Below, piece after piece: positions 1 through 64,000 of a stretch of 64,000 nt of DNA. Within the stretch, counting starts at the first letter, position 1, and each line of letters opens with the position of its first letter. Made by a program: the position numbers and the translations under genes. This stretch comes from Anaerococcus ihuae (lineage in GTDB: Bacteria > Bacillota > Clostridia > Tissierellales > Peptoniphilaceae), in assembly GCF_928368155.1 (NCBI RefSeq), contig NZ_CAKMRU010000001.1:1-64000 (forward strand), written 5' to 3'. Under the pieces are notes generated by a model, which did not search any database, was not told where the DNA came from, and was given only the letters and a program-made list of their open reading frames with translations.

Positions 1-76
1 AGTTTATTTAATTAATTGAAAATAAATCTCATAAATGTTACCATTAATAGAGAATAAATGTTTTAAAGAGGTTCTT

Positions 77-1177
77 ATGGGTAAGGCAAATATAGAAAAA
101 TTTAGGGATGATAACTTCTATGTCTTAAACTCAATGGATGACTGGGTTAGGATTCTTGATAAGTATGGGAGACTTGTATTTATCAATGAAAAGATGAGGC
201 GTGATATCCACCTTGATAGGTCACTCATTGAGCAAAATATTGACACAGAAAAACTTAGTGAAAAGGCTGATATTTTTAAAAATACTACAATTGAAGAAGA
301 AAAACTTATTAATGGGAAATATTATTCTATTAAATCTTCTCCGCTTTATAATAACAATGAATTTATGGGGATTATTGAAGTTTATAGGGATATTACTAGT
401 GAATCAAAAATGAAGGTTGATCTTTTTAATGCTAATAGGAAGATGCTTGAAGATATAAGATTTGTTAGGAAAATCCAATCTAATATTTTGCCTAAAAATA
501 AGACTTATGGGGATATTAGGCTTGAGGGTAGGTACATTCCTTCAAATGATTTGTCTGGTGACTTGTTTGATATTATAAAGGTTGATGAAAATAAGTATGC
601 TTTTTATATTGCTGATGTGATGGGGCACGGGGTAAAGGCCTCTATTATGACAATGTTTGTGAAATTATCCATAAGTGGTATTTTTGAAAGACACAGTGAC
701 TATTCTCCAGGTCAGCTTTTGAAAAAACTTAGAAAAGATTTTGTAAAACTTGATATGAATTCATCCCAATATTTTACTGTATGGATAGGGATTTTTGATA
801 GCAAAAATGATAAACTTACCTATTCAAATGCTGGTCACAACTGCCCACCTCTTCACCTAGTTGAAAATAAAAATAGAGTAAATAAACTTGTTGTTTCTGG
901 TAGGATGATTTCAAATATTATTGAACAAAATATCTACCAAGAAGTAAGTATTAATCTTCACCCAAAAGACAGGATTTTGTTTTATACTGATGGGGTTACT
1001 GAAAGTAAGGATATCAACAAAAATGAGTATTCTATTGAAAGATTGGTGGATAATTTGAAAAATAAAAAGAACCTTGAATATATATTAGAAGATTTGGAAA
1101 AATTTACTTGGGGCGAACAAGATGATGATATAAGTCTTGCCCTAATTGATTATAAAGGAGAAATAAATGAAAATTAA
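77..1177 (+). CDS. PAS-PP2C (SpoIIE/RsbU-type) serine phosphatase
   Basis: Predicted cytosolic Ser/Thr phosphatase of the PPM family, SpoIIE/RsbU type; relatives dephosphorylate an anti-sigma-factor antagonist. A PAS-like sensor region (about residues 10-110, closing with [10 protein letters not shown]) precedes the PP2C core. The core shows [29 protein letters not shown] and DDDISLALI, the expected metal-binding and structural motifs. I take the ATG at 77 rather than the one at 35 because AAAGAGG ends 5 bases before it and the extra codons carry no domain. The stop overlaps deoC by 11 bases, so the two are translated together. No partner anti-sigma or STAS gene is in the window, so the target is unknown. 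Confidence 0.88.
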
Positions 1178-1808
1178 CCAATATATTGATCACACTTTGC
1201 TTAAGGCTGATGCAACAAAAGACCAAGTTAAAAAAATTGTTGAAGAAACAAAGGAATATGATTTTAAATCTATTTGTGTAAATTCTTCTTATGTTTCTTT
1301 TATTAGAAATATGGATAAGGATATTAGAATTACTTCTGTTATCGGTTTTCCTTTGGGGGCAATGACAACAAAGGCTAAAGTTTTTGAAGCAGAAGATGCT
1401 ATTAAAAACGGTGCAGATGAAATTGATATGGTAATTAATGTTGGAAGAGTTAAAGATAAAGATTATGATTATGTTCTTGAAGACATAAAAGAAGTGAAAA
1501 CGGCTTGTGGGGATAAAATTTTAAAGGTTATTATTGAAACTTGCCTTCTTGATGATGAGGAAAAAATCAAGGTATGTGAACTTTCTAAAGAAGCTGGTGC
1601 GGATTTTGTAAAAACTTCTACAGGATTTTCTACAGGTGGAGCTACAAAAGAAGATGTTGCTCTTATGAGAAAAACTGTTGGAAAAGATTTGGGAGTTAAG
1701 GCAAGTGGAGGAATTCATACTTATGATCAGGCTTTGGAAATGATTGAGGCTGGAGCTAGTAGACTTGGTTGTTCAGCATCAATTGAAATTGTAAAAGGTG
1801 AAAAGTAA
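1167..1808 (+). CDS. deoC: Deoxyribose-phosphate aldolase
   Basis: Cytosolic class I aldolase that splits 2-deoxyribose 5-phosphate into glyceraldehyde 3-phosphate and acetaldehyde in deoxynucleoside catabolism. The 213-residue length is normal. The Schiff-base lysine lies in [14 protein letters not shown] (about residue 149), with the second active-site lysine in GVKASGGI and the acidic residues in [11 protein letters not shown] strong AAAGGAG precedes the ATG, which lies inside the end of the phosphatase gene. The stop codon directly abuts the amylase start, so these genes form one transcription unit. No other deo gene is adjacent. Confidence 0.96.
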
Positions 1809-3254
1809 ATGAGTGATGTTATGATGCAAGCCTTCGAGTGGGATACTCCCGCTGACGGAGGCTATTATAAATTTTTAAGGGAAAATGCGAAAAAAATAAA
1901 GGATGCAGGAATTGATGCTCTATGGCTTCCACCAATGTGTAAGGGCGGTGGCGACCAAGATGTTGGATATGGAATTTATGACTTGTGGGATTTGGGAGAA
2001 TTTGACCAAAAAGGCACAGTTAGAACCAAATACGGTACAAAAAAAGAACTTCTTGAAGCCATTGATGAGCTTCATAAAAATGAGATAAAAGTTTATGCTG
2101 ATGTTGTTTTAAACCATAAGGGAAATGCCGATTTTGAAGAAGAATTTATGGCGAGAATGGTAGATCAAAACAACAGAGAAAAAGATGTATCAGAAGATAT
2201 GAAGATAAAAGCTTGGACTGGATTTGATTTTCCTGGAAGAGATGGCAAATATTCTGATTTTATTTGGCATTATTATCATTTTACAGGCGTAGATTACGAT
2301 GCAAATACTGACACAAAAGCAATATTTAGAGTCCTTGGTGATGGTAAATATTGGGATGAAGGTGTAAGCGATGAAAAAGGAAATTTTGATTACCTAATGA
2401 ACGCTGACATTGATCATTCTCACCCAGAAGTTAGAGAAGAAATTTTCAAATGGGTTGATTGGTTTATGGAAGAAACTGGAGTTGATGGATTTAGGTATGA
2501 TGCTTTAAAACACATATCTGATGAATTTATATATGAACTTTCCAAACATATAATGGATGTAAAAAAAGATGATTTTTATCTTTTTGGGGAATATTGGCAA
2601 TATGATGAAGGTCAAATTGATGGATATTTGGATGATACTGATTGGAAAATAGATTTATTTGATGTGCCACTTCATTTTCATATGCAAGAGGCAAGCAAGT
2701 CAAATGGAAATTATGATATGAGAAATATTTTCAACAATACAATAGTAAAAAATCATCCTCTCCAAGCAGTAACCTTTGTCGATAACCATGATTCCCAACC
2801 AGGTCAATCTTTGGATTCTTGGGTTGAAGATTGGTTTAAAGAAATTGCCTACTCCTTAATTTTATTTAGAAAAGACGGCTATCCTTGCATATTTGCAGGA
2901 GATTATTATGGTCTAAAAGGAGAGGTTAAAAAAGATCCATTAAAGGAAATGATAGATAAGATGCTTGGTGTGAGAAAAAAATATGCTTTCGGCGATCAAG
3001 ATGATTATTTTGACAATCCTCAAGTTGTAGGCTGGGTAAGAAGAACAGATGCTGACACATCTTCTCTTGCAGTTTTAATTTCTATTGGAGATATGGCAGA
3101 AAAACAAATGTTTGTTGGTAAAGAAGAGGCAGGAAAAGTTTATATAGATTTATCTGGAAAAAATAAAAACCAAGTTACAATTGATGAAGATGGAAATGGA
3201 ATGTTTAATGTTGGACCTGGTTCAGTTTCATATTGGGCAGCAAAGGAAAATTAA
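1809..3254 (+). CDS. Cytoplasmic alpha-amylase, GH13
   Basis: Alpha-amylase of glycoside hydrolase family 13, similar to the intracellular AmyS/AmyA group (about 480-500 residues), hydrolysing alpha-1,4-glucans or maltodextrins. No signal peptide is present; the protein begins MSDVMMQAFEWD, typical of this group. The GH13 motifs are intact: DVVLNHKG (region I), GFRYDALKH with the nucleophile Asp near residue 231, LFGEYW with the acid/base Glu near 261, and FVDNHDSQ with the third Asp near 328. It starts on the base after the deoC stop. Its neighbours suggest a general carbon-turnover operon rather than a dedicated starch locus. Confidence 0.94.
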   Translation: MSDVMMQAFEWDTPADGGYYKFLRENAKKIKDAGIDALWLPPMCKGGGDQDVGYGIYDLWDLGEFDQKGTVRTKYGTKKELLEAIDELHKNEIKVYADVVLNHKGNADFEEEFMARMVDQNNREKDVSEDMKIKAWTGFDFPGRDGKYSDFIWHYYHFTGVDYDANTDTKAIFRVLGDGKYWDEGVSDEKGNFDYLMNADIDHSHPEVREEIFKWVDWFMEETGVDGFRYDALKHISDEFIYELSKHIMDVKKDDFYLFGEYWQYDEGQIDGYLDDTDWKIDLFDVPLHFHMQEASKSNGNYDMRNIFNNTIVKNHPLQAVTFVDNHDSQPGQSLDSWVEDWFKEIAYSLILFRKDGYPCIFAGDYYGLKGEVKKDPLKEMIDKMLGVRKKYAFGDQDDYFDNPQVVGWVRRTDADTSSLAVLISIGDMAEKQMFVGKEEAGKVYIDLSGKNKNQVTIDEDGNGMFNVGPGSVSYWAAKEN

Positions 3255-3259
3255 AATAA

Positions 3260-3847
3260 ATGAAATATTACGCAGTAAAAAAAGGCAGAAATCCTGGGAT
3301 ATATACATCCTGGGATTTGTGCTTAAAAGAAGTAAAAGGCTACAAGGGAGCAATATACAAGTCTTTTAAGAAAAAAGAAGATGCAGAAGATTTCTTGGAA
3401 GATAGAGAAATTGAAATAAAAGCAGATAAAGATTCAGTAATAGCCTATATAGACGGATCTTATTCTAAAAAAGACAAAAAATATGGAGTGGGAATAGTCT
3501 ACATAACAGATGAAAAAATCGAAGAAATCTATAAGGATTTTGATGACGAATTTCATATACACAGAAATGTTGCGGGTGAAGTTAAGGCAAGTGTAGGAGC
3601 AATCAACAAGGCAATTTCAGAAGGAAAAAAAACAATATATATTCATTATGACTACCAAGGAATAGAATCCTGGGCAAAAGGCGAGTGGAAAAGAAACAAC
3701 GAACTTACAAAAAGATATTACGAATTTTTTCAAAAAGCAAAAGAAAAAATAGATGTTCATTTTATTAAAGTAAAGGCCCACTCAAATGACAAATATAATG
3801 ATATGGCAGATGCTTTGGCAAAAAAATCTTTGGGAATAGAATCGTGA
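3260..3847 (+). CDS. rnhA: Ribonuclease HI with N-terminal hybrid-binding domain
   Basis: Cuts the RNA strand of RNA-DNA hybrids. Residues 1-45 form the small viroplasmin/RHBD hybrid-binding domain (KYYAVKKGRNPGIYTSW), followed by an RNase HI catalytic domain. The four acidic residues are visible in AYIDGSYSK (Asp), AGEVKA (Glu), IHYDYQGIE (Asp) and DMADALAKK (Asp). The length of 195 residues suits a eukaryote-like RNase H1 architecture also found in Firmicutes. It lies 5 bases after the amylase gene, and its TGA overlaps the GTG start of the next gene. Confidence 0.93.
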   Translation: MKYYAVKKGRNPGIYTSWDLCLKEVKGYKGAIYKSFKKKEDAEDFLEDREIEIKADKDSVIAYIDGSYSKKDKKYGVGIVYITDEKIEEIYKDFDDEFHIHRNVAGEVKASVGAINKAISEGKKTIYIHYDYQGIESWAKGEWKRNNELTKRYYEFFQKAKEKIDVHFIKVKAHSNDKYNDMADALAKKSLGIES

Positions 3848-4407
3848 GAGAATTAGAAAAGATGCTTAAAGGCGAGCTTTATAATGCAAATTATGATGAA
3901 GAAATATTAAAATTAAGGCAAAAAGCTCAAGATTTGTGTTACGAATATAACCAAACAATGCCATCAAATAGAAAAAAACAAGAAGAAATAATAAAAAAAT
4001 TGAAAATAAAAACAAAAGAAAATTTCACGATAGAAAGTCCATTTTTTTGTGATTATGGTTTTAATATAGAAATAGGAGAAAATTTTTATGCAAATCATAA
4101 TTTAATAATCTTGGATTGTGCTAAGGTAGAAATTGGAGATAATGTATTTATAGGACCTAATGTAACAATTGCAACAGCAGGTCACCCACTAGATTATAAA
4201 AAAAGAAACAAGGGACTAGAATATGCCTACAAGATAAAAATCGGAAACAATGTGTGGATAGGGGCAAATGTAGTAATAAATCCAGGAGTAAAAATAGGAG
4301 ATAATACAGTAATAGGATCAGGATCTGTAGTTACAAAAGACATAGAAGAAAATTCCCTAGCATTTGGAAACCCATGTAAGGTTAAAAAAGAAATAAATGT
4401 TGAATAA
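3844..4407 (+). CDS. Sugar O-acetyltransferase (maltose/galactoside acetyltransferase family)
   Basis: Hexapeptide-repeat acetyltransferase of the Maa/LacA/NodL family, transferring acetyl from acetyl-CoA to a sugar hydroxyl. The N-terminal Mac domain (about residues 1-55, MLKGELYNANYDEE) is followed by left-handed beta-helix repeats (IEIGENF, VEIGDNVFIG, IKIGNNVWIG, VKIGDNTVIG). The catalytic His is in ATAGHPLD. Translation starts with GTG at 3844, overlapping the rnhA stop by 4 bases. With 187 residues the protein is full length. The acceptor sugar cannot be read from sequence. Confidence 0.92.
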   Translation: MRELEKMLKGELYNANYDEEILKLRQKAQDLCYEYNQTMPSNRKKQEEIIKKLKIKTKENFTIESPFFCDYGFNIEIGENFYANHNLIILDCAKVEIGDNVFIGPNVTIATAGHPLDYKKRNKGLEYAYKIKIGNNVWIGANVVINPGVKIGDNTVIGSGSVVTKDIEENSLAFGNPCKVKKEINVE

Positions 4408-4534
4408 ATAAAAATTAACATTTACTATAATAATATTATATAAAAACTCAGACATGATAGAATATTTTGTGAAAAAATATTTGATATAGAAAGTTAGATA
4501 ATAAATTTAGAATTTTAATGAGAAATAAAATTAA

Positions 4535-5297
4535 AGATAAAAAAATTAATGGAAATATTTCGCCCATATTTATGGCGAGATTTTTATATTTGGAAGTAGA
4601 ATTAGGTGTAGGAATTATGTATATTTTAATTTTAAAAAAGATAAATCATTAAGATTAGATAGGGCAGACTTAAAATACAATTAGCATGATAGGACTAGAT
4701 ATGCTTGCACTCTTGATATTTATGATAGAATAAAAATTGGTTCAGAAGCTAATGTATCAATTTTAAAAAATTTTGAATTCGTATCGACTACTTATTATAT
4801 TTAAGGGAAAAGTTACATCTAGACTATGGATTACCATATTTTTTATAATAATCTCAAGTTTTATTTTAACATTTGATAAAAAGAGTCTTGAATTTTCAAT
4901 TGGATCTGTATTTGTAATTTTAGTAACCATATCATTAGGACTAGAAAATAATTGTACCAAAAAAATATCTATAAAATAGTTAGATTGAAAGGAATATTTT
5001 CAGGCTTAGGTTCTTTAATAATTGGACTTATTTTAAGAAAAAAAATATTAGAATATAAATATATTGGCTTTGCAATGATTTTAGGATTTGTATCCTATGG
5101 TTTAAGTATATTTTTATGTTAGAGCACAAAGAAATTTTGGCGCAGCCAAAATAAGCGCTCATTATTCAGTTTATCCTTTTATAGTAAATGGGAAAAGACC
5201 AGGTGAAAAAATTTTTCTATCTTTGCTTTTTATCTTAATAGGCACAATTTTTGTAGTTAACGATAGCTTAAAAGAAGAAAGTTATGAAAGAAATTAA
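4535..5297 (+). pseudogene. EamA/DMT-family transporter remnant, multiply frameshifted
   Basis: This stretch carries fragments of one drug/metabolite transporter (EamA family) in shifting plus-strand frames. In order: SPIFMARFLYLEVELGVGIM near 4560, GSEANVSILKNFEFVST near 4745, SRLWITIFFIIISSFILTF near 4815, VFVILVTISLGLENNCTKK near 4910, LKGIFSGLGSLIIGLIL near 4990, and RAQRNFGAAKISAHYSVYPF near 5120. The order is that of an intact EamA protein, and ENNCT plus RAQRNxGAAK are hallmark segments. At least three internal stops or frame changes and a missing N-terminus mark it as inactive. Confidence 0.82.
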
Positions 5298-5529
5298 GGG
5301 CTTTCTTATAATAATTTTTAGGTAAATAATCTGGAAATTTTTTAAAATCATCTAAATAGGTCTTATAAAATTAAAAGGAATTTATATAAATCTAAGCTTT
5401 GGAAAACAAAATTAGAAAATAAAAAACCACTCGAGTGAGCAAAGTCCAAATCGAAAATCTATTTGGATGATTTATGAACTGACCCCCAAAAGTTGGACTA
5501 ACAACCCAACTAAGGAGGTCAGTTTTTTA

Positions 5530-6036
5530 ATGACAAAATACAATACAGAATTTAAGATGAAAGTAGTAAAAGAATATCTAGAAGGACAAATAGGATACAA
5601 AGAATTATCAAAAAAATACAATATCCAAGACAAATCTACTGTTAGAACGTGGGTTAATGCTTATGAAAATCAAGGCTATGAGGGAATAAAAATATCAAGA
5701 AGGAATAATAATTACTCTTTAGACTTCAAACTAAATGTAGTAAACTTGTACTTAACAGGAGAAATGTCCTATCAAAGTCTCGCTAATGAACTTAAAATCA
5801 CAAACCCAAGCATAATAGCTAGATGGGTAAGTGAGTTTAGAGAAAGAGGAATTGAAGGACTAAAACCAAAAAAGAGAGGAAGACCTTCAAAAATGAGAAA
5901 AGACGGTAAGAAAATATCTGTTAATAAAACTAAAATTAAAGAAGATCTAAGAGAATTAGAAAAACTAAAAGAAGAGAACTACTATCTTCAAATGGAAGTA
6001 GAAATTCTAAAAAAAAGATTCAATTCTCTCAAATGA
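5530..6036 (+). CDS. IS3-family transposase OrfA
   Basis: DNA-binding half of the IS3-type transposase. Two helix-turn-helix segments are visible (about residues 1-50 from TKYNTEFKMKVVKEYLEG, and 60-110 from NYSLDFKLNVVNLYLTGEM), followed by a basic linker (KKRGRPSKMRKDG) and a C-terminal leucine-rich helix that would mediate oligomerisation. I chose ATG 5530 because AAGGAGG lies upstream and the HTH begins there. A run of eight A residues at 6009-6016, near the end, is a candidate slippage site for making the OrfAB fusion. Confidence 0.85.
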   Translation: MTKYNTEFKMKVVKEYLEGQIGYKELSKKYNIQDKSTVRTWVNAYENQGYEGIKISRRNNNYSLDFKLNVVNLYLTGEMSYQSLANELKITNPSIIARWVSEFRERGIEGLKPKKRGRPSKMRKDGKKISVNKTKIKEDLRELEKLKEENYYLQMEVEILKKRFNSLK

Positions 6037-6103
6037 CACAGGAAGAAATAGACGAATATCTGAGGTCATTAGATCATTAAGAGAAAAATTTAAACTAAAA
6101 GAC

Positions 6104-6937
6104 TTGTTAAAATACTTTAATCTTCCAAAATCAACATACATGTATTGGCAAAAAAGATTAAATAAACCAAATAAAGATCTAGAAATAGAAAATAAAATAC
6201 TTAAGATAAGAAAAGAAAATCCAAACTATGGATACAGAAGAATAACAGCTATGTTAAAAAGAACAGGGCTAATAATAAATAAAAAGAAAGTACAAAGATT
6301 AGTTCAAAAGCTAAAACTACAAGTAAAAAGTTATTCAAGAAAATCAAGAAAATACTCATCCTACAAAGGACAGATAGGAAAAATATCAGACAATAAAATA
6401 AAAAGAAACTTTAAAGTAGAAAAACCATACATCCAAATAACAACAGATACAACAGAATTTAAGTATTTAGAAAAAGATAAAAAAGGCAACTATCAAATAA
6501 AGAAACTTTATCTAAACCCATACCTAGATATGTACAACAGTGAAATACTAAGCTATGAAATATCAAAACAACCAACAATAGAACCAATCCTAAAAGCCTT
6601 AGATAAAGCAATAAAAGTAACTAACAAAACAAAAGAAAAAAGAATATTCCACTCAGACCAAGGATGGGCATATCAAAAAAATCAATACACATCAAGGCTA
6701 GAAGCAAACGGCGTCATCCAATCCATGTCCAGAAAAGGCAACTGCTTAGATAACTCACCAATGGAAAACTTCTTTGGAATATTAAAACAAGAAATATATT
6801 ACGGACACAAATTCTATTCATACGAGCACTTAAAACAAACAATAGAAGATTTCATAAAATATTATAACGAAGAAAGAATAAAAGAAAAATTAGGATACCT
6901 ATCACCAGTAGAATATAGAAAGAAGAATGCAGCATAA
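6104..6937 (+). CDS. IS3-family transposase OrfB, DDE integrase domain
   Basis: Catalytic half of the transposase. An HTH_21 region (NPNYGYRRITAMLKR) is followed by an rve-type integrase core with the DDE residues in QITTDTTEF, FHSDQGWAYQ and SPMENFFGILKQE. The coordinate given is a TTG start, but conserved family sequence (RRISEVIRSLREKF) continues upstream in the same frame, which is open back to 6011. The protein is therefore probably made as a fusion with OrfA. Its frame is +1 relative to orfA, unlike the usual -1 arrangement. Confidence 0.85.
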   Translation: MLKYFNLPKSTYMYWQKRLNKPNKDLEIENKILKIRKENPNYGYRRITAMLKRTGLIINKKKVQRLVQKLKLQVKSYSRKSRKYSSYKGQIGKISDNKIKRNFKVEKPYIQITTDTTEFKYLEKDKKGNYQIKKLYLNPYLDMYNSEILSYEISKQPTIEPILKALDKAIKVTNKTKEKRIFHSDQGWAYQKNQYTSRLEANGVIQSMSRKGNCLDNSPMENFFGILKQEIYYGHKFYSYEHLKQTIEDFIKYYNEERIKEKLGYLSPVEYRKKNAA

Positions 6938-7050
6938 AGATTTCCTACCCCTAGGGGTAGGAAGGACAAAGAAATACCAGAGCTAGTTTAGTTCTAACTC
7001 TGGTATTAGGTCCAACTTTATGGGGTCACCTTATTAGTCTCATGGGTGGT

Positions 7051-7177
7051 TTTTATATATATATTTTAGTTATTAAGCGTATAAGAATATATTCGATTAA
7101 ATTAAGCGTATTAGAATATATTCATCAATTTTATTGTGTTATATATATTTTAGTATTAAACGTATAAGAATATATTC
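7051..7177. repeat. Tandem 83-84 bp AT-rich repeat, left part
   Basis: One and a half units of a direct repeat with the pattern TATATATATTTTAGT, TTAAGCGTATAAGAATATATTC, then GATTAAATTAAGCGTATTAG and ATCAATTTTATTG. Equivalent points (the end of TTTTAGT) fall at 7070 and 7154, a spacing of 84. The second unit is interrupted by the IS256-family element. Each unit also holds a half-size echo, since GCGTAT.AGAATATATTC occurs twice per unit. Confidence 0.75.
7170..7177 (+). repeat. Target-site duplication of IS256-family element, left copy
   Basis: The octamer ATATATTC precedes the left end of the IS256-family element and is repeated immediately after its right end at 8653-8660. Eight-base duplications are usual for this family, so the element boundaries are well defined. 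Confidence 0.85.
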
Positions 7178-7196
7178 GGGTCTGTAAATAATTTTG

Positions 7197-7244
7197 TGTA
7201 TCAACCTAAATCCTGATAAAAGGGTAAGGGTTGATACATTTTTT
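7197..7244 (+). terminator. Terminator-like hairpin inside the IS256 left end
   Basis: TGTATCAACC at 7197-7206 pairs with GGTTGATACA at 7229-7238 and is followed by TTTTTT. In the plus direction it would stop transcription entering the element from the IS3 side. Confidence 0.5.
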
Positions 7245-7365
7245 ATGTATCAATGTTTGTCCATCCCTATAGGAATGGAGCTTTTCTTAATTTTACTTGG
7301 GCTTAATAAACTGTCAAATTTTCATGAAAATTTGCAGCTGATTTCATACTAAATTTTTAGCTTAA

Positions 7366-8580
7366 TTAAAACCTCCCTTCAAAAAATATTGATAATTGGG
7401 ATAAGATTTGATCCCAACCACGTATTCTACTTGTCCATTTGCTTGAGGCATCTACCATTGCTAGATACAAGCTTTTTTGTAGTGCGTAGTCATTTGGAAA
7501 TATGGTTTTATTTTTGGTCACTTTTCTTAGTTGTCTATTGAAGTTTTCCATAGCGTTTGTTGTATATATTAGTCTTCTTATTCCTTCTGGATATTTAAAA
7601 TATGTCGATAATTCTGTCCAGTTGTTTTTCCAAGAGCTTACACACATTGGGTATTTTTTACTCCATTTTTCTTCAAAGACTCCTAAATTTGTTAAGGCTA
7701 AGTCTTCTGTTGGTGCCTTGTATACTGCTTTTAGGTCTTTCATCAATTCTTTTATATCTTTGTATGACACATATTTAGTTGAGTTTCTTATTTGATGGAT
7801 TATACATTTTTGTATTTCTGCTTTTGGGTATACTGTTTCTATTGCTTGGCTAAATCCTGGTAGATTGTCTGTTGAGAAGATTAATACATCTTCTAGTCCT
7901 CTTTCTTTTAGCTGATTTAATACTAAGAGCCAATATTTACTTGATTCATTTTCTCCTACCCATAGTCCTAGTATTTCTTTAAATCCTTCTAGGTTGTAGC
8001 CTAAGGCAATGTATACTGCTTTTTTGACTACTATGTTGTTTTCTCTTACGTGGTAGTGAATGGCGTCTAAAAAAACCATAGGATAGATTTTTTCTAGTGG
8101 TCTATTTTGCCACTCTTCTATAGTTGGTAGTATTTTGTTGGTTATTTTACTTACCATTGTTTCTGATATGCCAAAACCATAAATATCTTTGATGTGAGAT
8201 GATATGTCTCTTGTTGTCATTCCTTTGCCATACATTGATATTATTTGATTTTCTATGTTTGATATGTCTTTTTCATATTTCTTTAATGATTGTGGTTCAA
8301 ATGTTCCTTCTCTATCCCTTGGTATGTTTAAATCTATATTTCCGTAAGATGATCTAACTGTTTTCTTGCTTGTGCCATTTCTAGTGTTTAATGATAGTGG
8401 TTTTTCACCGTATTCATAGTCTAAATGCTCATCTAATTCTGCTTTTAAAAGTTCTTCCATTGTATCACCTAAGAGATCTTTTAGTGCTTCTTGAATGTCG
8501 TGTGCACTTTGAGGCTGATATTCTTCAATTAACATTTTTGCTATTTTGCTTCTTTTTGTTTCCGGTCTTTTTCTTGGCAT
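7366..8580 (-). CDS. IS256-family (Mutator-type) transposase
   Basis: Full-length 404-residue DDE transposase of the IS256/MULE group. Catalytic acidic residues are visible in VFLDAIHYHVREN, IFSTDNLPGFSQAI and NAMENFNRQLRKVT. The N-terminal region (ELLKAELDEHLDYEYGEK) is typical. No frameshift or stop is present, so the element is potentially active. The ribosome binding site AGGAGG is 7 bases upstream but lies in one arm of a perfect 12-bp hairpin (separate entry). Confidence 0.95.
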   Translation of the reverse strand: MPRKRPETKRSKIAKMLIEEYQPQSAHDIQEALKDLLGDTMEELLKAELDEHLDYEYGEKPLSLNTRNGTSKKTVRSSYGNIDLNIPRDREGTFEPQSLKKYEKDISNIENQIISMYGKGMTTRDISSHIKDIYGFGISETMVSKITNKILPTIEEWQNRPLEKIYPMVFLDAIHYHVRENNIVVKKAVYIALGYNLEGFKEILGLWVGENESSKYWLLVLNQLKERGLEDVLIFSTDNLPGFSQAIETVYPKAEIQKCIIHQIRNSTKYVSYKDIKELMKDLKAVYKAPTEDLALTNLGVFEEKWSKKYPMCVSSWKNNWTELSTYFKYPEGIRRLIYTTNAMENFNRQLRKVTKNKTIFPNDYALQKSLYLAMVDASSKWTSRIRGWDQILSQLSIFFEGRF

Positions 8581-8587
8581 AAAAATT

Positions 8588-8623
8588 CCTCCTGATTAGT
8601 TTTTCTTTACCCTAATCAGGAGG
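8588..8623 (-). promoter_or_regulatory. Hairpin sequestering the transposase ribosome binding site
   Basis: CCTCCTGATTAG (8588-8599) and CTAATCAGGAGG (8612-8623) form a perfect 12-bp stem with a 12-base loop. On the minus strand, the arm nearest the transposase contains the AGGAGG used by that gene. Transcripts reading in from outside the element would fold and hide the site, whereas a transcript starting within the hairpin would not. Sequestration of this kind is known from IS10 and IS50; that it operates here is inferred. Confidence 0.65.
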
Positions 8624-8652
8624 TTTCTATACACAAAATTTTACACAGTCTC

Positions 8653-8745
8653 ATATATTCGATTAAATTAAGCGTATTAGAATATATTCATCAATTTTAT
8701 TGTATTTATATATATTTTAGTTTTTAAGCGTATTTTTTATATATT
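8653..8745. repeat. Tandem 83-84 bp AT-rich repeat, right part, with IS target duplication
   Basis: Begins with the second ATATATTC octamer (8653-8660), then continues the interrupted repeat unit (GATTAAATTAAGCGTATTAG, ATCAATTTTATTG). A third, truncated unit follows (TATATATATTTTAGT, then TTAAGCGTA) and runs out near 8745, just before the end of argH. Confidence 0.75.
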
Positions 8746-8762
8746 TTAGGATCAACCAACTA

Positions 8763-10199
8763 TCATTCTAGTTGATTGAACAAATCTCCTAGTTTATTTT
8801 TTATTGGAATTATTTTATCATTGAGATTTTTCACGTATTCTTCCCCAACACTTATTTGCCTATCAACTTCTTTGAAAGCTGTTCCTCCGAATGAATCTCT
8901 TCTTTTTATTGATTCTTCAATTTTGAAAATTGATAGGTCATTTAGCTTTACTGGAAACTCTAAAGTTTCTAGGTCTTTTTTATTTATTTGAGAGAAATCT
9001 TTATTGTTCTTTTCACAATATTTTACAAGATTTCCTACAATTTCATGAGCTGACCTAAATGGAATATTTTCTTTTACCAAATATTCTGCAATGTCAGTCG
9101 CCTCGATAAATCCTTCCTCTAAATGTTTTTTCAAAACTTCTTCTTTAAAGTATGATCCTTCTAGCATTTTTTCAAATATTAAAAGGGACATATTTAGGGT
9201 TTTTATTGAATCGAATAGCGCTTCCTTGTCTTCTTGGAAATCCTTGTTGAAAGTTAAAAATGTTCCTTTTACAACTGTTAAAAGGTTCATTAAATTACCT
9301 ATGTTTCTTCCAACTTTTCCTCTTGCAAGTTCTGCAAGATCAGGATTTTTCTTTTGAGGCATTATAGAAGATCCTGTACAATATCCATCATCTATATCTA
9401 TAAATGAAAATTCTTGGGAATTAAATACTACAAATTCTTCTGCGATTGATGAGATATGGGTCATGGTTAGGGAGGCGAGATACAAATAATCTAAAATATT
9501 ATCACGTGAACCCACAGTATCCATGGCATTTTCTGTTGGTTTATCAAAGCCCAGAAGTTTTGTTGTAATAAATCTATCAGTTGGAAGAGTTGTTCCAGCC
9601 ATAGCGCAAGCTCCGAGAGGATTTTCTTGTAGTCTTTGGAAAAGTTCCATAAATTTTTGACTATCTCTTCTAAATCTTTGGAAATGTGCCATATAGTAAT
9701 AGCCAACTGTAATTGGTTGAGCATGTTGAAGGTGTGTGAAACCAGGCATAATCTTGTGGCCTTCTTCCTTTGCTTTTTTAAGCAAAACTTCCATCAAAGA
9801 ACTTAATCTTGTAATAGTTTCAAGCACAGCATCTCTCATAAAAAGTGTTTCATCAAGAGCATTTTGATCGTTTCTACTTCTTGCAGTGTGAAGGGCCTTT
9901 CCATAAACTCCAATTTCATTTGTAAGCTCTTTTTCAATTAGCATCATAATATCTTCATTCGCTATATCAAGCTCAACTTCACCCTTATCAAATTTATCTT
10001 TAACCTTAAAAAGTCCAGCCTTAATTTTTTCAAAAGTTTTTTCATCAATAATCTTGCATTCTTTTAACATATTTACATGGGCAAGACTTCCTAGAATTGA
10101 ATAAGGATATAAGACATTATCAAAGGAGAGGGACTCGTTATAAAGAGCAGTTACCTCATCCATTTGTTTGGAAAATCTTCCAGACCATAAATTTTTCAT
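8763..10199 (-). CDS. argH: Argininosuccinate lyase
   Basis: Cleaves argininosuccinate to arginine and fumarate, the last step of arginine synthesis. The fumarase/aspartase superfamily signature GSSIMPQKKNPDLAE is intact near residue 280, with TARSRNDQ and GFTHLQHAQP as further active-site segments. The length of 478 residues is normal. It is the second gene of an operon with the upstream NhaC-family transporter (9-base gap) and shares its T-box leader. argG is not nearby. The 3' end borders the repeat tract with the IS256 insertion, so downstream sequence is recently disturbed. Confidence 0.97.
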   Translation of the reverse strand: MKNLWSGRFSKQMDEVTALYNESLSFDNVLYPYSILGSLAHVNMLKECKIIDEKTFEKIKAGLFKVKDKFDKGEVELDIANEDIMMLIEKELTNEIGVYGKALHTARSRNDQNALDETLFMRDAVLETITRLSSLMEVLLKKAKEEGHKIMPGFTHLQHAQPITVGYYYMAHFQRFRRDSQKFMELFQRLQENPLGACAMAGTTLPTDRFITTKLLGFDKPTENAMDTVGSRDNILDYLYLASLTMTHISSIAEEFVVFNSQEFSFIDIDDGYCTGSSIMPQKKNPDLAELARGKVGRNIGNLMNLLTVVKGTFLTFNKDFQEDKEALFDSIKTLNMSLLIFEKMLEGSYFKEEVLKKHLEEGFIEATDIAEYLVKENIPFRSAHEIVGNLVKYCEKNNKDFSQINKKDLETLEFPVKLNDLSIFKIEESIKRRDSFGGTAFKEVDRQISVGEEYVKNLNDKIIPIKNKLGDLFNQLE

Positions 10200-10208
10200 C
10201 TAATCCTC

Positions 10209-11744
10209 CTAAAATTTTTCAAAACCATATTTTTTCATAGATATTTTGTGCAAAATGTAAATCAAAATGAACAAAACTATCACAGAAACAAATATAATTG
10301 CATTTGAAGCCATATGGCCTGCAATAATAAAAGTTATAAAGGAAATTCCACCAACAGTTAGGGAATATGGAACCATACATGAGAAAAAGTCCATGTGATC
10401 TCCACCAGCTCCGGTTGATGCAAGCATTGTTGTATCAGAAATTGGTGAAGAAGAGTCTCCAAAAAGTCCACCAGATGAAACAGCAGCAACTACTACAGAT
10501 AATGAAACTCCTAATTGGTGAGCCATTGGAATGGCCAAAGGAATTAAAATTGCCATAGTTCCCCAAGAAGATCCAGTCGCAAAAGACATGATACATCCAA
10601 TAAGGAAAAATACTGCAGCAAGCATTTCAGGAGATAAGAATCCTTCAGTGATTTTTAAAATATATTCTGCAGTTCCCATTTGAGTAGAAACCCCACCCAA
10701 AGACCAAGCAAGGGTAAGAAGAACTGCCATAAAAGAAGAGTTTGAAACTCCCTTTAAAAATGCTGACATACACTCATTAAAAGTCATAAGTTTATCTTTT
10801 AAAGATAAAATAATAAGGGATATAGTTGCAAGCATAAAACCTGCAGCGATAGATGCCCTAATCATTTTTCCAGGAACAACTTCTTTTGGAAATCCATTTA
10901 AAAATAAATTAGTAAAAATAGTCACAACCATTATAATTAATGGAATTACCATAACCATAACAGAAACATCCTTGTCATGTTTATGAGTATCCTTAACAGA
11001 TTTTCTCATAGGAGTTCCGCCTTCTCTCATAGTTTGACCAGTTGTAGCAGCTCTGTGTTGAGCCTTTAACATTGGACCATAGTCAAATTGACTTATAGCC
11101 AAAAATCCTGCCATAAGAAGGGCTAAAATTGCATAAAAATTAAAAGGAATAGCTCTAACATAAACAGACCAAGAACTAACATTAGTTAAGTTCAAATTTT
11201 TAAGTTCAGTATCAATTAGACCCATGGAATAAACTCCCCAACCAATAATTGGAATAAGAGCAGCATCACAAATTGATGTTACGTCCAAAATGTAGGCGAA
11301 TTTTTCTTTTGAAGCTTTAAGCTTGTCCAAAATTTCTTCAAAAATTGGACCAAGAATTAATGAATTTCCTGTATCAGTAAACCAGATTACAAGTCCACCA
11401 ATCCATGCTAAAAATTCTCCCTTGGAACGAGTATCAAGCTTTTGAGTCATATTCTTAGCAAAAGAATTTGCAGCACCAGTTGAAGTCAAAAGAGCAACGA
11501 ACCCTCCAATAATTGCCATCATAAAAATAGTTTGCGCATTAGAATCCTCGGCGATTTTTACATACATAAAATCACTTATCATAGAAATTAAAGCAGTAAA
11601 AGGATTAAACTTATTAATGATAAGTGAGCCAATATAAACTGCTGTCAAAAGCGAAACTATTATGTTTTTTGTAGAAATTGACAAAATAATTGCTATAAGT
11701 GCCGGCAAAAGGGATAAAAATCCATAATAAATATTTTCTTCCAT
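10209..11744 (-). CDS. NhaC-family antiporter, probable amino-acid (arginine-related) transporter
   Basis: Integral membrane protein of 511 residues in the NhaC Na+/H+ antiporter family (ion transporter superfamily), with about 11-12 predicted hydrophobic segments. Family-typical stretches are WFTDTGNSLILGP, DAALIPIIGWGVY, ATGSSWGTMAILIP and GGLFGDSSSPISDTT. It starts 60 bases after the end of the T-box terminator with a good AGGAGG. Some T-box-controlled NhaC members have been proposed as amino-acid transporters. Control by a probable arginine T-box and pairing with argH suggest import of arginine, citrulline or a precursor rather than simple sodium export. Confidence 0.8.
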   Translation of the reverse strand: MEENIYYGFLSLLPALIAIILSISTKNIIVSLLTAVYIGSLIINKFNPFTALISMISDFMYVKIAEDSNAQTIFMMAIIGGFVALLTSTGAANSFAKNMTQKLDTRSKGEFLAWIGGLVIWFTDTGNSLILGPIFEEILDKLKASKEKFAYILDVTSICDAALIPIIGWGVYSMGLIDTELKNLNLTNVSSWSVYVRAIPFNFYAILALLMAGFLAISQFDYGPMLKAQHRAATTGQTMREGGTPMRKSVKDTHKHDKDVSVMVMVIPLIIMVVTIFTNLFLNGFPKEVVPGKMIRASIAAGFMLATISLIILSLKDKLMTFNECMSAFLKGVSNSSFMAVLLTLAWSLGGVSTQMGTAEYILKITEGFLSPEMLAAVFFLIGCIMSFATGSSWGTMAILIPLAIPMAHQLGVSLSVVVAAVSSGGLFGDSSSPISDTTMLASTGAGGDHMDFFSCMVPYSLTVGGISFITFIIAGHMASNAIIFVSVIVLFILIYILHKISMKKYGFEKF

Positions 11745-11804
11745 AATTTCCTCCTTTTAAAATTTATTTCAAAGATTAAACTTGAAAAATTAAAATTGTG
11801 TAAT

Positions 11805-11829
11805 AAAAAAACGCCCCAAGAAAGGGACG
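11805..11829 (-). terminator. Intrinsic terminator of the T-box leader
   Basis: Minus-strand CGTCCC (11829-11824) pairs with GGGGCG (11817-11812), with one G-U pair, and is followed by seven T residues. It is mutually exclusive with the antiterminator formed by the T-box sequence. Confidence 0.8.
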
Positions 11830-12028
11830 ATATAAACGTGTTGCCACCCTAATTTACAAATAAAATTTGCCTCATTAGAAAACTTAAACGCAGTCAACGG
11901 AAAGCTTATTAATTACACTTTCAACTATTTCAAGCCTCTATTCAATTAAAAATATCATAGTTCATTTCACCAAACAGAACCTCTCTGGGATTAATAATTT
12001 TTAATCTACTAAACTCTTCAAAGTATTT
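11805..12028 (-). promoter_or_regulatory. T-box riboswitch leader, probable arginine specifier
   Basis: On the minus strand the leader contains the T-box core AGGGTGGCAACACG (11850-11837), a competing terminator (CGTCCC, loop TTTCTT, GGGGCG, then T7) and stem I elements AGTAG, AGAGAG and TTGGTGAAA. The lower stem I internal loop has 5' AGTA opposite 3' GAATAGAGG, the loop-E-like arrangement. The triplet AGA (11939-11937) followed by a purine is my best specifier, an arginine codon. The antiterminator bulge TGGC would pair with a tRNA discriminator G. Uncharged tRNA binding would permit transcription of the transporter and argH. The T-box itself is clear; the specifier is inferred. Confidence 0.85.
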
Positions 12029-12034
12029 ACGAAA

Positions 12035-12063
12035 ATGATATCATTTGTTTTTCAGATTGTCAA
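12035..12063 (-). promoter_or_regulatory. Sigma-A promoter of the T-box leader operon
   Basis: On the minus strand TTGACA (12063-12058) is separated by exactly 17 bases from TATCAT (12040-12035). Transcription would start near 12028 and give a leader of about 280 bases before the transporter start codon. Confidence 0.75.
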
Positions 12064-12144
12064 ATTTATTTACAAATATTTTATCCATTCACATTTAGAG
12101 TGGAACATAGATTTTTTGATTTTTATAAATAAAAATGAATTTTA

Positions 12145-12224
12145 TAAAATTTTATACAGAATTGTAAAGATTGAGTAAAATTTTATACAAAATTTTAGGT
12201 TTAGTGCAAAAATTTATGTATAAT
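12145..12224 (+). promoter_or_regulatory. Promoter region with two 14-bp direct repeats
   Basis: TAAAATTTTATACA occurs exactly twice, at 12145-12158 and 12176-12189, a spacing of 31 bp or about three helical turns. A TATAAT -10 box is at 12219-12224, and only a weak -35 (TTAGGT, 12195-12200) is present. The arrangement fits binding of a regulator on one DNA face upstream of the hydrolase gene. Confidence 0.45.
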
Positions 12225-12247
12225 AAAATTAATTTAAGGGGGATTTT

Positions 12248-13192
12248 ATGAAAAAGATTTTCAAAATATTTGGAACATTGTTTTTGAGTTTTATAATTAT
12301 TGCAATTCTTGGTATGGGATATTTTACAGGAAATGAAACTTTTAAAGGACTAACAAATATAATGCCAAGAGAGAAAACTGTAGAAAATATTTCTTTATAT
12401 AAGGATGAATATCAAAAATTTGCTGAAGATAAAAAAATAAAAGAAATTAAAATTAAATCTTCAAAATTTGACCACGAAATTCCTGGTATATTTGTTAAAA
12501 ATAAAAATACCAATAATATTGCAGTAATGGTTCATGGTCTAGGCGGGACAAAATATTCAATGTCCAGTCAAGGCCAAGGACTTTATGATTTGGGATTTTC
12601 CCTATTAATCTTTGATCAAAGAAATTCAGGTGAAAATTTAGAAAAATATTCTACATTTGGAGTGTTAGAATCTTATGATTGTCTAGATTATTTAAAATAT
12701 GCAAAAAAGATTGTTAAAAAGGACGGGAAAATTCTTTTATATGGAGAATCCTATGGAGGGGCAAGCTCAATAATAGCTGCAAGTCGTGACGATAGCCTTA
12801 TAGATTATATGATTTTAGATTGTCCAGTTTCCGATTCCAACGAATTTTCCGATAAGGTTTTTGAAAAGATAGAAAAAAATCAAGGAGTACCACAAGCTTT
12901 GATGAAATTTACAGGAAATATTTTCTTAAAAACAAAACTTGGTTTTACCTTAAAAGAAATAGATACAAGAAAATGGCTTGAAAATACAAAAATTAATTGT
13001 CCAGTTTTAATAATAAATTCAAATTCAGATAAAGTTACCCCATATCACATGGGAGAAGATATATATAAAGCTATAAATTCCAATAAAAAAGAAATTTATA
13101 CCTGCAAAGAAATTCCACACACAAAATTTGCAGAAAATGAACCAGAAAATTTTAAAAATCTTATTTCTAAATTTTTAAAAAAATATAAATAA
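12248..13192 (+). CDS. Membrane-anchored alpha/beta hydrolase
   Basis: Serine hydrolase of the alpha/beta fold, 314 residues. An N-terminal hydrophobic segment (residues 5-25, IFGTLFLSFIIIAILGMGYF) suggests a signal anchor with the catalytic domain outside. The catalytic triad is visible as Ser in YGESYGGASS (nucleophile elbow), Asp in NSNSDKVTP and His in IPHTKFAEN. The oxyanion region is MVHGLGGTK. A GGGGGA ribosome binding site precedes the ATG. Substrate unknown; esterase, lipase or peptidase activity is possible. It stands alone between the arginine operon and a convergent DUF3783 gene. Confidence 0.85.
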   Translation: MKKIFKIFGTLFLSFIIIAILGMGYFTGNETFKGLTNIMPREKTVENISLYKDEYQKFAEDKKIKEIKIKSSKFDHEIPGIFVKNKNTNNIAVMVHGLGGTKYSMSSQGQGLYDLGFSLLIFDQRNSGENLEKYSTFGVLESYDCLDYLKYAKKIVKKDGKILLYGESYGGASSIIAASRDDSLIDYMILDCPVSDSNEFSDKVFEKIEKNQGVPQALMKFTGNIFLKTKLGFTLKEIDTRKWLENTKINCPVLIINSNSDKVTPYHMGEDIYKAINSNKKEIYTCKEIPHTKFAENEPENFKNLISKFLKKYK

Positions 13193-13194
13193 AA

Positions 13195-13218
13195 ACTCTT
13201 ACAAATTAATGTAAGAGT
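13195..13218. terminator. Terminator hairpin, left copy flanking repeat element A
   Basis: ACTCTTACA and TGTAAGAGT form a 9-bp hairpin. The preceding AAAAA supplies a T tract only for the minus strand, so this copy can end transcription of the convergent DUF3783 gene but not of the hydrolase. A near-identical hairpin follows at 13389-13412. Confidence 0.7.
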
Positions 13219-13388
13219 CAGAGCGTAGACAAAGTCAGTTTAGTAATTCATTATTAATTTGAAAATAAAATTATGCTACAACCCATCTCGACTAAGTGAG
13301 TGAAACGAACGCACGGAGAGATCTCATGAGATTTCTCGACTCACTACGTTCGTTCGAAATGGGAAAAGTTTAGTTTTTCAACAGTCTG
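13219..13388 (+). mobile_element. Palindromic MITE-like repeat, copy A
   Basis: About 170 bp between two copies of the same terminator hairpin. It begins CAGAGCGTAGACAAAGTC and ends CAACAGTCTG, imperfect inverted ends. The core is a long imperfect palindrome from CCCATCTCGACTAAGTGAG through GAGATCTCATGAGAT to TTCGTTCGAAATGGG. The reverse complement of the 25.47-kb copy matches it over nearly its full length apart from one extra block. It has no coding capacity. Confidence 0.75.
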
Positions 13389-13412
13389 ACTCTTACAAAG
13401 TAATGTAAGAGT
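13389..13412. terminator. Terminator hairpin, right copy flanking repeat element A
   Basis: ACTCTTACA and TGTAAGAGT again form a 9-bp stem, followed by TTTT on the plus strand, so this copy can terminate the upstream hydrolase transcript. Only one loop base differs from the left copy (AAATTAA versus AAAGTAA context). Confidence 0.7.
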
Positions 13413-13417
13413 TTTGA

Positions 13418-13972
13418 TTATAAATTTTCCACCAAATTTTTAATTTTATCCCTAAATTCTTTGGCAACTTTTATATCAAAATCTTCTCCTGCTGTTTGGA
13501 AATAGTGGTTTAATTCTTTTACAGATTTCGCTATTTCTGGATTTTCTTCTCCAGTTTCTTTTTTTATTTTGCTAGCCTTTTCTAAATAGGAATTGATTTC
13601 TTCAACAATTTGCATGGTTTTGTGTTCTTGGTCGTTTTCTTCAAGTAAATATCTTAATGTCCATTTTATATTTGTTGGGGTTATTCCTGCCTTATGGTCT
13701 ATAACTACATTGTTTTCTCTCATTTTATCGATGAAGGCAAACAGATCTTTTTCTTCAAAATCTTTGAAAAATGCAAAGGTGAAATCAAATTCTTCTAAAT
13801 ATTCTCCCTTTGATTCGATTTTTTCAAATCCATCTATTTCTGCAAGATATCCTACCTTTTGATCTACATCTTCCATTCCTATTAGTTTTAATCTTACATT
13901 TTCTTTTTCGCACAAAATTCTTAATTTTTCTTTTTCTATATCATTAGCATTAAATAAAATTATTAAAGCCAT
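13418..13972 (-). CDS. DUF3783-domain protein
   Basis: Cytosolic protein of 184 residues from the chosen start. The segment DFTFAFFKDFEEKDLFAFID followed by HKAGITPTNIKWTLRYLL resembles the DUF3783 family, whose function is unknown. The C-terminal half is charged and helical. I chose the ATG at 13972 because AAAGGAG lies 6 bases upstream; a longer reading frame to 14011 would run through this site. It converges on the hydrolase gene, with repeat element A and its two hairpins between them. Confidence 0.75.
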   Translation of the reverse strand: MALIILFNANDIEKEKLRILCEKENVRLKLIGMEDVDQKVGYLAEIDGFEKIESKGEYLEEFDFTFAFFKDFEEKDLFAFIDKMRENNVVIDHKAGITPTNIKWTLRYLLEENDQEHKTMQIVEEINSYLEKASKIKKETGEENPEIAKSVKELNHYFQTAGEDFDIKVAKEFRDKIKNLVENL

Positions 13973-14072
13973 AAAATCTCCTTTTCTTTTTAATATTATT
14001 ACTATACCCAAAAAGATATTTTACTCACTTTTGGGTATAATATAATATAGAGAAAAATTTGGGGAGATATTT

Positions 14073-14558
14073 ATGAAAGATTATAATTATGAAAATGCCA
14101 GAATAAAAGAAATTAATAAATTGCTTGATGAGGCGAGAGAGGCTCTTGGAGTTTTGCAAAGGGCAAGCAGGAGGGTTGGAAAATCTTCTGATTATTCTGT
14201 TACTGGTCTTATTGGTAGAAATATTGTTGGAGATTTTTTGAGAGCTAATAAAAATAATACTATTAATAAATCCATTGATAGAACTCAAGATGTTTTATTA
14301 AAACTTCACGCAAATCTTTTGCTTTTTGATCCAAAGCTTGCAAGTATTTTGGACCTTCCTTATAAACTTAGTCAATTTTCAAGTCCAAGAAATGCTCTTT
14401 CTGATATGAAATTAAGAATTGATATGAGAAAAAAACAATTGGAAATTCAAAATGCTGAGAAGAAACTTATTACTATTATAAAAAAACTTTCTAAAGAAAA
14501 ATCTAAAGAAATAAATAAGATCAAAAAAAGCATAGAGCTTAGATCTTTTGAAGAATAA
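14073..14558 (+). CDS. Hypothetical helical protein upstream of holin/endolysin
   Basis: A 161-residue, probably cytosolic protein that I do not recognise. It looks fully helical, with a start NYENARIKEINKLLDEAREA, a middle LLKLHANLLLFDPKLASILD and a charged coiled-coil-like C-terminus rich in Lys (KKLITIIKKLSKEKSKEI). There is no signal peptide or membrane segment. GGGGAG lies 8 bases before the ATG. It ends 53 bases before the holin gene, separated by a hairpin with a T tract, so co-expression with the lysis pair is uncertain. Confidence 0.7.
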   Translation: MKDYNYENARIKEINKLLDEAREALGVLQRASRRVGKSSDYSVTGLIGRNIVGDFLRANKNNTINKSIDRTQDVLLKLHANLLLFDPKLASILDLPYKLSQFSSPRNALSDMKLRIDMRKKQLEIQNAEKKLITIIKKLSKEKSKEINKIKKSIELRSFEE

Positions 14559-14571
14559 TTTTTGGGACATT

Positions 14572-14611
14572 ATCACCTTTCTACTTATATATAAGTAGGA
14601 GGTGATTTTTT
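14572..14611 (+). promoter_or_regulatory. Hairpin combining a terminator with the holin ribosome binding site
   Basis: ATCACC.CTACTTAT (14572-14588) pairs almost completely with ATAAGTAG.GGTGAT (14591-14606) and is followed by TTTTTT. The 3' arm contains AGGAGGTGA, the ribosome binding site of the holin start at 14612. As RNA it could terminate the upstream transcript, and in read-through transcripts it would hide the first holin start. Confidence 0.6.
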
Positions 14612-15037
14612 ATGATAAAAATTATAAAGGGGGAAGATATGAATAAATTTAAAGATATTATTAAACTTTTGTTTACACTCTTTGGATCTTGTATGGGATT
14701 TTTCATTGGTGAAATGGATATTTTTGTTTATACTCTCCTTTGCTTTGTGATTTGTGACTATATAAGTGGGATTATAAGGGCAGGATTTGAAAGAAAACTT
14801 TCGTCAAAGGTTGGATTTAAAGGAATTTTAAAAAAGATTATGATTTTTATAATAGTTGGAATTGCAAATCTTTGCGATAAAAATTTGATACAAAATGAGG
14901 CTATGATAAGAAGTGCCATAATATTTTTTTATATAGCAAATGAGGGACTTTCTATCCTTGAAAACTCCCTTGCCATTGGCCTTCCAATTCCAGAGAAGTT
15001 AAAAATTTTATTAGAACAATTTAAGGAGGAAAAATGA
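14612..15037 (+). CDS. Phage-type holin (phage_holin_4/TcdE-like)
   Basis: Small membrane protein of the phage lysis holin family that includes TcdE-like proteins. After a short N-terminus there are about three to four hydrophobic segments (LLFTLFGSCMGFFIGE, VYTLLCFVICDYISGII, MIFIIVGIANL, SAIIFFYIANEGLSIL), with the family motif CDYISGIIRAG. Two starts are each preceded by a good ribosome binding site: ATG 14612 (AGGAGG, 9 bases) and ATG 14639 (AAAGGGGG, 5 bases). The longer form adds a basic stretch, MIKIIKGED. The stop overlaps the endolysin ATG in ATGA. Confidence 0.87.
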   Translation: MIKIIKGEDMNKFKDIIKLLFTLFGSCMGFFIGEMDIFVYTLLCFVICDYISGIIRAGFERKLSSKVGFKGILKKIMIFIIVGIANLCDKNLIQNEAMIRSAIIFFYIANEGLSILENSLAIGLPIPEKLKILLEQFKEEK

Positions 15038-15843
15038 CTTATAGCAAATTAGTTGATGATATAATTTTATCCCCAAACCACAGTGGAAAAAGAAGTGAAA
15101 AAATAAGTAAAATTGCCATTCACCATACTGGTGGAATTATTTGTGGAAGAGATTTAGCAAGGATTTTTCTTCCAAAATCAAGAGGGGCTTCTGCAAATTA
15201 TAATCTAGGATCAGACGGGATTATTGTTCTTGGAGTTTATGAAGAAAACAGAGCATGGACAACATCTTCATCATGGTGCGATAATCGTGCGATAACAATC
15301 GAAGTTGGAAATTCTACAAGAGGAGCAAATTGGGAAATTTCAGATTTTGTTTTAGATAGGTTGATTGATTTGGTGACAGATATTTGTATGCGAAATAATA
15401 TTTATCCTTGTACCTATACGGGAGATAAAGAAGGAGTTTTGCAAAAACACGAGTGGTATGCCAACACAAATTGCCCAGGGCCTTACCTTGGTAAAAAATT
15501 TTCCTATATTGCAAACGAAGTCAACAAAAGGCTTAGGAAAAATGCTAGAAAAAATTCAAATTTATATAGAGTTAGAAAATCTTTTAAAGATATTAAAAGT
15601 CAAAAAGGAGCTTTTAAATCCATAGAAAATGCAAAAAGATGCGCTGATAAATATAAAGAAAAAGTATTTGATGATATGGGAAATGAAATTTATCCAAGAA
15701 AAAATAACAAATCAATTGACACACTTGCAAGAGAAGTTATAAGAGGTGATTGGGGAAATGGAAATGAGAGGAAAAAAAGATTGACCCAGGCAGGATATGA
15801 TTATTATGCTGTGCAAAGAAGGGTTAATCAGATTTTAAGCTAG
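15034..15843 (+). CDS. N-acetylmuramoyl-L-alanine amidase endolysin with Cpl-7-like C-terminus
   Basis: Peptidoglycan amidase of the Amidase_2/PGRP fold. Zinc ligands are visible as His in AIHHTGG and in LQKHEWYANTNCPGPYLG, where the Cys of NCPG is also typical. A linker with weak repeats (about residues 165-225) leads to a C-terminal motif DTLAREVIRGDWGNGNERKK that matches Cpl-7/CW_7 wall-binding repeats. No signal peptide is present, so export depends on the overlapping holin. Together they form a complete two-gene lysis cassette, but no phage structural genes are near. Confidence 0.9.
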   Translation: MTYSKLVDDIILSPNHSGKRSEKISKIAIHHTGGIICGRDLARIFLPKSRGASANYNLGSDGIIVLGVYEENRAWTTSSSWCDNRAITIEVGNSTRGANWEISDFVLDRLIDLVTDICMRNNIYPCTYTGDKEGVLQKHEWYANTNCPGPYLGKKFSYIANEVNKRLRKNARKNSNLYRVRKSFKDIKSQKGAFKSIENAKRCADKYKEKVFDDMGNEIYPRKNNKSIDTLAREVIRGDWGNGNERKKRLTQAGYDYYAVQRRVNQILS

Positions 15844-15845
15844 GG

Positions 15846-15879
15846 AAAAAGCATTGGACTTAAGGTTCAATGCTTTTTT
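15846..15879 (+). terminator. Terminator after the endolysin gene
   Basis: AAAAAGCATTG pairs with CAATGCTTTTTT around an 11-base loop. A-rich and T-rich flanks on both sides suggest it also serves the convergent sdpI gene. Confidence 0.85.
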
Positions 15880-15884
15880 CGTAT

Positions 15885-16526
15885 TTAAATTCCATTTTTG
15901 TAAAGATAAAAAGAATAAATCATTGGAACAAAAAATATTATGGCTATGGTTATTAAAACTAAATATTGATTTCCAACGAATGGGCTTAGTAAAAAAGCAA
16001 GCCCTCCTAGTATAAAAGTATAGCCGCCAAGTCTATGAGTTTTTCTCCAATTTTCGTCACTATTTAAAGTCCATGGAAGTTTTATTCCAACCGTATAATT
16101 TCTTTTTGTCTTTGGTAGATAGTTTCCGATTACAATTAAAAGAAAACCTACAAATAAAGAAACCATTACCGTAACATTTATTCCTTTGCCTAAACCATAA
16201 AAAACACTTATCATAAAAGTTATAAGTAAAACGAGTGGAACAGTAGCTTTTCCAATTAGTATTATAAGCTTATTTTTATTTATGTTTTTTGGGTCATTGT
16301 CGAGCATAAAACAAGAAAAAATATTTAGTAATATTAAAAATATTGGTGTTTTTATAAAAGCACTAAACTTGCTAGAATAATCATCAATTTCATTGTTAAT
16401 ATTCCAATGTGTTGGTATAGTTTCTGGCATTTTTTTATAAAATATGATGTTTACAAGGGCAAACAAGATAATAGAAAAAATTATAGAGATTATGCTTTCT
16501 TTTTTAAACTTTATTTTATTTTTCAT
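15885..16526 (-). CDS. sdpI: SdpI-family immunity protein
   Basis: Membrane protein with about six predicted helices. The DUF1648 hallmark IPTHWNINNEIDDYSSKF lies near the N-terminus and the SdpI signature GIKLPWTLNSDENWRKTHRLG in the second half. In Bacillus subtilis SdpI gives immunity to the SdpC killing factor and also relieves SdpR repression by sequestering it. I chose ATG 16526 because GGAGGAG lies just upstream; the ORF then overlaps sdpR by 11 bases. No sdpABC toxin genes are in the window, so the role may be defence against toxins of neighbours. Confidence 0.9.
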   Translation of the reverse strand: MKNKIKFKKESIISIIFSIILFALVNIIFYKKMPETIPTHWNINNEIDDYSSKFSAFIKTPIFLILLNIFSCFMLDNDPKNINKNKLIILIGKATVPLVLLITFMISVFYGLGKGINVTVMVSLFVGFLLIVIGNYLPKTKRNYTVGIKLPWTLNSDENWRKTHRLGGYTFILGGLAFLLSPFVGNQYLVLITIAIIFFVPMIYSFYLYKNGI

Positions 16527-16809
16527 TTTCTCCTCCTTTAAATTTAACAAACCAAGCCATTATTTCTTCAAAAATACTTGTGTTTAGCTCATAATAAATA
16601 AAATTTTTCTTTTTTGTTTCATAAATTAAATCTTCATTTTTTAATAATTTTAAATGGTGGGAGATGGTTGCCTTTGATAGGTCAAAATTTTCAGCAATTT
16701 CTCCTGCATTCATACGTCCTTTTTTTCTCAATAAATTTAAGATTTCAATTCTTACTGGATCAGATAAGGCTTTAAAAGTATCAGAAAACAAATTATCACA
16801 ACCTTTCAT
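16516..16809 (-). CDS. sdpR: ArsR-family repressor, SdpR-like
   Basis: Winged-helix repressor of 97 residues. The helix-turn-helix is FDLSKATISHHLKLLKNEDLI, preceded by DTFKALSDPVRIEILNLLRK, both typical of ArsR proteins. There are no ArsR metal-binding cysteine pairs of the ELCVCDL type; the only Cys is near the N-terminus. Genetic pairing with sdpI and the C-terminal MAWFVKFKG suit an SdpR autorepressor. Upstream, ATTATCTAAATAG (from about 16823) could be part of an operator. Confidence 0.9.
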   Translation of the reverse strand: MKGCDNLFSDTFKALSDPVRIEILNLLRKKGRMNAGEIAENFDLSKATISHHLKLLKNEDLIYETKKKNFIYYELNTSIFEEIMAWFVKFKGGENEK

Positions 16810-16864
16810 TCTATTTTGATAATTATCTAAATAGCTATTTTTATTATAGATTCTAAATAAAAAA

Positions 16865-16906
16865 AAGTCAAATCTATTTTGAAAAATATCTAAATAGATT
16901 TGACTT
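16865..16906 (-). terminator. Terminator between the ABC transporter and sdpR
   Basis: AAGTCAAATCTATTT (16865-16879) and AAATAGATTTGACTT (16892-16906) are a perfect 15-bp inverted repeat with a 12-base loop. A T8 tract follows on the minus strand, ending the ABC transporter transcript. Confidence 0.85.
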
Positions 16907-16922
16907 AAAATTATTTTTAAAT

Positions 16923-19631
16923 TTATTCACTTTGCAAGGCCTCAACCGGATCTTTTTTGGCTGCTATTGATGATGGGATAATTCCTGCAAGAAGTGTTAA
17001 AGATACTGAAATTATTACAAGAATTATTGCTGCCTTATTTGGAAGGGATGAGCCGATGTAGGAAATATTTGTTATATTTCTCATAATTTTTGTGATTGGT
17101 ATATTTAATAAAATAGTTACAAAAACTCCGAGAAGTCCTGACAAAAGTCCTTCCATAAAGGTTTCTGACAAGAAAACTTTTCTTATGTCTTTTTTGCTTG
17201 CACCGATTGACCTTAAAATTCCTATTTCTTTTGTTCTTTCAAGAACGGAAATATAGGTTATTATTCCAATCATTATTGATGAAACAACAAGGGAAACCCC
17301 GACAAAGGCAATCAAAACATAGGAAATTGCATTTATTATTGTTCTAATTGATGAGGTTAAAAGTCCTACAAAATCTGTGTAGTGGATTTTATCTTTTTCT
17401 TTTTTGTTTTTATTAAAATCATTTATTATATTTTTTACATTTTCCCTGTTTTCAAAATCTTCTACATAAATTTTAATCTCTGATGGGGCAGATTTTGAAA
17501 CAAAACCAAAATCTTCTAGGTTATTTTGGTAGGAATTTGATGAAAGTTCTTCTTCGTATAATTTATCCAAAACCTTATCTTCTGGATTTTTTAGGAAAAG
17601 TTCAATTATATCAATGTTTTGCCCTTGATTTTGACTTGGATTATTCATTGAATTCATAGAAGCTTTTTTTATATTTTCTTTTAATTTTTCTGAATTTGCA
17701 AGTAAAAATGATTGGGCCTTTAATCTTTGGTCTTGGTCTAGGTTTTCAAGATATGATTTGCTTGCTTTTCTTTTTTCATTTTGATCTTTTGCCTTAAAGG
17801 CAATATTATTTAAAATATTTATTTCTTTATTTTTTTCTTGGTCTTTTACTATTTCTGACTCACCTGCTCTTTTTATCATTTGGTCAGTAAATTTTGAGGT
17901 AAAACCAAGGGGAGCTGTGATGTTTTGGTTTTCTTCGCTATCTTTTTTTGCTCTGGCAATTCCTACAATTTTTATTTTATAGGCATTTTCAATTGCCTTT
18001 TTCTTTTCATTTTCATCTTCTTTTATATTTTTGTACCTATTATTTTCTTTTTTATAAAAATCTACAGGCATTAGGGCGCTAAATTCATGATTTAAAAAGT
18101 CTTTGTTTTTTATTTTTTTATCGTCAAGTTTTATTTTTTCACCTTCATCTAATTTTTTTAGGATATTTTTGTAATCTTTTTTTGGTAAAATTCCAAGCTC
18201 ATACAAACTTTCCCTATCTATAGAATTGTTTTTGTCTGTAAATAAAACCAATTCATTGGCATTTTCTGGCCATTTTCCATCGATTAAATCATATTCTTCT
18301 TTGACTATATTTGAAATTGATCCGTCCTTGTTTGAAATTATTTGTTTGAAATTTTTGTGTTCACTTGAGCCTATATTTAAAAAGGATGGACCATTAGACT
18401 TAAACATAGAATCTTCTTTATCTTCAAAATCTGAACCATCAGTGTTTATAATCTCTCCATCTTCATCTTTTGCATAGATTTCAAAATTTAAATCGTATAT
18501 ATAATTTATGGCATGTTTGCCAATTTTTTTATTTAAATCTTTTTTATCTAGATAAGTTTTGAAAGGGGAGAGATTATTTTCTGTAATTGATGAGGAAAGA
18601 GAAGATTTTCTTTTCAAAATATCATTGTTTGCCCTGACATTTTTATCATCTTTTTTGTATTTTTTATCTCCAGCTGGATCTTTCAAAAAATTATCTCCCA
18701 AATTTAGACTTTCTTCTTTGATTTCGATTGGATAAGATTTCAAAGTTTTTCTTTGACTTTCCTTGATAAAATCATCAACTCCATTTGATAAAGAAAGAAT
18801 TAAAGCAATTCCAATAATTCCAATAGAACCTGCAAAGGCTGTAAGGATAGTCCTTGCTTTTTTGGTTAAAAGATTGTTAAAAGAAAGTTTTAAGGCAGTT
18901 GGAAGGGAGAGGGATAATTTTTTTGTTTTGAATTCATCCCTTGTTTTTTCTTCCTCAAAAAGATTTGAATCTGATAAAATTTTCCCGTCTTTTAATCTTA
19001 TAATTCTTGTAGAATATTTTTCAGCCAAATCGGGATTGTGGGTTACCATAATTACAAGTCTATCCTTGGCAACTTCTTTTAATAAATCCATAATTTCTTT
19101 GGAAGTTTCAGTATCTAAAGCTCCAGTCGGCTCATCAGCAAGAATTATTTCTGGATTATTTACAAGGGCACGAGCTATGGCAACTCTTTGCATTTGCCCT
19201 CCAGATAATTGGGCAGGTTTTTTGTAGATATGATCAGTAAGTCCAACTTTTTCTAAGGCTTTTTTTGCCAAATCTTCTCTTAATTCTTTCCTCTCGCCAG
19301 AAAGGGTCAAGGCAAGTTCTACGTTTTTTAAAACATTTTGGTGGCCAATTAAATTGTAAGATTGAAAAACAAATCCAACCGACCTATTTCTATAATAATC
19401 CCAATCCCTATCCTTAAATTTTTTGGTAGATCTTCCATCTATTATCAAATCTCCTGATGTATAATTCATAAGGCCACCGATTATATTTAAAAGGCTGGTT
19501 TTTCCACCACCAGATGGACCAAGAATTGAAACAAATTCATTTTTTCTAAATGAAATACTTATATCATCAAGAGCTTTTTGTTCATTTTCTCCTGTTTTAT
19601 AAATTTTACTTATATTTTTAAGCTCTAACAT
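16923..19631 (-). CDS. MacB-like ABC transporter, fused ATPase-permease
   Basis: A 902-residue protein joining a LolD/MacB-type ATPase to an FtsX-type permease. ATPase motifs are Walker [13 protein letters not shown], signature [15 protein letters not shown] and Walker [13 protein letters not shown]. One membrane helix lies near residue 260 ([20 protein letters not shown]), then a long extracytoplasmic region (about 290-770) rich in Lys and Asn, then three helices at the C-terminus. Such mechanotransmission transporters expel antimicrobial peptides or lipids. It lies directly upstream of sdpR/sdpI, separated by a terminator, suggesting a peptide-defence neighbourhood. Confidence 0.88.
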
Positions 19632-19683
19632 ATTTTTCCTTTCTATTTTCTTACTCGATGATTATACTCTTTAATCAATTGTT

Positions 19684-19711
19684 TTGAATATTTCACCATA
19701 AAAAATATAAT
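19684..19711 (+). promoter_or_regulatory. Promoter of the degenerate GH13 gene
   Basis: TTGAAT (19684-19689) and TATAAT (19706-19711) are 16 bases apart. The -10 box overlaps the first ATG at 19710, so that codon cannot be the start in a transcript from this promoter; the start at 19731 is favoured. Confidence 0.55.
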
Positions 19712-19730
19712 GGAATTAAAGGAAAAAATT

Positions 19731-20783
19731 ATGGGAAATATTTTTTATAGGACTTATCCAAAAAAATTTAATAAAGATAAATCAAATTTGGGATTTTTTG
19801 ATATTTATGATCTAGACCAAAGATTTATCTTAGGGAAAATTCTTGGAATTGATTATATTGTAATCGAAGATATTTTTAAAAGTGACGAAAATTTTTTAGA
19901 CTTTTCCCAAATAAATAAAAGTTTGGGACAAAGCCGAGATTTTACAAGTCAAATTTCAAAGGCCCATGACCTAAGTCTTGGGATTTTTCTAAGGATTGAT
20001 TTAAGCAAAATTAGAAAAATTAATAAGAAAAATATTAATTCTATATTAAACTTTTGGATTAATAAGGGGATAGATGGGTTTATTCTTGATGATTTTTCAA
20101 ATTCCTATAAATTTTTTGGAGAAAATATCGAGGCTTTAAAAAATTCTTACAAGGATATAAAATTTATTTTAAATACAAATGATACAAAAATACAAGAGAA
20201 ATTTGATGGATATGTAAATTTTTCTAAGGATAAAAATTTATATTTTAGAAAATCCATACTAAAGGAAAATAAAAATGATTTTGCCTTTGCCCTTAATGGA
20301 GATTATGGATTTTATTGCCAGAAATTTTTGGATTTTAAACATTTTTACACAAATTGTTCAAAACTTATGGCTATTATATCTATAATGAGAAGTAAAGACA
20401 TTTTTATAAAAGAAGGTGAGGAGACCCTATATTATAAAAAAGAAATAGACCCAGATATTAGAAAAGAAATTTTTGATTTTTATAGAAAAATTATCTTAAT
20501 AAGATATGATTATCTTGATATAATAAAAGAAGGATATTATCCATTAAATTATAAAAACAAGGACATACTTGCTTATTTTTATTTTAAGGAGAACAAGGCT
20601 TTGGTAATTTTAAATAATTTATCACAAAAAGATGTGTTATTAGATTTACCAGAATTTTTTGATACAAAAAAATCGAAATTTCTAGTTGGAAATATTTCTC
20701 AAAGGGAAATTTTTAAAAATATAAATTTGAGAGCCTATGAGTCTATTGTTTTTACAAGTTCAATAAAAAAATATAAGCTATAA
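19731..20783 (+). CDS. Degenerate GH13 (oligo-1,6-glucosidase-like) protein
   Basis: About 350 residues that follow the layout of GH13 alpha-glucosidases (usually about 550) but shortened. IFYRTYPKKF resembles the N-terminal YQIYPRSF, and WINKGIDGFILDDFSNS resembles WxxKGxDGFRxD around the nucleophile. The C-terminus (YRKIILIRYDYLDII, ALVILNNLSQKDVLL) matches the post-barrel and all-beta domain. The usual Arg before the nucleophile is Ile, no acid/base Glu motif is visible where expected, and the NHD motif is absent. It is probably a non-catalytic paralogue. It starts at 19731, with AAAGGA upstream. Confidence 0.68.
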   Translation: MGNIFYRTYPKKFNKDKSNLGFFDIYDLDQRFILGKILGIDYIVIEDIFKSDENFLDFSQINKSLGQSRDFTSQISKAHDLSLGIFLRIDLSKIRKINKKNINSILNFWINKGIDGFILDDFSNSYKFFGENIEALKNSYKDIKFILNTNDTKIQEKFDGYVNFSKDKNLYFRKSILKENKNDFAFALNGDYGFYCQKFLDFKHFYTNCSKLMAIISIMRSKDIFIKEGEETLYYKKEIDPDIRKEIFDFYRKIILIRYDYLDIIKEGYYPLNYKNKDILAYFYFKENKALVILNNLSQKDVLLDLPEFFDTKKSKFLVGNISQREIFKNINLRAYESIVFTSSIKKYKL

Positions 20784-20793
20784 AGGAGAAAAC

Positions 20794-21468
20794 ATGGAAG
20801 AAAAAATGAAAAAATTTGTGCCTCAAGTACATTCAAAATTAAGAAAATCTTTTATCACAGTACCAGAAGAAATATACAGGGCAAGTGGGATAAAAATTTA
20901 TGAAAAAAGAATAAAATCCCTCTTATTTACAACCGACCTTGCCATAATTAGAAATACAAATGCAGATTCTATCATGGCAGTTTATCCTTACACTCCACAA
21001 AATACAATTGCCCAATCAATAATTTCAACCGCATCAGTCCCATGTTTTATTGGAGTTGGTGGAGGAACAACCCAAGGAGCAAGATCAAAATACATAGCTT
21101 TTGATGCAGAGCTTGAGGGAGCCTATGGAGTTGTTGTAAATTCTCCAATTCCAAATAAGGATATTAAAGCAATTTCAGATTTTGTAGATATCCCAGTAAT
21201 TGCAACTGTGACAGGATTTAAAGATGATGTAGTTGGAAAAATCGAATCAGGGGCAGAAATTTTAAATGTATCAGGAGGACCAAAAACTCCAGAGCTTGTA
21301 AGTGAAATTAGAAAATTAATTGGAGATGAATTTCCAATAATTGCAACAGGCGGCAAAACACCAGAATCAATTTTAAAAACAATAAAAGCCGGAGCAAACG
21401 CAATATCATACACTGCCCCATCATCTGCAGAAGTTTTTGAAGAAATGATGGATAGGTATAGGAAGTAG
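20794..21468 (+). CDS. TIM-barrel protein resembling KDPG/KHG aldolases
   Basis: A 224-residue protein with the strand pattern of a small TIM barrel: SVPCFIGVGGGTTQG, GVVVNSPIP, IPVIATVTGF, AEILNVSGGPKTPE, FPIIATGGKTPESI and ANAISYTAPSS. The last phosphate-binding-like loops (VSGG, ATGGK) recall 2-keto-3-deoxy-phosphogluconate aldolases, though the usual Lys/Glu pair is not assured. AAAGGAG precedes the ATG. It follows the degenerate GH13 gene by 10 bases, so the two are co-transcribed. Substrate unknown. Confidence 0.65.
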   Translation: MEEKMKKFVPQVHSKLRKSFITVPEEIYRASGIKIYEKRIKSLLFTTDLAIIRNTNADSIMAVYPYTPQNTIAQSIISTASVPCFIGVGGGTTQGARSKYIAFDAELEGAYGVVVNSPIPNKDIKAISDFVDIPVIATVTGFKDDVVGKIESGAEILNVSGGPKTPELVSEIRKLIGDEFPIIATGGKTPESILKTIKAGANAISYTAPSSAEVFEEMMDRYRK

Positions 21469-21534
21469 GATTTGTGTTTTTTGATAAGCTTAGAGATTTA
21501 AGAAATATTTAGAATAAAAGTCCTAAGTTAATAA

Positions 21535-21691
21535 AAGAGATCTCTCGACTGCGCTCGAGATGGGTTATTATTGTATTTATTTTTAGGCTAAAGTTTAAGT
21601 GGAATAATATTAATTTGATTAATTAAATTTGTAAGGCTTTTAAAAATTGACTAAGACACAAACCCATCTCGACCTTGTGGAGAGATCTCTT
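21535..21691. repeat. Inverted pair of short palindromic repeat modules
   Basis: AAGAGATCTCTCGACTGCG with CTCGAGATGGGTT (21535-21566) is mirrored by AACCCATCTCGACCTTG with GGAGAGATCTCTTG (21661-21691). These are minimal copies of the CCATCTCGA/GAGATCTCTT module seen in elements A and B. About 95 bp of AT-rich DNA lies between them. The rest of the gap 21469-21767 shows nothing else clear. Confidence 0.6.
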
Positions 21692-21767
21692 GATGGCTAT
21701 TAGCTGTATAAGAAAAATAAAGCTTAATTTATTGAATATAATATTAAAATTTTAATAAGGAGAAAAA

Positions 21768-22700
21768 ATGTATAAGGGTTATATTACCGACATTGATGGA
21801 ATAAAAGTTGGCCATGCTCAAAATTTTGATGGAGGAACTGGGCTTACGGTTTTAATTCCTCCAAGAGGAAATACTGCAAGTGTTGATGTAAGAGGGGGAG
21901 GACCTGGAACTCGTGAAACGGATCTTTTAAATCCTGTAAATACTGTAAGCGAAGTTTCAGCTCTTGTTTTATCTGGTGGTTCATCTTATGGACTTGCAGG
22001 ATCAATTGGAGTTGTTGAAGAATTAGAAAAAGACGGGATTGGATTTAAGGTTCCAAGCGGAATTGTTCCCATAGTTCCCCAAGCAATTTTATACGATTTG
22101 GATTATAAATCTTATAAAATTAGACCAGACAAAAAAATGGGAAGGGATGCTTATAAAAATGCAAGTTTTGATGAAAATCGCCAAGGAATAATTGGGGCAG
22201 GATGTGGAGCTACAGTTGGAAAGGCCTTGGGCAAAGAATTTTCTATGAAATCAGGACTTGGATCTGCCACTATTTGTCTTGGAGATTTAAAAGTTTCAGC
22301 TATAGTTGCAGTAAATGCTATGGGGGATATTTTTGATGATGAAGAAAATAAACAAATTGCAGGAATTTTAAAAAATAATAAATTTATTCCGACTCTTGAT
22401 GTTTTAGAAAAAATTTCTGAAAAAAATTCTTTGAACACAACAATTGGAATTGTTGCAACAAACGGGAAATTTAATAAAACTGAACTTAGAAAAATCGCCT
22501 CAATGACTCACAACGGCTATGCCAGAGCGATTAGACCAGTTCATACAATGATGGATGGAGATACAATTTTCTCCCTTGCAACTAATAAGGTTGATGCTGA
22601 TATAAATCTTGTGGGAAGCATTGGGGCAAAAGTTATGGCACGTGCGATTGCAAATGCAATTTATTTTTCTAATATAGAAAATTCTTGTGAATTTATTTGA
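21768..22700 (+). CDS. P1-family aminopeptidase (DmpA/BapA-like)
   Basis: N-terminal-nucleophile aminopeptidase family P1/S58, 310 residues, which matures by self-cleavage and removes N-terminal residues from small peptides. Typical segments are ITDIDGIKVGHAQN, GLTVLIPPRGNTASVDVRGG, ALVLSGGSSYGLAG and the late block MTHNGYARAIRPVHTMMDGD. The expected cleavage region is LNTTIGIVATNG, where a Thr would be the nucleophile instead of the Ser of DmpA. It is monocistronic, with a 300-bp upstream gap holding repeat modules. Confidence 0.87.
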   Translation: MYKGYITDIDGIKVGHAQNFDGGTGLTVLIPPRGNTASVDVRGGGPGTRETDLLNPVNTVSEVSALVLSGGSSYGLAGSIGVVEELEKDGIGFKVPSGIVPIVPQAILYDLDYKSYKIRPDKKMGRDAYKNASFDENRQGIIGAGCGATVGKALGKEFSMKSGLGSATICLGDLKVSAIVAVNAMGDIFDDEENKQIAGILKNNKFIPTLDVLEKISEKNSLNTTIGIVATNGKFNKTELRKIASMTHNGYARAIRPVHTMMDGDTIFSLATNKVDADINLVGSIGAKVMARAIANAIYFSNIENSCEFI

Positions 22701-22708
22701 GAAAATAA

Positions 22709-22737
22709 TTGACTTTTAAAACTGTTTATAGTAACAT
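22709..22737 (+). promoter_or_regulatory. Promoter of rpsF-ssb-rpsR
   Basis: TTGACT (22709-22714), a 17-base spacer, then TAACAT (22732-22737). It lies about 60 bases ahead of the rpsF start and gives room for the structured leader that follows. Confidence 0.55.
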
Positions 22738-22752
22738 AGATAAGAATTCTCT

Positions 22753-22781
22753 ACTCCGACAACAGATCGGGGTCAAAGACC
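22753..22781 (+). promoter_or_regulatory. Candidate S6:S18 leader structure of rpsF mRNA
   Basis: ACTCCGA (22753-22759) pairs with TCGGGGT (22767-22773) around a 7-base loop. An alternative stem GGTC-AAA-GACC (22771-22781) shares bases with it, so the two folds exclude each other just before AGGGAGG. A CCG-containing hairpin ahead of rpsF is the known binding site of the S6:S18 complex for feedback control; assignment here rests on position and the CCG, not on a full motif match. Confidence 0.45.
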
Positions 22782-22798
22782 AAAGGGAGGTGAAATAG

Positions 22799-23083
22799 AT
22801 GAATAACTACGAAGCAGTATTGATTTACAAACCAGAAGTTTCAGATGAAGAAAGAAATAAATCTTTAGAAATCTTCAAAGGCATTATAGCTGAAAGTGGA
22901 GAAGTAGAATCTGTAGATGACTGGGGAAAAAGAAAACTTGCATACGAAATCAACTATATCAAAGAAGGATATTACTATATCGTTGATTTTAAAGCTAGTG
23001 GTGACCACATCAAAGAATTTGAAAGAAGACTTAGAATATCTGATTTAATTCTTAGATACATGGTAATCAGAAAAGAGGACTAA
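22799..23083 (+). CDS. rpsF: 30S ribosomal protein S6
   Basis: Small-subunit protein that binds 16S rRNA together with S18. The 94 residues show the family pattern YEAVLIYKPEVSDEE at the start, ESVDDWGKRKLAYEI in the middle and DLILRYMVIRKED at the end. AGGGAGGTG lies 7 bases upstream. ssb starts on the base after its stop, giving the conserved rpsF-ssb-rpsR order. Confidence 0.97.
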   Translation: MNNYEAVLIYKPEVSDEERNKSLEIFKGIIAESGEVESVDDWGKRKLAYEINYIKEGYYYIVDFKASGDHIKEFERRLRISDLILRYMVIRKED

Positions 23084-23611
23084 ATGAATAAAGTTTTTCT
23101 TATAGGAAGACTCACAAAAGATCCAGATTTAAGATATACCCAATCTGGACAAGCAGTTGTTAGTTTTTCTTTAGCAGTTGATAGAGGTTTAAGTAAACAA
23201 AAAAGACAAGAAATGGAATCAATGAATCGTCCAACAGCTGATTTTCCACGTATAACAGTATGGGGAGTCCAAGCTGAAAATGTATCAAGATATCTAAAAA
23301 AAGGAAATCAATGTGCGATAGATGGTAGAATCCAAACAGGTTCTTACCAAGATAAAGATGGAAAAACAGTCTACACAACTGATGTTGTAGCAGACAGAGT
23401 TGAATTTTTGGAATCAAGATCAGATGGTCAATATCAAAATTATAACAATCCAATGAACCAAGATAATGGTTTTGGAAATATGAACCAAGACAGATCTTAC
23501 AATAATTCAAATAATTTCCAACAAAATAACAATCAAAACATGAATAATAATGATGACTTTTTTGACGATGACTTTACAGAAATTGAAGACGACGGAAGAA
23601 TTCCTTTCTAG
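23084..23611 (+). CDS. ssb: Single-stranded DNA-binding protein
   Basis: Binds and protects single-stranded DNA in replication and repair. An OB fold covers residues 1-110 (MNKVFLIGRLTKDPDLRYTQ, then KGNQCAIDGRIQTGSYQDK). It is followed by an Asn/Gln-rich flexible linker and the acidic tip DFTEIEDDGRIPF, the peptide that recruits partner proteins. It is translationally linked to rpsF (0-base gap) and lies 16 bases before rpsR. Confidence 0.97.
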   Translation: MNKVFLIGRLTKDPDLRYTQSGQAVVSFSLAVDRGLSKQKRQEMESMNRPTADFPRITVWGVQAENVSRYLKKGNQCAIDGRIQTGSYQDKDGKTVYTTDVVADRVEFLESRSDGQYQNYNNPMNQDNGFGNMNQDRSYNNSNNFQQNNNQNMNNNDDFFDDDFTEIEDDGRIPF

Positions 23612-23627
23612 ATTTTAGGAGGATAAA

Positions 23628-23852
23628 ATGCGTAGAAATTTCAGACCAAGAAAAAAAGTCGATCCATTTGTCAAAGACCCTTCAAAAGTAATAGATTACA
23701 AGGATATTGATACTCTAAAAAGATTTGTTTCTGATAGAGGAAAGATCCTTCCAAGAAGAGTTACAGGACTAAATGCGAAACATCAAAGAGAAATTACAAG
23801 AGCAATCAAAAGAGCTAGACAAGTAGCTTTATTGCCATACGAAGATAATTAA
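23628..23852 (+). CDS. rpsR: 30S ribosomal protein S18
   Basis: Small-subunit protein, 74 residues, partner of S6. Typical segments are [20 protein letters not shown] and [20 protein letters not shown], with ALLPY near the end. It is preceded by AGGAGG and followed by an intrinsic terminator, so it closes the three-gene operon. Confidence 0.97.
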
Positions 23853-23891
23853 AGATAAATAGAATATATAAACTTTCAATAAGCAAGCAAA

Positions 23892-23913
23892 GGCACCAAA
23901 AGGTGTCTTTTTT
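23892..23913 (+). terminator. Terminator of rpsF-ssb-rpsR
   Basis: GGCACC, loop AAAA, GGTGTC followed by T8. A compact and strong intrinsic terminator. Confidence 0.85.
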
Positions 23914-23936
23914 TTATATAAAAGTAAAATAAAATT

Positions 23937-24860
23937 ATGGAAATAAATAAAAAAAGATATAGGGATGTGGATTCCTATTTTAAAAGAAAATTTAATAAAA
24001 AAATAATAAAAATTCCCCTTGATGGTGGATTTACTTGCCCAAATAGGGACGGAAAAATTTCAAAATTAGGCTGTATTTATTGCTCAGAAAATGGGGCAGG
24101 AGATTTTACAAAATACGATGATTTAGATAAGCAAATAGATTTTCAAATAAATAGATTAAAAAAAGAAAATAGAAAAGAAGGCTACATGGCATATTTTCAA
24201 AATTTTACATCTACCTATGGTGATATAGATAAAATGAAAAAATTATTTTATAAAGCCATAGAAAATCCAAACATTATGGGCCTTACAATTGCAACTCGAG
24301 CCGATTGTCTTTCTGATGAAGTAATTGATTTACTTTATGATTTGAATAAAAAAACTTTTCTAATTGTGGAGCTTGGACTTCAATCTGTAAATGATAAATC
24401 TATAGAATTTATAAATAGAGGCTATTCTCACAAGGAATTTGACCAAGGACTTTTAAAATTAAAAGAAAAAAATATAAAAACTTTGGCCCATCTTATAATT
24501 GGTCTTCCAAAAGAGGGGATTGATGATTATCTTAGAGCTATTTCTTATATAAATGTAAGAGAATTTTGGGGAATTAAAATTCACAATCTTTATATAGAAA
24601 AAGGCTCTAGAATTTATGATTATTATTTGAAAAAACAAAATGAATTTACTATGACTTTGGATCAGTTTGTCGATTATGTTATACTTATTTTGGAGAATTT
24701 AAATCCAAATATAATTGTCCAAAGGCTAACCGGTGATGGACGTCGTGATAAAATTGTTTGGCCGATTTGGTCAAAAAATAAGGCGAAAGTTTTATCTACA
24801 ATTGACAAAAAATTAAAAGATTTAAATAAAAATCAGGGGGATTTATGGAAAGAGAAATAG
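23937..24860 (+). CDS. Radical SAM protein, TIGR01212/YhcC type
   Basis: Radical SAM enzyme of 307 residues. The cluster-binding cysteines are in CPNRDGKISKLGCIYC, the widely spaced CX7-8CX2C pattern of the YhcC/TIGR01212 group rather than CX3CX2C. Further family segments are YFQNFTSTYGD, GLTIATRADCL, ELGLQSVNDKSIEFINRG and HLIIGLPKEG. The C-terminus VQRLTGDGRRDKIVWPIWSK is also typical. The reaction is unknown. It overlaps the isochorismatase-like gene by 16 bases, so the two are co-transcribed. Confidence 0.9.
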   Translation: MEINKKRYRDVDSYFKRKFNKKIIKIPLDGGFTCPNRDGKISKLGCIYCSENGAGDFTKYDDLDKQIDFQINRLKKENRKEGYMAYFQNFTSTYGDIDKMKKLFYKAIENPNIMGLTIATRADCLSDEVIDLLYDLNKKTFLIVELGLQSVNDKSIEFINRGYSHKEFDQGLLKLKEKNIKTLAHLIIGLPKEGIDDYLRAISYINVREFWGIKIHNLYIEKGSRIYDYYLKKQNEFTMTLDQFVDYVILILENLNPNIIVQRLTGDGRRDKIVWPIWSKNKAKVLSTIDKKLKDLNKNQGDLWKEK

Positions 24861-25450
24861 GAAGCTTTTTTATAGAAGGTTATAATTTTGATACAAAAAC
24901 TTATGATAATAAGGAAAACACACTTTTGTTGGTAATTGATTTGCAAGAAAAATTGATGCCAGCAATTTATGAATCTGAAAAAATAATTAAAAATTCCAAA
25001 ACACTTTTAAAAGTTTTTGAAATGTACGGAATTAAAAAAATTGCAACAGAACAATATCCAAAAGGACTTGGTCAAAGTGTAAGTGAAATAAAAGAAAATC
25101 TTGATGATGAATATATTTTTTCAAAAACTAGCTTTGATGCAATAACAGATGAAGTTTCTTCATATTTAAAAGAAAATAAAATTACAAATGTAATAATAAC
25201 AGGAGCAGAAACTCATATCTGTGTTTATCAAACAGTAAGAAGACTATTATTTGAAGGCTACAAAGTTTTTGTGGTTGAAGATGCAGTTTCAAGTTTTAAT
25301 GAAAAGCAAAAACTCTTGGGCCTAAAAGCCATATCAGATATGGGAGCAAGCCTTGTTAATACAGAAATGTTAATGTTTGATTTGGCAAGTGATGCAAAGG
25401 ATGAAAATTTTAAAGAAATTTCTAAAATGGTAAAAAATTTAAGAAAATAA
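24845..25450 (+). CDS. Isochorismatase-family cysteine hydrolase
   Basis: Cysteine hydrolase of the isochorismatase-like fold (201 residues). The triad appears as Asp in LLLVIDLQEKL, Lys in YIFSKTSFDAI and Cys in AETHICVYQTV. The first 20 residues are an extension before the domain. Likely substrates are amides such as nicotinamide-like compounds or isochorismate-like ethers; sequence alone does not decide. It begins inside the end of the radical SAM gene. A terminator hairpin lies just downstream but has been split by repeat element B. Confidence 0.88.
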   Translation: MEREIGSFFIEGYNFDTKTYDNKENTLLLVIDLQEKLMPAIYESEKIIKNSKTLLKVFEMYGIKKIATEQYPKGLGQSVSEIKENLDDEYIFSKTSFDAITDEVSSYLKENKITNVIITGAETHICVYQTVRRLLFEGYKVFVVEDAVSSFNEKQKLLGLKAISDMGASLVNTEMLMFDLASDAKDENFKEISKMVKNLRK

Positions 25451-25455
25451 TTTAG

Positions 25456-25469
25456 CCTTCTTATGAAGG
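25456..25469 (+). terminator. Terminator hairpin arm-loop-arm, left copy flanking element B
   Basis: CCTTCTTATGAAGG forms a short stem with loop TTAT. It is not followed by a T tract here, and its near copy with the T tract lies beyond element B at 25728. Confidence 0.55.
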
Positions 25470-25727
25470 GTCAGACTGTTGACGAACTAAAATTTTTCCA
25501 TTTCGACCGAGTGCAACGAGCGGAGAAATCTCATGAGATCTCTCCATGCGTTCGTTTCACTCACACTAAAACACGTTTGCTTAGCAAACTTCTTCGTGCT
25601 TTCGCACTTAGTTTTAGGGATGATTGTGCCAAATCAGGGCACAATCATCTAGTCGAGATGGTACGTAGCGTAATTTTTATTTTAAAATAAAATATTATCT
25701 ACATTCATACTTTGTCAACAGTCTGAA
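25470..25727 (-). mobile_element. Palindromic MITE-like repeat, copy B (with extra internal block)
   Basis: About 258 bp with inverted ends GTCAGACTGTTGAC and GTCAACAGTCTGA. Read on the minus strand it aligns with element A: GACAAAGT, AAAATAAAAATTACGCTAC, CCATCTCGACTA, GTGAGTGAAACGAACGCA, GAGAGATCTCATGAGATTTC and GTCGAAATGG. Between CTCGACTA and GTGAGTG it holds about 85 extra bases made of two palindromes, GATGATTGTGCC/GGCACAATCATC and a CTAAAAC/GTTTTAG pair. No coding capacity is credible. Confidence 0.75.
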
Positions 25728-25752
25728 CCTTTTTTATGAAGGCTATTTTTGT
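25728..25752 (+). terminator. Terminator hairpin, right copy flanking element B
   Basis: CCTTTTTTATGAAGGCTATTTTT restores the T tract missing after the left copy. The upstream isochorismatase-like transcript would now extend through element B before stopping here. Confidence 0.5.
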
Positions 25753-26043
25753 GATTATTTTTATATTTTTTTATAATAAATAATTTCTAAATAATCCTTG
25801 ATAAATTTTATTTTTTGTCCTATTATATACTGATACAAGCATGGAATATTTTGTATAAATATTGTCGAAAAAATTATATAAATTTCCAATAAGTTTACAA
25901 AAAATATTTTATATAATTTAATTAATAAAACCAAGTAATTTGCTTGTATTTGCTTGTAATTATAATAAAATAAATAGTGTAGGATTAAAAATCCTTTTAA
26001 TTTTAAATGAAAATAATTTTTTATATATAGGAAAGGAAAATGT
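25753..26043. other. Intergenic region ahead of the dehydratase activase
   Basis: Very AT-rich. The 10-mer TTTGCTTGTA occurs twice in exact tandem (25939-25958), immediately followed by TATAAT (25961-25966), a possible -10 box with an operator one helical turn long. Nothing else is clear. Confidence 0.35.
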
Positions 26044-29000
26044 ATGAATTTACATATGGGACTTGATGTCGGATCAACGACTGTTAAGATTGTTATTACT
26101 GATGATAATTTTAATACTCTTTATTCAGTTTACAGACGACATAAATCAGATGTAAAACAAACAGTTACAAATGTTTTGATGGAAGCCTATGACAGGTTTA
26201 AAGATGATTATCTTACAGTAAATGTTACAGGTTCTGGTGGAATGTTTGTTGAAAAATATTTGGGAATTAATTTTGTTCAAGAAGTTATTGCTGAAACAAA
26301 AGCTATAAAAAAATTTATTCCTCAAACTGACGTGGTAATTGAACTTGGTGGTGAGGATTCAAAAATCACCTATCTCAAGGGTTCTGTTGAGCAAAGAATG
26401 AATTCAATTTGTGCTGGTGGAACTGGTGCTTTTATTGATCAAATGGCAGCTCTTCTTGATACTGATGCGCAAGGTTTAAATGAATTAAGTAAAAATTATA
26501 AAAAAATTTATCCGATTGCAAGTCGTTGTGGGGTTTTTGCAAAAACTGATATCCAAGCTCTTATGAACCAAGGAGCAAGCAGAGAAGATATAGCAATTTC
26601 TGTTTTTCAATCAGTTGTAAATCAAACAATTTCAAACCTTGCTTGTGGAAGACCAATAAAGGGAAATGTAACCTTCTTGGGAGGTCCTCTTCATTTTTTA
26701 AAAGCTTTGAGAGATAGGTTTATTGAAACTTTGGGTGAGGAAGAAAATAATTTTTATATTCCAGAAGACGCAGAGCTTTATGTGGCAAAGGGTGCTGCAA
26801 TTTTATCTCAAAATGAAGAAAAAATTTCCTATAAATCACTTATAAAATCTTTGAAAGAAGATAAAAAAGTTGATATTGAAATGACCAAAAAAATGGAAAG
26901 ACTTTTTGAAGATGAAAAAGACTACCAAGAATTTAAACAAAGACACAAGACTAATCTTGTAAAATATAAAAATATTGAAGATTATGAGGGAGAAATTTTT
27001 CTAGGAATTGATGCAGGATCAACCACCTCAAAAATTGTCTTAATCAGCAAAGAAAATGAAATTTTACACCAAGATTATAGGATGAATTTGGGAAGACCTC
27101 TTGAGGTTGTAATTTCTATGCTAAAAAATGCTTACAAAAAAATTCCAGAAAATGCCCAAATAGTTTCATCAGGAATTTGTGGATACGGGGAAGAATTTAT
27201 TAGAAATGCCCTTCATATCGACAACGGCGAAGTTGAAACCATAGCTCATTATTCTGCAGCCAAATTTTTTGATCCAGATGTAGATTTTATCTTGGATATT
27301 GGTGGTCAAGATATGAAAGCTATGCATATTCGCGATGGAATTATAGATTCAATCCAATTAAACGAATCTTGTTCATCAGGTTGTGGATCATTTTTATCAA
27401 CTTTTGCAGCAAGCGTTGGTCTTTCTGTAGAAGAATTTCAACAAAAAGCCCTTTTTGCAAAAGAACCTGCAGATTTGGGTTCAAGATGCACAGTTTTTAT
27501 GAATTCAAAGGTAAAGCAAGCCCAAAAAGAAGGGTCAGATGTTTCTGATATAGCGGCAGGACTTTGTTATTCTGTAATAAAAAATGCCATCCAAAAAGTT
27601 ATAAAAGTCCGTGATCCAAAATCTCTTGGAAAAAATATAGTTGTCCAAGGTGGAACTTTTTATGGAGATGCAATTTTAAGAGCTTTTGAAAAATTATCAT
27701 CAAGGGATGTAACAAGACCTGAAATTTCAGGCCTTATGGGAGCTATGGGTATGGCTTTGATTTCCAAAGAAAAATCAACAGGCCACTCCAGAATTTTATC
27801 AGAAAGTGAAATAGATAATTTTACCTACACCCAAAAATCTGCAAGGTGTGGAAGATGTACAAATAATTGTTCCCTACAAATAAATATTTTCCCAGACGGA
27901 TCAAGATTTATAACAGGAAATAGGTGTGAAAGAGGAGCTGGAGTAAAACAAGAAGAAACTTTGGCAGACCTTAATATGTACAAATTTAAAAATAAACTTT
28001 TGTTTGATAGGAAGACTTTGGGAGAAAAAAATATTTTCGGAAAAGTTGGACTACCAAGAGTTTTAAATATGTACGAAGATTATCCTTTCTGGCATGAATT
28101 TTTCACATCCTTAGGTTTTGATGTTATTTTATCGGATGAATCAAACAGAAAAATTTATGAAAAAGGGATTGCAACAATCTCATCAGAAACTGCTTGCTAT
28201 CCTGCAAAAATTGCCCATGGACATATAGAAAATTTGCTAGAAAAAGACATAGATATTTTATTTTATCCAGCAATTTTTTATGAGTACAAGCAATTTGATA
28301 GGGCACAAAACCACATGAATTGCCCAGTAGTTTCAGGTTATCCTGATGTAATAGAAAATAATGTTGATGGATTAAAAAATATAAAATATATGGCCCCATA
28401 TCTTTCATTTGAATCTGAAAAAATAATTGCAGATAGGCTGGTTGAAATATTTGAAGGATATGAACATGATGGATTTGTTTTAAAGAAAAATCAAATAATA
28501 AATGCAGTAAAAAATGCTTGGCAAAAACAAGCCGACTACCATGAAGATATAAGAAAAAAAGGTAGGGAAATTTTAGAATATGTTCATGTGAACAAGGAAA
28601 AGGCCATAGTTCTTGCAGGTCGTCCTTACCATATCGATCCAGAAATAAATCATGGGATTCCAGAATTAATTGAGTCAATGAGAATTCCAGTTTTATCAGA
28701 AGATTCTATAGCTTATTCAACTGAAGATTTGGAAAATAAGACAAGAGTTTTGGACCAATGGTCATATCATGCAAGATTATATAGGGCGGCGGAATTTGTA
28801 GGAAAAGATCCTTGTCTTCAATTAGTTCAATTAAATTCATTTGGTTGTGGTCTTGATGCTGTTACAACCGATCAAGTTCAAGATATATTAGAAGCAAATG
28901 GGAAAATTTATACCCTATTAAAAATTGATGAAGTGTCAAATCTTGGAGCAGTAAAAATTAGGATTAGATCTTTAGTTCAAGCCCTTGACCAACAAGAAAA

Positions 29001-30303
29001 CGAAAATATTCATTTGAAAAAAAGAAAAGATAAACTTTCCTACGAAAACCACGAATTTACAAAAGAAATGAAAGATGATGGATATACAATCCTTGCTCCT
29101 CAAATGGCAAGAGAGCATTTTCAAATTATGGAAAGTTTATTAAAAGGATCTGGCTATAATATAGAATTTTTGGATAAGGTTGATGAAAAAGTAATAGATA
29201 ATGGTCTAAAATATGTAAATAATGATTCATGTTATCCATCAATTACAGTAGTTGGTCAACTTATGGAGGCGGTAAATTCTGGAAGATATGATCCAAATAA
29301 ATTAGCCCTTCTCATGACCCAAACAGGAGGAGCATGTCGAGCTTCAAATTATGTAGGATATATTAGAAAAGCCTTGAAAGATGCAGGATATCCACAAATT
29401 CCAGTAATAGCACTTTCAGCCCAAGGAATAGAATCCCACTCAGGTTTTGACCTTAGAAAAATTTCCACAATTCCAATGGTAATAAATTTATTAAGGTCAA
29501 TTTTGTTGGGAGATTTAATAAATAGGGTGGCAAATGCAACAAGACCTTACGAAAAAAATGAGGGCGAAGTTAATAAATTAAAAGAAAAATGGATAGGAAT
29601 TTGTTGTGAAAATATTTATGATATGAGCTCAAAAACCTACAAAAATATAATCAGACAAATTGTAGAAGAATTTGATAAGGTTGAAGTTTTAGATATCAAA
29701 AAACCAAAAGCGGGAATTGTTGGAGAAATTCTTGTAAAATATTTACAAGAAGCAAACAACCACCTCCAAGATACACTAGAAGCTGAAGGAGCTGAAGTAA
29801 TAGTTCCAGATTTGACAGATTTTCTCATGTATTGTTTGGCAAATACGGAGCTTAAAAAAGAACTTTATGGCAAAAGTCCAATCAAGGCATTTTTTGGAAA
29901 AGCTGCAATAAACACAATAGAAGTTTACAGAAAACCAATTAGAAAGGCCCTAAAAAATTCAAAAAGATTTTCTGAGCCGATTTATATAAATGATGTAAAG
30001 ACTTTTGCAAGAGAAGTTACAAGTCTTGGAAATCAAGCTGGAGAAGGATGGCTTCTTGCAGGAGAAATGGTAGAATTAATCCACCAAGATGCACCAAATA
30101 TAGTTTGCATCCAACCATTTGGCTGCCTTCCAAATCACATAACCGGCAAGGGAGTAATGAAAAAAATCAGAGAAATTTATCCACAAGCAAATATAGTAGC
30201 AATCGACTACGACCCAGGTGCAAGCGAGGTAAACCAAATCAATAGGGTAAAACTCATGATGAGTCAAGCAAGAGAAAACTTGAAAGAAAATGTAAAAGCA
30301 TAA
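26044..30303 (+). CDS. 2-hydroxyacyl-CoA dehydratase activase-like protein, fused (BcrA/BadF + DUF2229 + HgdB-like)
   Basis: A 1419-residue fusion. Two ASKHA-type activase modules are visible: MGLDVGSTTVKIVI with CAGGTGAFIDQ (residues 1-280), and LGIDAGSTTSKIVL with CSSGCGSFLSTF (about 315-580). A Cys-rich joint (CGRCTNNCSLQ) leads to a DUF2229 region (about 640-1000) and a C-terminal region with NDSCYPSITVVGQL, TGGACRASNYVGYI and CIQPFGCLPNH that resembles dehydratase subunits. Single-module activases use ATP to inject an electron into 2-hydroxyacyl-CoA dehydratases through a 4Fe-4S cluster bound by such cysteines. The substrate of the fused type is unknown. Confidence 0.9.
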   Translation: MNLHMGLDVGSTTVKIVITDDNFNTLYSVYRRHKSDVKQTVTNVLMEAYDRFKDDYLTVNVTGSGGMFVEKYLGINFVQEVIAETKAIKKFIPQTDVVIELGGEDSKITYLKGSVEQRMNSICAGGTGAFIDQMAALLDTDAQGLNELSKNYKKIYPIASRCGVFAKTDIQALMNQGASREDIAISVFQSVVNQTISNLACGRPIKGNVTFLGGPLHFLKALRDRFIETLGEEENNFYIPEDAELYVAKGAAILSQNEEKISYKSLIKSLKEDKKVDIEMTKKMERLFEDEKDYQEFKQRHKTNLVKYKNIEDYEGEIFLGIDAGSTTSKIVLISKENEILHQDYRMNLGRPLEVVISMLKNAYKKIPENAQIVSSGICGYGEEFIRNALHIDNGEVETIAHYSAAKFFDPDVDFILDIGGQDMKAMHIRDGIIDSIQLNESCSSGCGSFLSTFAASVGLSVEEFQQKALFAKEPADLGSRCTVFMNSKVKQAQKEGSDVSDIAAGLCYSVIKNAIQKVIKVRDPKSLGKNIVVQGGTFYGDAILRAFEKLSSRDVTRPEISGLMGAMGMALISKEKSTGHSRILSESEIDNFTYTQKSARCGRCTNNCSLQINIFPDGSRFITGNRCERGAGVKQEETLADLNMYKFKNKLLFDRKTLGEKNIFGKVGLPRVLNMYEDYPFWHEFFTSLGFDVILSDESNRKIYEKGIATISSETACYPAKIAHGHIENLLEKDIDILFYPAIFYEYKQFDRAQNHMNCPVVSGYPDVIENNVDGLKNIKYMAPYLSFESEKIIADRLVEIFEGYEHDGFVLKKNQIINAVKNAWQKQADYHEDIRKKGREILEYVHVNKEKAIVLAGRPYHIDPEINHGIPELIESMRIPVLSEDSIAYSTEDLENKTRVLDQWSYHARLYRAAEFVGKDPCLQLVQLNSFGCGLDAVTTDQVQDILEANGKIYTLLKIDEVSNLGAVKIRIRSLVQALDQQENENIHLKKRKDKLSYENHEFTKEMKDDGYTILAPQMAREHFQIMESLLKGSGYNIEFLDKVDEKVIDNGLKYVNNDSCYPSITVVGQLMEAVNSGRYDPNKLALLMTQTGGACRASNYVGYIRKALKDAGYPQIPVIALSAQGIESHSGFDLRKISTIPMVINLLRSILLGDLINRVANATRPYEKNEGEVNKLKEKWIGICCENIYDMSSKTYKNIIRQIVEEFDKVEVLDIKKPKAGIVGEILVKYLQEANNHLQDTLEAEGAEVIVPDLTDFLMYCLANTELKKELYGKSPIKAFFGKAAINTIEVYRKPIRKALKNSKRFSEPIYINDVKTFAREVTSLGNQAGEGWLLAGEMVELIHQDAPNIVCIQPFGCLPNHITGKGVMKKIREIYPQANIVAIDYDPGASEVNQINRVKLMMSQARENLKENVKA

Positions 30304-30333
30304 AAAAATCTAGCATTTTGCTAGATTTTTTTT
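30304..30333. terminator. Bidirectional terminator between convergent genes
   Basis: AAAAATCTAGCA and TGCTAGATTTTTTTT around loop TTT. A-rich and T-rich flanks allow use by the activase gene (plus) and the phosphodiesterase gene (minus), whose stop lies within it. Confidence 0.85.
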
Positions 30334-31028
30334 ACAAATTTTTCGACATGATTTGTGATAATTCCATTAGGATTTAAAATTTCTAATTTTTCATGGTCTT
30401 CTTTTTTATTTGAAAACCAAATATTTGTCAAAACTCCCATATTTTTTAATTCTTTTATTTCCTCTGGACTTACTGCTGTATTTTTTGGGTGATAAAATTG
30501 TAAATTTAAGTCCTTGCAAAGACTTTTTATATTATCAAGCTTTTTGCTAGTCAAAAGAGCTAGGGGGATTTTTGTATCAATTTCTCTTATTTTTTTCAGT
30601 GAATTTAAATTAAATGAAGAAATAAATACCTTATCAACCAAACCGTATCCATAAATTTTTCCCATCAAAAGTTTTTCTATATTTGGATATTCTATTACAT
30701 TTGTTTTGATTTCTATATTTGTCAAAATATCCTTGTCCTTAAAATAAGAAAAATATTCGTCAATATCAGAAATTTTTATATTTTCAAAATCCTTATTGTA
30801 AGAAAAAGAATATTTTTGTAATTCTTCAAGGCTGTGGTCTTTTATAAATCCTTGACCGTCACTGGTTCTATCGATTTTTTCGTCATGAATTATAATCAAT
30901 TCTTGTTTTTTTGATAAATGAACATCAAGTTCAATTGCATAAACTCCCATCTCATATGCTTTTTTAAAAGCAAGCATGGTATTTTCTGGATAAAGGGAAG
31001 AAAAGCCCCTATGTGCAATAATTTTCAT
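30321..31028 (-). CDS. Glycerophosphodiester phosphodiesterase
   Basis: Cytosolic GDPD-family enzyme (235 residues) that hydrolyses glycerophosphodiesters to glycerol 3-phosphate and an alcohol. The catalytic His and metal ligands are in IAHRGFSSLYPENT, IELDVHLSKKQ and IIHDEKIDRTSDGQG; IEIKTN is also typical. No signal peptide is present, so it resembles UgpQ rather than the secreted GlpQ. AGGAGG precedes the ATG at 31028. It is monocistronic. Confidence 0.93.
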   Translation of the reverse strand: MKIIAHRGFSSLYPENTMLAFKKAYEMGVYAIELDVHLSKKQELIIIHDEKIDRTSDGQGFIKDHSLEELQKYSFSYNKDFENIKISDIDEYFSYFKDKDILTNIEIKTNVIEYPNIEKLLMGKIYGYGLVDKVFISSFNLNSLKKIREIDTKIPLALLTSKKLDNIKSLCKDLNLQFYHPKNTAVSPEEIKELKNMGVLTNIWFSNKKEDHEKLEILNPNGIITNHVEKFVKKI

Positions 31029-31115
31029 AAAACCTCCTTTTTATTTATACCCATAATAAGTTTTAAAGAAAAATTTGACATAAATTTAATAATTTAGTAT
31101 TATATTAAGGTACTC

Positions 31116-31205
31116 GCAGGATTGGCGGAATTGGCAGACGCGCAAGACTAAGGATCTTGTGTCCGATTTTAGGACGTGGAAGTTCAAGTCTTCTATCCTG
31201 CACCA
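31116..31205 (+). tRNA. tRNA-Leu, anticodon AAG
   Basis: A class II tRNA of 90 bases including an encoded CCA. The acceptor GCAGGAT pairs with ATCCTGC, with discriminator A. The anticodon stem CAAGA/TCTTG closes the loop CTAAGGA, giving anticodon AAG at 31150-31152 (decoding CUU). The long variable arm TGTCC...GGACG and the T arm with TTCAAGT are present. Most bacteria use GAG for this codon box, so A34 is notable. Confidence 0.96.
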
Positions 31206-31227
31206 TATAAAAATTATACAAAAATAT

Positions 31228-31269
31228 AAAAGGATATTTGCTAAAATAAGCGAATATCCTTTTATTTTT
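31228..31269 (+). terminator. Terminator after tRNA-Leu
   Basis: AAAAGGATATT pairs with AATATCCTTTT around a 14-base loop, followed by ATTTTTA. Confidence 0.8.
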
Positions 31270-31397
31270 ATTAAATTGCTTGGACAAAAAAGGATATAAA
31301 ATGATTTTAAAAACGTCTTTGTAGTTTTTTATAGTTAGTTTATAAAAATATAAGATTTAAGTATGAAATATTTAAAAAAAATTTTTTGATAATTTAC

Positions 31398-31440
31398 AAA
31401 TACCCTCTCTACTTATAAAAATAGTAAGAGGGTATTTTTT
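31398..31440 (+). terminator. Orphan intrinsic terminator
   Basis: AAATACCCTCT and AGAGGGTATTT form an 11-bp stem followed by a T tract. No gene ends here: the tRNA already has its own terminator and the next gene starts 215 bases later. It may end a small RNA transcribed from 31270-31400 or act as an attenuator. The rest of the gap 31270-31654 is AT-rich with no other clear feature. Confidence 0.6.
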
Positions 31441-31654
31441 ATTGAAAAAAATTTATCTTCCTATAAAATAAAATCTTTTTTCAAAAAATATTTTTCTCTA
31501 TTTTATTTGATTCCATCAAAAAATTAATTTATAATATTAAACCTAGTTATAACTTCTACATTAATGTAGACATATATAGATTTTAATAAAAAAATATATT
31601 AATATATACTAATGTTAAAGAAGATAACATTTTCATTGATTGTGAGGTGAAATT

Positions 31655-33640
31655 GTGAATAGTAGGCAAATTATGATTCTACAAACTGTTAGGTTAAATG
31701 ATGAATTTATTACTGCTAAGAGTTTGTCAGAAATGTTTGGAGTTTCTACTAAAACTATTTATAAAGATATTGACAAAATAAATGAATACTTCAAGGAGTA
31801 TGGCATTGAAATTGAAAAATTTCCTCGAAAAGGAATTAGGATTGATGACAAATTTAAATCTAAAAAAATTGATTTGATTTTATCAGATATTGATAGTAAA
31901 AAAAGTTTGGACAATCAGTCAATTGAATATAGACAGGATTATTTATTTAAAGAAATTTTACTAAAGAGAAAAAAGTTAAATATTGATGTTTATGAAGATA
32001 ATACATTTATAAGTGAGGGATCTGCTAGAAGAGATATTAAAAAATTGGAAAAAGAGATTTCTTCAAAAAAATTACTTTTAATAAATGAGAAGGGCAGATA
32101 TTTTGTAAGTGGTGATGAGTCAAGGATAAGAAAGGTTATTAAAGAATACTTATCCTCATTAATTGATGACTCAAATTTCGAAGATATCAAAACCTTGTCT
32201 AGATTTTTTTGTAAGGAAACTATATTAAATTGTAAAAATATTATAAAGGAACTGGGCAAAAAATATGATTATGACCTTAGTAAAAGATATTTTAATACTC
32301 TTTTGATAGATTTACTGGTTCAAATAAACATGATTGAATTAGGTTTTATTTTAAATGATTATAAAGCTAGCATAAAATTTGATATTAATCATTTTGAGGC
32401 TTATTTTTATGCTAGAGAAATTTTAAGTAAAATATTAGGTTCGAAAAAAGAAATCCCTAGTCAAGAAATTGAGGCCTTATCCTACACCTTGCTTGCTTCT
32501 GGATTTAAAATCAATAATGCTGGTTATAATTTGAGATTGGATAATAGTGTAAGTAATTTTATTAAAAAAGTGTCAAACATTTTGGATATTGATCTTACTC
32601 ATGATGAACATTTAAAAGATATGTTGATAAGCCACATTGGTCCTATGATTTTTAGATTGCAAAAATCTATTTCAGTTAATAACCCAGTAGCTGAGGAAGT
32701 AAAAAAACAATATAGCGTATTGTATAATGTTGTTTGGCTTTCAGTAAGGGAACTGACTGAAGAATTTAATATAAAAATGACAGCTGATGAGGCGGCTTTT
32801 TTGGCGATTCATTTTCAAATTGCTGTAGAAAAAGTTCATAAATCTTTAAATATTTTAGTAATATGCCCACATGGAATTGCTACTTCTGAACTTATTGTTA
32901 GTAAATTAAAAAGGATAATTTTAGATACTGATAAGGTAATAAAAGTTGATTTTGATGATTTAGATAAAATAGACTTAAATAATATTGATTTTATTGTATC
33001 TTCTGTAAAATTACCCAACATGAAAGTACCAGTGTTTGAGGTTAGTCCAGTAATAACTGAACAAGAAATGAAAGAAATTGGTTTATTTTATAATAATAAT
33101 TTAGATAAGAATAGGTTATTAAAATCTAGTGAAAAAAGTGAAACTAACAATAACTTAATTAGAGAGTTGTTAGATGAAAATATATTGTTGAAATCTAAAG
33201 CTAAGAACAAAGATGAAATTTTCGAAGAAATTTTAAAAATTTCAAATGAATTAAACAGAAAAAACAATTTATTTTTAGATTCAATAATAAAAAGAGAGAA
33301 TATGGGGAGCACTAGTGTTTATACAGGAATTTCAATTCCCCACTGTGACCCCAAATATGTAAACAGATCTCAACTTGGAATTATAACTTTGGATAAGCCA
33401 ATAAAGTGGGGGAAAAATTTAGTTAAGATTGTACTTTTAATTGCTATAACAGATGAAGATATTGATAGTACAAAGGATATTTTGATAAATATTTATAGAA
33501 AAATAGAAAATAAAAATTTTATAGATGAGCTATGGAAGTCAAAAACGAAAGATGAATTGGTTTCAACACTAATAAATTGGAGGGATGATTATGATAGAAA
33601 AGAAAATCATAAAATTAAAAGTAAAAAATTTAAAAGATAG
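31655..33640 (+). CDS. PTS-regulated transcriptional activator (HTH-PRD-EIIB-EIIA type)
   Basis: DNA-binding regulator of the MtlR/LicR type, 661 residues. In order it shows HTH_11 (about 5-60, ITAKSLSEMFGVSTKTIYKDI), a second helical region, and two PRD domains (about 190-400). The second PRD carries VSHIGPMIFR-like ISHIGPMIFRLQK and AAFLAIHFQIA. An EIIB-like segment follows (LNILVICPHGIATSELIVSKL), then a C-terminal EIIA-2 domain with IPHCDPKYV. Phosphorylation by HPr and the cognate EIIB would set its activity. The start is GTG 31655 with GAGGTG upstream. It heads the PTS operon and presumably activates it. Confidence 0.9.
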   Translation: MNSRQIMILQTVRLNDEFITAKSLSEMFGVSTKTIYKDIDKINEYFKEYGIEIEKFPRKGIRIDDKFKSKKIDLILSDIDSKKSLDNQSIEYRQDYLFKEILLKRKKLNIDVYEDNTFISEGSARRDIKKLEKEISSKKLLLINEKGRYFVSGDESRIRKVIKEYLSSLIDDSNFEDIKTLSRFFCKETILNCKNIIKELGKKYDYDLSKRYFNTLLIDLLVQINMIELGFILNDYKASIKFDINHFEAYFYAREILSKILGSKKEIPSQEIEALSYTLLASGFKINNAGYNLRLDNSVSNFIKKVSNILDIDLTHDEHLKDMLISHIGPMIFRLQKSISVNNPVAEEVKKQYSVLYNVVWLSVRELTEEFNIKMTADEAAFLAIHFQIAVEKVHKSLNILVICPHGIATSELIVSKLKRIILDTDKVIKVDFDDLDKIDLNNIDFIVSSVKLPNMKVPVFEVSPVITEQEMKEIGLFYNNNLDKNRLLKSSEKSETNNNLIRELLDENILLKSKAKNKDEIFEEILKISNELNRKNNLFLDSIIKRENMGSTSVYTGISIPHCDPKYVNRSQLGIITLDKPIKWGKNLVKIVLLIAITDEDIDSTKDILINIYRKIENKNFIDELWKSKTKDELVSTLINWRDDYDRKENHKIKSKKFKR

Positions 33641-34058
33641 TAAGGATGTGTTAAGTTATCTAGCTGATTGTCTTATAGAAGAGAAAATGGTAAAACCGTC
33701 ATATAAAAATGCAGTTTTAGAACGTGAGAATTCTTATCCTACTGGACTTCAGTTTGACGGTTATGCAATCGCATTGCCCCATACAGATAGTGAACATGTA
33801 ATTAAATCTCAAATTGCAATAATGACATTAGAAAAACCAGTAAAATTTGTTGAGATGGCATCATCTGATAAAGAAATTGATGTAAAAAATATTTTTATGT
33901 TGGCTTTAAAAGATTCCAACCAACACATTAAAATTTTACAAAAAGTAATGGAATTATTACAAGATAAGGAAGATATGAGCAAGATTGAATCATTTGATGA
34001 TTCAAAGGAAAATGTAGAAAAATTAGTAGAAATATTAGAAAAACATGAATTAAATTAA
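33591..34058 (+). CDS. PTS EIIA component, galactitol/fructose type
   Basis: Cytosolic phosphocarrier of the PTS_EIIA_2 family. The phosphorylated His is in IALPHTDSEHV. I use the ATG at 33591, because GGAGGG ends only one base before the earlier ATG at 33585 and is correctly spaced for the second. The gene overlaps the end of the regulator by about 50 bases, which implies translational coupling. EIIC follows after 12 bases. Confidence 0.9.
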   Translation: MIEKKIIKLKVKNLKDSKDVLSYLADCLIEEKMVKPSYKNAVLERENSYPTGLQFDGYAIALPHTDSEHVIKSQIAIMTLEKPVKFVEMASSDKEIDVKNIFMLALKDSNQHIKILQKVMELLQDKEDMSKIESFDDSKENVEKLVEILEKHELN

Positions 34059-34070
34059 AGGGAGGGAAAA

Positions 34071-35408
34071 ATGTTAGAACTTTTTCAAAAATTTGTTGAT
34101 TTGGGAGCCATAGTTGTGCTACCAATATTAATATTTATATTTGGAATGATACTTGGAACAAAAGCCAAAAAATCTTTTACATCAGGAATAATTGTAGGTG
34201 TAGGTTTTGTTGGTTTGAATATGGTAATTGATTTACTTGGAAATAGTTTGGGACCTGCTGCTCAACAAATGGTAGAAAGATTTGGATTAAATTTAACAAC
34301 AATCGATGTTGGTTGGCCAGCAGCTGCAGCAATTTCTTACGGAACAGTTTTAGGAAGTTTAGCAATTCCTATAGGAATAGGTCTTAATATAATTTTATTA
34401 TTTTTAGGCCTTACAAAAACATTGATGGTAGATATGTGGAACTTTTGGCATGCAGCTTTCGTAGCATCTTTAGTATATGCAATAACTCAAGATTTTGCCC
34501 TAGGAATTTATGCAACAATAGCATATTTGACAATGATATATTTATTAGCAGATATTATAGCACCAAGAATTGAAAAATTCTATGGTTTTCCAAATATAAC
34601 ATTCCCACATGGAACATCTGCACCAGGATTTTTATTTGCCCTACCATTAAATTGGATTTTTGAAAGAATACCAGGATTTAATAAAATCGAAGCTGATCCA
34701 GAAACAGTTCAAAAGAAATTTGGTGTCTTTGGAGAAAGTACAGTTTTAGGATTAATAATCGGTTTAGGAATGGGAATTTTGGCAGGATATGACTTGGGTG
34801 GAATTTTGCAATTAGGAGTAAAAACTTCTGCAGTTATGGTATTAATGCCAAGAATGGTTTCACTTTTGATGGAAGGACTTGCACCAATTTCTGAAGCAGC
34901 AAATACATTTGTACAAAAAAGATTCCCAGGAAGGGAAGTAAATATTGGAATGGATTCTGCTTTATCAGTTGGTCATCCAGCAGTTTTATCAAGTTCATTA
35001 TTACTAGTACCAATAACAATTCTTTTGGCTGTAATTTTACCTGGAAATACTACATTACCTTTTGGAGATTTGGCTACAATACCATTTGTTGTATGCTTAA
35101 TGTCTGCAGTATTTAATGGAAATATTGTACGTACAGTAGTAGGAGGAAGTATATATATGACTTCTATTTTATATATAACTTCTTGGGCATCACCACTTGT
35201 AACAATGGCAGCACAAGCAGCAAAATTTGATTTAGGTGGAAACAAAAGTATAACAGCAATGGCAGAAGGTGGTTTATGGCCAACATGGTTATTTATAATG
35301 TCAGGAAAACACATGCCATGGATAATGCTAAGTGTAATATTTATTGTTAGTTTAGCAGGCTTATATTATGTAAACAAAGTTAAAGGAAAAAAAGAAATTA
35401 AGGAGTAA
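34071..35408 (+). CDS. PTS EIIC component, galactitol (GatC) family
   Basis: Membrane permease of the galactitol-type PTS, 445 residues with about 11-12 hydrophobic segments. Family-typical stretches are LGAIVVLPILIFIFGMILG, MWNFWHAAFVASLVYA, HGTSAPGFLFALPLNWI and MDSALSVGHPAVLSSSL. GGGAGG lies upstream. Gat-type systems carry galactitol and some other polyols or sugars; the GH32 gene in the same operon suggests a fructose-containing sugar here. Confidence 0.93.
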   Translation: MLELFQKFVDLGAIVVLPILIFIFGMILGTKAKKSFTSGIIVGVGFVGLNMVIDLLGNSLGPAAQQMVERFGLNLTTIDVGWPAAAAISYGTVLGSLAIPIGIGLNIILLFLGLTKTLMVDMWNFWHAAFVASLVYAITQDFALGIYATIAYLTMIYLLADIIAPRIEKFYGFPNITFPHGTSAPGFLFALPLNWIFERIPGFNKIEADPETVQKKFGVFGESTVLGLIIGLGMGILAGYDLGGILQLGVKTSAVMVLMPRMVSLLMEGLAPISEAANTFVQKRFPGREVNIGMDSALSVGHPAVLSSSLLLVPITILLAVILPGNTTLPFGDLATIPFVVCLMSAVFNGNIVRTVVGGSIYMTSILYITSWASPLVTMAAQAAKFDLGGNKSITAMAEGGLWPTWLFIMSGKHMPWIMLSVIFIVSLAGLYYVNKVKGKKEIKE

Positions 35409-35411
35409 AAA

Positions 35412-35696
35412 ATGAAAAAATTATTAATAATGTGTGGATCAGGAATAGCAACTTCTACAGTTGCCACAGGAAAAGTTAAACAATGGTTAAAAGATAATAA
35501 TCTAGAAGATGAAGTGAAAATTTATCAATCAAAAATAGCAGAAGAAGTTAATCATATTGATGATTATGATGCAGTAATAACCACAACAACAGTTCCAGAT
35601 AGTATTAAGGACAAGGTTATTTTTGGACTTCCTTTACTAACAAATATGGGACTTGATCAAATGTGGGATCAACTAAAAAAAGAATTGGAAAAATAA
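35412..35696 (+). CDS. PTS EIIB component, galactitol (GatB) family
   Basis: Small cytosolic phosphocarrier, 94 residues. The phosphorylated Cys is in LLIMCGSGIATSTV. VITTTTVPDS and the C-terminal amphipathic helix fit the GatB fold. It lies 3 bases after EIIC and 1 base before the aldolase gene, so the components are translated together. Confidence 0.92.
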   Translation: MKKLLIMCGSGIATSTVATGKVKQWLKDNNLEDEVKIYQSKIAEEVNHIDDYDAVITTTTVPDSIKDKVIFGLPLLTNMGLDQMWDQLKKELEK

Positions 35697-35697
35697 A

Positions 35698-36531
35698 ATG
35701 AAGGCATCATCTCGAGAAATTTTAAAAAAAGCCCAAAAAAATTCTTATGCAGTTCCATCATTAAATTTTATTGATGGACTAACTGCCCAAGCTTATTTAG
35801 AAGTTTGTGAAGAATTTAAAGTTCCTATGATTTTATCATTTGCCCAAGCTCATGAAAAATGGATATCACTAGAATATGCAGCTTGGATTGGGAAAAAAAT
35901 CCAAGAGAAAGCATCTACACCAGTAGTTTTACACCTAGATCATGGCCAAGATATATCTTTTATTAAAAAGGCAATTGATTTAGGATTTAATTCTGTAATG
36001 ATTGATGCGTCAACTCAAAGTTTTGAAAATAATATAAAAACAACAAAGGAAGTTGTTGATTATGCTCATGAACGAGGAGTTGATGTAGAGGCAGAAATAG
36101 GCTTTGTAGGTGCAAATGAAAATCTAGAAAATCATGAAGTTGTAAATTCGATTTATACAGAAATCAATGATGCTGTAGAATTTGTAGAAAAAACAAATGT
36201 AGATTCACTTGCAATTTCTATAGGAACAGCCCATGGAGTTTATAAGGGAGAACCTAAAATTAATTTTGAGAGATTGTATGAAATAAGAGAAAAAGTTGAC
36301 ACTCCCCTAGTTTTGCACGGTGGTTCTTCTACAGGTTATGAAAATTTAAGCAAATGTGTCAAAGGTGGAATAACAAAAATAAATTTATTTACAGACATGA
36401 TTAATGCGGGATTTGCTGCTATAAAAAATGAAGATGTAGTAGATTATCCATCTTTGATTATAAAGATTAAAGAAAATATAAAAGAAGAATTAATAAAATA
36501 TTATAAAGTTTTTGGACTAATTGAAAGATAG
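35698..36531 (+). CDS. Class II ketose-bisphosphate aldolase (GatY/KbaY/FbaA type)
   Basis: Zinc-dependent aldolase of 277 residues that would split tagatose or fructose 1,6-bisphosphate, or a related ketose phosphate. Zinc ligands appear in VLHLDHGQD, ISIGTAHGVYKG and VLHGGSSTG. The metal-loop segment MIDASTQSFENNI corresponds to the usual MIDGSxLPFEENI. Placement after a Gat-type PTS favours GatY-like action on a PTS-derived phosphate, though tagatose and fructose cannot be told apart from sequence. Confidence 0.9.
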   Translation: MKASSREILKKAQKNSYAVPSLNFIDGLTAQAYLEVCEEFKVPMILSFAQAHEKWISLEYAAWIGKKIQEKASTPVVLHLDHGQDISFIKKAIDLGFNSVMIDASTQSFENNIKTTKEVVDYAHERGVDVEAEIGFVGANENLENHEVVNSIYTEINDAVEFVEKTNVDSLAISIGTAHGVYKGEPKINFERLYEIREKVDTPLVLHGGSSTGYENLSKCVKGGITKINLFTDMINAGFAAIKNEDVVDYPSLIIKIKENIKEELIKYYKVFGLIER

Positions 36532-36543
36532 GAGAAATAAAAA

Positions 36544-37233
36544 ATGAAGATAAATTCAAAAAATCATTTCTTTGTGTTCAATCCAAAATCATATTTATAT
36601 GGTGAAAAACTAATAAAATATGCTAAAGTTGCTGACCAAATGGCAAAAAAATATCCTGATATAGATGTTTTTGTGACAGGACCTTACGCTGATTTATATC
36701 GTTTGAAAAAGGAAACAGAAAATATAATTGTAACAGCACAACACTTGGATGGGATAAATCCGGGCCGTGGAATGGGAGCAGTTTTACCAGAATCATTAAA
36801 AGAAGCTGGAGTAGGTGCTACATTTTTAAACCACGCCGAACATCCACTAACTTTAGCGCAAATCGCAGCTTCTGTAAAAAGAGCTAAAGAATTAGGGATA
36901 ATTACAATTGTTTGTGCAGATTCAAAAGAAGAAGCCAAGGCAATAGCAACTTTGGATGTAGATATTATTTTGTGTGAGCCAACAAAATTAATAGGAACAG
37001 GAAAGACAAGCGATAGGAATTATGTAGAATCAACAAATAATTCCATTAGAGAAATAAACCCTCATGCTCTTATAATGCAGGCGGCAGGAATAAGCACAGC
37101 AGAAGATGTTTTTAATACAATAAGCCAAGGTGCAGATGGAACAGGATGCACAAGTGGAATTGTAAAAGCAAAAGATCCTGAACAAATGATAAGAGATATG
37201 ATTGAAGCTGTTGATAAGGGAAGTAGAGCGTGA
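36544..37233 (+). CDS. Triosephosphate isomerase-like protein
   Basis: TIM-family isomerase of 229 residues, shorter than the usual 250. Catalytic residues are conserved: Lys in FNPKSYLYG, His/Glu in FLNHAEHPLT and Glu in ILCEPTKLIGTG; phosphate-binding ends are QAAGISTAEDV and DGTGCTSGIVKA. The pattern NHAEHP and the short length recall archaeal-type TIMs rather than the glycolytic bacterial form. A second, operon-borne isomerase suggests a dedicated triose- or tetrose-phosphate interconversion after the aldolase. Confidence 0.82.
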   Translation: MKINSKNHFFVFNPKSYLYGEKLIKYAKVADQMAKKYPDIDVFVTGPYADLYRLKKETENIIVTAQHLDGINPGRGMGAVLPESLKEAGVGATFLNHAEHPLTLAQIAASVKRAKELGIITIVCADSKEEAKAIATLDVDIILCEPTKLIGTGKTSDRNYVESTNNSIREINPHALIMQAAGISTAEDVFNTISQGADGTGCTSGIVKAKDPEQMIRDMIEAVDKGSRA

Positions 37234-37236
37234 TTT

Positions 37237-37758
37237 ATGACAGTATATATGAAAGATTATCAAGTGGAAAGTAAAGAAGGACAAGTAAGTTTTGTAGATA
37301 TAACAAAAAATGTAAAAGAGGCTATAAAATTAAGTGGTATAGAAAAAGGAACTTGTACAGTAACAACAAGTCATACAACATGTTCAATATTTTTTGAAGA
37401 ATTTACCCATGATGTAGATGAAAACGGAACAGAATTTTTACTTCTTGATATGGACGAATGTCTTCAAAAAATAGTTCCAAATCACGACAGCAAAGATATC
37501 TACAGATATCCAGGAGAAAAGCATTATCAAGAAGTCGAATCTTGGCCAGATGTAGACAAATGGCTACCAGGAGGAGATAGAACAAAACTATGGAACGCAG
37601 ACGCACATATTAAATCTTCAATTATAGGAACAAGCGAAACCTTTGTTGTAAGAGATAATAAATTGGCGGTTGGAGTAACTGGCTACGTATATTTTGTAGA
37701 TTTTGATAGGACAAGACAAAGGAAAAGAAAATTTACTGTTACTGTAATGGGAGAGTAA
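37237..37758 (+). CDS. YjbQ/UPF0047 family protein
   Basis: A 173-residue protein of the UPF0047/YjbQ family, reported in some bacteria to have weak thiamin-phosphate synthase activity but with unsettled function. Conserved features are TVTTSHTTCSIFFEEF, His in ADAHIKSSIIGTSET and the end of the domain VYFVDFDRTRQRKRKF. It starts 3 bases after the isomerase stop. Its presence inside a sugar operon is unexplained. Confidence 0.85.
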   Translation: MTVYMKDYQVESKEGQVSFVDITKNVKEAIKLSGIEKGTCTVTTSHTTCSIFFEEFTHDVDENGTEFLLLDMDECLQKIVPNHDSKDIYRYPGEKHYQEVESWPDVDKWLPGGDRTKLWNADAHIKSSIIGTSETFVVRDNKLAVGVTGYVYFVDFDRTRQRKRKFTVTVMGE

Positions 37759-37869
37759 AAAGTTGTCATAATAACAATAAATAAATTTAAAATATAAGTT
37801 AATATATTATTAAACTGACCTTGTCTAAGCTCTGATGAGAATTTCAAAATATAGAAAAGGATAAAATTT

Positions 37870-39303
37870 ATGAATAGACAAACATATATTAATCTAGAAA
37901 ATGAAAATCAAGAATTTAGAAAAAAAGTAAATTCTGATCCAAATAGGTTGAAATTTCATTTGATGCCACCAACAGGATTTTTAAATGACCCAAACGGTCT
38001 TTGTCAAAAAGATGGACTATACCATATTTATTTTCAATACACACCCTTTAATCCGGGTTGGGGTTTAAAAACTTGGGGCCATTGTACAAGCTCCGATATG
38101 CTTACTTTCAAAGAAGAAGAACCATTTTTATATCCAGATATAAAAGAAGATAAGGACGGGGTTTATAGTGGGTCAGCTTTCATAGAAGATGGAAAAATTT
38201 ATTTCTTTTATACAGGAAATGTGACCTACAAAGATATGGAAGGCTACGATGGAGTTTTGGTTGGGAGAGAACAAAATACAATAAAAGTTACAAGCCCAGA
38301 CGGCTTTAATTATGACAAAAAAAATATTGTTTTAAAAAATAAAGACTACCCTGAATTTATGTCCTGCCATGTGAGAGATCCAAAAATATTTAAAAAAGAT
38401 GGAAATTATTATATGGCAATCGGAGGAAGGATGAAAGATGATGTGGGATGTTTGCTTTTATACAAATCCAAAGATTTAGAAAATTTCGAATTTTTTGATA
38501 TGATCACAACAAAAGAAAAATTTGGATATATGTGGGAATGTCCAGACCTTTTTGAACTTGATGGGAAATTAGTCCTAGTTGTTTGCCCTCAAGGAGTCGA
38601 AAAAGAAGGATACAAGTACGAAAATGTCTACCAATGTGGATATTTTTTCCTAGATTATGATTTCGAAAGAAAAAAATATTCCTTAAGTGAATTTAAAGAA
38701 TTAGACCACGGCTTTGATGTATATGCTCCCCAAAGTTTTTTGGATGAAAAAGGAAGAAGAATTCAATATACATGGATGGGAATTCCAGATGCAGAATATA
38801 CAAACGAACCAACGATAAATTATGGTTGGAACAACGCCCTATCCATGCCAAAAGAATTAAAAATTAAAAATAATAAACTTATACAAAATCCAATCGAAGA
38901 AATGAAAAAACTACGCATGGATGAATATTCTTGTAAAATTAAAGAATTTGAAGATTTAAAAATTAACGACGAAATCTATGAAATGAGAGTAGACTTTGAA
39001 AAAAAAGAAGATTTTAAATTAGAAATTAGAAAAAAATTATTTTTAGAATACAAAGAAAATCTTTTGACTCTAACAATGAATGAAAGTGGTTTTGGAAGAG
39101 ATAAAAGACATATTGAAATTGAAAAAATTAAAAATATAAGAATATTTAACGACACCTCATCAATCGAAATATTTATTAATGACGGAGAAGAAGTAATGAC
39201 AAGTCGTGCCTATACCGAAAAAATTTCAAAACCAAGATTTATTACAAAAAATAAAGGAAAAATTCAATATTATCCACTAAGAGGATATGAATATATAAAA
39301 TAA
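37870..39303 (+). CDS. GH32 beta-fructosidase / sucrose-6-phosphate hydrolase
   Basis: Glycoside hydrolase family 32 enzyme of 477 residues. The nucleophile Asp is in FLNDPNGLCQ, the transition-state Asp in CHVRDPKIF and the acid/base Glu in WECPDLF. No signal peptide is present, so it acts on internalised, probably phosphorylated, beta-fructosides. The five-bladed propeller is followed by the usual C-terminal beta-sandwich (about 350-477). It follows yjbQ after 111 bases and ends the PTS island at a terminator. Confidence 0.93.
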   Translation: MNRQTYINLENENQEFRKKVNSDPNRLKFHLMPPTGFLNDPNGLCQKDGLYHIYFQYTPFNPGWGLKTWGHCTSSDMLTFKEEEPFLYPDIKEDKDGVYSGSAFIEDGKIYFFYTGNVTYKDMEGYDGVLVGREQNTIKVTSPDGFNYDKKNIVLKNKDYPEFMSCHVRDPKIFKKDGNYYMAIGGRMKDDVGCLLLYKSKDLENFEFFDMITTKEKFGYMWECPDLFELDGKLVLVVCPQGVEKEGYKYENVYQCGYFFLDYDFERKKYSLSEFKELDHGFDVYAPQSFLDEKGRRIQYTWMGIPDAEYTNEPTINYGWNNALSMPKELKIKNNKLIQNPIEEMKKLRMDEYSCKIKEFEDLKINDEIYEMRVDFEKKEDFKLEIRKKLFLEYKENLLTLTMNESGFGRDKRHIEIEKIKNIRIFNDTSSIEIFINDGEEVMTSRAYTEKISKPRFITKNKGKIQYYPLRGYEYIK

Positions 39304-39327
39304 ATGTGTATTTTATTTTCTTAAGAA

Positions 39328-39403
39328 AATGAGTTAAATCTACTAAATTAATAAATTTCTTTTTAAACGAAATAAAATTTTTTAGGTTTAGCTCATTTTT
39401 TAT
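39328..39403 (+). terminator. Terminator of the PTS/GH32 island
   Basis: AATGAGTTAAATCT (39328-39341) pairs with AGGTTTAGCTCATT (39384-39397) with two wobble pairs, followed by a T-rich tract. The loop is long (about 42 bases). Confidence 0.6.
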
Positions 39404-39434
39404 TAATGTTAAATTATTAACTTGATAAAAAGAC

Positions 39435-39464
39435 TTGATTATGCTAATATATGTTTAATAGAAT
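39435..39464 (+). promoter_or_regulatory. Candidate promoter of the pilus operon
   Basis: TTGATT (39435-39440), 18-base spacer, TAGAAT (39459-39464), about 95 bases ahead of the first pilus gene. A near-consensus AAAGGAGG lies before the start codon. Confidence 0.4.
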
Positions 39465-39560
39465 ACTTATAAAAAAATGTATACTATTTTAAGATGAAGC
39501 GTTCTTAAAAATCATTTTTTGATTTTACGATTTAAATTGTAAAGGAGGTATGTATATGAT

Positions 39561-41726
39561 ATGAAAAAATTCAAGATAACATCTTTGTTTTTGGCTTTTT
39601 TTATTTTTTCAACAAGTATTTATCCAACATCCGCAGATGAAATCTATAGCAATGAAAAAAGCATTATAGATGGTTTATTTGACACAAATGAAAACGATTT
39701 TCAGAAAAGAAGTGATAATATTCAGACAGATTTTAAAAATCAAAATCTTCAAAAAAGCAAAGAAAATGAAAAGTCTAATATAGAAAATGAAAAAAAACCT
39801 GGATCAGATCTTGATATAGCAGAAAATATAAAAACAAAAAATCCTAAGATTTTATCTACTAGATATTTTAATCCAAAAATTGATAAGACAAAACTTATTG
39901 TAAAAATCAAATTACATGGTCTAAACGAAAACGATTTCGATTTTAAAAAAGTCTATCCAAAAGGTGGGAAAATATATCTAAAAGGGAAAAGTTCAGTTCA
40001 TTATAATGATATTGTCGATGGAAAAGAAGTTATTAAACATTATGTAGACGAATTAAATAAATCTAGTGATTTTTCTAAAGATAAACTTGAAATAGATTTT
40101 GGATTAGTTTCTCAACTGTTTTTTGCTGATGAGTTTTTAAATTCTTATCAAGATGAATCTTATGTTGAAACATCTTTTGACTTATCAAATGAAAAAACTT
40201 TTAAGACTGATACCAGTAAAGAAATTAATTGGGATGGGAAATACCCTACAACTACACTAAATATTGATCTTTACCAAGTTCAAAATACAGAAATTATTGT
40301 AAAAACAAAGGATGAAAACGAAAATCTTGTAGATAATCCTAGTTTTGGCGAAATAATCTATAGGATAGGTAATGAAAGTAGGACAAAAAATATTCCTAAA
40401 GATAATAATAAGCATGATTTGTACGAAAATCTTAAAGTAGATGAAAAAAATATAGGCAATTTTAATGGCAGTAAAAAGAAAAAAATAAACTTAAAAGATG
40501 CAAATTCTAATGGATTTATTAGCAAGGCTGGAGAAGATTTTGCCTACAAAATTGAAAGGATCAAACAAGAACAGCCTTCAAATCCAACAGAAGTAAATCT
40601 AATTAGAAAGAAAAAAGTTATTGTAGGGAAAAATCGCCCGACATATCTTGATTTGGATACTGGAAAAAGTGTTTTTGATAATGATTATGTGAAAGTAGAA
40701 TTTGATTGTGGAGAAAAAGGAAATATAGAAGACCCTAACAAAATTTATTGGGTTTTAAAAGGAGAAAATGTTAAAGGAAAAATTAAAGCTCCAAAAGTTT
40801 CTTCACAAAAAGGCTATGAGCTAATTGGATGGAATCCTAGTTTTGATTCAAACTTAGAAGTCTATTACAAAGATACAATATACAAGGCTAATATAAAAGA
40901 AATATCATATTTTGATTATTCGACCTATGCAGGAGATATAGTTAATTATCCTATAAAAATAAAAGGTGCTAGGAAAATAGAACAAGTTTCATTGGAAGAA
41001 GAGAATAATCAGTTAAAAAAATTAGATATGAAAGATAAGCTCGATTTAGAAAATTTGCAAGAAGTAAAGATTAATATAGGAAATCAAACATTTGAAAATC
41101 AAGATTCTGGAAATTTAGTAACAGATTTAAAACTTGAAGTTTATAATGGGCTTGGAGATAAGATTCTAAAAAGCGAAGATAAAAAGATAGTCAAAAAAAT
41201 ATACATGCTTTCAAGTGATGTAGATGAAAATAAATCATGGTCAGCTATAAGGTATACAATAAAAACCCAAAATTCTAAAGGAGAGGTAATACCACAAGAA
41301 ATAAAGGCAAGGACAGATGAAAAGTTAAGTAAGAAAAAAATAATTGAAGCTGTAAAAAAAGGCGAATTTACTTACAATGAAGATGTTCCACAACAAAATA
41401 AAACAGGACAAAATGCTCTTGATATGAAAGTTGATGGAAAAAATGTTTTGAATCCAGATAAGATAAAAAATATTGAAGTAAAAGATGAAGATTATAAAAA
41501 AATAAATCTTTCAAAAGAAAATAAAAAAGAAGTTCCAGTTACAATAACATATTTGGATAATTCAAAATCAACGGTAAATGTTAGAGTAAATTCCAACAAA
41601 GAGGTTTTTACAGGAATAGGTGATTTTACTAATAATTTTACAAAAATCATATTGGCATTAGGAATTTTTGGGGTTTTTGTAAGTATAATTAATTTTTGGA
41701 AAAAAAGTCTAAGAAACTATGAATAA
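39561..41726 (+). CDS. Cpa-like ancillary pilus protein / surface adhesin
   Basis: Secreted surface protein of 721 residues. A signal peptide (residues 1-25, KITSLFLAFFIFSTSIYPTSA) is followed by a charged low-complexity stretch. An InlB B-like repeat sits near 375-445 (VKVEFDCGEKGNIEDPN, then KGYELIGWNP), and a Rib/YPDG-like block near the end (VPVTITYLDNSKSTVNVRV). The C-terminus has EVFTG, a hydrophobic helix and a basic tail (KKSLRNYE), a sorting signal of the xVxTG form. By position it corresponds to the ancillary protein Cpa of streptococcal FCT loci. No thioester Cys-Gln pair is evident. Confidence 0.72.
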   Translation: MKKFKITSLFLAFFIFSTSIYPTSADEIYSNEKSIIDGLFDTNENDFQKRSDNIQTDFKNQNLQKSKENEKSNIENEKKPGSDLDIAENIKTKNPKILSTRYFNPKIDKTKLIVKIKLHGLNENDFDFKKVYPKGGKIYLKGKSSVHYNDIVDGKEVIKHYVDELNKSSDFSKDKLEIDFGLVSQLFFADEFLNSYQDESYVETSFDLSNEKTFKTDTSKEINWDGKYPTTTLNIDLYQVQNTEIIVKTKDENENLVDNPSFGEIIYRIGNESRTKNIPKDNNKHDLYENLKVDEKNIGNFNGSKKKKINLKDANSNGFISKAGEDFAYKIERIKQEQPSNPTEVNLIRKKKVIVGKNRPTYLDLDTGKSVFDNDYVKVEFDCGEKGNIEDPNKIYWVLKGENVKGKIKAPKVSSQKGYELIGWNPSFDSNLEVYYKDTIYKANIKEISYFDYSTYAGDIVNYPIKIKGARKIEQVSLEEENNQLKKLDMKDKLDLENLQEVKINIGNQTFENQDSGNLVTDLKLEVYNGLGDKILKSEDKKIVKKIYMLSSDVDENKSWSAIRYTIKTQNSKGEVIPQEIKARTDEKLSKKKIIEAVKKGEFTYNEDVPQQNKTGQNALDMKVDGKNVLNPDKIKNIEVKDEDYKKINLSKENKKEVPVTITYLDNSKSTVNVRVNSNKEVFTGIGDFTNNFTKIILALGIFGVFVSIINFWKKSLRNYE

Positions 41727-42237
41727 AAAAAATCAAAAAACAAAAGATCCAGTGGCAAAGGCCCTAATCAAATTTTTAATTAAACTTGTTACAATTTTAA
41801 TAATAATAGTAAGTACTTTTACATTCGTCTTTGGAATTCATAGATTTGAAGATGATTCAATGATACCAAGTGTAAAGCCAGGAGATATGATCTTGTATTT
41901 TAGAATAGATAAAAACTTACTTGTCGGAGAAACGGTTGTTTATAGCTATGATGGAAATACAAAAATTGCAAGAGTTGTAGCAATGCCTGGAGATACAGTC
42001 GAATTTAATGAAAATGGTCTTGTGGTAAATGGTTCTAATCAATACGAACCAAATATTTATAAACCAACACTTCCCTTTACAAATGGAGAAAAATATCCCC
42101 TTACTTTGAAAGATGATGAAGTTTTTCTTCTTGCAGATAATAGGGATAAGGCTGTTGACTCAAGATTATTTGGACCAGTAAAAATTAATTTGATTAAAGG
42201 AAAAATATTTACCTTATTAAGACGAAGAGGAATATAA
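41719..42237 (+). CDS. SipA-like signal peptidase homologue of the pilus locus
   Basis: Type I signal peptidase fold, 172 residues, with one N-terminal membrane helix (about 18-38). The Ser motif is kept as FEDDSMIPSVKPGD (Ser near residue 46). In the Lys motif the usual KR is AR: KIARVVAMPGD, so the general-base Lys is absent. The late motif FLLADNRDKAVDSRLFGPV is normal. In streptococcal FCT loci SipA is needed for pilus assembly and lacks catalytic residues; a chaperone-like role is inferred. It overlaps the preceding gene by 8 bases. Confidence 0.85.
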   Translation: MNKKNQKTKDPVAKALIKFLIKLVTILIIIVSTFTFVFGIHRFEDDSMIPSVKPGDMILYFRIDKNLLVGETVVYSYDGNTKIARVVAMPGDTVEFNENGLVVNGSNQYEPNIYKPTLPFTNGEKYPLTLKDDEVFLLADNRDKAVDSRLFGPVKINLIKGKIFTLLRRRGI

Positions 42238-42359
42238 AATTTTATTATAAAAAATTATTTAACTTTAAAATTTGTAGAAATTTTAAAATAAAAAAATGTT
42301 ATTTACTTTTCCAAGTAAGGAAAATAAATATAAATTGAAAATAAAGAAAGGAAAAAAAT

Positions 42360-43535
42360 ATGAAATCAATAAAAAAGAAAATAATAGCAAGTGCATTAGC
42401 AGTAACATTGTTGGGCGGAGCTTTTATGCCAAAGGCAAAAGCAGAAGGCGCGACAGAAAAACAAATTTGGAAAGATTTAAAGATTACAAAAATACTAAAT
42501 AAGGTTGAAAAGGGTGTTACTACACCAGATGCAGAATTTGAATTTAGTTTTACACCAAAAACTGAAGGTGCTCCAAAAATTGAAAATGTAAAAATAGGAT
42601 ATACAGCAGCAGATAATACTGATGCTGATACTAAAGATGGCATTCAAGTTGAAAAGACTGTAGGTGTTGATTTAAGTAAAATACCATGGACAGAATCTGG
42701 AATATATGAGTATGAATTAGAAGAAGTGATTCCAAATGCTGGGATTAAAGATATGGACTATGGTTACTTATTAAGTTATAAAAATAGATATTTAAAGCCA
42801 GGACAAAGAGATTATACCCCTTATAAAATTACATTTAAGGTTGAAGAAATAGATGGAAAACTAGAAGTAACAGGAATTACAGTTTTTAATCGAGATGGAA
42901 AATTTTCAGGAAAATTAGAATATGATGATGAGAAAAGCCTTAAATTTAAAAACTTTTACGATAAAAAAGATGGAAATGATAATCCAGGTGGTGGAACAGA
43001 TATAACAAAGGCTGACAAAAAAGGTTTTGCTTTTAAAAAGATTGTAGATAGTAAAAATCAAGCTGATTTAGACAAATCTTTTGATTTTGATTTAAAAGTT
43101 GAAAAAGCTGTTGGTTCAAATTCAAAAGACAAAGAATTTAAATATGTAGTAGTGGATAAAGATGGGAATGTTGGAGGAGAACAAACAGCAGCTTATGGTT
43201 CAGGATTTGAAGTTAAACTAAAAAATGATGAGAGAGTAGTATTTACAGATGTAATTTTAGGCTCAAAGGTAAGTGTAACAGAAAAAGATTCTAAAGGTCT
43301 TACTCCATCTATAGAATCTAATTTCTTTGAAAAAGACGCTTCATCAAATGATAAAACTGTAGTAGGTTATATTGGCGACCAAGAAAGCGGCAACTATGCA
43401 GAATTTACAAATAAAAATATGCCTATAACAGGTATTTTAATTAACAACCTACCATATATTGCTTTAGTAGTAGTTGCAGGATTTGGTATATTCTTCTTTG
43501 TAAAAAATAGAAAAGAAGAGGAAATCTACGCATAA
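42360..43535 (+). CDS. FctA-like major pilin with isopeptide-type domains
   Basis: Secreted pilin of 391 residues. A signal peptide ends near AKAEG (residue 30). Two pilin isopeptide-linkage domains follow (about 35-210 and 225-350). In the first, candidate bond residues are Lys in LKITKIL, Glu in YEYELEEV and Asn in LKFKNFYDK. In the second they are Lys in FAFKKIVDS and Asn in AEFTNKN. The C-terminus is MPITG, a hydrophobic helix and KNRKEEE, a sortase signal. A Gly-rich hinge (NPGGGTD) joins the domains. It is the probable shaft subunit. Confidence 0.85.
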   Translation: MKSIKKKIIASALAVTLLGGAFMPKAKAEGATEKQIWKDLKITKILNKVEKGVTTPDAEFEFSFTPKTEGAPKIENVKIGYTAADNTDADTKDGIQVEKTVGVDLSKIPWTESGIYEYELEEVIPNAGIKDMDYGYLLSYKNRYLKPGQRDYTPYKITFKVEEIDGKLEVTGITVFNRDGKFSGKLEYDDEKSLKFKNFYDKKDGNDNPGGGTDITKADKKGFAFKKIVDSKNQADLDKSFDFDLKVEKAVGSNSKDKEFKYVVVDKDGNVGGEQTAAYGSGFEVKLKNDERVVFTDVILGSKVSVTEKDSKGLTPSIESNFFEKDASSNDKTVVGYIGDQESGNYAEFTNKNMPITGILINNLPYIALVVVAGFGIFFFVKNRKEEEIYA

Positions 43536-43554
43536 TTTTATTTAGTTACTATTG

Positions 43555-44550
43555 ATGAAAGATAAGAGAAAAAAAGAAAGTATAGATAATTCTCAAATAA
43601 AAAATGATAGAAAAATAATTCTAAATGATGAACAAAAAAAGAAGATAAGAAGGATTAGAAAAGCATCCAGAATCTTGGATTATTTTATCCTAATCCTTTC
43701 TCTTCTTGCTATGTTTATTGGAATTTATGCTTTTTGGGATACTCATAAAGTTATGGAAATTGCGGATAGCGATTATTATGAAGTTTACAAACCTAATAGT
43801 GAGGACAATCTAACTTTCAATGATTTGAAAAAAATTAATCCGGATTTGATAGCTTGGATTGATATTTATGGAACAAATATTGATTATCCAGTTGTTCAAG
43901 GAAAAGATAATGATGAATATTTAAATAAAACAGTTCTTGGAAAGTTTTCTACGGCTGGATCAATTTTTTTGGATTCGTCAAATAGCAAAGATTTTTCTGA
44001 TTATCAAAATATAATCTATGGACATTTTATGGCAGATAGAAAAATGTTTGGAGATTTGGAGCTTTTTGATGACAAGAAATTTTTTGAAAGTCACAAATAT
44101 GGAAAACTCGATAGACTTGGCAAGAAAACTAAGGGGATAGAATTTTTTGCTTTAATAAAAACTGTTGGAGACGATCAAAAGATTTTAAATACTGCTAAAA
44201 CTATAAAAGAAAATCCTGAGCTTATTGACTATATATATAAAAATAGTAAATATTCTAGAAAAATAAATTTAAGTAAAAAAGAAAATATTGTTATTCTAGA
44301 TACTTGTGATTTTTCTGTGACAAATGGAAGGTCAATTCTTGTGGGTAGGCTTACTGATAAGCTAGAAAAAAATATCTACAAGGAAAAAGAAAAAAAAGAA
44401 AATAAATTTGCTAAGCTAATTTCAAAATTTTATAAATTGAATCTTTTGATTATTTTAATTATAATATGGATTATTTTAGTTTTAATATATTTGATTTACC
44501 AAAACATTAGCCGAAAAAAAAGAGAGGAGTCTAATAAGAATGTACAATAA
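43555..44550 (+). CDS. Class B-type pilus sortase
   Basis: Sortase of 331 residues with an N-terminal membrane helix (about 35-60) and, unusually, a second helix at the C-terminus (about 290-315, LLIILIIIWIILVLIYLIYQ). The class B pattern is clear in NPDLIAWIDIYGTNIDYPVVQG. The catalytic His is in IIYGHFM (near 157), Cys in ILDTCDFS (near 251) and Arg in NGRSILVGRL. I use ATG 43555; no good ribosome binding site is visible, so coupling to the pilin gene is likely. By position it equals the FCT pilus polymerase SrtC (class B). Confidence 0.9.
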   Translation: MKDKRKKESIDNSQIKNDRKIILNDEQKKKIRRIRKASRILDYFILILSLLAMFIGIYAFWDTHKVMEIADSDYYEVYKPNSEDNLTFNDLKKINPDLIAWIDIYGTNIDYPVVQGKDNDEYLNKTVLGKFSTAGSIFLDSSNSKDFSDYQNIIYGHFMADRKMFGDLELFDDKKFFESHKYGKLDRLGKKTKGIEFFALIKTVGDDQKILNTAKTIKENPELIDYIYKNSKYSRKINLSKKENIVILDTCDFSVTNGRSILVGRLTDKLEKNIYKEKEKKENKFAKLISKFYKLNLLIILIIIWIILVLIYLIYQNISRKKREESNKNVQ

Positions 44551-45181
44551 AATAAGTATTAAGTTAAAAGCACTTTTTTGCTTTTCCTTAACTTTAGCTT
44601 TTCTCTCTGTGTTTTTTCTCTTTCAGACAAAAGCTTATGCTAAAGGCGTGGATTATTCTTTTGAGATTGGACAAGATGTGAGTATAAACTCACCATATTC
44701 AAAACCTCAAGATAGTTTTGAATATGTTTTGGAAGCAATTTCAAAGGATGCTCCTTTGCCAGAGGCGAAAAAGGGGACTTATAATTTTAGTTTAAAGGCA
44801 GATGAGAAAAAACAAATAAATATAGAATATCAAAAACCAGGTGAATACAAGTACAAATTATATCAAAATAAAACAGATATAAAAAATGTCACCCAAGATA
44901 AAGAGCTATATACTTTATTTGTAAAAATTATAGAAAAAGATGGGCAACTAGTAAAAGATGAAATCATGATCATAAACTCTTCAAACAAGAAGGTTGAAGA
45001 AATGAATTTTCACAATATTTACAAAATAAGAAGTCAAGAAAAAGCAAAAAATAAGAAAAAAATCAGTGCTGTTGTAGCAACTGGTATAAAAGAAAATTTT
45101 ATTTTGTTAATCTTGATAATTTTAGTTGCAAGAAGACTATTTATTTTAATTAATAATAGTAGAGATAAAGAAAAAGTATAA
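44540..45181 (+). CDS. FctB-like minor pilin / pilus anchor
   Basis: Secreted protein of 213 residues. A signal peptide (to about KAYA, residue 34) is followed by a single pilin domain of the FctA/FctB type (about 40-150, with YKYKLYQNKTD and an MNFHNIYK closing strand). A basic stretch leads to VVATG, a hydrophobic helix and a basic tail (NNSRDKEKV). The single-domain architecture and last position in the locus match FctB, the basal pilin that is linked to peptidoglycan. It overlaps the sortase gene by 11 bases. Confidence 0.75.
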   Translation: MYNKISIKLKALFCFSLTLAFLSVFFLFQTKAYAKGVDYSFEIGQDVSINSPYSKPQDSFEYVLEAISKDAPLPEAKKGTYNFSLKADEKKQINIEYQKPGEYKYKLYQNKTDIKNVTQDKELYTLFVKIIEKDGQLVKDEIMIINSSNKKVEEMNFHNIYKIRSQEKAKNKKKISAVVATGIKENFILLILIILVARRLFILINNSRDKEKV

Positions 45182-45198
45182 AATTAATAAGAATTTTG

Positions 45199-45249
45199 AT
45201 GGGCTTTTGCAAAGTGTGATTTTCATACTTTTGTAAGAGTCCATTTTTT
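45199..45249 (+). terminator. Terminator of the pilus operon
   Basis: ATGGGC with AAAGT (45199-45215) pairs with ACTTT and GTCCAT (from 45227), interrupted by small bulges, followed by TTTTTT. Confidence 0.6.
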
Positions 45250-45304
45250 ATGGATAAACTGGTATAATATTTTAAACTTATTAAAAAGTACTAAGGAGAA
45301 AAAA

Positions 45305-45586
45305 ATGAAATTTATTTATATGATTATGGGGCCTTTTGATTCAAAGATTGATAGGAAGGCTATTGGAAAAAATAATAATGCTGAAATTATTGGTGTTAAA
45401 AATCTTGAAGAAGCGAAAGATATTTCTAAATCTTTAATGGGGATTGCTGATGTAATTGAGCTTTGTGGAGCTTTTGGAAAAGAAGGGGCAAGGGAAATTA
45501 TTGATGCAACAAATGGAAAAATCCCTGTTGGTTTTGTTACCCATCTTGATTGTCAGGATGATTTGTTTGATGAATTATTTTCTTAA
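45305..45586 (+). CDS. DUF6506-like small protein
   Basis: A 93-residue cytosolic protein beginning MKFIYMIMGPFDSKIDR, with the conserved-looking block ADVIELCGAFGKEGAREIID and VGFVTHLDCQDD. I believe it belongs to the DUF6506 family of unknown function; the assignment is from memory of that pattern. AAGGAG precedes the ATG, a TATAAT box lies at 45263-45268 and a strong terminator follows, so it is monocistronic. Confidence 0.7.
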   Translation: MKFIYMIMGPFDSKIDRKAIGKNNNAEIIGVKNLEEAKDISKSLMGIADVIELCGAFGKEGAREIIDATNGKIPVGFVTHLDCQDDLFDELFS

Positions 45587-45640
45587 ACTTAATTTTTTAT
45601 TAGATTTACTATTTTTAACAAAGTGAAATATTTATTTTAA

Positions 45641-45675
45641 AAAGTGCCAGAATATGTAATCTGGCACTCTTTTTG
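45641..45675 (+). terminator. Terminator after the DUF6506-like gene
   Basis: AAAGTGCCAG pairs with CTGGCACTCTTTTT around a 10-base loop. It is a strong stem. Confidence 0.85.
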
Positions 45676-45718
45676 CTTATTTTTCAATAAGTTTTGCTAA
45701 TTCGATTTTTTAAAAAGT

Positions 45719-47047
45719 TTAATTATTCCACAATTCTTCGGCTACTGGTTTCCAGTCTTCGGCGTAGTCTTCGCATTTGTCACACAAATCGTCTACGTTT
45801 TCTTTTTCTAGAATATCTGTGGATTTTGCCATTGATTTTTTTACCATATCTCTTAATAAATTTGGATTTTCTAGCATTGGACATGGTCTTAACATATTTT
45901 CGTTAAATGGTTGTCCGTCGTGGTATGCCATAAATAATGGTGATTGTAGACTTTCTACTAGGGTTTTTTCTTTTATATTTGAGTCTGAATAATGGATAAA
46001 TACGCATGGTTCTAGATCGCCGTTTGCATTTATGTGAAGGTAATTTCTTCCTCCTGCAATACATCCTCCGATATATTCTGCGTCATTTTGAAAATCTAGG
46101 AAAAATAGTGGTTTTGTTTTTCTAAATTTTCTTAATTGGTGGTAGACGTGTTTTCTTTGGTCTGGTTTTGGTAAGAGTTCTTTGCCTGTGCCTTTTCCTA
46201 CTGGCATAAAGTGGAAGTACCAAGCAAACAAGGCTCCTCTTTCTATCATTTCGTCTACAAATTCTTCGCTAATTATTGACTCATAGTTTTGGGAAGTGTA
46301 GCAACATGATATTCCAAATGGAAGTTTATTTTCTTTTAATAAATTCATTTTTTCTATAACTTTATTATAAACTCCATCGCCTCTTCTTGCATCTGTTGTA
46401 AATTCTTCTCCTTCTACTGAGATTGCTGGAACTATATTTTTGAGTCTGAGCATTTCTTCAATAAAATCTTGGTCGATTAGGGTTGAATTTGTAAATATCA
46501 AAAATTCGCAGTCATTGTGTTTTTCACAAATTTTTAATATATCTTTTTTTCTTACAAGTGGCTCGCCGCCTGTAAAAATGTAAAAATAGATTCCTACTTC
46601 TTTTCCTTGACGGATAATATCATCGATTTGTTCATAGGATAAATTCAAACTATTACCGTATTCTGCTGCCCAGCAACCCTTACATTTTAAATTGCAGGCT
46701 GTTGTAGGATCTAGAAGGATTGTCCAAGGAATATTACACTTATATTTTTTTCTACTTTCTTTTTTCAAATCTTCACTGAACAAGACTGAATTTAATAGAA
46801 AATTTATAATTGTTTTGTCGAACACTTCGGGATCTATTGTGTTTAGCATATTTAATATGTATTTATGGTAAACATCTTCTGGATCTTTTATTACTTTATC
46901 TATTGTTTCTATTTGTGTTCTATAATCATTTGGTGAGATTTTCTTTGCCAAATCTATTGCTTTTTTTAGATTTTTTTCTGGGTACTTGTGGACATATTTT
47001 AAAGTTTTTTCTACTCCATATGTTTTAACTTTTTGGTTTAAATTCAT
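45719..47047 (-). CDS. Radical SAM/SPASM-type protein
   Basis: Radical SAM protein of 442 residues. The cluster motif is CNLKCKGCWAAEYG near residue 117. A roughly 100-residue helical region precedes it and a SPASM-like Cys-rich end follows (GGCIAGGRNYLHINANGDL with CVFIHYSD, RPCPML, and DDLCDKCEDYAEDW). This type is often annotated only as a radical SAM protein, and the substrate is unknown. It lies 32 bases downstream of the tetR gene and shares its promoter, suggesting it is induced when the TetR repressor is released. Confidence 0.88.
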   Translation of the reverse strand: MNLNQKVKTYGVEKTLKYVHKYPEKNLKKAIDLAKKISPNDYRTQIETIDKVIKDPEDVYHKYILNMLNTIDPEVFDKTIINFLLNSVLFSEDLKKESRKKYKCNIPWTILLDPTTACNLKCKGCWAAEYGNSLNLSYEQIDDIIRQGKEVGIYFYIFTGGEPLVRKKDILKICEKHNDCEFLIFTNSTLIDQDFIEEMLRLKNIVPAISVEGEEFTTDARRGDGVYNKVIEKMNLLKENKLPFGISCCYTSQNYESIISEEFVDEMIERGALFAWYFHFMPVGKGTGKELLPKPDQRKHVYHQLRKFRKTKPLFFLDFQNDAEYIGGCIAGGRNYLHINANGDLEPCVFIHYSDSNIKEKTLVESLQSPLFMAYHDGQPFNENMLRPCPMLENPNLLRDMVKKSMAKSTDILEKENVDDLCDKCEDYAEDWKPVAEELWNN

Positions 47048-47079
47048 AATTTCCTCCTTTAACTTACTTGTAAAAATTT

Positions 47080-47658
47080 TTAGCTTATAATCTTTTCTAA
47101 TTGTTCATAGGATCTTTTTAATAATTCTATAAGCTCGTCTTCTTTTTTTGGATCTGCATCGTACAATTTTACTGCTAATAAAATTGGTGAATAGAAGATA
47201 GTAGATAGAACTTTTAGGTCAGAAAATTTGCTTAGACCATAATAGTCTATAATTTCTTGCTGTTTGGTCATTGGATTTTCTATAAATTTTTCCACATAAA
47301 ATTGCATGGCTTGTGGATTTTTGTACATTTCTATAGATAACATTTTCCTAACTTTTGAAACAAAGGGATCATGGAGTAGGTATTTGAAAATATCTATAGA
47401 TAATTTTTCTATATTTAATGATGTGTGACCATTTTTTATAATTTTGTAGCTATCTACATCATCTAATTCATTGTCAACCCTAATTACGGCATCTTTTATA
47501 ATTGTGTCAAAAATGATTTTTTTTGATTTGAAATGCTTGTAAATCGAAGGGGCTTTAATTCCAACTTCTTTTGCAATATTTTCCATAGATACATCTGAAT
47601 AACCGTATTTGGAAAATAAATCCAAAGATTTTGACAAAATTTTCTCTTTTGTATTCAT
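47080..47658 (-). CDS. TetR-family transcriptional regulator
   Basis: Repressor of about 192 residues. The N-terminal helix-turn-helix is VSMENIAKEVGIKAPSIYKH, and the ligand-binding C-terminus is divergent. I use the ATG at 47658, because GGGAGGA lies just upstream; the ORF opens 12 bases earlier. An operator-like palindrome sits in the spacer of its own promoter, so autoregulation is likely. The downstream radical SAM gene is the obvious target. Confidence 0.88.
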   Translation of the reverse strand: MNTKEKILSKSLDLFSKYGYSDVSMENIAKEVGIKAPSIYKHFKSKKIIFDTIIKDAVIRVDNELDDVDSYKIIKNGHTSLNIEKLSIDIFKYLLHDPFVSKVRKMLSIEMYKNPQAMQFYVEKFIENPMTKQQEIIDYYGLSKFSDLKVLSTIFYSPILLAVKLYDADPKKEDELIELLKRSYEQLEKIIS

Positions 47659-47688
47659 GCTTCCTCCCAAGAAATATTTCTTAATTCC

Positions 47689-47717
47689 ATTATAGGCTAA
47701 TGGTCATTAGCTGTCAA
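47689..47717 (-). promoter_or_regulatory. tetR promoter with operator palindrome in the spacer
   Basis: On the minus strand a consensus promoter reads TTGACA (47717-47712), a 17-base spacer and TATAAT (47694-47689). The spacer contains GCTAATGACCATTAGC (47711-47696), a palindrome with 7-bp arms. A TetR dimer bound there would block RNA polymerase directly. Confidence 0.75.
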
Positions 47718-47964
47718 TTTTTATTTTAAATTTTAGATATCAAATTTTTTATTTTAAACTTTAGAATAGAAAAATCAAAAATATTTTATTTTTTATTAGA
47801 ATTTCCTTAGAAATTTTTAGTGGTTTTATTAGTTTTATTTTCTTTATTGTTTTTATTTAAATATTCGTTTTTCAATTGTTGTTTTGTATTTTTTGTGATA
47901 ATATTATATTTAAGTGAGATTTTTGTAAAATCTTTTTATCTTAAATAAATTATTTGGAGGAATT

Positions 47965-49656
47965 ATGCAATTATCGAATTTATCGTCTTTGCAGTGGAAC
48001 CTGATTGCAGGTGGTCTTGCGATATTTTTATTTGGTATAAATTTAATGGGGGAAGCCCTTACAAATTTTGCTGGACCAAAGCTTAGAGGCTATGTTGAAA
48101 AATATACTTCCAATCCTATCAAGGGAGTTTTAGTTGGAATTGTTATTACTGGACTCATTCAATCATCATCAGCAACAACAGTTATAGCTATTTCTTTTGT
48201 TAGGGCTGGAGTAATGAGTCTTGAGCAAGCCATTGGTGTAATTTTGGGTGCCAATATTGGTACAACTGTTACCGCAGTTTTGATTGGTTTTAATTTGGAT
48301 TATTTATCTTATTTTATTTGCCTTATCGGAGTTGTTGTTTTTTTATTTGCCAAAAAAAGGAAGGGCAAATATATTGGTGAAATCCTAATTGGCTTTGGAC
48401 TTTTATTTATTGGTTTAAAAATGATGGGTGATAGCCTTGCTGAACTTAAAAATATTCCAGGTTTTGAAGAGATTGTTACAAATCTTGGTCAAAATCCAAT
48501 AATTGCTGTTTTGGTTGGAGCTTTATTGACTGCCCTTATCCAATCTTCATCAGCCTTTATAGGAATTGTTCAATCCTTGTATGCATCTGGAGCAATTGGT
48601 CTTGATCTTTCTTTAGGATTTTTATTCGGAGCAAATATTGGAACTTGTATAACTGGAATTCTTGCATCTTTGGGTGGTTCTTTGTCTGCAAAAAGAACAA
48701 GTTTGTTTCATGTTTTATTTAATATAATCGTTTCGGGGATTTTCTTGATTTTCTTGGTGCCTTACGAAGGATTTATTTCCTTTTTAGCCGATAAATTTTC
48801 ATTAAATCCAATGATGACTATAGCACTTGGACATTTTTCATTTAACTTTGTTGGTATGGTTATTTTTGTTCCAATTATAAAATATGTTTCAAATATTCTT
48901 CACAAAATTATTCCTGGAAAAGACTCAATCTTCTCTGATGTGTCAGACATTGAACTTGAAGAAAGCTTGATAAATACTTTTCCTGCTGCAGCTCTTGATC
49001 AAGCAAAAACTGCAATTATAAAAGAAAGTAAAATTGCACTTGAAACTATAAAATCAACACAAAAATTTTTAAACTCAAGAGACAAAAACGACCTATCCAC
49101 AGCCAACCAAGCAGAAGCCTTGGTAAATGAAATGGATACAAAAATTCAAAAATATATACTAGATATTTCTAAATCAAATCTAGTAAGTGAGCTTGAAGGA
49201 GATATTCATAACTATTTACAAGTTCAAATAAATGTTGAAAGAGTTTCAGACCTTGCACAAAATCTTGGAGAATATTTTGACGAGATAGATGAGGCTGGAG
49301 AATTTTATAATGAAGAAGCATTGGCAGATTTGAATAGAATTTATGACCTAGTTATAAATAACTATGTAAATGCAATAGAGGTTTTCGAATCCGAAGATTC
49401 ATCACTTTATAGTACTTTAAAAGAAGACGAGGCAAACCTTGATTTACTAGAACAAAATCTAAGAAGAGCTCATTACAGAAGACTTACAGAAGGAGAAAAA
49501 TTGTCCACAGTTGCAAGTTCTGTTTTTGTTGATATAGCATCAACTATAGAAAGAATTGGAGACCACGCCTTCAATATTGCTCGTCTTACAGTTGATCCTG
49601 TTAAGGTTCACGATGAATATGAAAAACAAATTGTAACCGTTGAGGGTTCAAATTAA
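47965..49656 (+). CDS. Na/Pi cotransporter family protein with PhoU-like C-terminus
   Basis: Membrane protein of 563 residues. The N-terminal half carries two Na/Pi cotransport repeats, each with the QSSSA signature (GLIQSSSATTVIA and ALIQSSSAFIGIV) and a following GANIGT. The C-terminal third is soluble and helical, resembling PhoU (about 350-545, with ERVSDLAQNLGEY and IERIGDHAFNIA). Family members import phosphate with sodium. A GGAGG site precedes the ATG. The 300-bp upstream region is AT-rich apart from the divergent tetR promoter. Confidence 0.92.
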   Translation: MQLSNLSSLQWNLIAGGLAIFLFGINLMGEALTNFAGPKLRGYVEKYTSNPIKGVLVGIVITGLIQSSSATTVIAISFVRAGVMSLEQAIGVILGANIGTTVTAVLIGFNLDYLSYFICLIGVVVFLFAKKRKGKYIGEILIGFGLLFIGLKMMGDSLAELKNIPGFEEIVTNLGQNPIIAVLVGALLTALIQSSSAFIGIVQSLYASGAIGLDLSLGFLFGANIGTCITGILASLGGSLSAKRTSLFHVLFNIIVSGIFLIFLVPYEGFISFLADKFSLNPMMTIALGHFSFNFVGMVIFVPIIKYVSNILHKIIPGKDSIFSDVSDIELEESLINTFPAAALDQAKTAIIKESKIALETIKSTQKFLNSRDKNDLSTANQAEALVNEMDTKIQKYILDISKSNLVSELEGDIHNYLQVQINVERVSDLAQNLGEYFDEIDEAGEFYNEEALADLNRIYDLVINNYVNAIEVFESEDSSLYSTLKEDEANLDLLEQNLRRAHYRRLTEGEKLSTVASSVFVDIASTIERIGDHAFNIARLTVDPVKVHDEYEKQIVTVEGSN

Positions 49657-49667
49657 AATTTATAATT

Positions 49668-49698
49668 AATCTCATGGAATTTTCCGTGAGATTTTTTT
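49668..49698 (+). terminator. Terminator after the Na/Pi cotransporter gene
   Basis: AATCTCATGG, loop AATTTT, CCGTGAGATT followed by T8. Confidence 0.88.
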
Positions 49699-49747
49699 TA
49701 TTTATTTTTGGGTAAATATAAAATGAGTTTTTATACAAGGAGGTTTC

Positions 49748-50473
49748 ATGCTTGAAGTAAAAAATTTTACAAAAAAATATAAAAATGCCAAACTTGCTGT
49801 TGATAATATATCATTTACTGTAAATAATGGTGAAATATTTGGGTTTTTGGGTCCAAATGGAGCAGGAAAATCTACAACAATAAAGGCAATTGTTGGTTTG
49901 ATTAAAAAAAGCAAGGGTGAGATAAGTATTGATGGGATAAAACTTGAAGATGACCCACTTTTATACAAAAATAAATTTTCATATCTTGCAGATAATCCAG
50001 ATTTGTTTGAGAAATTTACGGCAGTTGAGTACATAAACTTTGTGGCAGATATTTATGGAATTGATGAAAAAACAAGAGATGAAAGGCTTAATACTTATCT
50101 TGATTATTTTGATATAAGAGAGGCTATGGCGGATTTGATTTCTTCATTTTCTCATGGAATGAAGCAAAAACTTGCTATAATTTCATCTCTTATTCACGAT
50201 CCAGACCTTTTGATTTTGGATGAGCCAATGGTAGGCCTGGATCCAAAATCTTCTTTTAATCTTAAAAAAATAATGAGGGAGCGAAAAGAAGCTGGTAAAA
50301 TGGTTTTCTTTTCAACTCACATTATGGAAGTTGCAGAAAATATTTGCGATAGGATTGCCATAATTTCAAATGGAAAGATTGTTGCCCAGGGAAGACTTGA
50401 TGAAATTAGGGAAAATCTTAATGAAGATAAGTCTTTGGAGGAATTATTTTTGGAGCTTACAGATGAAAAATAA
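49748..50473 (+). CDS. ABC transporter ATP-binding protein
   Basis: ATPase subunit of 241 residues for an ABC-2-like exporter. Walker A GPNGAGKSTTIK, signature FSHGMKQKLAII (a His variant of LSGGQ) and Walker B LLILDEPMVGLDP are intact, with the switch His in FFSTHIMEVAE. AGGAGG lies upstream. It overlaps the permease gene by 11 bases, which forms a two-gene exporter of unknown cargo. Confidence 0.93.
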   Translation: MLEVKNFTKKYKNAKLAVDNISFTVNNGEIFGFLGPNGAGKSTTIKAIVGLIKKSKGEISIDGIKLEDDPLLYKNKFSYLADNPDLFEKFTAVEYINFVADIYGIDEKTRDERLNTYLDYFDIREAMADLISSFSHGMKQKLAIISSLIHDPDLLILDEPMVGLDPKSSFNLKKIMRERKEAGKMVFFSTHIMEVAENICDRIAIISNGKIVAQGRLDEIRENLNEDKSLEELFLELTDEK

Positions 50474-52097
50474 AAGACTAAAAAGACTTTTTATGAAAAA
50501 TTTCAAAGAAGAAATTTCCAAATATCTTCCGGGAACAAAAGTCTATGGACTTCCAAATGATTATACTTTAAGAATTTTATATTTACTTTTGATGTATGGT
50601 TTTTATACCATTGTTGGTCTTGGGACTTTCGCTTTTTTGGCTTTTACCTATTTAACAAAAAATGATGAATTTTCATATTTTACATCAGCATCATTAATAA
50701 TAAGTGTATTTGTTGTGATAGGCTCTGCTGTGGATTTAGTTTCAGATTACACTAAAAGCAAGGACATAAATATTTTGATGACCATGCCTATAAAGGATGA
50801 AGAAATATATTTATCAAAATTTCTGGCAATAATTTTATCAAAATTTGAAATTTTTTATTTTTATATTTTGATGATTGGAGTCTATTTATTTAATATGGGC
50901 TTTTCTTTTATAAGAATTATAGGACAAATAATAAATGTTTTTCCTATATTTCTAACATCAGTCGCCATAATTTCTATTCCCATAATGCTAATTATGAGAT
51001 TTTCAAATATTAGAAATTACAAGACGACATTTAAATTTATAGGATACGGAATTGCCTTATTTGGGCTTGGTTTTATATATTTTTCAGCCTTTACAAAAGA
51101 TGGAAGGTCAAGTGATCTAATTTCAAATTTGATGAAAATATTTGTAAAACATTCAGGAAAGTTTTCGTTTTTATTTTTCCATACAAGAATATATGGAAAA
51201 AGTTTGAGTGGAAATACCTTGGATTTTTTCTTGTATAGTTTTTCCTTGTATTTATATAGTTTTATAATTTTATTTATACTTGCAAAGCTTGCATCAAAAA
51301 TCTACCTTGATTCACTTACAGGAAATGAACAGGTTAAAATTCACAAGAAAAGAAAAAATATTTCCTACAAAAAATCATCAACAATATTTGCAATTTGCAA
51401 AAAAGATTTTAAAACAATTATAAAAAGTCCGGTTTATCTATTTCCAGTCCTATCATCAATAATTATGCTTACAATTTTGTGGGGATTTGGATCAAGTGGA
51501 CTTTTTGAACTTATTAAAGAGGCGAATTTGAAAAACAAAGAAATATATTTATTTATAATTTTGGGATCTTTTGTATTCAGATTTTTTGTATCAGGAAATG
51601 ATATTGGAATAAATTCATCCCTATCAAGAGAAGGGGAGAGCCTAAACCAAACTTTGACACTTCCAATATGTCCAAAAGAAAATGTAATTGGAAGAGCTCT
51701 TTCAATAAATACAATAAATTTAATTATAAATTTATCCCTTACAATTGTTTTAAGTCTTATTACAAAGATAAATATTTTGGCAAGTATTTCAATTTTTATA
51801 GGATTTAGCTTGTCAAGTCTTATCTCATCCCTACAAGGATTATTGATGGACGCAAATGCGATTAATATTCACTGGGAAAAAGAAAGAGACCTTACAAAAG
51901 GCTCATCACAAAATGTTGGATATTATCTAGTAGAAGGATTTATCCTAATAATCGTAGGAGCCATAACTTTTATAATTTATCAATTTACAAATATATATTT
52001 TGGTTTTTTATTTGTAATTGCCTTAATTATCCTTGCAATAATATTTTTGTACAAAAAAGTAATTAAAAAATACCAAGAAGGATTTTTTGACTTATAA
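50463..52097 (+). CDS. ABC transporter permease
   Basis: Membrane permease of 544 residues with about 12 hydrophobic segments, pairing with the ATPase just upstream. I use the ATG at 50463 (MKNKRLKRLFMKNFKEEISK), which has GGAG upstream and lies at the end of the ATPase gene; the frame extends farther upstream but only inside that gene. The layout resembles large ABC-2 type permeases of Firmicutes with two similar halves (about 1-280 and 310-544). Substrate unknown. Confidence 0.85.
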   Translation: MKNKRLKRLFMKNFKEEISKYLPGTKVYGLPNDYTLRILYLLLMYGFYTIVGLGTFAFLAFTYLTKNDEFSYFTSASLIISVFVVIGSAVDLVSDYTKSKDINILMTMPIKDEEIYLSKFLAIILSKFEIFYFYILMIGVYLFNMGFSFIRIIGQIINVFPIFLTSVAIISIPIMLIMRFSNIRNYKTTFKFIGYGIALFGLGFIYFSAFTKDGRSSDLISNLMKIFVKHSGKFSFLFFHTRIYGKSLSGNTLDFFLYSFSLYLYSFIILFILAKLASKIYLDSLTGNEQVKIHKKRKNISYKKSSTIFAICKKDFKTIIKSPVYLFPVLSSIIMLTILWGFGSSGLFELIKEANLKNKEIYLFIILGSFVFRFFVSGNDIGINSSLSREGESLNQTLTLPICPKENVIGRALSINTINLIINLSLTIVLSLITKINILASISIFIGFSLSSLISSLQGLLMDANAINIHWEKERDLTKGSSQNVGYYLVEGFILIIVGAITFIIYQFTNIYFGFLFVIALIILAIIFLYKKVIKKYQEGFFDL

Positions 52098-52156
52098 AAA
52101 AATTTAATAACAATAGCACGATGACGAGAAAAATCATATAATTTCAATCAAAATCA

Positions 52157-52307
52157 ATCCCATCTCGAGCAGATAAATATGCCTTGATTTGGGATATTCA
52201 ACCCTAAAACTAGTGCGAGAGCACGGAAGAATTTACGTAGTAAATGAGTTTTCATAAGCACGGAAAAATTTGCGAAGCAAACGGGTTTTAGTGTCAAGAG
52301 ATCTCTT
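52157..52307 (+). repeat. Modular palindromic repeat, variant copy C
   Basis: Begins ATCCCATCTCGAGCAG, then CCCTAAAACTAGTGCGAGAGC, then two versions of one subunit (GCACGGAAGAATTTACG and GCACGGAAAAATTTGCG, each running into GAGTTTT or GGGTTTTAGTG), and ends TCAAGAGATCTCTT. The CTAAAAC/GTTTTAG segment is the same extra block found within element B. No terminal CAGACTGTTG sequences or duplicated terminator are seen here. Confidence 0.6.
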
Positions 52308-52396
52308 ATTAAAATTAGTTTGAAATTAATAAAGTTTGAAATATAAAAGAAAGCAAATAATTTATTAAACTATAAAATATAAACTAAACCGAAGCA

Positions 52397-52428
52397 ATCC
52401 CATCTCGAGTGAAGTCGAGAGATCTCTT
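52397..52428 (+). repeat. Minimal palindromic repeat module, copy D
   Basis: ATCCCATCTCGAGTGAAG followed by TCGAGAGATCTCTT: the two end pieces of the family with nothing between them. The remainder of the gap 52098-52566 is AT-rich without other signals except the terminator at its end. Confidence 0.6.
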
Positions 52429-52513
52429 AATTAGACCTAGCTTGTAATTTATTAGAGCCTTGATAATAAATAAAAATAAAAAATAATATCTCGTTTATAA
52501 CCATATTCCCAAC

Positions 52514-52546
52514 AAAAAAACTTCAAGCAATTTCGCTTGAAGTTTT
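52514..52546 (-). terminator. Terminator of the SH3/transglycosylase-like gene
   Basis: Minus-strand AAAACTTCAAGC, loop GAAATT, GCTTGAAGTTTTTTT. The A-rich opposite side could also serve plus-strand transcripts. Confidence 0.85.
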
Positions 52547-52566
52547 AAATTTCTAATTATTTAATT

Positions 52567-53418
52567 TTAGTACCAACCATTGTTGTTCCAAAATGCTAGT
52601 GCATTGTCCCATGAACCATATCTTTGAGCTACATATTGATCAGCAACTCTTTCTTGGTTAGCTGGAGAATAATCTCCGTTTAAGTAAGCTGATGATAATT
52701 GATATTTTCCAATATATTGACCGTTTCTAGCATTGTATGATCCACCAGATTCTCTTTGAGCTATAATTTGTTTTGCTGATGAATTATTAGCTGTGTAAGA
52801 TTGAGCAGGTGCTTGGTAAGTTTGAGCTGGTTGTTGGTAAGTTTGGGCAGGTGCTTGATAAGTTTGGGCTGGTGCTTGTGCTTGTGTAGTTTGAGCTGGT
52901 GCTTGAGCTACTTGTTGGTTAGCACTTGCAACTTGACCCATTGCATTATTTATAATATGTTGAGAAAGATCTAAAAGATTGCTGTAAACATATCCTTCTT
53001 TTCCTTCAAAAGATACTTTAACAAATCCGTTGTTAGCTATTGCTTTAACTTCAACAACATCTCCTGCTTGAAGAACTTGATAAATTTCAGAATCTAAGTT
53101 ATCAGCTTTTCTAAAGTTTGCTGGGCTTACAACTTTAGCTTCTTCTGTAACATTAAATAAATCTCCATAAACAAAAGCTTCTTTTCCGTTAAAATTAATT
53201 TTTAACCATCCATTATTATTTTCTATAATTTCGTAAGCTTTATTGTTGTTGATTCCTCCGATAATATTTGAATCAAGTCCAGCAGCTTCTCTAACATTAA
53301 CTGCATTTGCCTTGTTTGCATCTTTAACTGCAACAGCAGCTTCTGATTTGTTTGATGCAGTAAAAATTGTTGGTAGTACGATTGCCGCTGCTAGAGCGTA
53401 TTTTTTTAAATTTATCAT
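52567..53418 (-). CDS. Secreted SH3-domain protein with transglycosylase-like C-terminus
   Basis: Exported cell-wall protein of 283 residues. A signal peptide ends near SEAA (residue 28). Two bacterial SH3 domains follow (about 38-90, AVNVREAAGLDSNIIGGI; and 97-150, ANFRKADNLDSEIYQVL). A Gln/Ala/Pro linker has repeats of the form QAPAQTYQ. The C-terminal module (about 215-283) has the catalytic-Glu-like IIAQRESGGSYNARNG, then GKYQLSSAYLNG and the end RYGSWDNALAFWNNNGWY, as in Apf-like and IsaA/SceD-like lytic proteins. It has a WalR-like upstream site, consistent with wall remodelling. Confidence 0.88.
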   Translation of the reverse strand: MINLKKYALAAAIVLPTIFTASNKSEAAVAVKDANKANAVNVREAAGLDSNIIGGINNNKAYEIIENNNGWLKINFNGKEAFVYGDLFNVTEEAKVVSPANFRKADNLDSEIYQVLQAGDVVEVKAIANNGFVKVSFEGKEGYVYSNLLDLSQHIINNAMGQVASANQQVAQAPAQTTQAQAPAQTYQAPAQTYQQPAQTYQAPAQSYTANNSSAKQIIAQRESGGSYNARNGQYIGKYQLSSAYLNGDYSPANQERVADQYVAQRYGSWDNALAFWNNNGWY

Positions 53419-53497
53419 AATGATTACTCCTTTTATGTAATTTTTTAATTTATTGTAACTATTTCCTAGTTATATTCTTTAAATTATTTCTATTCCG

Positions 53498-53522
53498 TAA
53501 CAATAGTTACAAAATATTTACA
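53498..53522 (-). promoter_or_regulatory. WalR-like binding site
   Basis: The minus strand reads TGTAAA, five bases TATTT, TGTAAC (53522-53506), a full match to the WalR (YycF) consensus TGTWAH-N5-TGTWAH, followed after TAT by TGTTAC (53502-53497), a third half-site. It is about 90 bases upstream of a cell-wall hydrolase-like gene, the usual type of WalR target. Confidence 0.6.
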
Positions 53523-53667
53523 ACTCGTTTTCACAAGCATTATATTATCCTATGAATGTGTAGAAATTATGTAGAAATAAAAAATCTATATTTTTTAAAA
53601 ATTTCTAAATTTTTCTTATACTATATTTTTTGTTATAATAGATGAATACAAAAGGAGTGGGTAGATA

Positions 53668-54702
53668 ATGGGATTTGTAAAAGCTGAAAATTTTTCTGAT
53701 GAAGAACTTCTAAAATTTTTAAAAGATGACGTATATAACGAATATTTGGCAAAAAAAGCCGACAAGGTCAGACAAGAAATTTATGGCAAAGATGTTTTTG
53801 TCAGAGGATTAATTGAATTTACAAATTATTGTAAAAATGATTGTTATTATTGTGGTATAAGAAAATCAAATTCAAATGTAAAAAGATATAGGCTTTCTTT
53901 TGATGAAATTATTATTTGTGCAAAAATTGGTTACAAATTAGGTTACAGAACTTTTGTCCTCCAAGGTGGGGAAGACTTAACCTATAAAGATGAAGATATT
54001 TGTAAAATTGTAAAAGAGATCAAAAAAATTCATCCAGATTGTGCTATTACTCTATCTATTGGGGAAAGGTCAAAAGAATCTTACAAGAAATTTTTTGATG
54101 CTGGAGCTGATAGGTTCTTATTAAGAGAAGAAACGTCAAACAAAAATCATTATTATAAAATTCATCCAAAAGAAATGTCTTTTGAAAATAGGAGAAGAGC
54201 TCTTTTTGATTTAAAAGAAATTGGATTTCAAGTTGGGGGAGGTTTTATGGTTGGTTCCCCTTTCCAAACAGATGAAGATTTAATATCAGATATAAGATTT
54301 TTACAAAAATTGAAACCAGATATGATAGGAATCGGCCCATATTTATCCCAACATGATACTCCATTTAAAAATATGGAAAACGGATCCTACAAAAAAACTT
54401 TAAGACTTGTTTCTATTTTAAGATTAATGTTTCCTTATTGTTTGATACCAGCAACGACTGCACTTGGAACAATAAATCCCTTTGGAAGGGAAGAGGGCCT
54501 AAAGGCGGGGGCAAATGTCCTAATGCCAAATTTATCTCCAACATCTTATAGAGAACTTTATTCATTATATGATAATAAAATTTGCACAGGAGATGAGGCG
54601 GCAGAATGTAGAAATTGTTTGGAACTTAGAATAAAAAAAGCAGGCTACAATATAGTAACCCACAGGGGAGATGTGTCTACTTATAAAAAAATGTATGAAT
54701 AA
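53668..54702 (+). CDS. hydE: [FeFe]-hydrogenase maturation radical SAM protein HydE
   Basis: Radical SAM enzyme of 344 residues in the BioB-like group. The cluster motif is FTNYCKNDCYYCGIR (CX3CX2C), preceded by VFVRGLIEF. HydE-typical segments include TFVLQGGEDLTY, ITLSIGERSKESY, RFLLREETSN, GGGFMVGSPFQT and IGPYLSQHDTPF. HydE acts with HydF and HydG to build the H-cluster diiron subsite. HydF, HydG and the hydrogenase are not in the window. A good AAGGAG precedes the ATG. Confidence 0.92.
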   Translation: MGFVKAENFSDEELLKFLKDDVYNEYLAKKADKVRQEIYGKDVFVRGLIEFTNYCKNDCYYCGIRKSNSNVKRYRLSFDEIIICAKIGYKLGYRTFVLQGGEDLTYKDEDICKIVKEIKKIHPDCAITLSIGERSKESYKKFFDAGADRFLLREETSNKNHYYKIHPKEMSFENRRRALFDLKEIGFQVGGGFMVGSPFQTDEDLISDIRFLQKLKPDMIGIGPYLSQHDTPFKNMENGSYKKTLRLVSILRLMFPYCLIPATTALGTINPFGREEGLKAGANVLMPNLSPTSYRELYSLYDNKICTGDEAAECRNCLELRIKKAGYNIVTHRGDVSTYKKMYE

Positions 54703-55056
54703 AGGCTCTTTTGAGCACGGAGCGCATACAAATTCTCAAGCACGAATATCTAACTCCAAAAATTGATGATTTCTAAATTTTAAAATTCTAAAATCGCAAA
54801 CTCGCTAACGCGATTACAGATAAATAGCTTAAAATTGTGCCAGTGGCACGATTTTAATATTTATCCCTCGGAATAAAACGAAGAATTAAAATTTAATTGA
54901 AGTTAATTGATTTAATAAATTATCATTGCTTTAAATTTTAGAGTGCGATTTTTGACGAATTTTTAAATTTGAAATCAAATCAATTTTTTCCGTATGATAT
55001 TCTTAGCATGAGAATTTATATACCTTTTCTTCAATTTGAAGCTCTTTATAAGCCTT
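54703..55056. other. Intergenic region with two palindromes
   Basis: AATCGC/GCGATT (54792-54815) and AAAATTGTGCCAGTGG with CACGATTTT (54831-54855) are hairpins. The second resembles the GATTGTGCC/GGCACAATC palindrome of element B, and GCACGGAGCG near 54715 resembles the GCACGGA subunit of copy C. This may be a decayed member of the repeat family. No coding region is supported. Confidence 0.4.
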
Positions 55057-55851
55057 TTAAATTTCTATTGTTTTTTCTTTTTTATTTTCAAAATATGAAA
55101 TATGGTCAAAGCCTAAATCTTTTAAATGTTTTATTCCATCATTTATTTTATAGGAAATTGTATCTGGAAAATGAGAATCTGAGCCAAGAGTTATTATATT
55201 TCCTCCTAGATTTTTGTATTTTTCTAAAATTTTATCTTTTGGGTTAGCATGTGATAAATCATTTCTAAAACCTGCTGTATTATATTCAAAACCTCTATTT
55301 GTTTTTATTAATTCTTTTAAAATTTCTTCAACCAAGTCTTCATAAAATGAAAAATCTGGTATTACTGATTTATCTTCAAGGTACCTGTCAATGTAGTCGA
55401 TATGGCCCAAAACTGAGAAGTTTTTGCAGGATTTTACGGAATTTAGCATATACTTATAATATTTTCTATAATAATATGCTGGATTTTTTTCTATATTTTT
55501 CCTATTTGACCAAACATCTTCAAATTCAACCGCATGTATTGATCCGATTACAAAATCAAAGGGATTTTCTTCGATAAATTTGTTTATTTTATCTGCATTT
55601 TCATAGGCTATACCCACTTCAATACCTGCTAGAATTTTTATTTGATTTTTATATTTTTCTCTAAGCTTATATATAGTAGAAAAATATTCTTCAAGGTCAA
55701 AGGATATATCTCTAGAATTTTGGCAAAAATTATCCATGTGGTCTGTAAAGGCCATTATTTTTATATCATTTTTTATGGCTGATTTTATATTTTCTTCTGG
55801 GTTCGTGTTTGAATCAAAAGAAAAATTTGAATGTAAATGTAAGTCTTGCAT
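55057..55851 (-). CDS. PHP-family phosphatase (histidinol-phosphatase-like)
   Basis: Metal-dependent PHP-domain enzyme of 264 residues similar to HisK/HisJ histidinol-phosphatases. Metal ligands appear in DLHLHSNFSFD, MAFTDHMDNF, LAGIEVGIAYE, IGSIHAVEF, VLGHIDYIDRY and LGSDSHFPDT. No other histidine-synthesis gene is nearby, so another phosphate ester is possible. The ribosome binding site is AAAGGAA. It is divergent from the coiled-coil surface protein gene. Confidence 0.87.
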   Translation of the reverse strand: MQDLHLHSNFSFDSNTNPEENIKSAIKNDIKIMAFTDHMDNFCQNSRDISFDLEEYFSTIYKLREKYKNQIKILAGIEVGIAYENADKINKFIEENPFDFVIGSIHAVEFEDVWSNRKNIEKNPAYYYRKYYKYMLNSVKSCKNFSVLGHIDYIDRYLEDKSVIPDFSFYEDLVEEILKELIKTNRGFEYNTAGFRNDLSHANPKDKILEKYKNLGGNIITLGSDSHFPDTISYKINDGIKHLKDLGFDHISYFENKKEKTIEI

Positions 55852-55986
55852 ATTATTCCTTTCTTTTTTATTCTTTCTTCATATATGATAACATATATTT
55901 TCTTTAAGATAAATTTGATAAAAACTACAATTTTTTTAAAAAATTTGATATAATCATAATTAGAAGTTAAACAGGAGAGAGGAATT

Positions 55987-57294
55987 ATGAAAAAAAATAG
56001 TAAAATTTTAATTTTGGGACTTGGTTTATCTTTGGCATTCGCACCAATTAATAGCCTAGTTTCAAGTAATATTAATGTTGCATATGCTGAAGAAGCTGTA
56101 GAAGAAAATAAAGAAAAAGAATTAAGTCCAGAAGAAGTTATAAAAAAATCTAACGACTTTTTGCAATCTGATGCTTTTAAAGCGTTATCAGAAGATGATA
56201 AAAAAAATTATAAAGAATTAATTAAAGATTTAAATACTGAAAACTTAGAAGAAAGAAAAGAAGATATTTTAAATTCTATTAAAAATATTGAATTATCTTA
56301 TATACAAAAACAATATGAGGATATACAAAAACAATACGATGATTTAAAGAAAGAAGTTTTAAAATTAAATGTGGATTCTTTGTCTGATGATTTGAAAAAA
56401 GAAATTGAAGAATACAAAGATTCATATGAAACTTATGAAACTTATGAAGATTACGAAAAACAAATAGAAAATCTCAATAATACTAAATCAAATATTGAAA
56501 ATTACAATAAGAAGTTAGAAGAATTTAAAAAGATTTTAAAAGAAGGTCTAGATAAAAATAAGAACTCTGGTCTTGATTTTAAGAATGAAAAAGCAGTTTT
56601 GGATGATGAAAAATCAAATCTTGATAAGGTAGAAAAAGCTATCGATAGTTTAAATAAAAAAGTTGAAGAGCATAACGCACAAGTCAAAGAGGAAAAAAGA
56701 AAAGCTGATATTAAAACTTTAAAAGGAATTATTGACCAAGAAGTAGAAATAAAAAAAGCTACTTATTATAAAAAAGCAAGCAAAGATTTAAAAGATAAAT
56801 TTAACCAAAGTCTAGAATCTATAAAACAAGCTTACAATAAACTTAATAATAAGGAAGAAGTTAATAATGTAAATGTTTTGGTTAGTGCTTATAAATCAGC
56901 TTATAATAATTTAGACGGAAATAAATTTGAAGAAGAACATAATAAACTTTTTGAATATTTTGAAAAAAATAAGGACAAATTATCAGGAGAAGATCAAGAA
57001 AAATTTGCTAAATTAATTAATGAATTGCCTGATAAGGAAGATTCAAATTTAGAAAGTATAGAAAAATTAAAAGCTGAAATAGGAAAAGCTATAGAAAAAA
57101 ATCAAAAAGAAGATCAAAACAAAGGAAAATTGAAAAAAATATCAAGACAAGTTTCAGTTCCAAAATCTGGTAGCGGCATTAAAAAAAGCCGTTCCTTTGT
57201 AAGAACAGGAGTAAAATCTGTAGGAATTGTTCTTGTAGTTTTAATTCTTGCAGGAATTGCATATTTCTTTACATCAAAGAAAAGTAAAAAATAA
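55987..57294 (+). CDS. Coiled-coil cell-surface protein with sortase-like signal
   Basis: Secreted, highly charged protein of 435 residues. The signal peptide (1-34) ends AYAEE. Nearly the whole mature region is Lys/Glu-rich helix with heptad-like patterning, including local repeats YEDIQKQYDDLKKE and YETYETYEDY. The C-terminus is SFVRTGVKSVG, a hydrophobic helix and SKKSKK, a non-canonical xVxTG wall-sorting signal. I do not recognise a named family; a spacer, adhesin or host-protein-binding role is possible. AGGAGAG precedes the ATG. Confidence 0.75.
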   Translation: MKKNSKILILGLGLSLAFAPINSLVSSNINVAYAEEAVEENKEKELSPEEVIKKSNDFLQSDAFKALSEDDKKNYKELIKDLNTENLEERKEDILNSIKNIELSYIQKQYEDIQKQYDDLKKEVLKLNVDSLSDDLKKEIEEYKDSYETYETYEDYEKQIENLNNTKSNIENYNKKLEEFKKILKEGLDKNKNSGLDFKNEKAVLDDEKSNLDKVEKAIDSLNKKVEEHNAQVKEEKRKADIKTLKGIIDQEVEIKKATYYKKASKDLKDKFNQSLESIKQAYNKLNNKEEVNNVNVLVSAYKSAYNNLDGNKFEEEHNKLFEYFEKNKDKLSGEDQEKFAKLINELPDKEDSNLESIEKLKAEIGKAIEKNQKEDQNKGKLKKISRQVSVPKSGSGIKKSRSFVRTGVKSVGIVLVVLILAGIAYFFTSKKSKK

Positions 57295-57306
57295 TAAATA
57301 ATAAAG

Positions 57307-57340
57307 AAAAATCTTCAAGCAAAACTTGAAGATTTTTTTT
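57307..57340. terminator. Bidirectional terminator between convergent genes
   Basis: AAAAATCTTCAAG, loop CAAAA, CTTGAAGATTTTTTTT. It serves the surface-protein gene (plus) and fbp (minus), whose last codon overlaps its edge. Confidence 0.88.
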
Positions 57341-59267
57341 ATTTATTTGAAATATTTTTCCCATTATCAATAAGGTCCAAGACTTCTTTTAAAACTTCTA
57401 TCCTAGTTCTAATTGTTTCGCCCTCGTCTGTGTCTTTTATTAGCATTCTTGGAATGAGTTTTTCAGTTTCATAAATTTTTGGTGTGTAGGATCCCATATT
57501 ATCTCTGATATTGGAATAAGAAAGGTGTTCGGCAAGGGCAACATGGTGGGAATTATACATCAATGTGTAGCCTGCAATGCCTGTCTTTTTTTGGTAGGGT
57601 TTAGAAATTCCCCCGTCAATTACATACAATTTTCCATTTGCTCTTACGGGTTTTTTACCTTCTTTGACCCTAACTGGGACGTGACCATTTATAATTCTTC
57701 TTCTTTCGCATTTCATATCAAATTCATCCAAAATTTTATCGCAAATTTCTTCTTTTTTGTTCAAATCATAATAAGGGTTCATTTTTTCATACTTTAATTT
57801 TTTATCGTCTACCAATAGATTTTCAAAATATGAATATTGACTTTTGCCAAAAATTGGAGATTTTTTGCCACAAACGAGATACCAGCATATATCTTGAGCA
57901 AATTCTTTTTTCTTTGGATCTTTTGAAAAATAAGCATCTCTTGCAAGTTTATCAAAAATATCTAGCATGGCACGACCTTTGTAGGATTTGCCATTTATTT
58001 TCACTTCTTGGAAATTTCCATCCTCATCCATTGGAATACAACCGTGAAATAGGAGAGACCCGTTAGATTTTTTGTACATTGAACCATTTGTATACATGAA
58101 TTTAATGTGCTTATTTAAAAGAAGATTTTTTGAAAATTCTTTTTGGAGGGTATCGATAATAAATTCTTCCTCGTAGGTTAATTTGCTAGGATCTTTTGGG
58201 TCTACAGTTGGGAAATTTGTGTCAAGAAGTTTGGCGTTTTTGTAGGTCATATTATTAAAATCAATATGTTTTAATGAATTCCTATCATCCATATTAAATT
58301 CTGGATTTCTTTCAAGAAGCAAGCTATCTAATTTAAACCTAATTACACTCATTGCCTTAAACATTTTTGCAGCAACATCCTTATTGACCTTATCGTAAAT
58401 ATTTTCTTCAAAAATTTTTGGCATAAATCTCTCACAAGGATCATCCCTATAAGTTTTCATAGAAAATTCATAAAGAGGTCTTAAATTTATCCCGTAACCT
58501 TCTTCAAGAAAATCAAAATTATTGTAGGAAAAAGCATTACAAAGGCAGGCTGCAATCAAAGCCTTGTTTCCGCTGACAGCTCCCATCCAGGCAAGATCGT
58601 GATTTCCCCATTGAATATCAACATTTGGAAAAGCAATTAATTCATCCATAATAACATGAGGTTCAGGACCCCTGTCGTAAATATCCCCAACTATGTGGAG
58701 GCTATCAACAGAAATTCTTTGAATTAGAGAAGATAAAACTATAATAAAATCATCGGCAGCCTTATATCTAATGATATTTTCAATTATTTTTTCATAATAA
58801 AGTTTTTTATTAAATTCGGAATCATTAGTATACAAAAGTTCATCGATAATTTCCTTGTAATTTGTAGGAAATTTTTCTTTTACCGTATCTTTTGGATATT
58901 TGGTAGAAACAAACCTAAACAAATTCACAAGTCTGTGAATGTTTATTGTGTACCAATCATCATCAATAATATTTTCTTCCTTTAATCTTACAAGCTCCAT
59001 TTCAGGATTATAAATCAAACTTGCAAGATCATCTTGGTCTTTTTTAATAAGAGTATCGCCAAAATATTGGCTGGTTTTATCCCTAATGTTTCCAGCGGCT
59101 GATCTTAATAAATGAATAAAAGCCTTAGCCTCACCGTGAAGGTCAGAAAAAAAGTACTCAGTTCCCTTTGGAAGATATAATTTTGCGTTCAAACCAATTA
59201 ATTCATCAACCAAATGAGTCCTACTTGGATAATTTTCTCTAAGAAGATTTAAATATTTTTCGTTCAT
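57339..59267 (-). CDS. fbp: Fructose-1,6-bisphosphatase class III
   Basis: Gluconeogenic enzyme hydrolysing fructose 1,6-bisphosphate; the 642-residue length is typical of the class III form found in Firmicutes. The calcineurin-like metal-binding motifs are visible in YFFSDLHGEAKAF, HIVGDIYDRGPEPH and IQWGNHDLAWMG, with INGHVPV and LFHGCIP farther on. AAGGGTTTTT precedes the ATG, a modest ribosome binding site. The gene is transcribed in the same direction as the membrane protein upstream (43-base gap), so it may be in an operon with it. Confidence 0.96.
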   Translation of the reverse strand: MNEKYLNLLRENYPSRTHLVDELIGLNAKLYLPKGTEYFFSDLHGEAKAFIHLLRSAAGNIRDKTSQYFGDTLIKKDQDDLASLIYNPEMELVRLKEENIIDDDWYTINIHRLVNLFRFVSTKYPKDTVKEKFPTNYKEIIDELLYTNDSEFNKKLYYEKIIENIIRYKAADDFIIVLSSLIQRISVDSLHIVGDIYDRGPEPHVIMDELIAFPNVDIQWGNHDLAWMGAVSGNKALIAACLCNAFSYNNFDFLEEGYGINLRPLYEFSMKTYRDDPCERFMPKIFEENIYDKVNKDVAAKMFKAMSVIRFKLDSLLLERNPEFNMDDRNSLKHIDFNNMTYKNAKLLDTNFPTVDPKDPSKLTYEEEFIIDTLQKEFSKNLLLNKHIKFMYTNGSMYKKSNGSLLFHGCIPMDEDGNFQEVKINGKSYKGRAMLDIFDKLARDAYFSKDPKKKEFAQDICWYLVCGKKSPIFGKSQYSYFENLLVDDKKLKYEKMNPYYDLNKKEEICDKILDEFDMKCERRRIINGHVPVRVKEGKKPVRANGKLYVIDGGISKPYQKKTGIAGYTLMYNSHHVALAEHLSYSNIRDNMGSYTPKIYETEKLIPRMLIKDTDEGETIRTRIEVLKEVLDLIDNGKNISNK

Positions 59268-59310
59268 AAAAACCCTTTCATAATAATTTCAAAAAAAAGT
59301 AAGACTATGC

Positions 59311-59994
59311 TTACTTTTCTCTCATATCTTTTTCATTAAATTTTACTTGTTCTTTTTCACTATCTTGATCTAAATTTGATTTATCTGTATCTTTAGACTC
59401 ATCGCTATTATTAACTTCTATAATTTCGACAACATCATCATCTAATTTTAAGTCTTCAATTTCTTCGTCAGTGATATCTTCATTATCTATGATTTCTTTT
59501 TCATTTTCGTCTTCAATATTTTTTTGATTTTCTAAATCATGAAAAGAAACAATATCTTCAGAAGAGTTTTCTTCTTTATAATACACTTTGCTTTTTTCCT
59601 TTAATGCAATCATTGAGCCAATGATTAAAATCACATTAAAAACATAAGTGATTATAAAAATTTTATCTTTGAGAAAAACATGACCTATAATAGAAAGAAA
59701 AATAAAGAAAAATCCTGTGAAAATATTAAATAAAAAATATTCTCCGTTTTTAATTGATTTAAAAATCTTTCTGTCTATTGATGCAATTAATATAAAGATT
59801 AAAAATAACATCACAAATAAAATAGGCTTAATTATAGAAAGAGATATATTAGAAAAGCCTAACAAATCAAAAATAGCAAAAACATATTTTCCATCAACGA
59901 ACATAGAAAATAAACTTGCCAAAAAAAGAGCCAAGCTTAAAAATAAATAATAAATTGCTCCTAAACTTAAAAAAAACTTACTGATTTTTTTCAT
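59311..59994 (-). CDS. Hypothetical membrane protein with acidic C-terminus
   Basis: A 227-residue protein with four predicted helices in the first 130 residues (FLSLGAIYYLFLSLALFLAS, IIKPILFVMLFLIFILIAS, YFLFNIFTGFFFIFLSIIGH, IFIITYVFNVILIIGSMIAL). A strongly acidic tail follows (EDENEKEIIDNEDITDEEIE and onward). I do not recognise a family. I use ATG 59994; the TTG before it is less likely because AGGAGG is better spaced for the ATG. It lies upstream of fbp on the same strand. Confidence 0.7.
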   Translation of the reverse strand: MKKISKFFLSLGAIYYLFLSLALFLASLFSMFVDGKYVFAIFDLLGFSNISLSIIKPILFVMLFLIFILIASIDRKIFKSIKNGEYFLFNIFTGFFFIFLSIIGHVFLKDKIFIITYVFNVILIIGSMIALKEKSKVYYKEENSSEDIVSFHDLENQKNIEDENEKEIIDNEDITDEEIEDLKLDDDVVEIIEVNNSDESKDTDKSNLDQDSEKEQVKFNEKDMREK

Positions 59995-60107
59995 CAAATC
60001 CTCCTATTTAAATTAATTATACCACAAGGATATGAAATATAGTCAATTATAAAAAAGATTTTTGATAAAATTATTTATAGTATAATAAAGAAAAGAAGGG
60101 AGATATT

Positions 60108-60620
60108 ATGGAATTCGATAAAGTAATAGGCAAAAGAGTATCAACAAGAAAATTTTTAGACAAAAAAATTGAAAGAGAAAATTTGGAAAAAATTGTAAAA
60201 GCAGGAACAAAGGCACCGGTTGGAAGAAGCTTATATGAAAATATGGCTATAACTGTGATTACAAACAAGGATTTTATAAAAGAAATTTTAGAAGAAGCAA
60301 GAGAAATTGTCAATGACCCAAAAGCAAATCCAATTTATTCAGCTCCATATTTAATAATAATTTCAGCCAAAGATGGACATGTTACAAGACTTGAAGATAC
60401 AGCTTGTATAATTGAAAATATGTCCCTAAAAGCAACCGACCTTGAAATAGGATCTTGCTATATAAGAGGAATGTTTGAAAGATTTGATAAAAACGCGAAA
60501 TTTATAAAAAAATTAAATCTTGAAGAAAATTTCTACCCAGTTCATGGTCTTATCTTAGGATATGCTAAAGAAGAATTAAAAGGAAAAAATCACCAAATAA
60601 AAACAAATTATATAGACTAA
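60108..60620 (+). CDS. Nitroreductase-family protein
   Basis: FMN-dependent oxidoreductase of the nitroreductase fold, 170 residues, at the short end of the family. The typical N-terminus RVSTRKFLDKKIERENLEKI is followed by a phosphate-binding-like AGTKAPVGRS, then DTACIIENMSLKATDLEIGS and a C-terminal YPVHGLILGYAKEE. Substrate unknown. GGGAG precedes the ATG. The gap to rpoB holds a separate promoter. Confidence 0.88.
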   Translation: MEFDKVIGKRVSTRKFLDKKIERENLEKIVKAGTKAPVGRSLYENMAITVITNKDFIKEILEEAREIVNDPKANPIYSAPYLIIISAKDGHVTRLEDTACIIENMSLKATDLEIGSCYIRGMFERFDKNAKFIKKLNLEENFYPVHGLILGYAKEELKGKNHQIKTNYID

Positions 60621-60707
60621 GATTATTTGACAAAATCATAAAAAAATATATAGTAAGTAAAAAATTCTATAGAGATAAAAATAAAGTTTAAAAATCTCCT
60701 AAATTAT

Positions 60708-60737
60708 TTGACACTTACTAGCATGGAGTGATATAAT
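60708..60737 (+). promoter_or_regulatory. Strong sigma-A promoter of rpoB
   Basis: TTGACA (60708-60713), 18-base spacer, TATAAT (60732-60737): both hexamers are consensus. Start would be near 60744, giving a leader of about 135 bases. Confidence 0.75.
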
Positions 60738-60743
60738 AAACAA

Positions 60744-60774
60744 TTGCTAGAATTCTAATTTAGCGAGATTTTTT
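60744..60774 (+). promoter_or_regulatory. Attenuator-like hairpin in the rpoB leader
   Basis: TTGCTA (60744-60749) can pair with TAGCGA (60761-60766), followed after GA by TTTTTT. The stem is short (6 bp, one G-U). A second possible stem GGCTT/AAGCC follows near 60790-60811. These may tune rpoB expression. Confidence 0.35.
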
Positions 60775-60877
60775 ATTTATGTAAAAAAGGCTTATTTTAA
60801 TGTAAAAAAGCCCCAAAATACATAAAAGGTCATAAGCAAAGTTTTAGGCTTAAAGCAAGATAAAGGAGTAATTTATA

Positions 60878-63800
60878 GTGCAATATCATAAAGAGTTATT
60901 TGGTAAAACTGAACGTGTTAGCTTTTCTAAATTTCCTCAAGTTCTTGACTTGCCAAACCTATTAAAAGTTCAAAAAGATTCTTATAGGTGGTTTGTCGAA
61001 GAAGGCTTGGGAGAAATCTTGGAAGATATTTCCCCAATTGAAGATTATAATGGCAATTTAATACTTGAATTTGTCGGATATGATTTTGATGATCAAACAA
61101 AATATACAATAGAAGAAGCAAAATACAAAGATACAACATATTCTAGAGACCTTAAAGTTAAGGCTAGACTTATTAACAAGGAAACTGAAGAAGTAAAAGA
61201 GCAAGAAGTATTTATGGGAGATTTCCCAATGATGACAGATTCAGCAACCTTTGTAATAAACGGTGCAGAAAGAGTTATTGTAAGTCAGCTTGTAAGAAGT
61301 CCTGGAGTTTATTACGCATCAGAGCTTGATAAATCAGGAAACAAAATGTATTCTTCAACAGTTATACCTAACAGAGGAGCATGGATAGAATTTGATACAG
61401 ATGCATCTCATACAGTAAATGTTAGACTTGATCGTACAAGAAAACTTCCAGCTACAACTCTTGTAAGAGCTTTACTTTTTGAAAACGACGAAGAAATAAT
61501 AGAAGCCTTAGGTGATACAGAACATTTAAGAAATACCCTAGAAAAAGAAAATTCAGAAACAAGCGAAGAAGCTTTAATAGAAATTTATAAAAAATTAAAG
61601 CCGGGAGATCCTGCCAGTCTTGAATCTGCACAAAATTTAATAAATAATCTTTTATTCGACGATAGAAGATATGACCTTGCTAAAGTAGGAAGATACAAAT
61701 ACAACAAAAAATTAGCCTTACACAACAGAATTATAGATCAAATTTCTGCAAAAGATGTAGTAAGCGATGAAACAGGTGAGCTTTTTGTAAAAGCTGGAGA
61801 AATGATAGACAGATCTACTGCTATTAATATAGAAAACAGTGGAATTAATGTTGTAGACATAATTGTAAAACAAGAAAACGGTGAGGACAAAGAATTAAGA
61901 ATTTGTGGAAACCACTTTGTGTATCTTGATGCTTTTGAAGAATTAGAAGAATTTGATCTTGAAGATCTTGAATTATCAGAAAAAGTATATTATCCAGTAA
62001 TGAGAGAAATACTTGATGAAAATGAAGATAAAGAATCAATTTTAAATGAAATTGAAAGAAGAAAGAAAGAACTTTGTCCAAAAAATATAGTAAAATCTGA
62101 TATTCTTGCTGCAGTAAACTATCAATTTAACCTTTTTGAAGGAATTGGTGAAGTTGATGATATAGACCACTTAGGAAACAGAAGAGTTAGGGGCGTTGGA
62201 GAATTATTACAAAATCAATTTAGAATTGGTCTTGCAAGAATGGAAAGAGTTGTAAGAGAAAGAATGACAACTCAAGATCCTGACCTTGCAACTCCTCAAG
62301 GACTTATAAATATAAAACCAGTTACAGCAGTAATAAAAGAATTTTTCGGATCCAGTCAGCTTTCACAATTTATGGATCAAACAAATCCAATGAGTGAGCT
62401 AACTCATAAAAGAAGATTATCAGCACTAGGACCAGGTGGACTTTCAAGAGATAGGGCAGGAGTAGAAGTAAGGGACGTTCATGATTCCCACTATGGAAGA
62501 ATTTGTCCAATAGAAACTCCAGAAGGACCAAACATTGGTCTAATAACATCTCTTACAACTTATGCAAGAATAAATAAATATGGATTTATAGAAACACCTT
62601 ACAGAAAAGTTGGAAAAGATGGCCACGTAACAGACGAAATAGATTATCTAACAGCAGATGTTGAAGATAATTTCATAATTGCCCAAGCCAACGAACCACT
62701 TGATGAGAACAATAGATTTATAAATGATCGTGTATCAGGTCGTGGTATTAATGGTGAGAATGATATTTATCCTAGAGAAACTGTAGAATATATGGACGTT
62801 TCTCCTCAACAAATCGTATCAGTTGGAGCAAGTTTAATTCCTTTCCTAGAAAACGACGATTCAACTCGTGCTCTAATGGGTGCCAACATGCAAAGACAAG
62901 CAGTTCCACTTTTAAAATCCCAAGCACCAATAATTGCTACAGGAATTGAACACAGGGCTGCAAAAGATTCAGGAGTTTGTGTAATAAGCAAAAATGCTGG
63001 AGAAGTTGTCTATGTTGGAGATGAAAAAATCAGAATTAAAAGAGATTCTGATGGAGAAATTGATTATTATAGACTTCTTAAATTTAGACGTGCCAATCAA
63101 GGAACAACAATTAACCAAAGACCAATTGTAAAACTTGGAGAACATGTTGAGGCAAATGAAATAATTGCAGATGGTCCTTCAACAGAACAAGGTGAGCTTG
63201 CCCTTGGTAAAAATATCCTTATAGCCTTTACAACATGGGAAGGATATAACTACGAAGATGCTATGCTTTTAAATGAACAATTAGTAATGGATGATGTTCT
63301 TACATCAGTTCACATTGAAGAGCATGAATGCGAAGCTCGTGAGACCAAACTTGGTGCTGAAGAAATAACCAAAGATATCCCAAATGTTGGCGATGACATG
63401 AAGAAAAATCTTGATGAAAATGGAGTTATAAGAATCGGCGCAGAAGTTAAAAGTGGCGATATCTTGGTAGGAAAAGTTTCACCAAAAGGAGAAACTGAAC
63501 TATCTCCAGAAGAAAGATTATTAAGAGCTATCTTTGGAGAAAAAGCTCGTGAAGTTCGTGATACATCTCTTACAGTTCCACACGGAGAAAGTGGTATTGT
63601 TGTTGATGTTAAAGAATACAACAAAAAAGATGGAGATGAATTATCTCCAGGTGTAAATAAAGTAATAAGAGTTTTTGTAGCAACTAAAAGAAAAATCATG
63701 GTTGGAGACAAAATGTGTGGTAGACACGGTAACAAGGGTGTCGTTTCAAGAATTATGCCAAGAGAAGATATGCCTTTCTTACCAGACGGAACTCCAATTC

Positions 63801-64000
63801 AAATTTGCTTGAACCCACTAGGTATTCCTTCACGTATGAATATCGGACAAGTTTTGGAAGTTCACATGGGACTTGCTGCAAGAACTATGGGATGGAAGAT
63901 TGCTACACCAGTATTTGATGGTGCTTTGGATACAGAAATAGAAGAAGCGTTAGAACAAGCTCAAAAAATAGCTCCATATGTAAATAAAACAGGAAAAATC
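60878..64000 (+). CDS. rpoB: DNA-directed RNA polymerase subunit beta, 3' end outside the window
   Basis: Catalytic beta subunit of RNA polymerase. Translation starts at GTG 60878 with AAAGGAG 9 bases upstream: [19 protein letters not shown]. The frame is open to the last base (1041 codons), about 85% of a usual beta subunit. Landmarks are [61 protein letters not shown] and [14 protein letters not shown]. The rifampicin-contact residues seen here (Asp in FMDQ, His in THKRR, Ser in RLSAL) are the sensitive-type ones. rplJ and rplL are not directly upstream, unlike the common order. Confidence 0.97.

Follow-up and report, generated by a model that had tools for sequence, protein, structure and literature searches.

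The 170-bp palindromic element situated between two convergent genes of the window (the whole stretch of DNA that was analysed, 64,000 nucleotides) was inserted into a single transcription terminator, the hairpin of which was duplicated as a whole. Repeats centred on hairpins also flank other copies, the element ends are common with those of IS1182-family elements, and hairpin duplication is linked to one clade of IS1182-family transposases. Judged from these sequence comparisons, the window element apparently is a MITE of the hairpin-duplicating IS1182 subgroup, which would have been mobilised in trans. To the complete account, in which an IS1182 transposase of the CAGRCTGT type moves the MITE into palindromes by joining at the 5' hairpin foot and gap repair duplicates the hairpin, we assign a probability of about 85%. 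The likely mover, a transposase of the IS1182 family, and a second MITE family (MITE B) are additions to an earlier note on this DNA, which had described the window site from its sequence.

The window site and the orthologous loci of relatives

The 24-bp hairpins on both sides of the element (ACTCTTACA..TGTAAGAGT; see Table 1 for coordinates) are identical at 23 of 24 positions, and the mismatch is one loop base, as described earlier. With up to 3 mismatches allowed, the hairpin pattern has one extra match in the 1.83-Mb genome, which carries 2 mismatches. A terminator scan of positions 13150-13450 gave exactly two terminator-like sites, against a mean of 0.1 for shuffled sequences. The left hairpin copy was assigned to the minus strand and the right one to the plus strand, which confirms the T-tract asymmetry proposed in the earlier note, with the left copy serving the minus gene and the right copy the plus gene. 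Both neighbouring genes, which converge on the element, probably retain a hairpin with a U tract and hence their stop signals; in the cell, transcription would be expected to terminate there. The 170-bp element as RNA folds better than shuffled sequences (z = -2.76), and so does the 218-bp unit of hairpin, element and hairpin as DNA (z = -4.33). No ORF of at least 60 amino acids occurs within the 170-bp element, and the region 12900-13700 gave no match to a known RNA family in Rfam at E values up to 1. Near the site, at 14612-15843, two ORFs resemble a phage-type holin and an N-acetylmuramoyl-L-alanine amidase when their translations are read by eye.

Table 1. Coordinates of the insertions in the window and of the genes flanking the first of them
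Feature	Position	Strand	Remark
314-aa ORF	12248..13192	+	stops 26 bp short of element
Left terminator hairpin copy	13195..13218		minus-gene terminator; same as the only hairpin in relative G024
MITE A, short form, 170 bp	13219..13388	+	78 blastn matches in own genome
Left element end CAGAGCGTAGACAAAG	13219..13234	+	matches right ends of IS1182 elements, read inward
Right element end, inward CAGACTGTTGAAAAAC	13373..13388	-	matches left ends of IS1182 elements
Right terminator hairpin copy	13389..13412		plus-gene terminator; one loop base differs from left copy
197-aa ORF	13418..14011	-	its end 29 bp past element
Left hairpin copy, second insertion	25454..25471		flank sequence
MITE A long form, 254 bp	25472..25725	-	copy A16n; own-genome match
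Right hairpin copy, second insertion, decayed	25726..25744		flank sequence
One-end remnant of a MITE A	37786..37835	-	outside the counts
MITE B, long decayed copy	54728..55029	-	flanking hairpins no longer clear; outside the counts

The earlier note had also suggested a look for empty sites in related strains. The window locus was read in seven relatives, three of which (G024, G036 and G035) carry a single hairpin and lack the element. The order in G024 is gene, A tract, hairpin, T-rich flank and gene, and its hairpin has exactly the sequence of the left copy. The hairpin of G036 and G035 is preceded by a different upstream sequence and has two substitutions in G035. The stretches printed for G011, G037, G010 and G021 contain neither hairpin nor element. 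Two unrelated adjacent terminators at the window site are ruled out by the 23/24 identity of the hairpins together with the single hairpin of the relatives, and two independent terminators without the element, the arrangement that the earlier note had named as evidence against an insertion, are absent from every relative stretch read.

The locus of the second insertion (25472-25725) was also found empty, with a single hairpin in three of six relatives (G035, G010 and G024). The same long MITE A is present in G011, and in G036 a MITE B occupies the hairpin. A third terminator harbors MITE B in the own genome and MITE A in G011. At two sites MITE A and MITE B thus occupy a shared terminator, which indicates that different elements struck one hairpin in different species. 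The orthologous terminator of G037 (L345/L350, corresponding to 25454-25744) has a different, smaller palindrome within the hairpin.

Copies of MITE A and MITE B and their flanking hairpins

The blastn matches of MITE A in the own 1.83-Mb genome include the 13 short copies A1-A13, in which both ends are present, as well as a long form (ca. 254 bp) and copies split by other insertion sequences. MITE B, of ca. 197 bp, was found by an end-motif search and has the ends of MITE A with a different interior. The sequence TCAGACTGTTGAC, by which the earlier note had defined the element ends, is indeed an end type but one of two only, the inward ends being CAGAGCGTAGACAAAG and CAGACTGTTGAAAAAC. The elements are short, multi-copy and devoid of coding capacity, share their ends with IS1182 elements and are flanked by a target site duplication, as is characteristic of MITEs. 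Among 130 genomes of the taxonomic family, 26 have matches to MITE A; beyond the genus, these cover little more than the core. The long form contains an extra block of ca. 85 bp (25565-25649 in the window; ACTAAAAC..TTTTAGGG followed by a hairpin), which occurs at the same position in the long copies read and so was probably spread together with the element. Another insertion sequence of ca. 1.6-1.7 kb interrupts the MITE A core at AGATCTCT (G000:C3:68303-70064, C1:1068983-1070828, C2:117-189 and C1:1096396-1096468), with an end sequence shared among several copies. In two relatives the MITE A core is repeated ca. 150-570 bp apart, resembling a small array (G013:C247:352340-353390 and G016:C1:523577-524296).

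The earlier note had proposed to look for duplicated hairpins at other copies. The 54 instances printed include 36 with both ends (24 of type A, 11 of type B and one IS), which were compared with permuted flank pairings; the 18 without a usable end (13 type A, 5 type B) were left out, as were two further matches at C1:1089189 (core only) and C4:50299 (at the edge of a contig). For about 16 own-genome copies the ends were adjusted by hand, by a few bases, before the test, and the permuted pairings used identical ends. In the ungapped flank-repeat test 29 of the 36 copies scored above 99.9% of the permuted pairings. The gapped version was passed by 30 at the 99% level, with A2, A25 and B9 as extra passes, and by 26 at 99.9%. 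When a pass in either version is counted (99.9% level for the ungapped, 99% for the gapped one), 32 of the 36 own-genome copies have repeated flanks, which agrees with the expectation of the note. The copies that passed neither (A4, A8, A16n and B12n) all look decayed; the ortholog of A16n in relative G011 is flanked by a perfect 18-bp hairpin duplication. By eye, paired hairpins were found at 8 of 10 MITE A loci of relatives, L108 and L131 being those without.

The flanking hairpins differ from locus to locus in the own genome, each being repeated on both sides of its copy. Their median scores are 7 (left) and 6.5 (right), as compared to 3 at random positions. The hairpin score alone is weak: a copy exceeds the 99th percentile of random positions at 12 of 36 sites. 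On the basis of the window alone, the hairpins could be regarded as parts of the element, since they look like matched ends of one palindrome, in which case the 218-bp unit with its terminator-like ends would be the mobile entity. This has next to no probability, because the hairpin is private to each copy and relatives retain it without the element; hairpins as element parts are refuted by these observations. The same two lines of evidence, private hairpins elsewhere and empty sites, support the history outlined in the earlier note, namely insertion at one terminator with duplication of the whole hairpin.

The geometry was evaluated for sites with a repeat score of at least 10, which are 53 of the 66 family and own-genome sites. 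The centre of the repeat is that of the best hairpin at 44 of the 53 and lies at most one base away from it at 49, and at four sites (A11, A14n, A17n and B6) the best hairpin was another one. For 18 IS copies from elsewhere in the phylum (see below) the centres coincide exactly in 16 and are at most one base apart in 17. The outer bases of the repeat are A..T at 40 of the 53 sites. Repeat length averages 21.2 (sd 3.0) over these sites, with an overall range of 14-35 bp. At the 49 centred sites it correlates moderately with the length of the best hairpin (Spearman 0.45, p = 0.001), which is blurred by the A and T tracts, as well as with the span delimited by the outermost G-C pair (Spearman 0.54, p = 6e-5). 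The clustering of repeat lengths and the only moderate correlation would also be expected of a transposase with a fixed stagger of ca. 20 bp, for which terminators are struck because of their A+T richness or as a tolerated location. Such a fixed stagger is improbable in view of exact repeats of 14 to 35 bp among near-identical elements of one genome, and of the agreement of repeat and hairpin centres within one base at nearly all sites of both sets.

Neighbouring genes were found on both sides at 35 own-genome sites, which are convergent in 14 cases, tandem in 21 and divergent in none. The median of 50 distances from the element to the upstream stop codon is 27.5 bp, with ORFs of 80 aa or more taken into account. 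The combination of a left A tract and a right T tract occurs at 28 of the 45 IS sites and at 20 of 29 sites in the own genome; at random window positions its frequency is 2.6%. The prevalence of terminators just past stop codons and the lack of divergent sites could indicate that insertion is guided by termination itself, through RNA polymerase that has paused or through the hairpin in the nascent RNA. We consider this unlikely, since four of the 45 IS sites (L208, L264, L265 and L292) have neither tract, and since IS1272, of the same family, also targets palindromes within genes according to the available text of PMC4923244 and PMC5678879. Thus, the targeting of terminators suggested in the earlier note holds insofar as mostly terminators are hit, but the palindrome, rather than termination, seems to be the target. 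At the 21 tandem sites the hairpin copy expected to terminate was no better conserved than the other (p = 0.79).

The IS1182-family transposase and two modes of insertion

A match to the end motif led to an IS1182-family transposase encoded at G000:C2:73163-74690 in the own genome (locus L060). The protein scores 436.3 bits with NF033551 (cut-off 270) and contains the Pfam domains DUF772, DDE_Tnp_1_6 and DDE_Tnp_1; a sequence search up to E = 1 gave no solved structure. The contig search with the transposase sequence yielded 2 loci. L060 is the sole IS1182 match in the own genome and is flanked by an exact 19-bp hairpin repeat. Compared with the copy in G016, its right end lacks ca. 70 bp, including the usual end sequence. 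The early right end combined with an exact repeat suggests use of a cryptic end; alternatively, the active mover is located elsewhere. No intact IS1182 mover was seen in the own genome, which is 94% complete. This would fit with the MITEs being moved by some other transposase, having only the end sequence in common with IS1182 elements. That is very unlikely, as the MITEs match IS1182 elements at both of their ends and the same unusual hairpin duplication results from both.

The ends of IS copies in relatives match those of the MITEs, with CAGACTGTTGACAAAG on the left and GGGTTTGTCGACGCTCTG or GGGTTTGTCTTCACTCTG on the right. From the family 36 IS loci were fetched, and after omission of 6 without a recognised end, 30 copies from six other genomes were scored. 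Hairpin repeats of 14-30 bp are present at 27 of these, exact in all but one (25/26), the copies without a repeat being L199, L207 and L221. L199 (G052:C8:20200-22600) is flanked by two different hairpins, as expected from recombination between copies at different terminators. The wider phylum set consisted of 60 fetched loci, of which 51 were scored (omitted were 2 without a found end and 7 from G212, G216 and G295). Exact hairpin repeats, 17-35 bp in length, flank all 18 copies with matching ends in this set; these copies stem from six genomes belonging to other families. Named plasmid copies, one of which is annotated as ISEfa7, show a hairpin repeat in 6 of 7 cases (7 fetched among 25 records listed of 321 matched). 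The repeat is absent from the Exiguobacterium plasmid copy and from the decayed A. vaginalis copy L103.

Other IS1182 copies show no such duplication. A repeat of at least 8 is lacking at 27 copies in eleven genomes, ten of which have elements with GGGG-type ends, the other being G346, and the flanks of 6 further copies, from two genomes, have no more than 4 matching bases. In an unrooted tree of 26 transposases, those that duplicate hairpins, 13 in number, form one side of a branch with support values of 99/98, and 0 of 500 label shuffles matched this separation. The non-duplicating transposases need two changes, because the long-branched G346 adjoins the duplicating clade; G446 and G293 are also long-branched. 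When inspected by eye, many GGGG-ended copies (L272-L277, L287-L289 and L302-L304) lie between A-rich and T-rich flanks with no repeat, as would be expected after replacement of the hairpin.

Proposed mechanism and related systems

In the mechanism that we propose, the MITE would be a non-autonomous transposon mobilised in trans by an IS1182 transposase, from the subgroup with element starts of CAGRCTGT or a close variant. The targets would be DNA palindromes, in practice mainly intrinsic terminators, which may be recognised as an extruded cruciform or a single-strand hairpin. On both strands, the 3' ends of the element would be joined at the 5' hairpin foot. Such joining would create a stagger with the length of the hairpin, so that gap repair would copy the whole stem-loop on both sides. 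The expected product is a hairpin-element-hairpin arrangement in which the original tracts end up on the outer sides, the A tract next to the left copy and the T tract next to the right one. For DDE transposases, target duplication is usually described as characteristic and near-constant in length. Here, its size varies between copies from 14 to 35 bp, is hairpin-centred and does so across several families of one phylum. We lean towards the broader view that the duplicating clade reads the shape and not the sequence of the target and acts symmetrically at both feet of an extruded DNA hairpin, so that the target rather than the enzyme sets the size of the duplication. Duplicated terminators would keep the genes on both sides terminated, a safe harbour that is self-made. 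The GGGG-ended, IS1272-type clade would use the other foot of the same structure, by which the hairpin is replaced. As the tree distinguishes transposases that duplicate the hairpin from those that do not, it becomes possible to look for the protein features that determine which foot is attacked.

Related systems include IS1272 and TnSha1 of staphylococci, for which the available text of PMC4923244 reports that the hairpin is deleted or replaced with no target duplication. Similar to the elements studied here, these encode an IS1182-family transposase with no stop codon inside the element and have hairpin targets, several of which are confirmed terminators (PMC4923244 and PMC5678879, as far as available). 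Unlike IS1272 and TnSha1, the elements described here duplicate the whole hairpin and have MITE derivatives. The IS1272-type outcome, loss of the hairpin and no duplication, does not apply to the 27 of 30 and 18 of 18 IS copies in which the hairpin was duplicated. That some IS1182 members have palindromic targets is credited to Siguier 2015 in the accessible parts of PMC4923244 and PMC5678879. In the IS1272 model of Wan 2017, hairpin duplication is drawn as a hypothetical branch, pathway b (PMC5678879, in the text available), whereas here it is the observed pattern of one transposase clade. Within the literature searched, as far as its text was accessible and with ISfinder entries outside the search, no paper was found that documents hairpin duplication by an IS1182 element; the portions of PMC10969869 and PMC2267715 at hand contain no further case of it. 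Thus, hairpin targeting by IS1182 is known and whole-hairpin duplication was proposed; new is that it appears to be the usual outcome for one transposase clade. A drawn pathway, undocumented as far as the literature was searched, herewith becomes an observed pattern. It offers a possible reason for the accumulation of dozens of small repeats directly behind genes, apparently without much damage to termination, and the order hairpin-element-hairpin provides an exact signature for locating such insertions.

Many targets of the YPAL repeats are said to overlap terminators, in work of De Gregorio from 2006. YPAL or RU-2 elements of Yersinia are short palindromic repeats of ca. 168 bp with duplications of 3-26 bp at or beside dyad symmetry, as given in the available text of PMC2229807. 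They may represent a parallel case, by analogy. The host is another one, the inverted repeats are reportedly internal instead of terminal, and no mover is named in that text.

Another counterpart is ISEfa7, an IS1182-like element of Enterococcus faecium. It has the ends CAGACTGTAGACAAAG..TTTTGTCTACAGTCTG and is flanked by a 20-bp direct repeat that contains a terminator hairpin. It differs from the window element in being a full IS and not a MITE, and its transposase is 49% identical to the query transposase.
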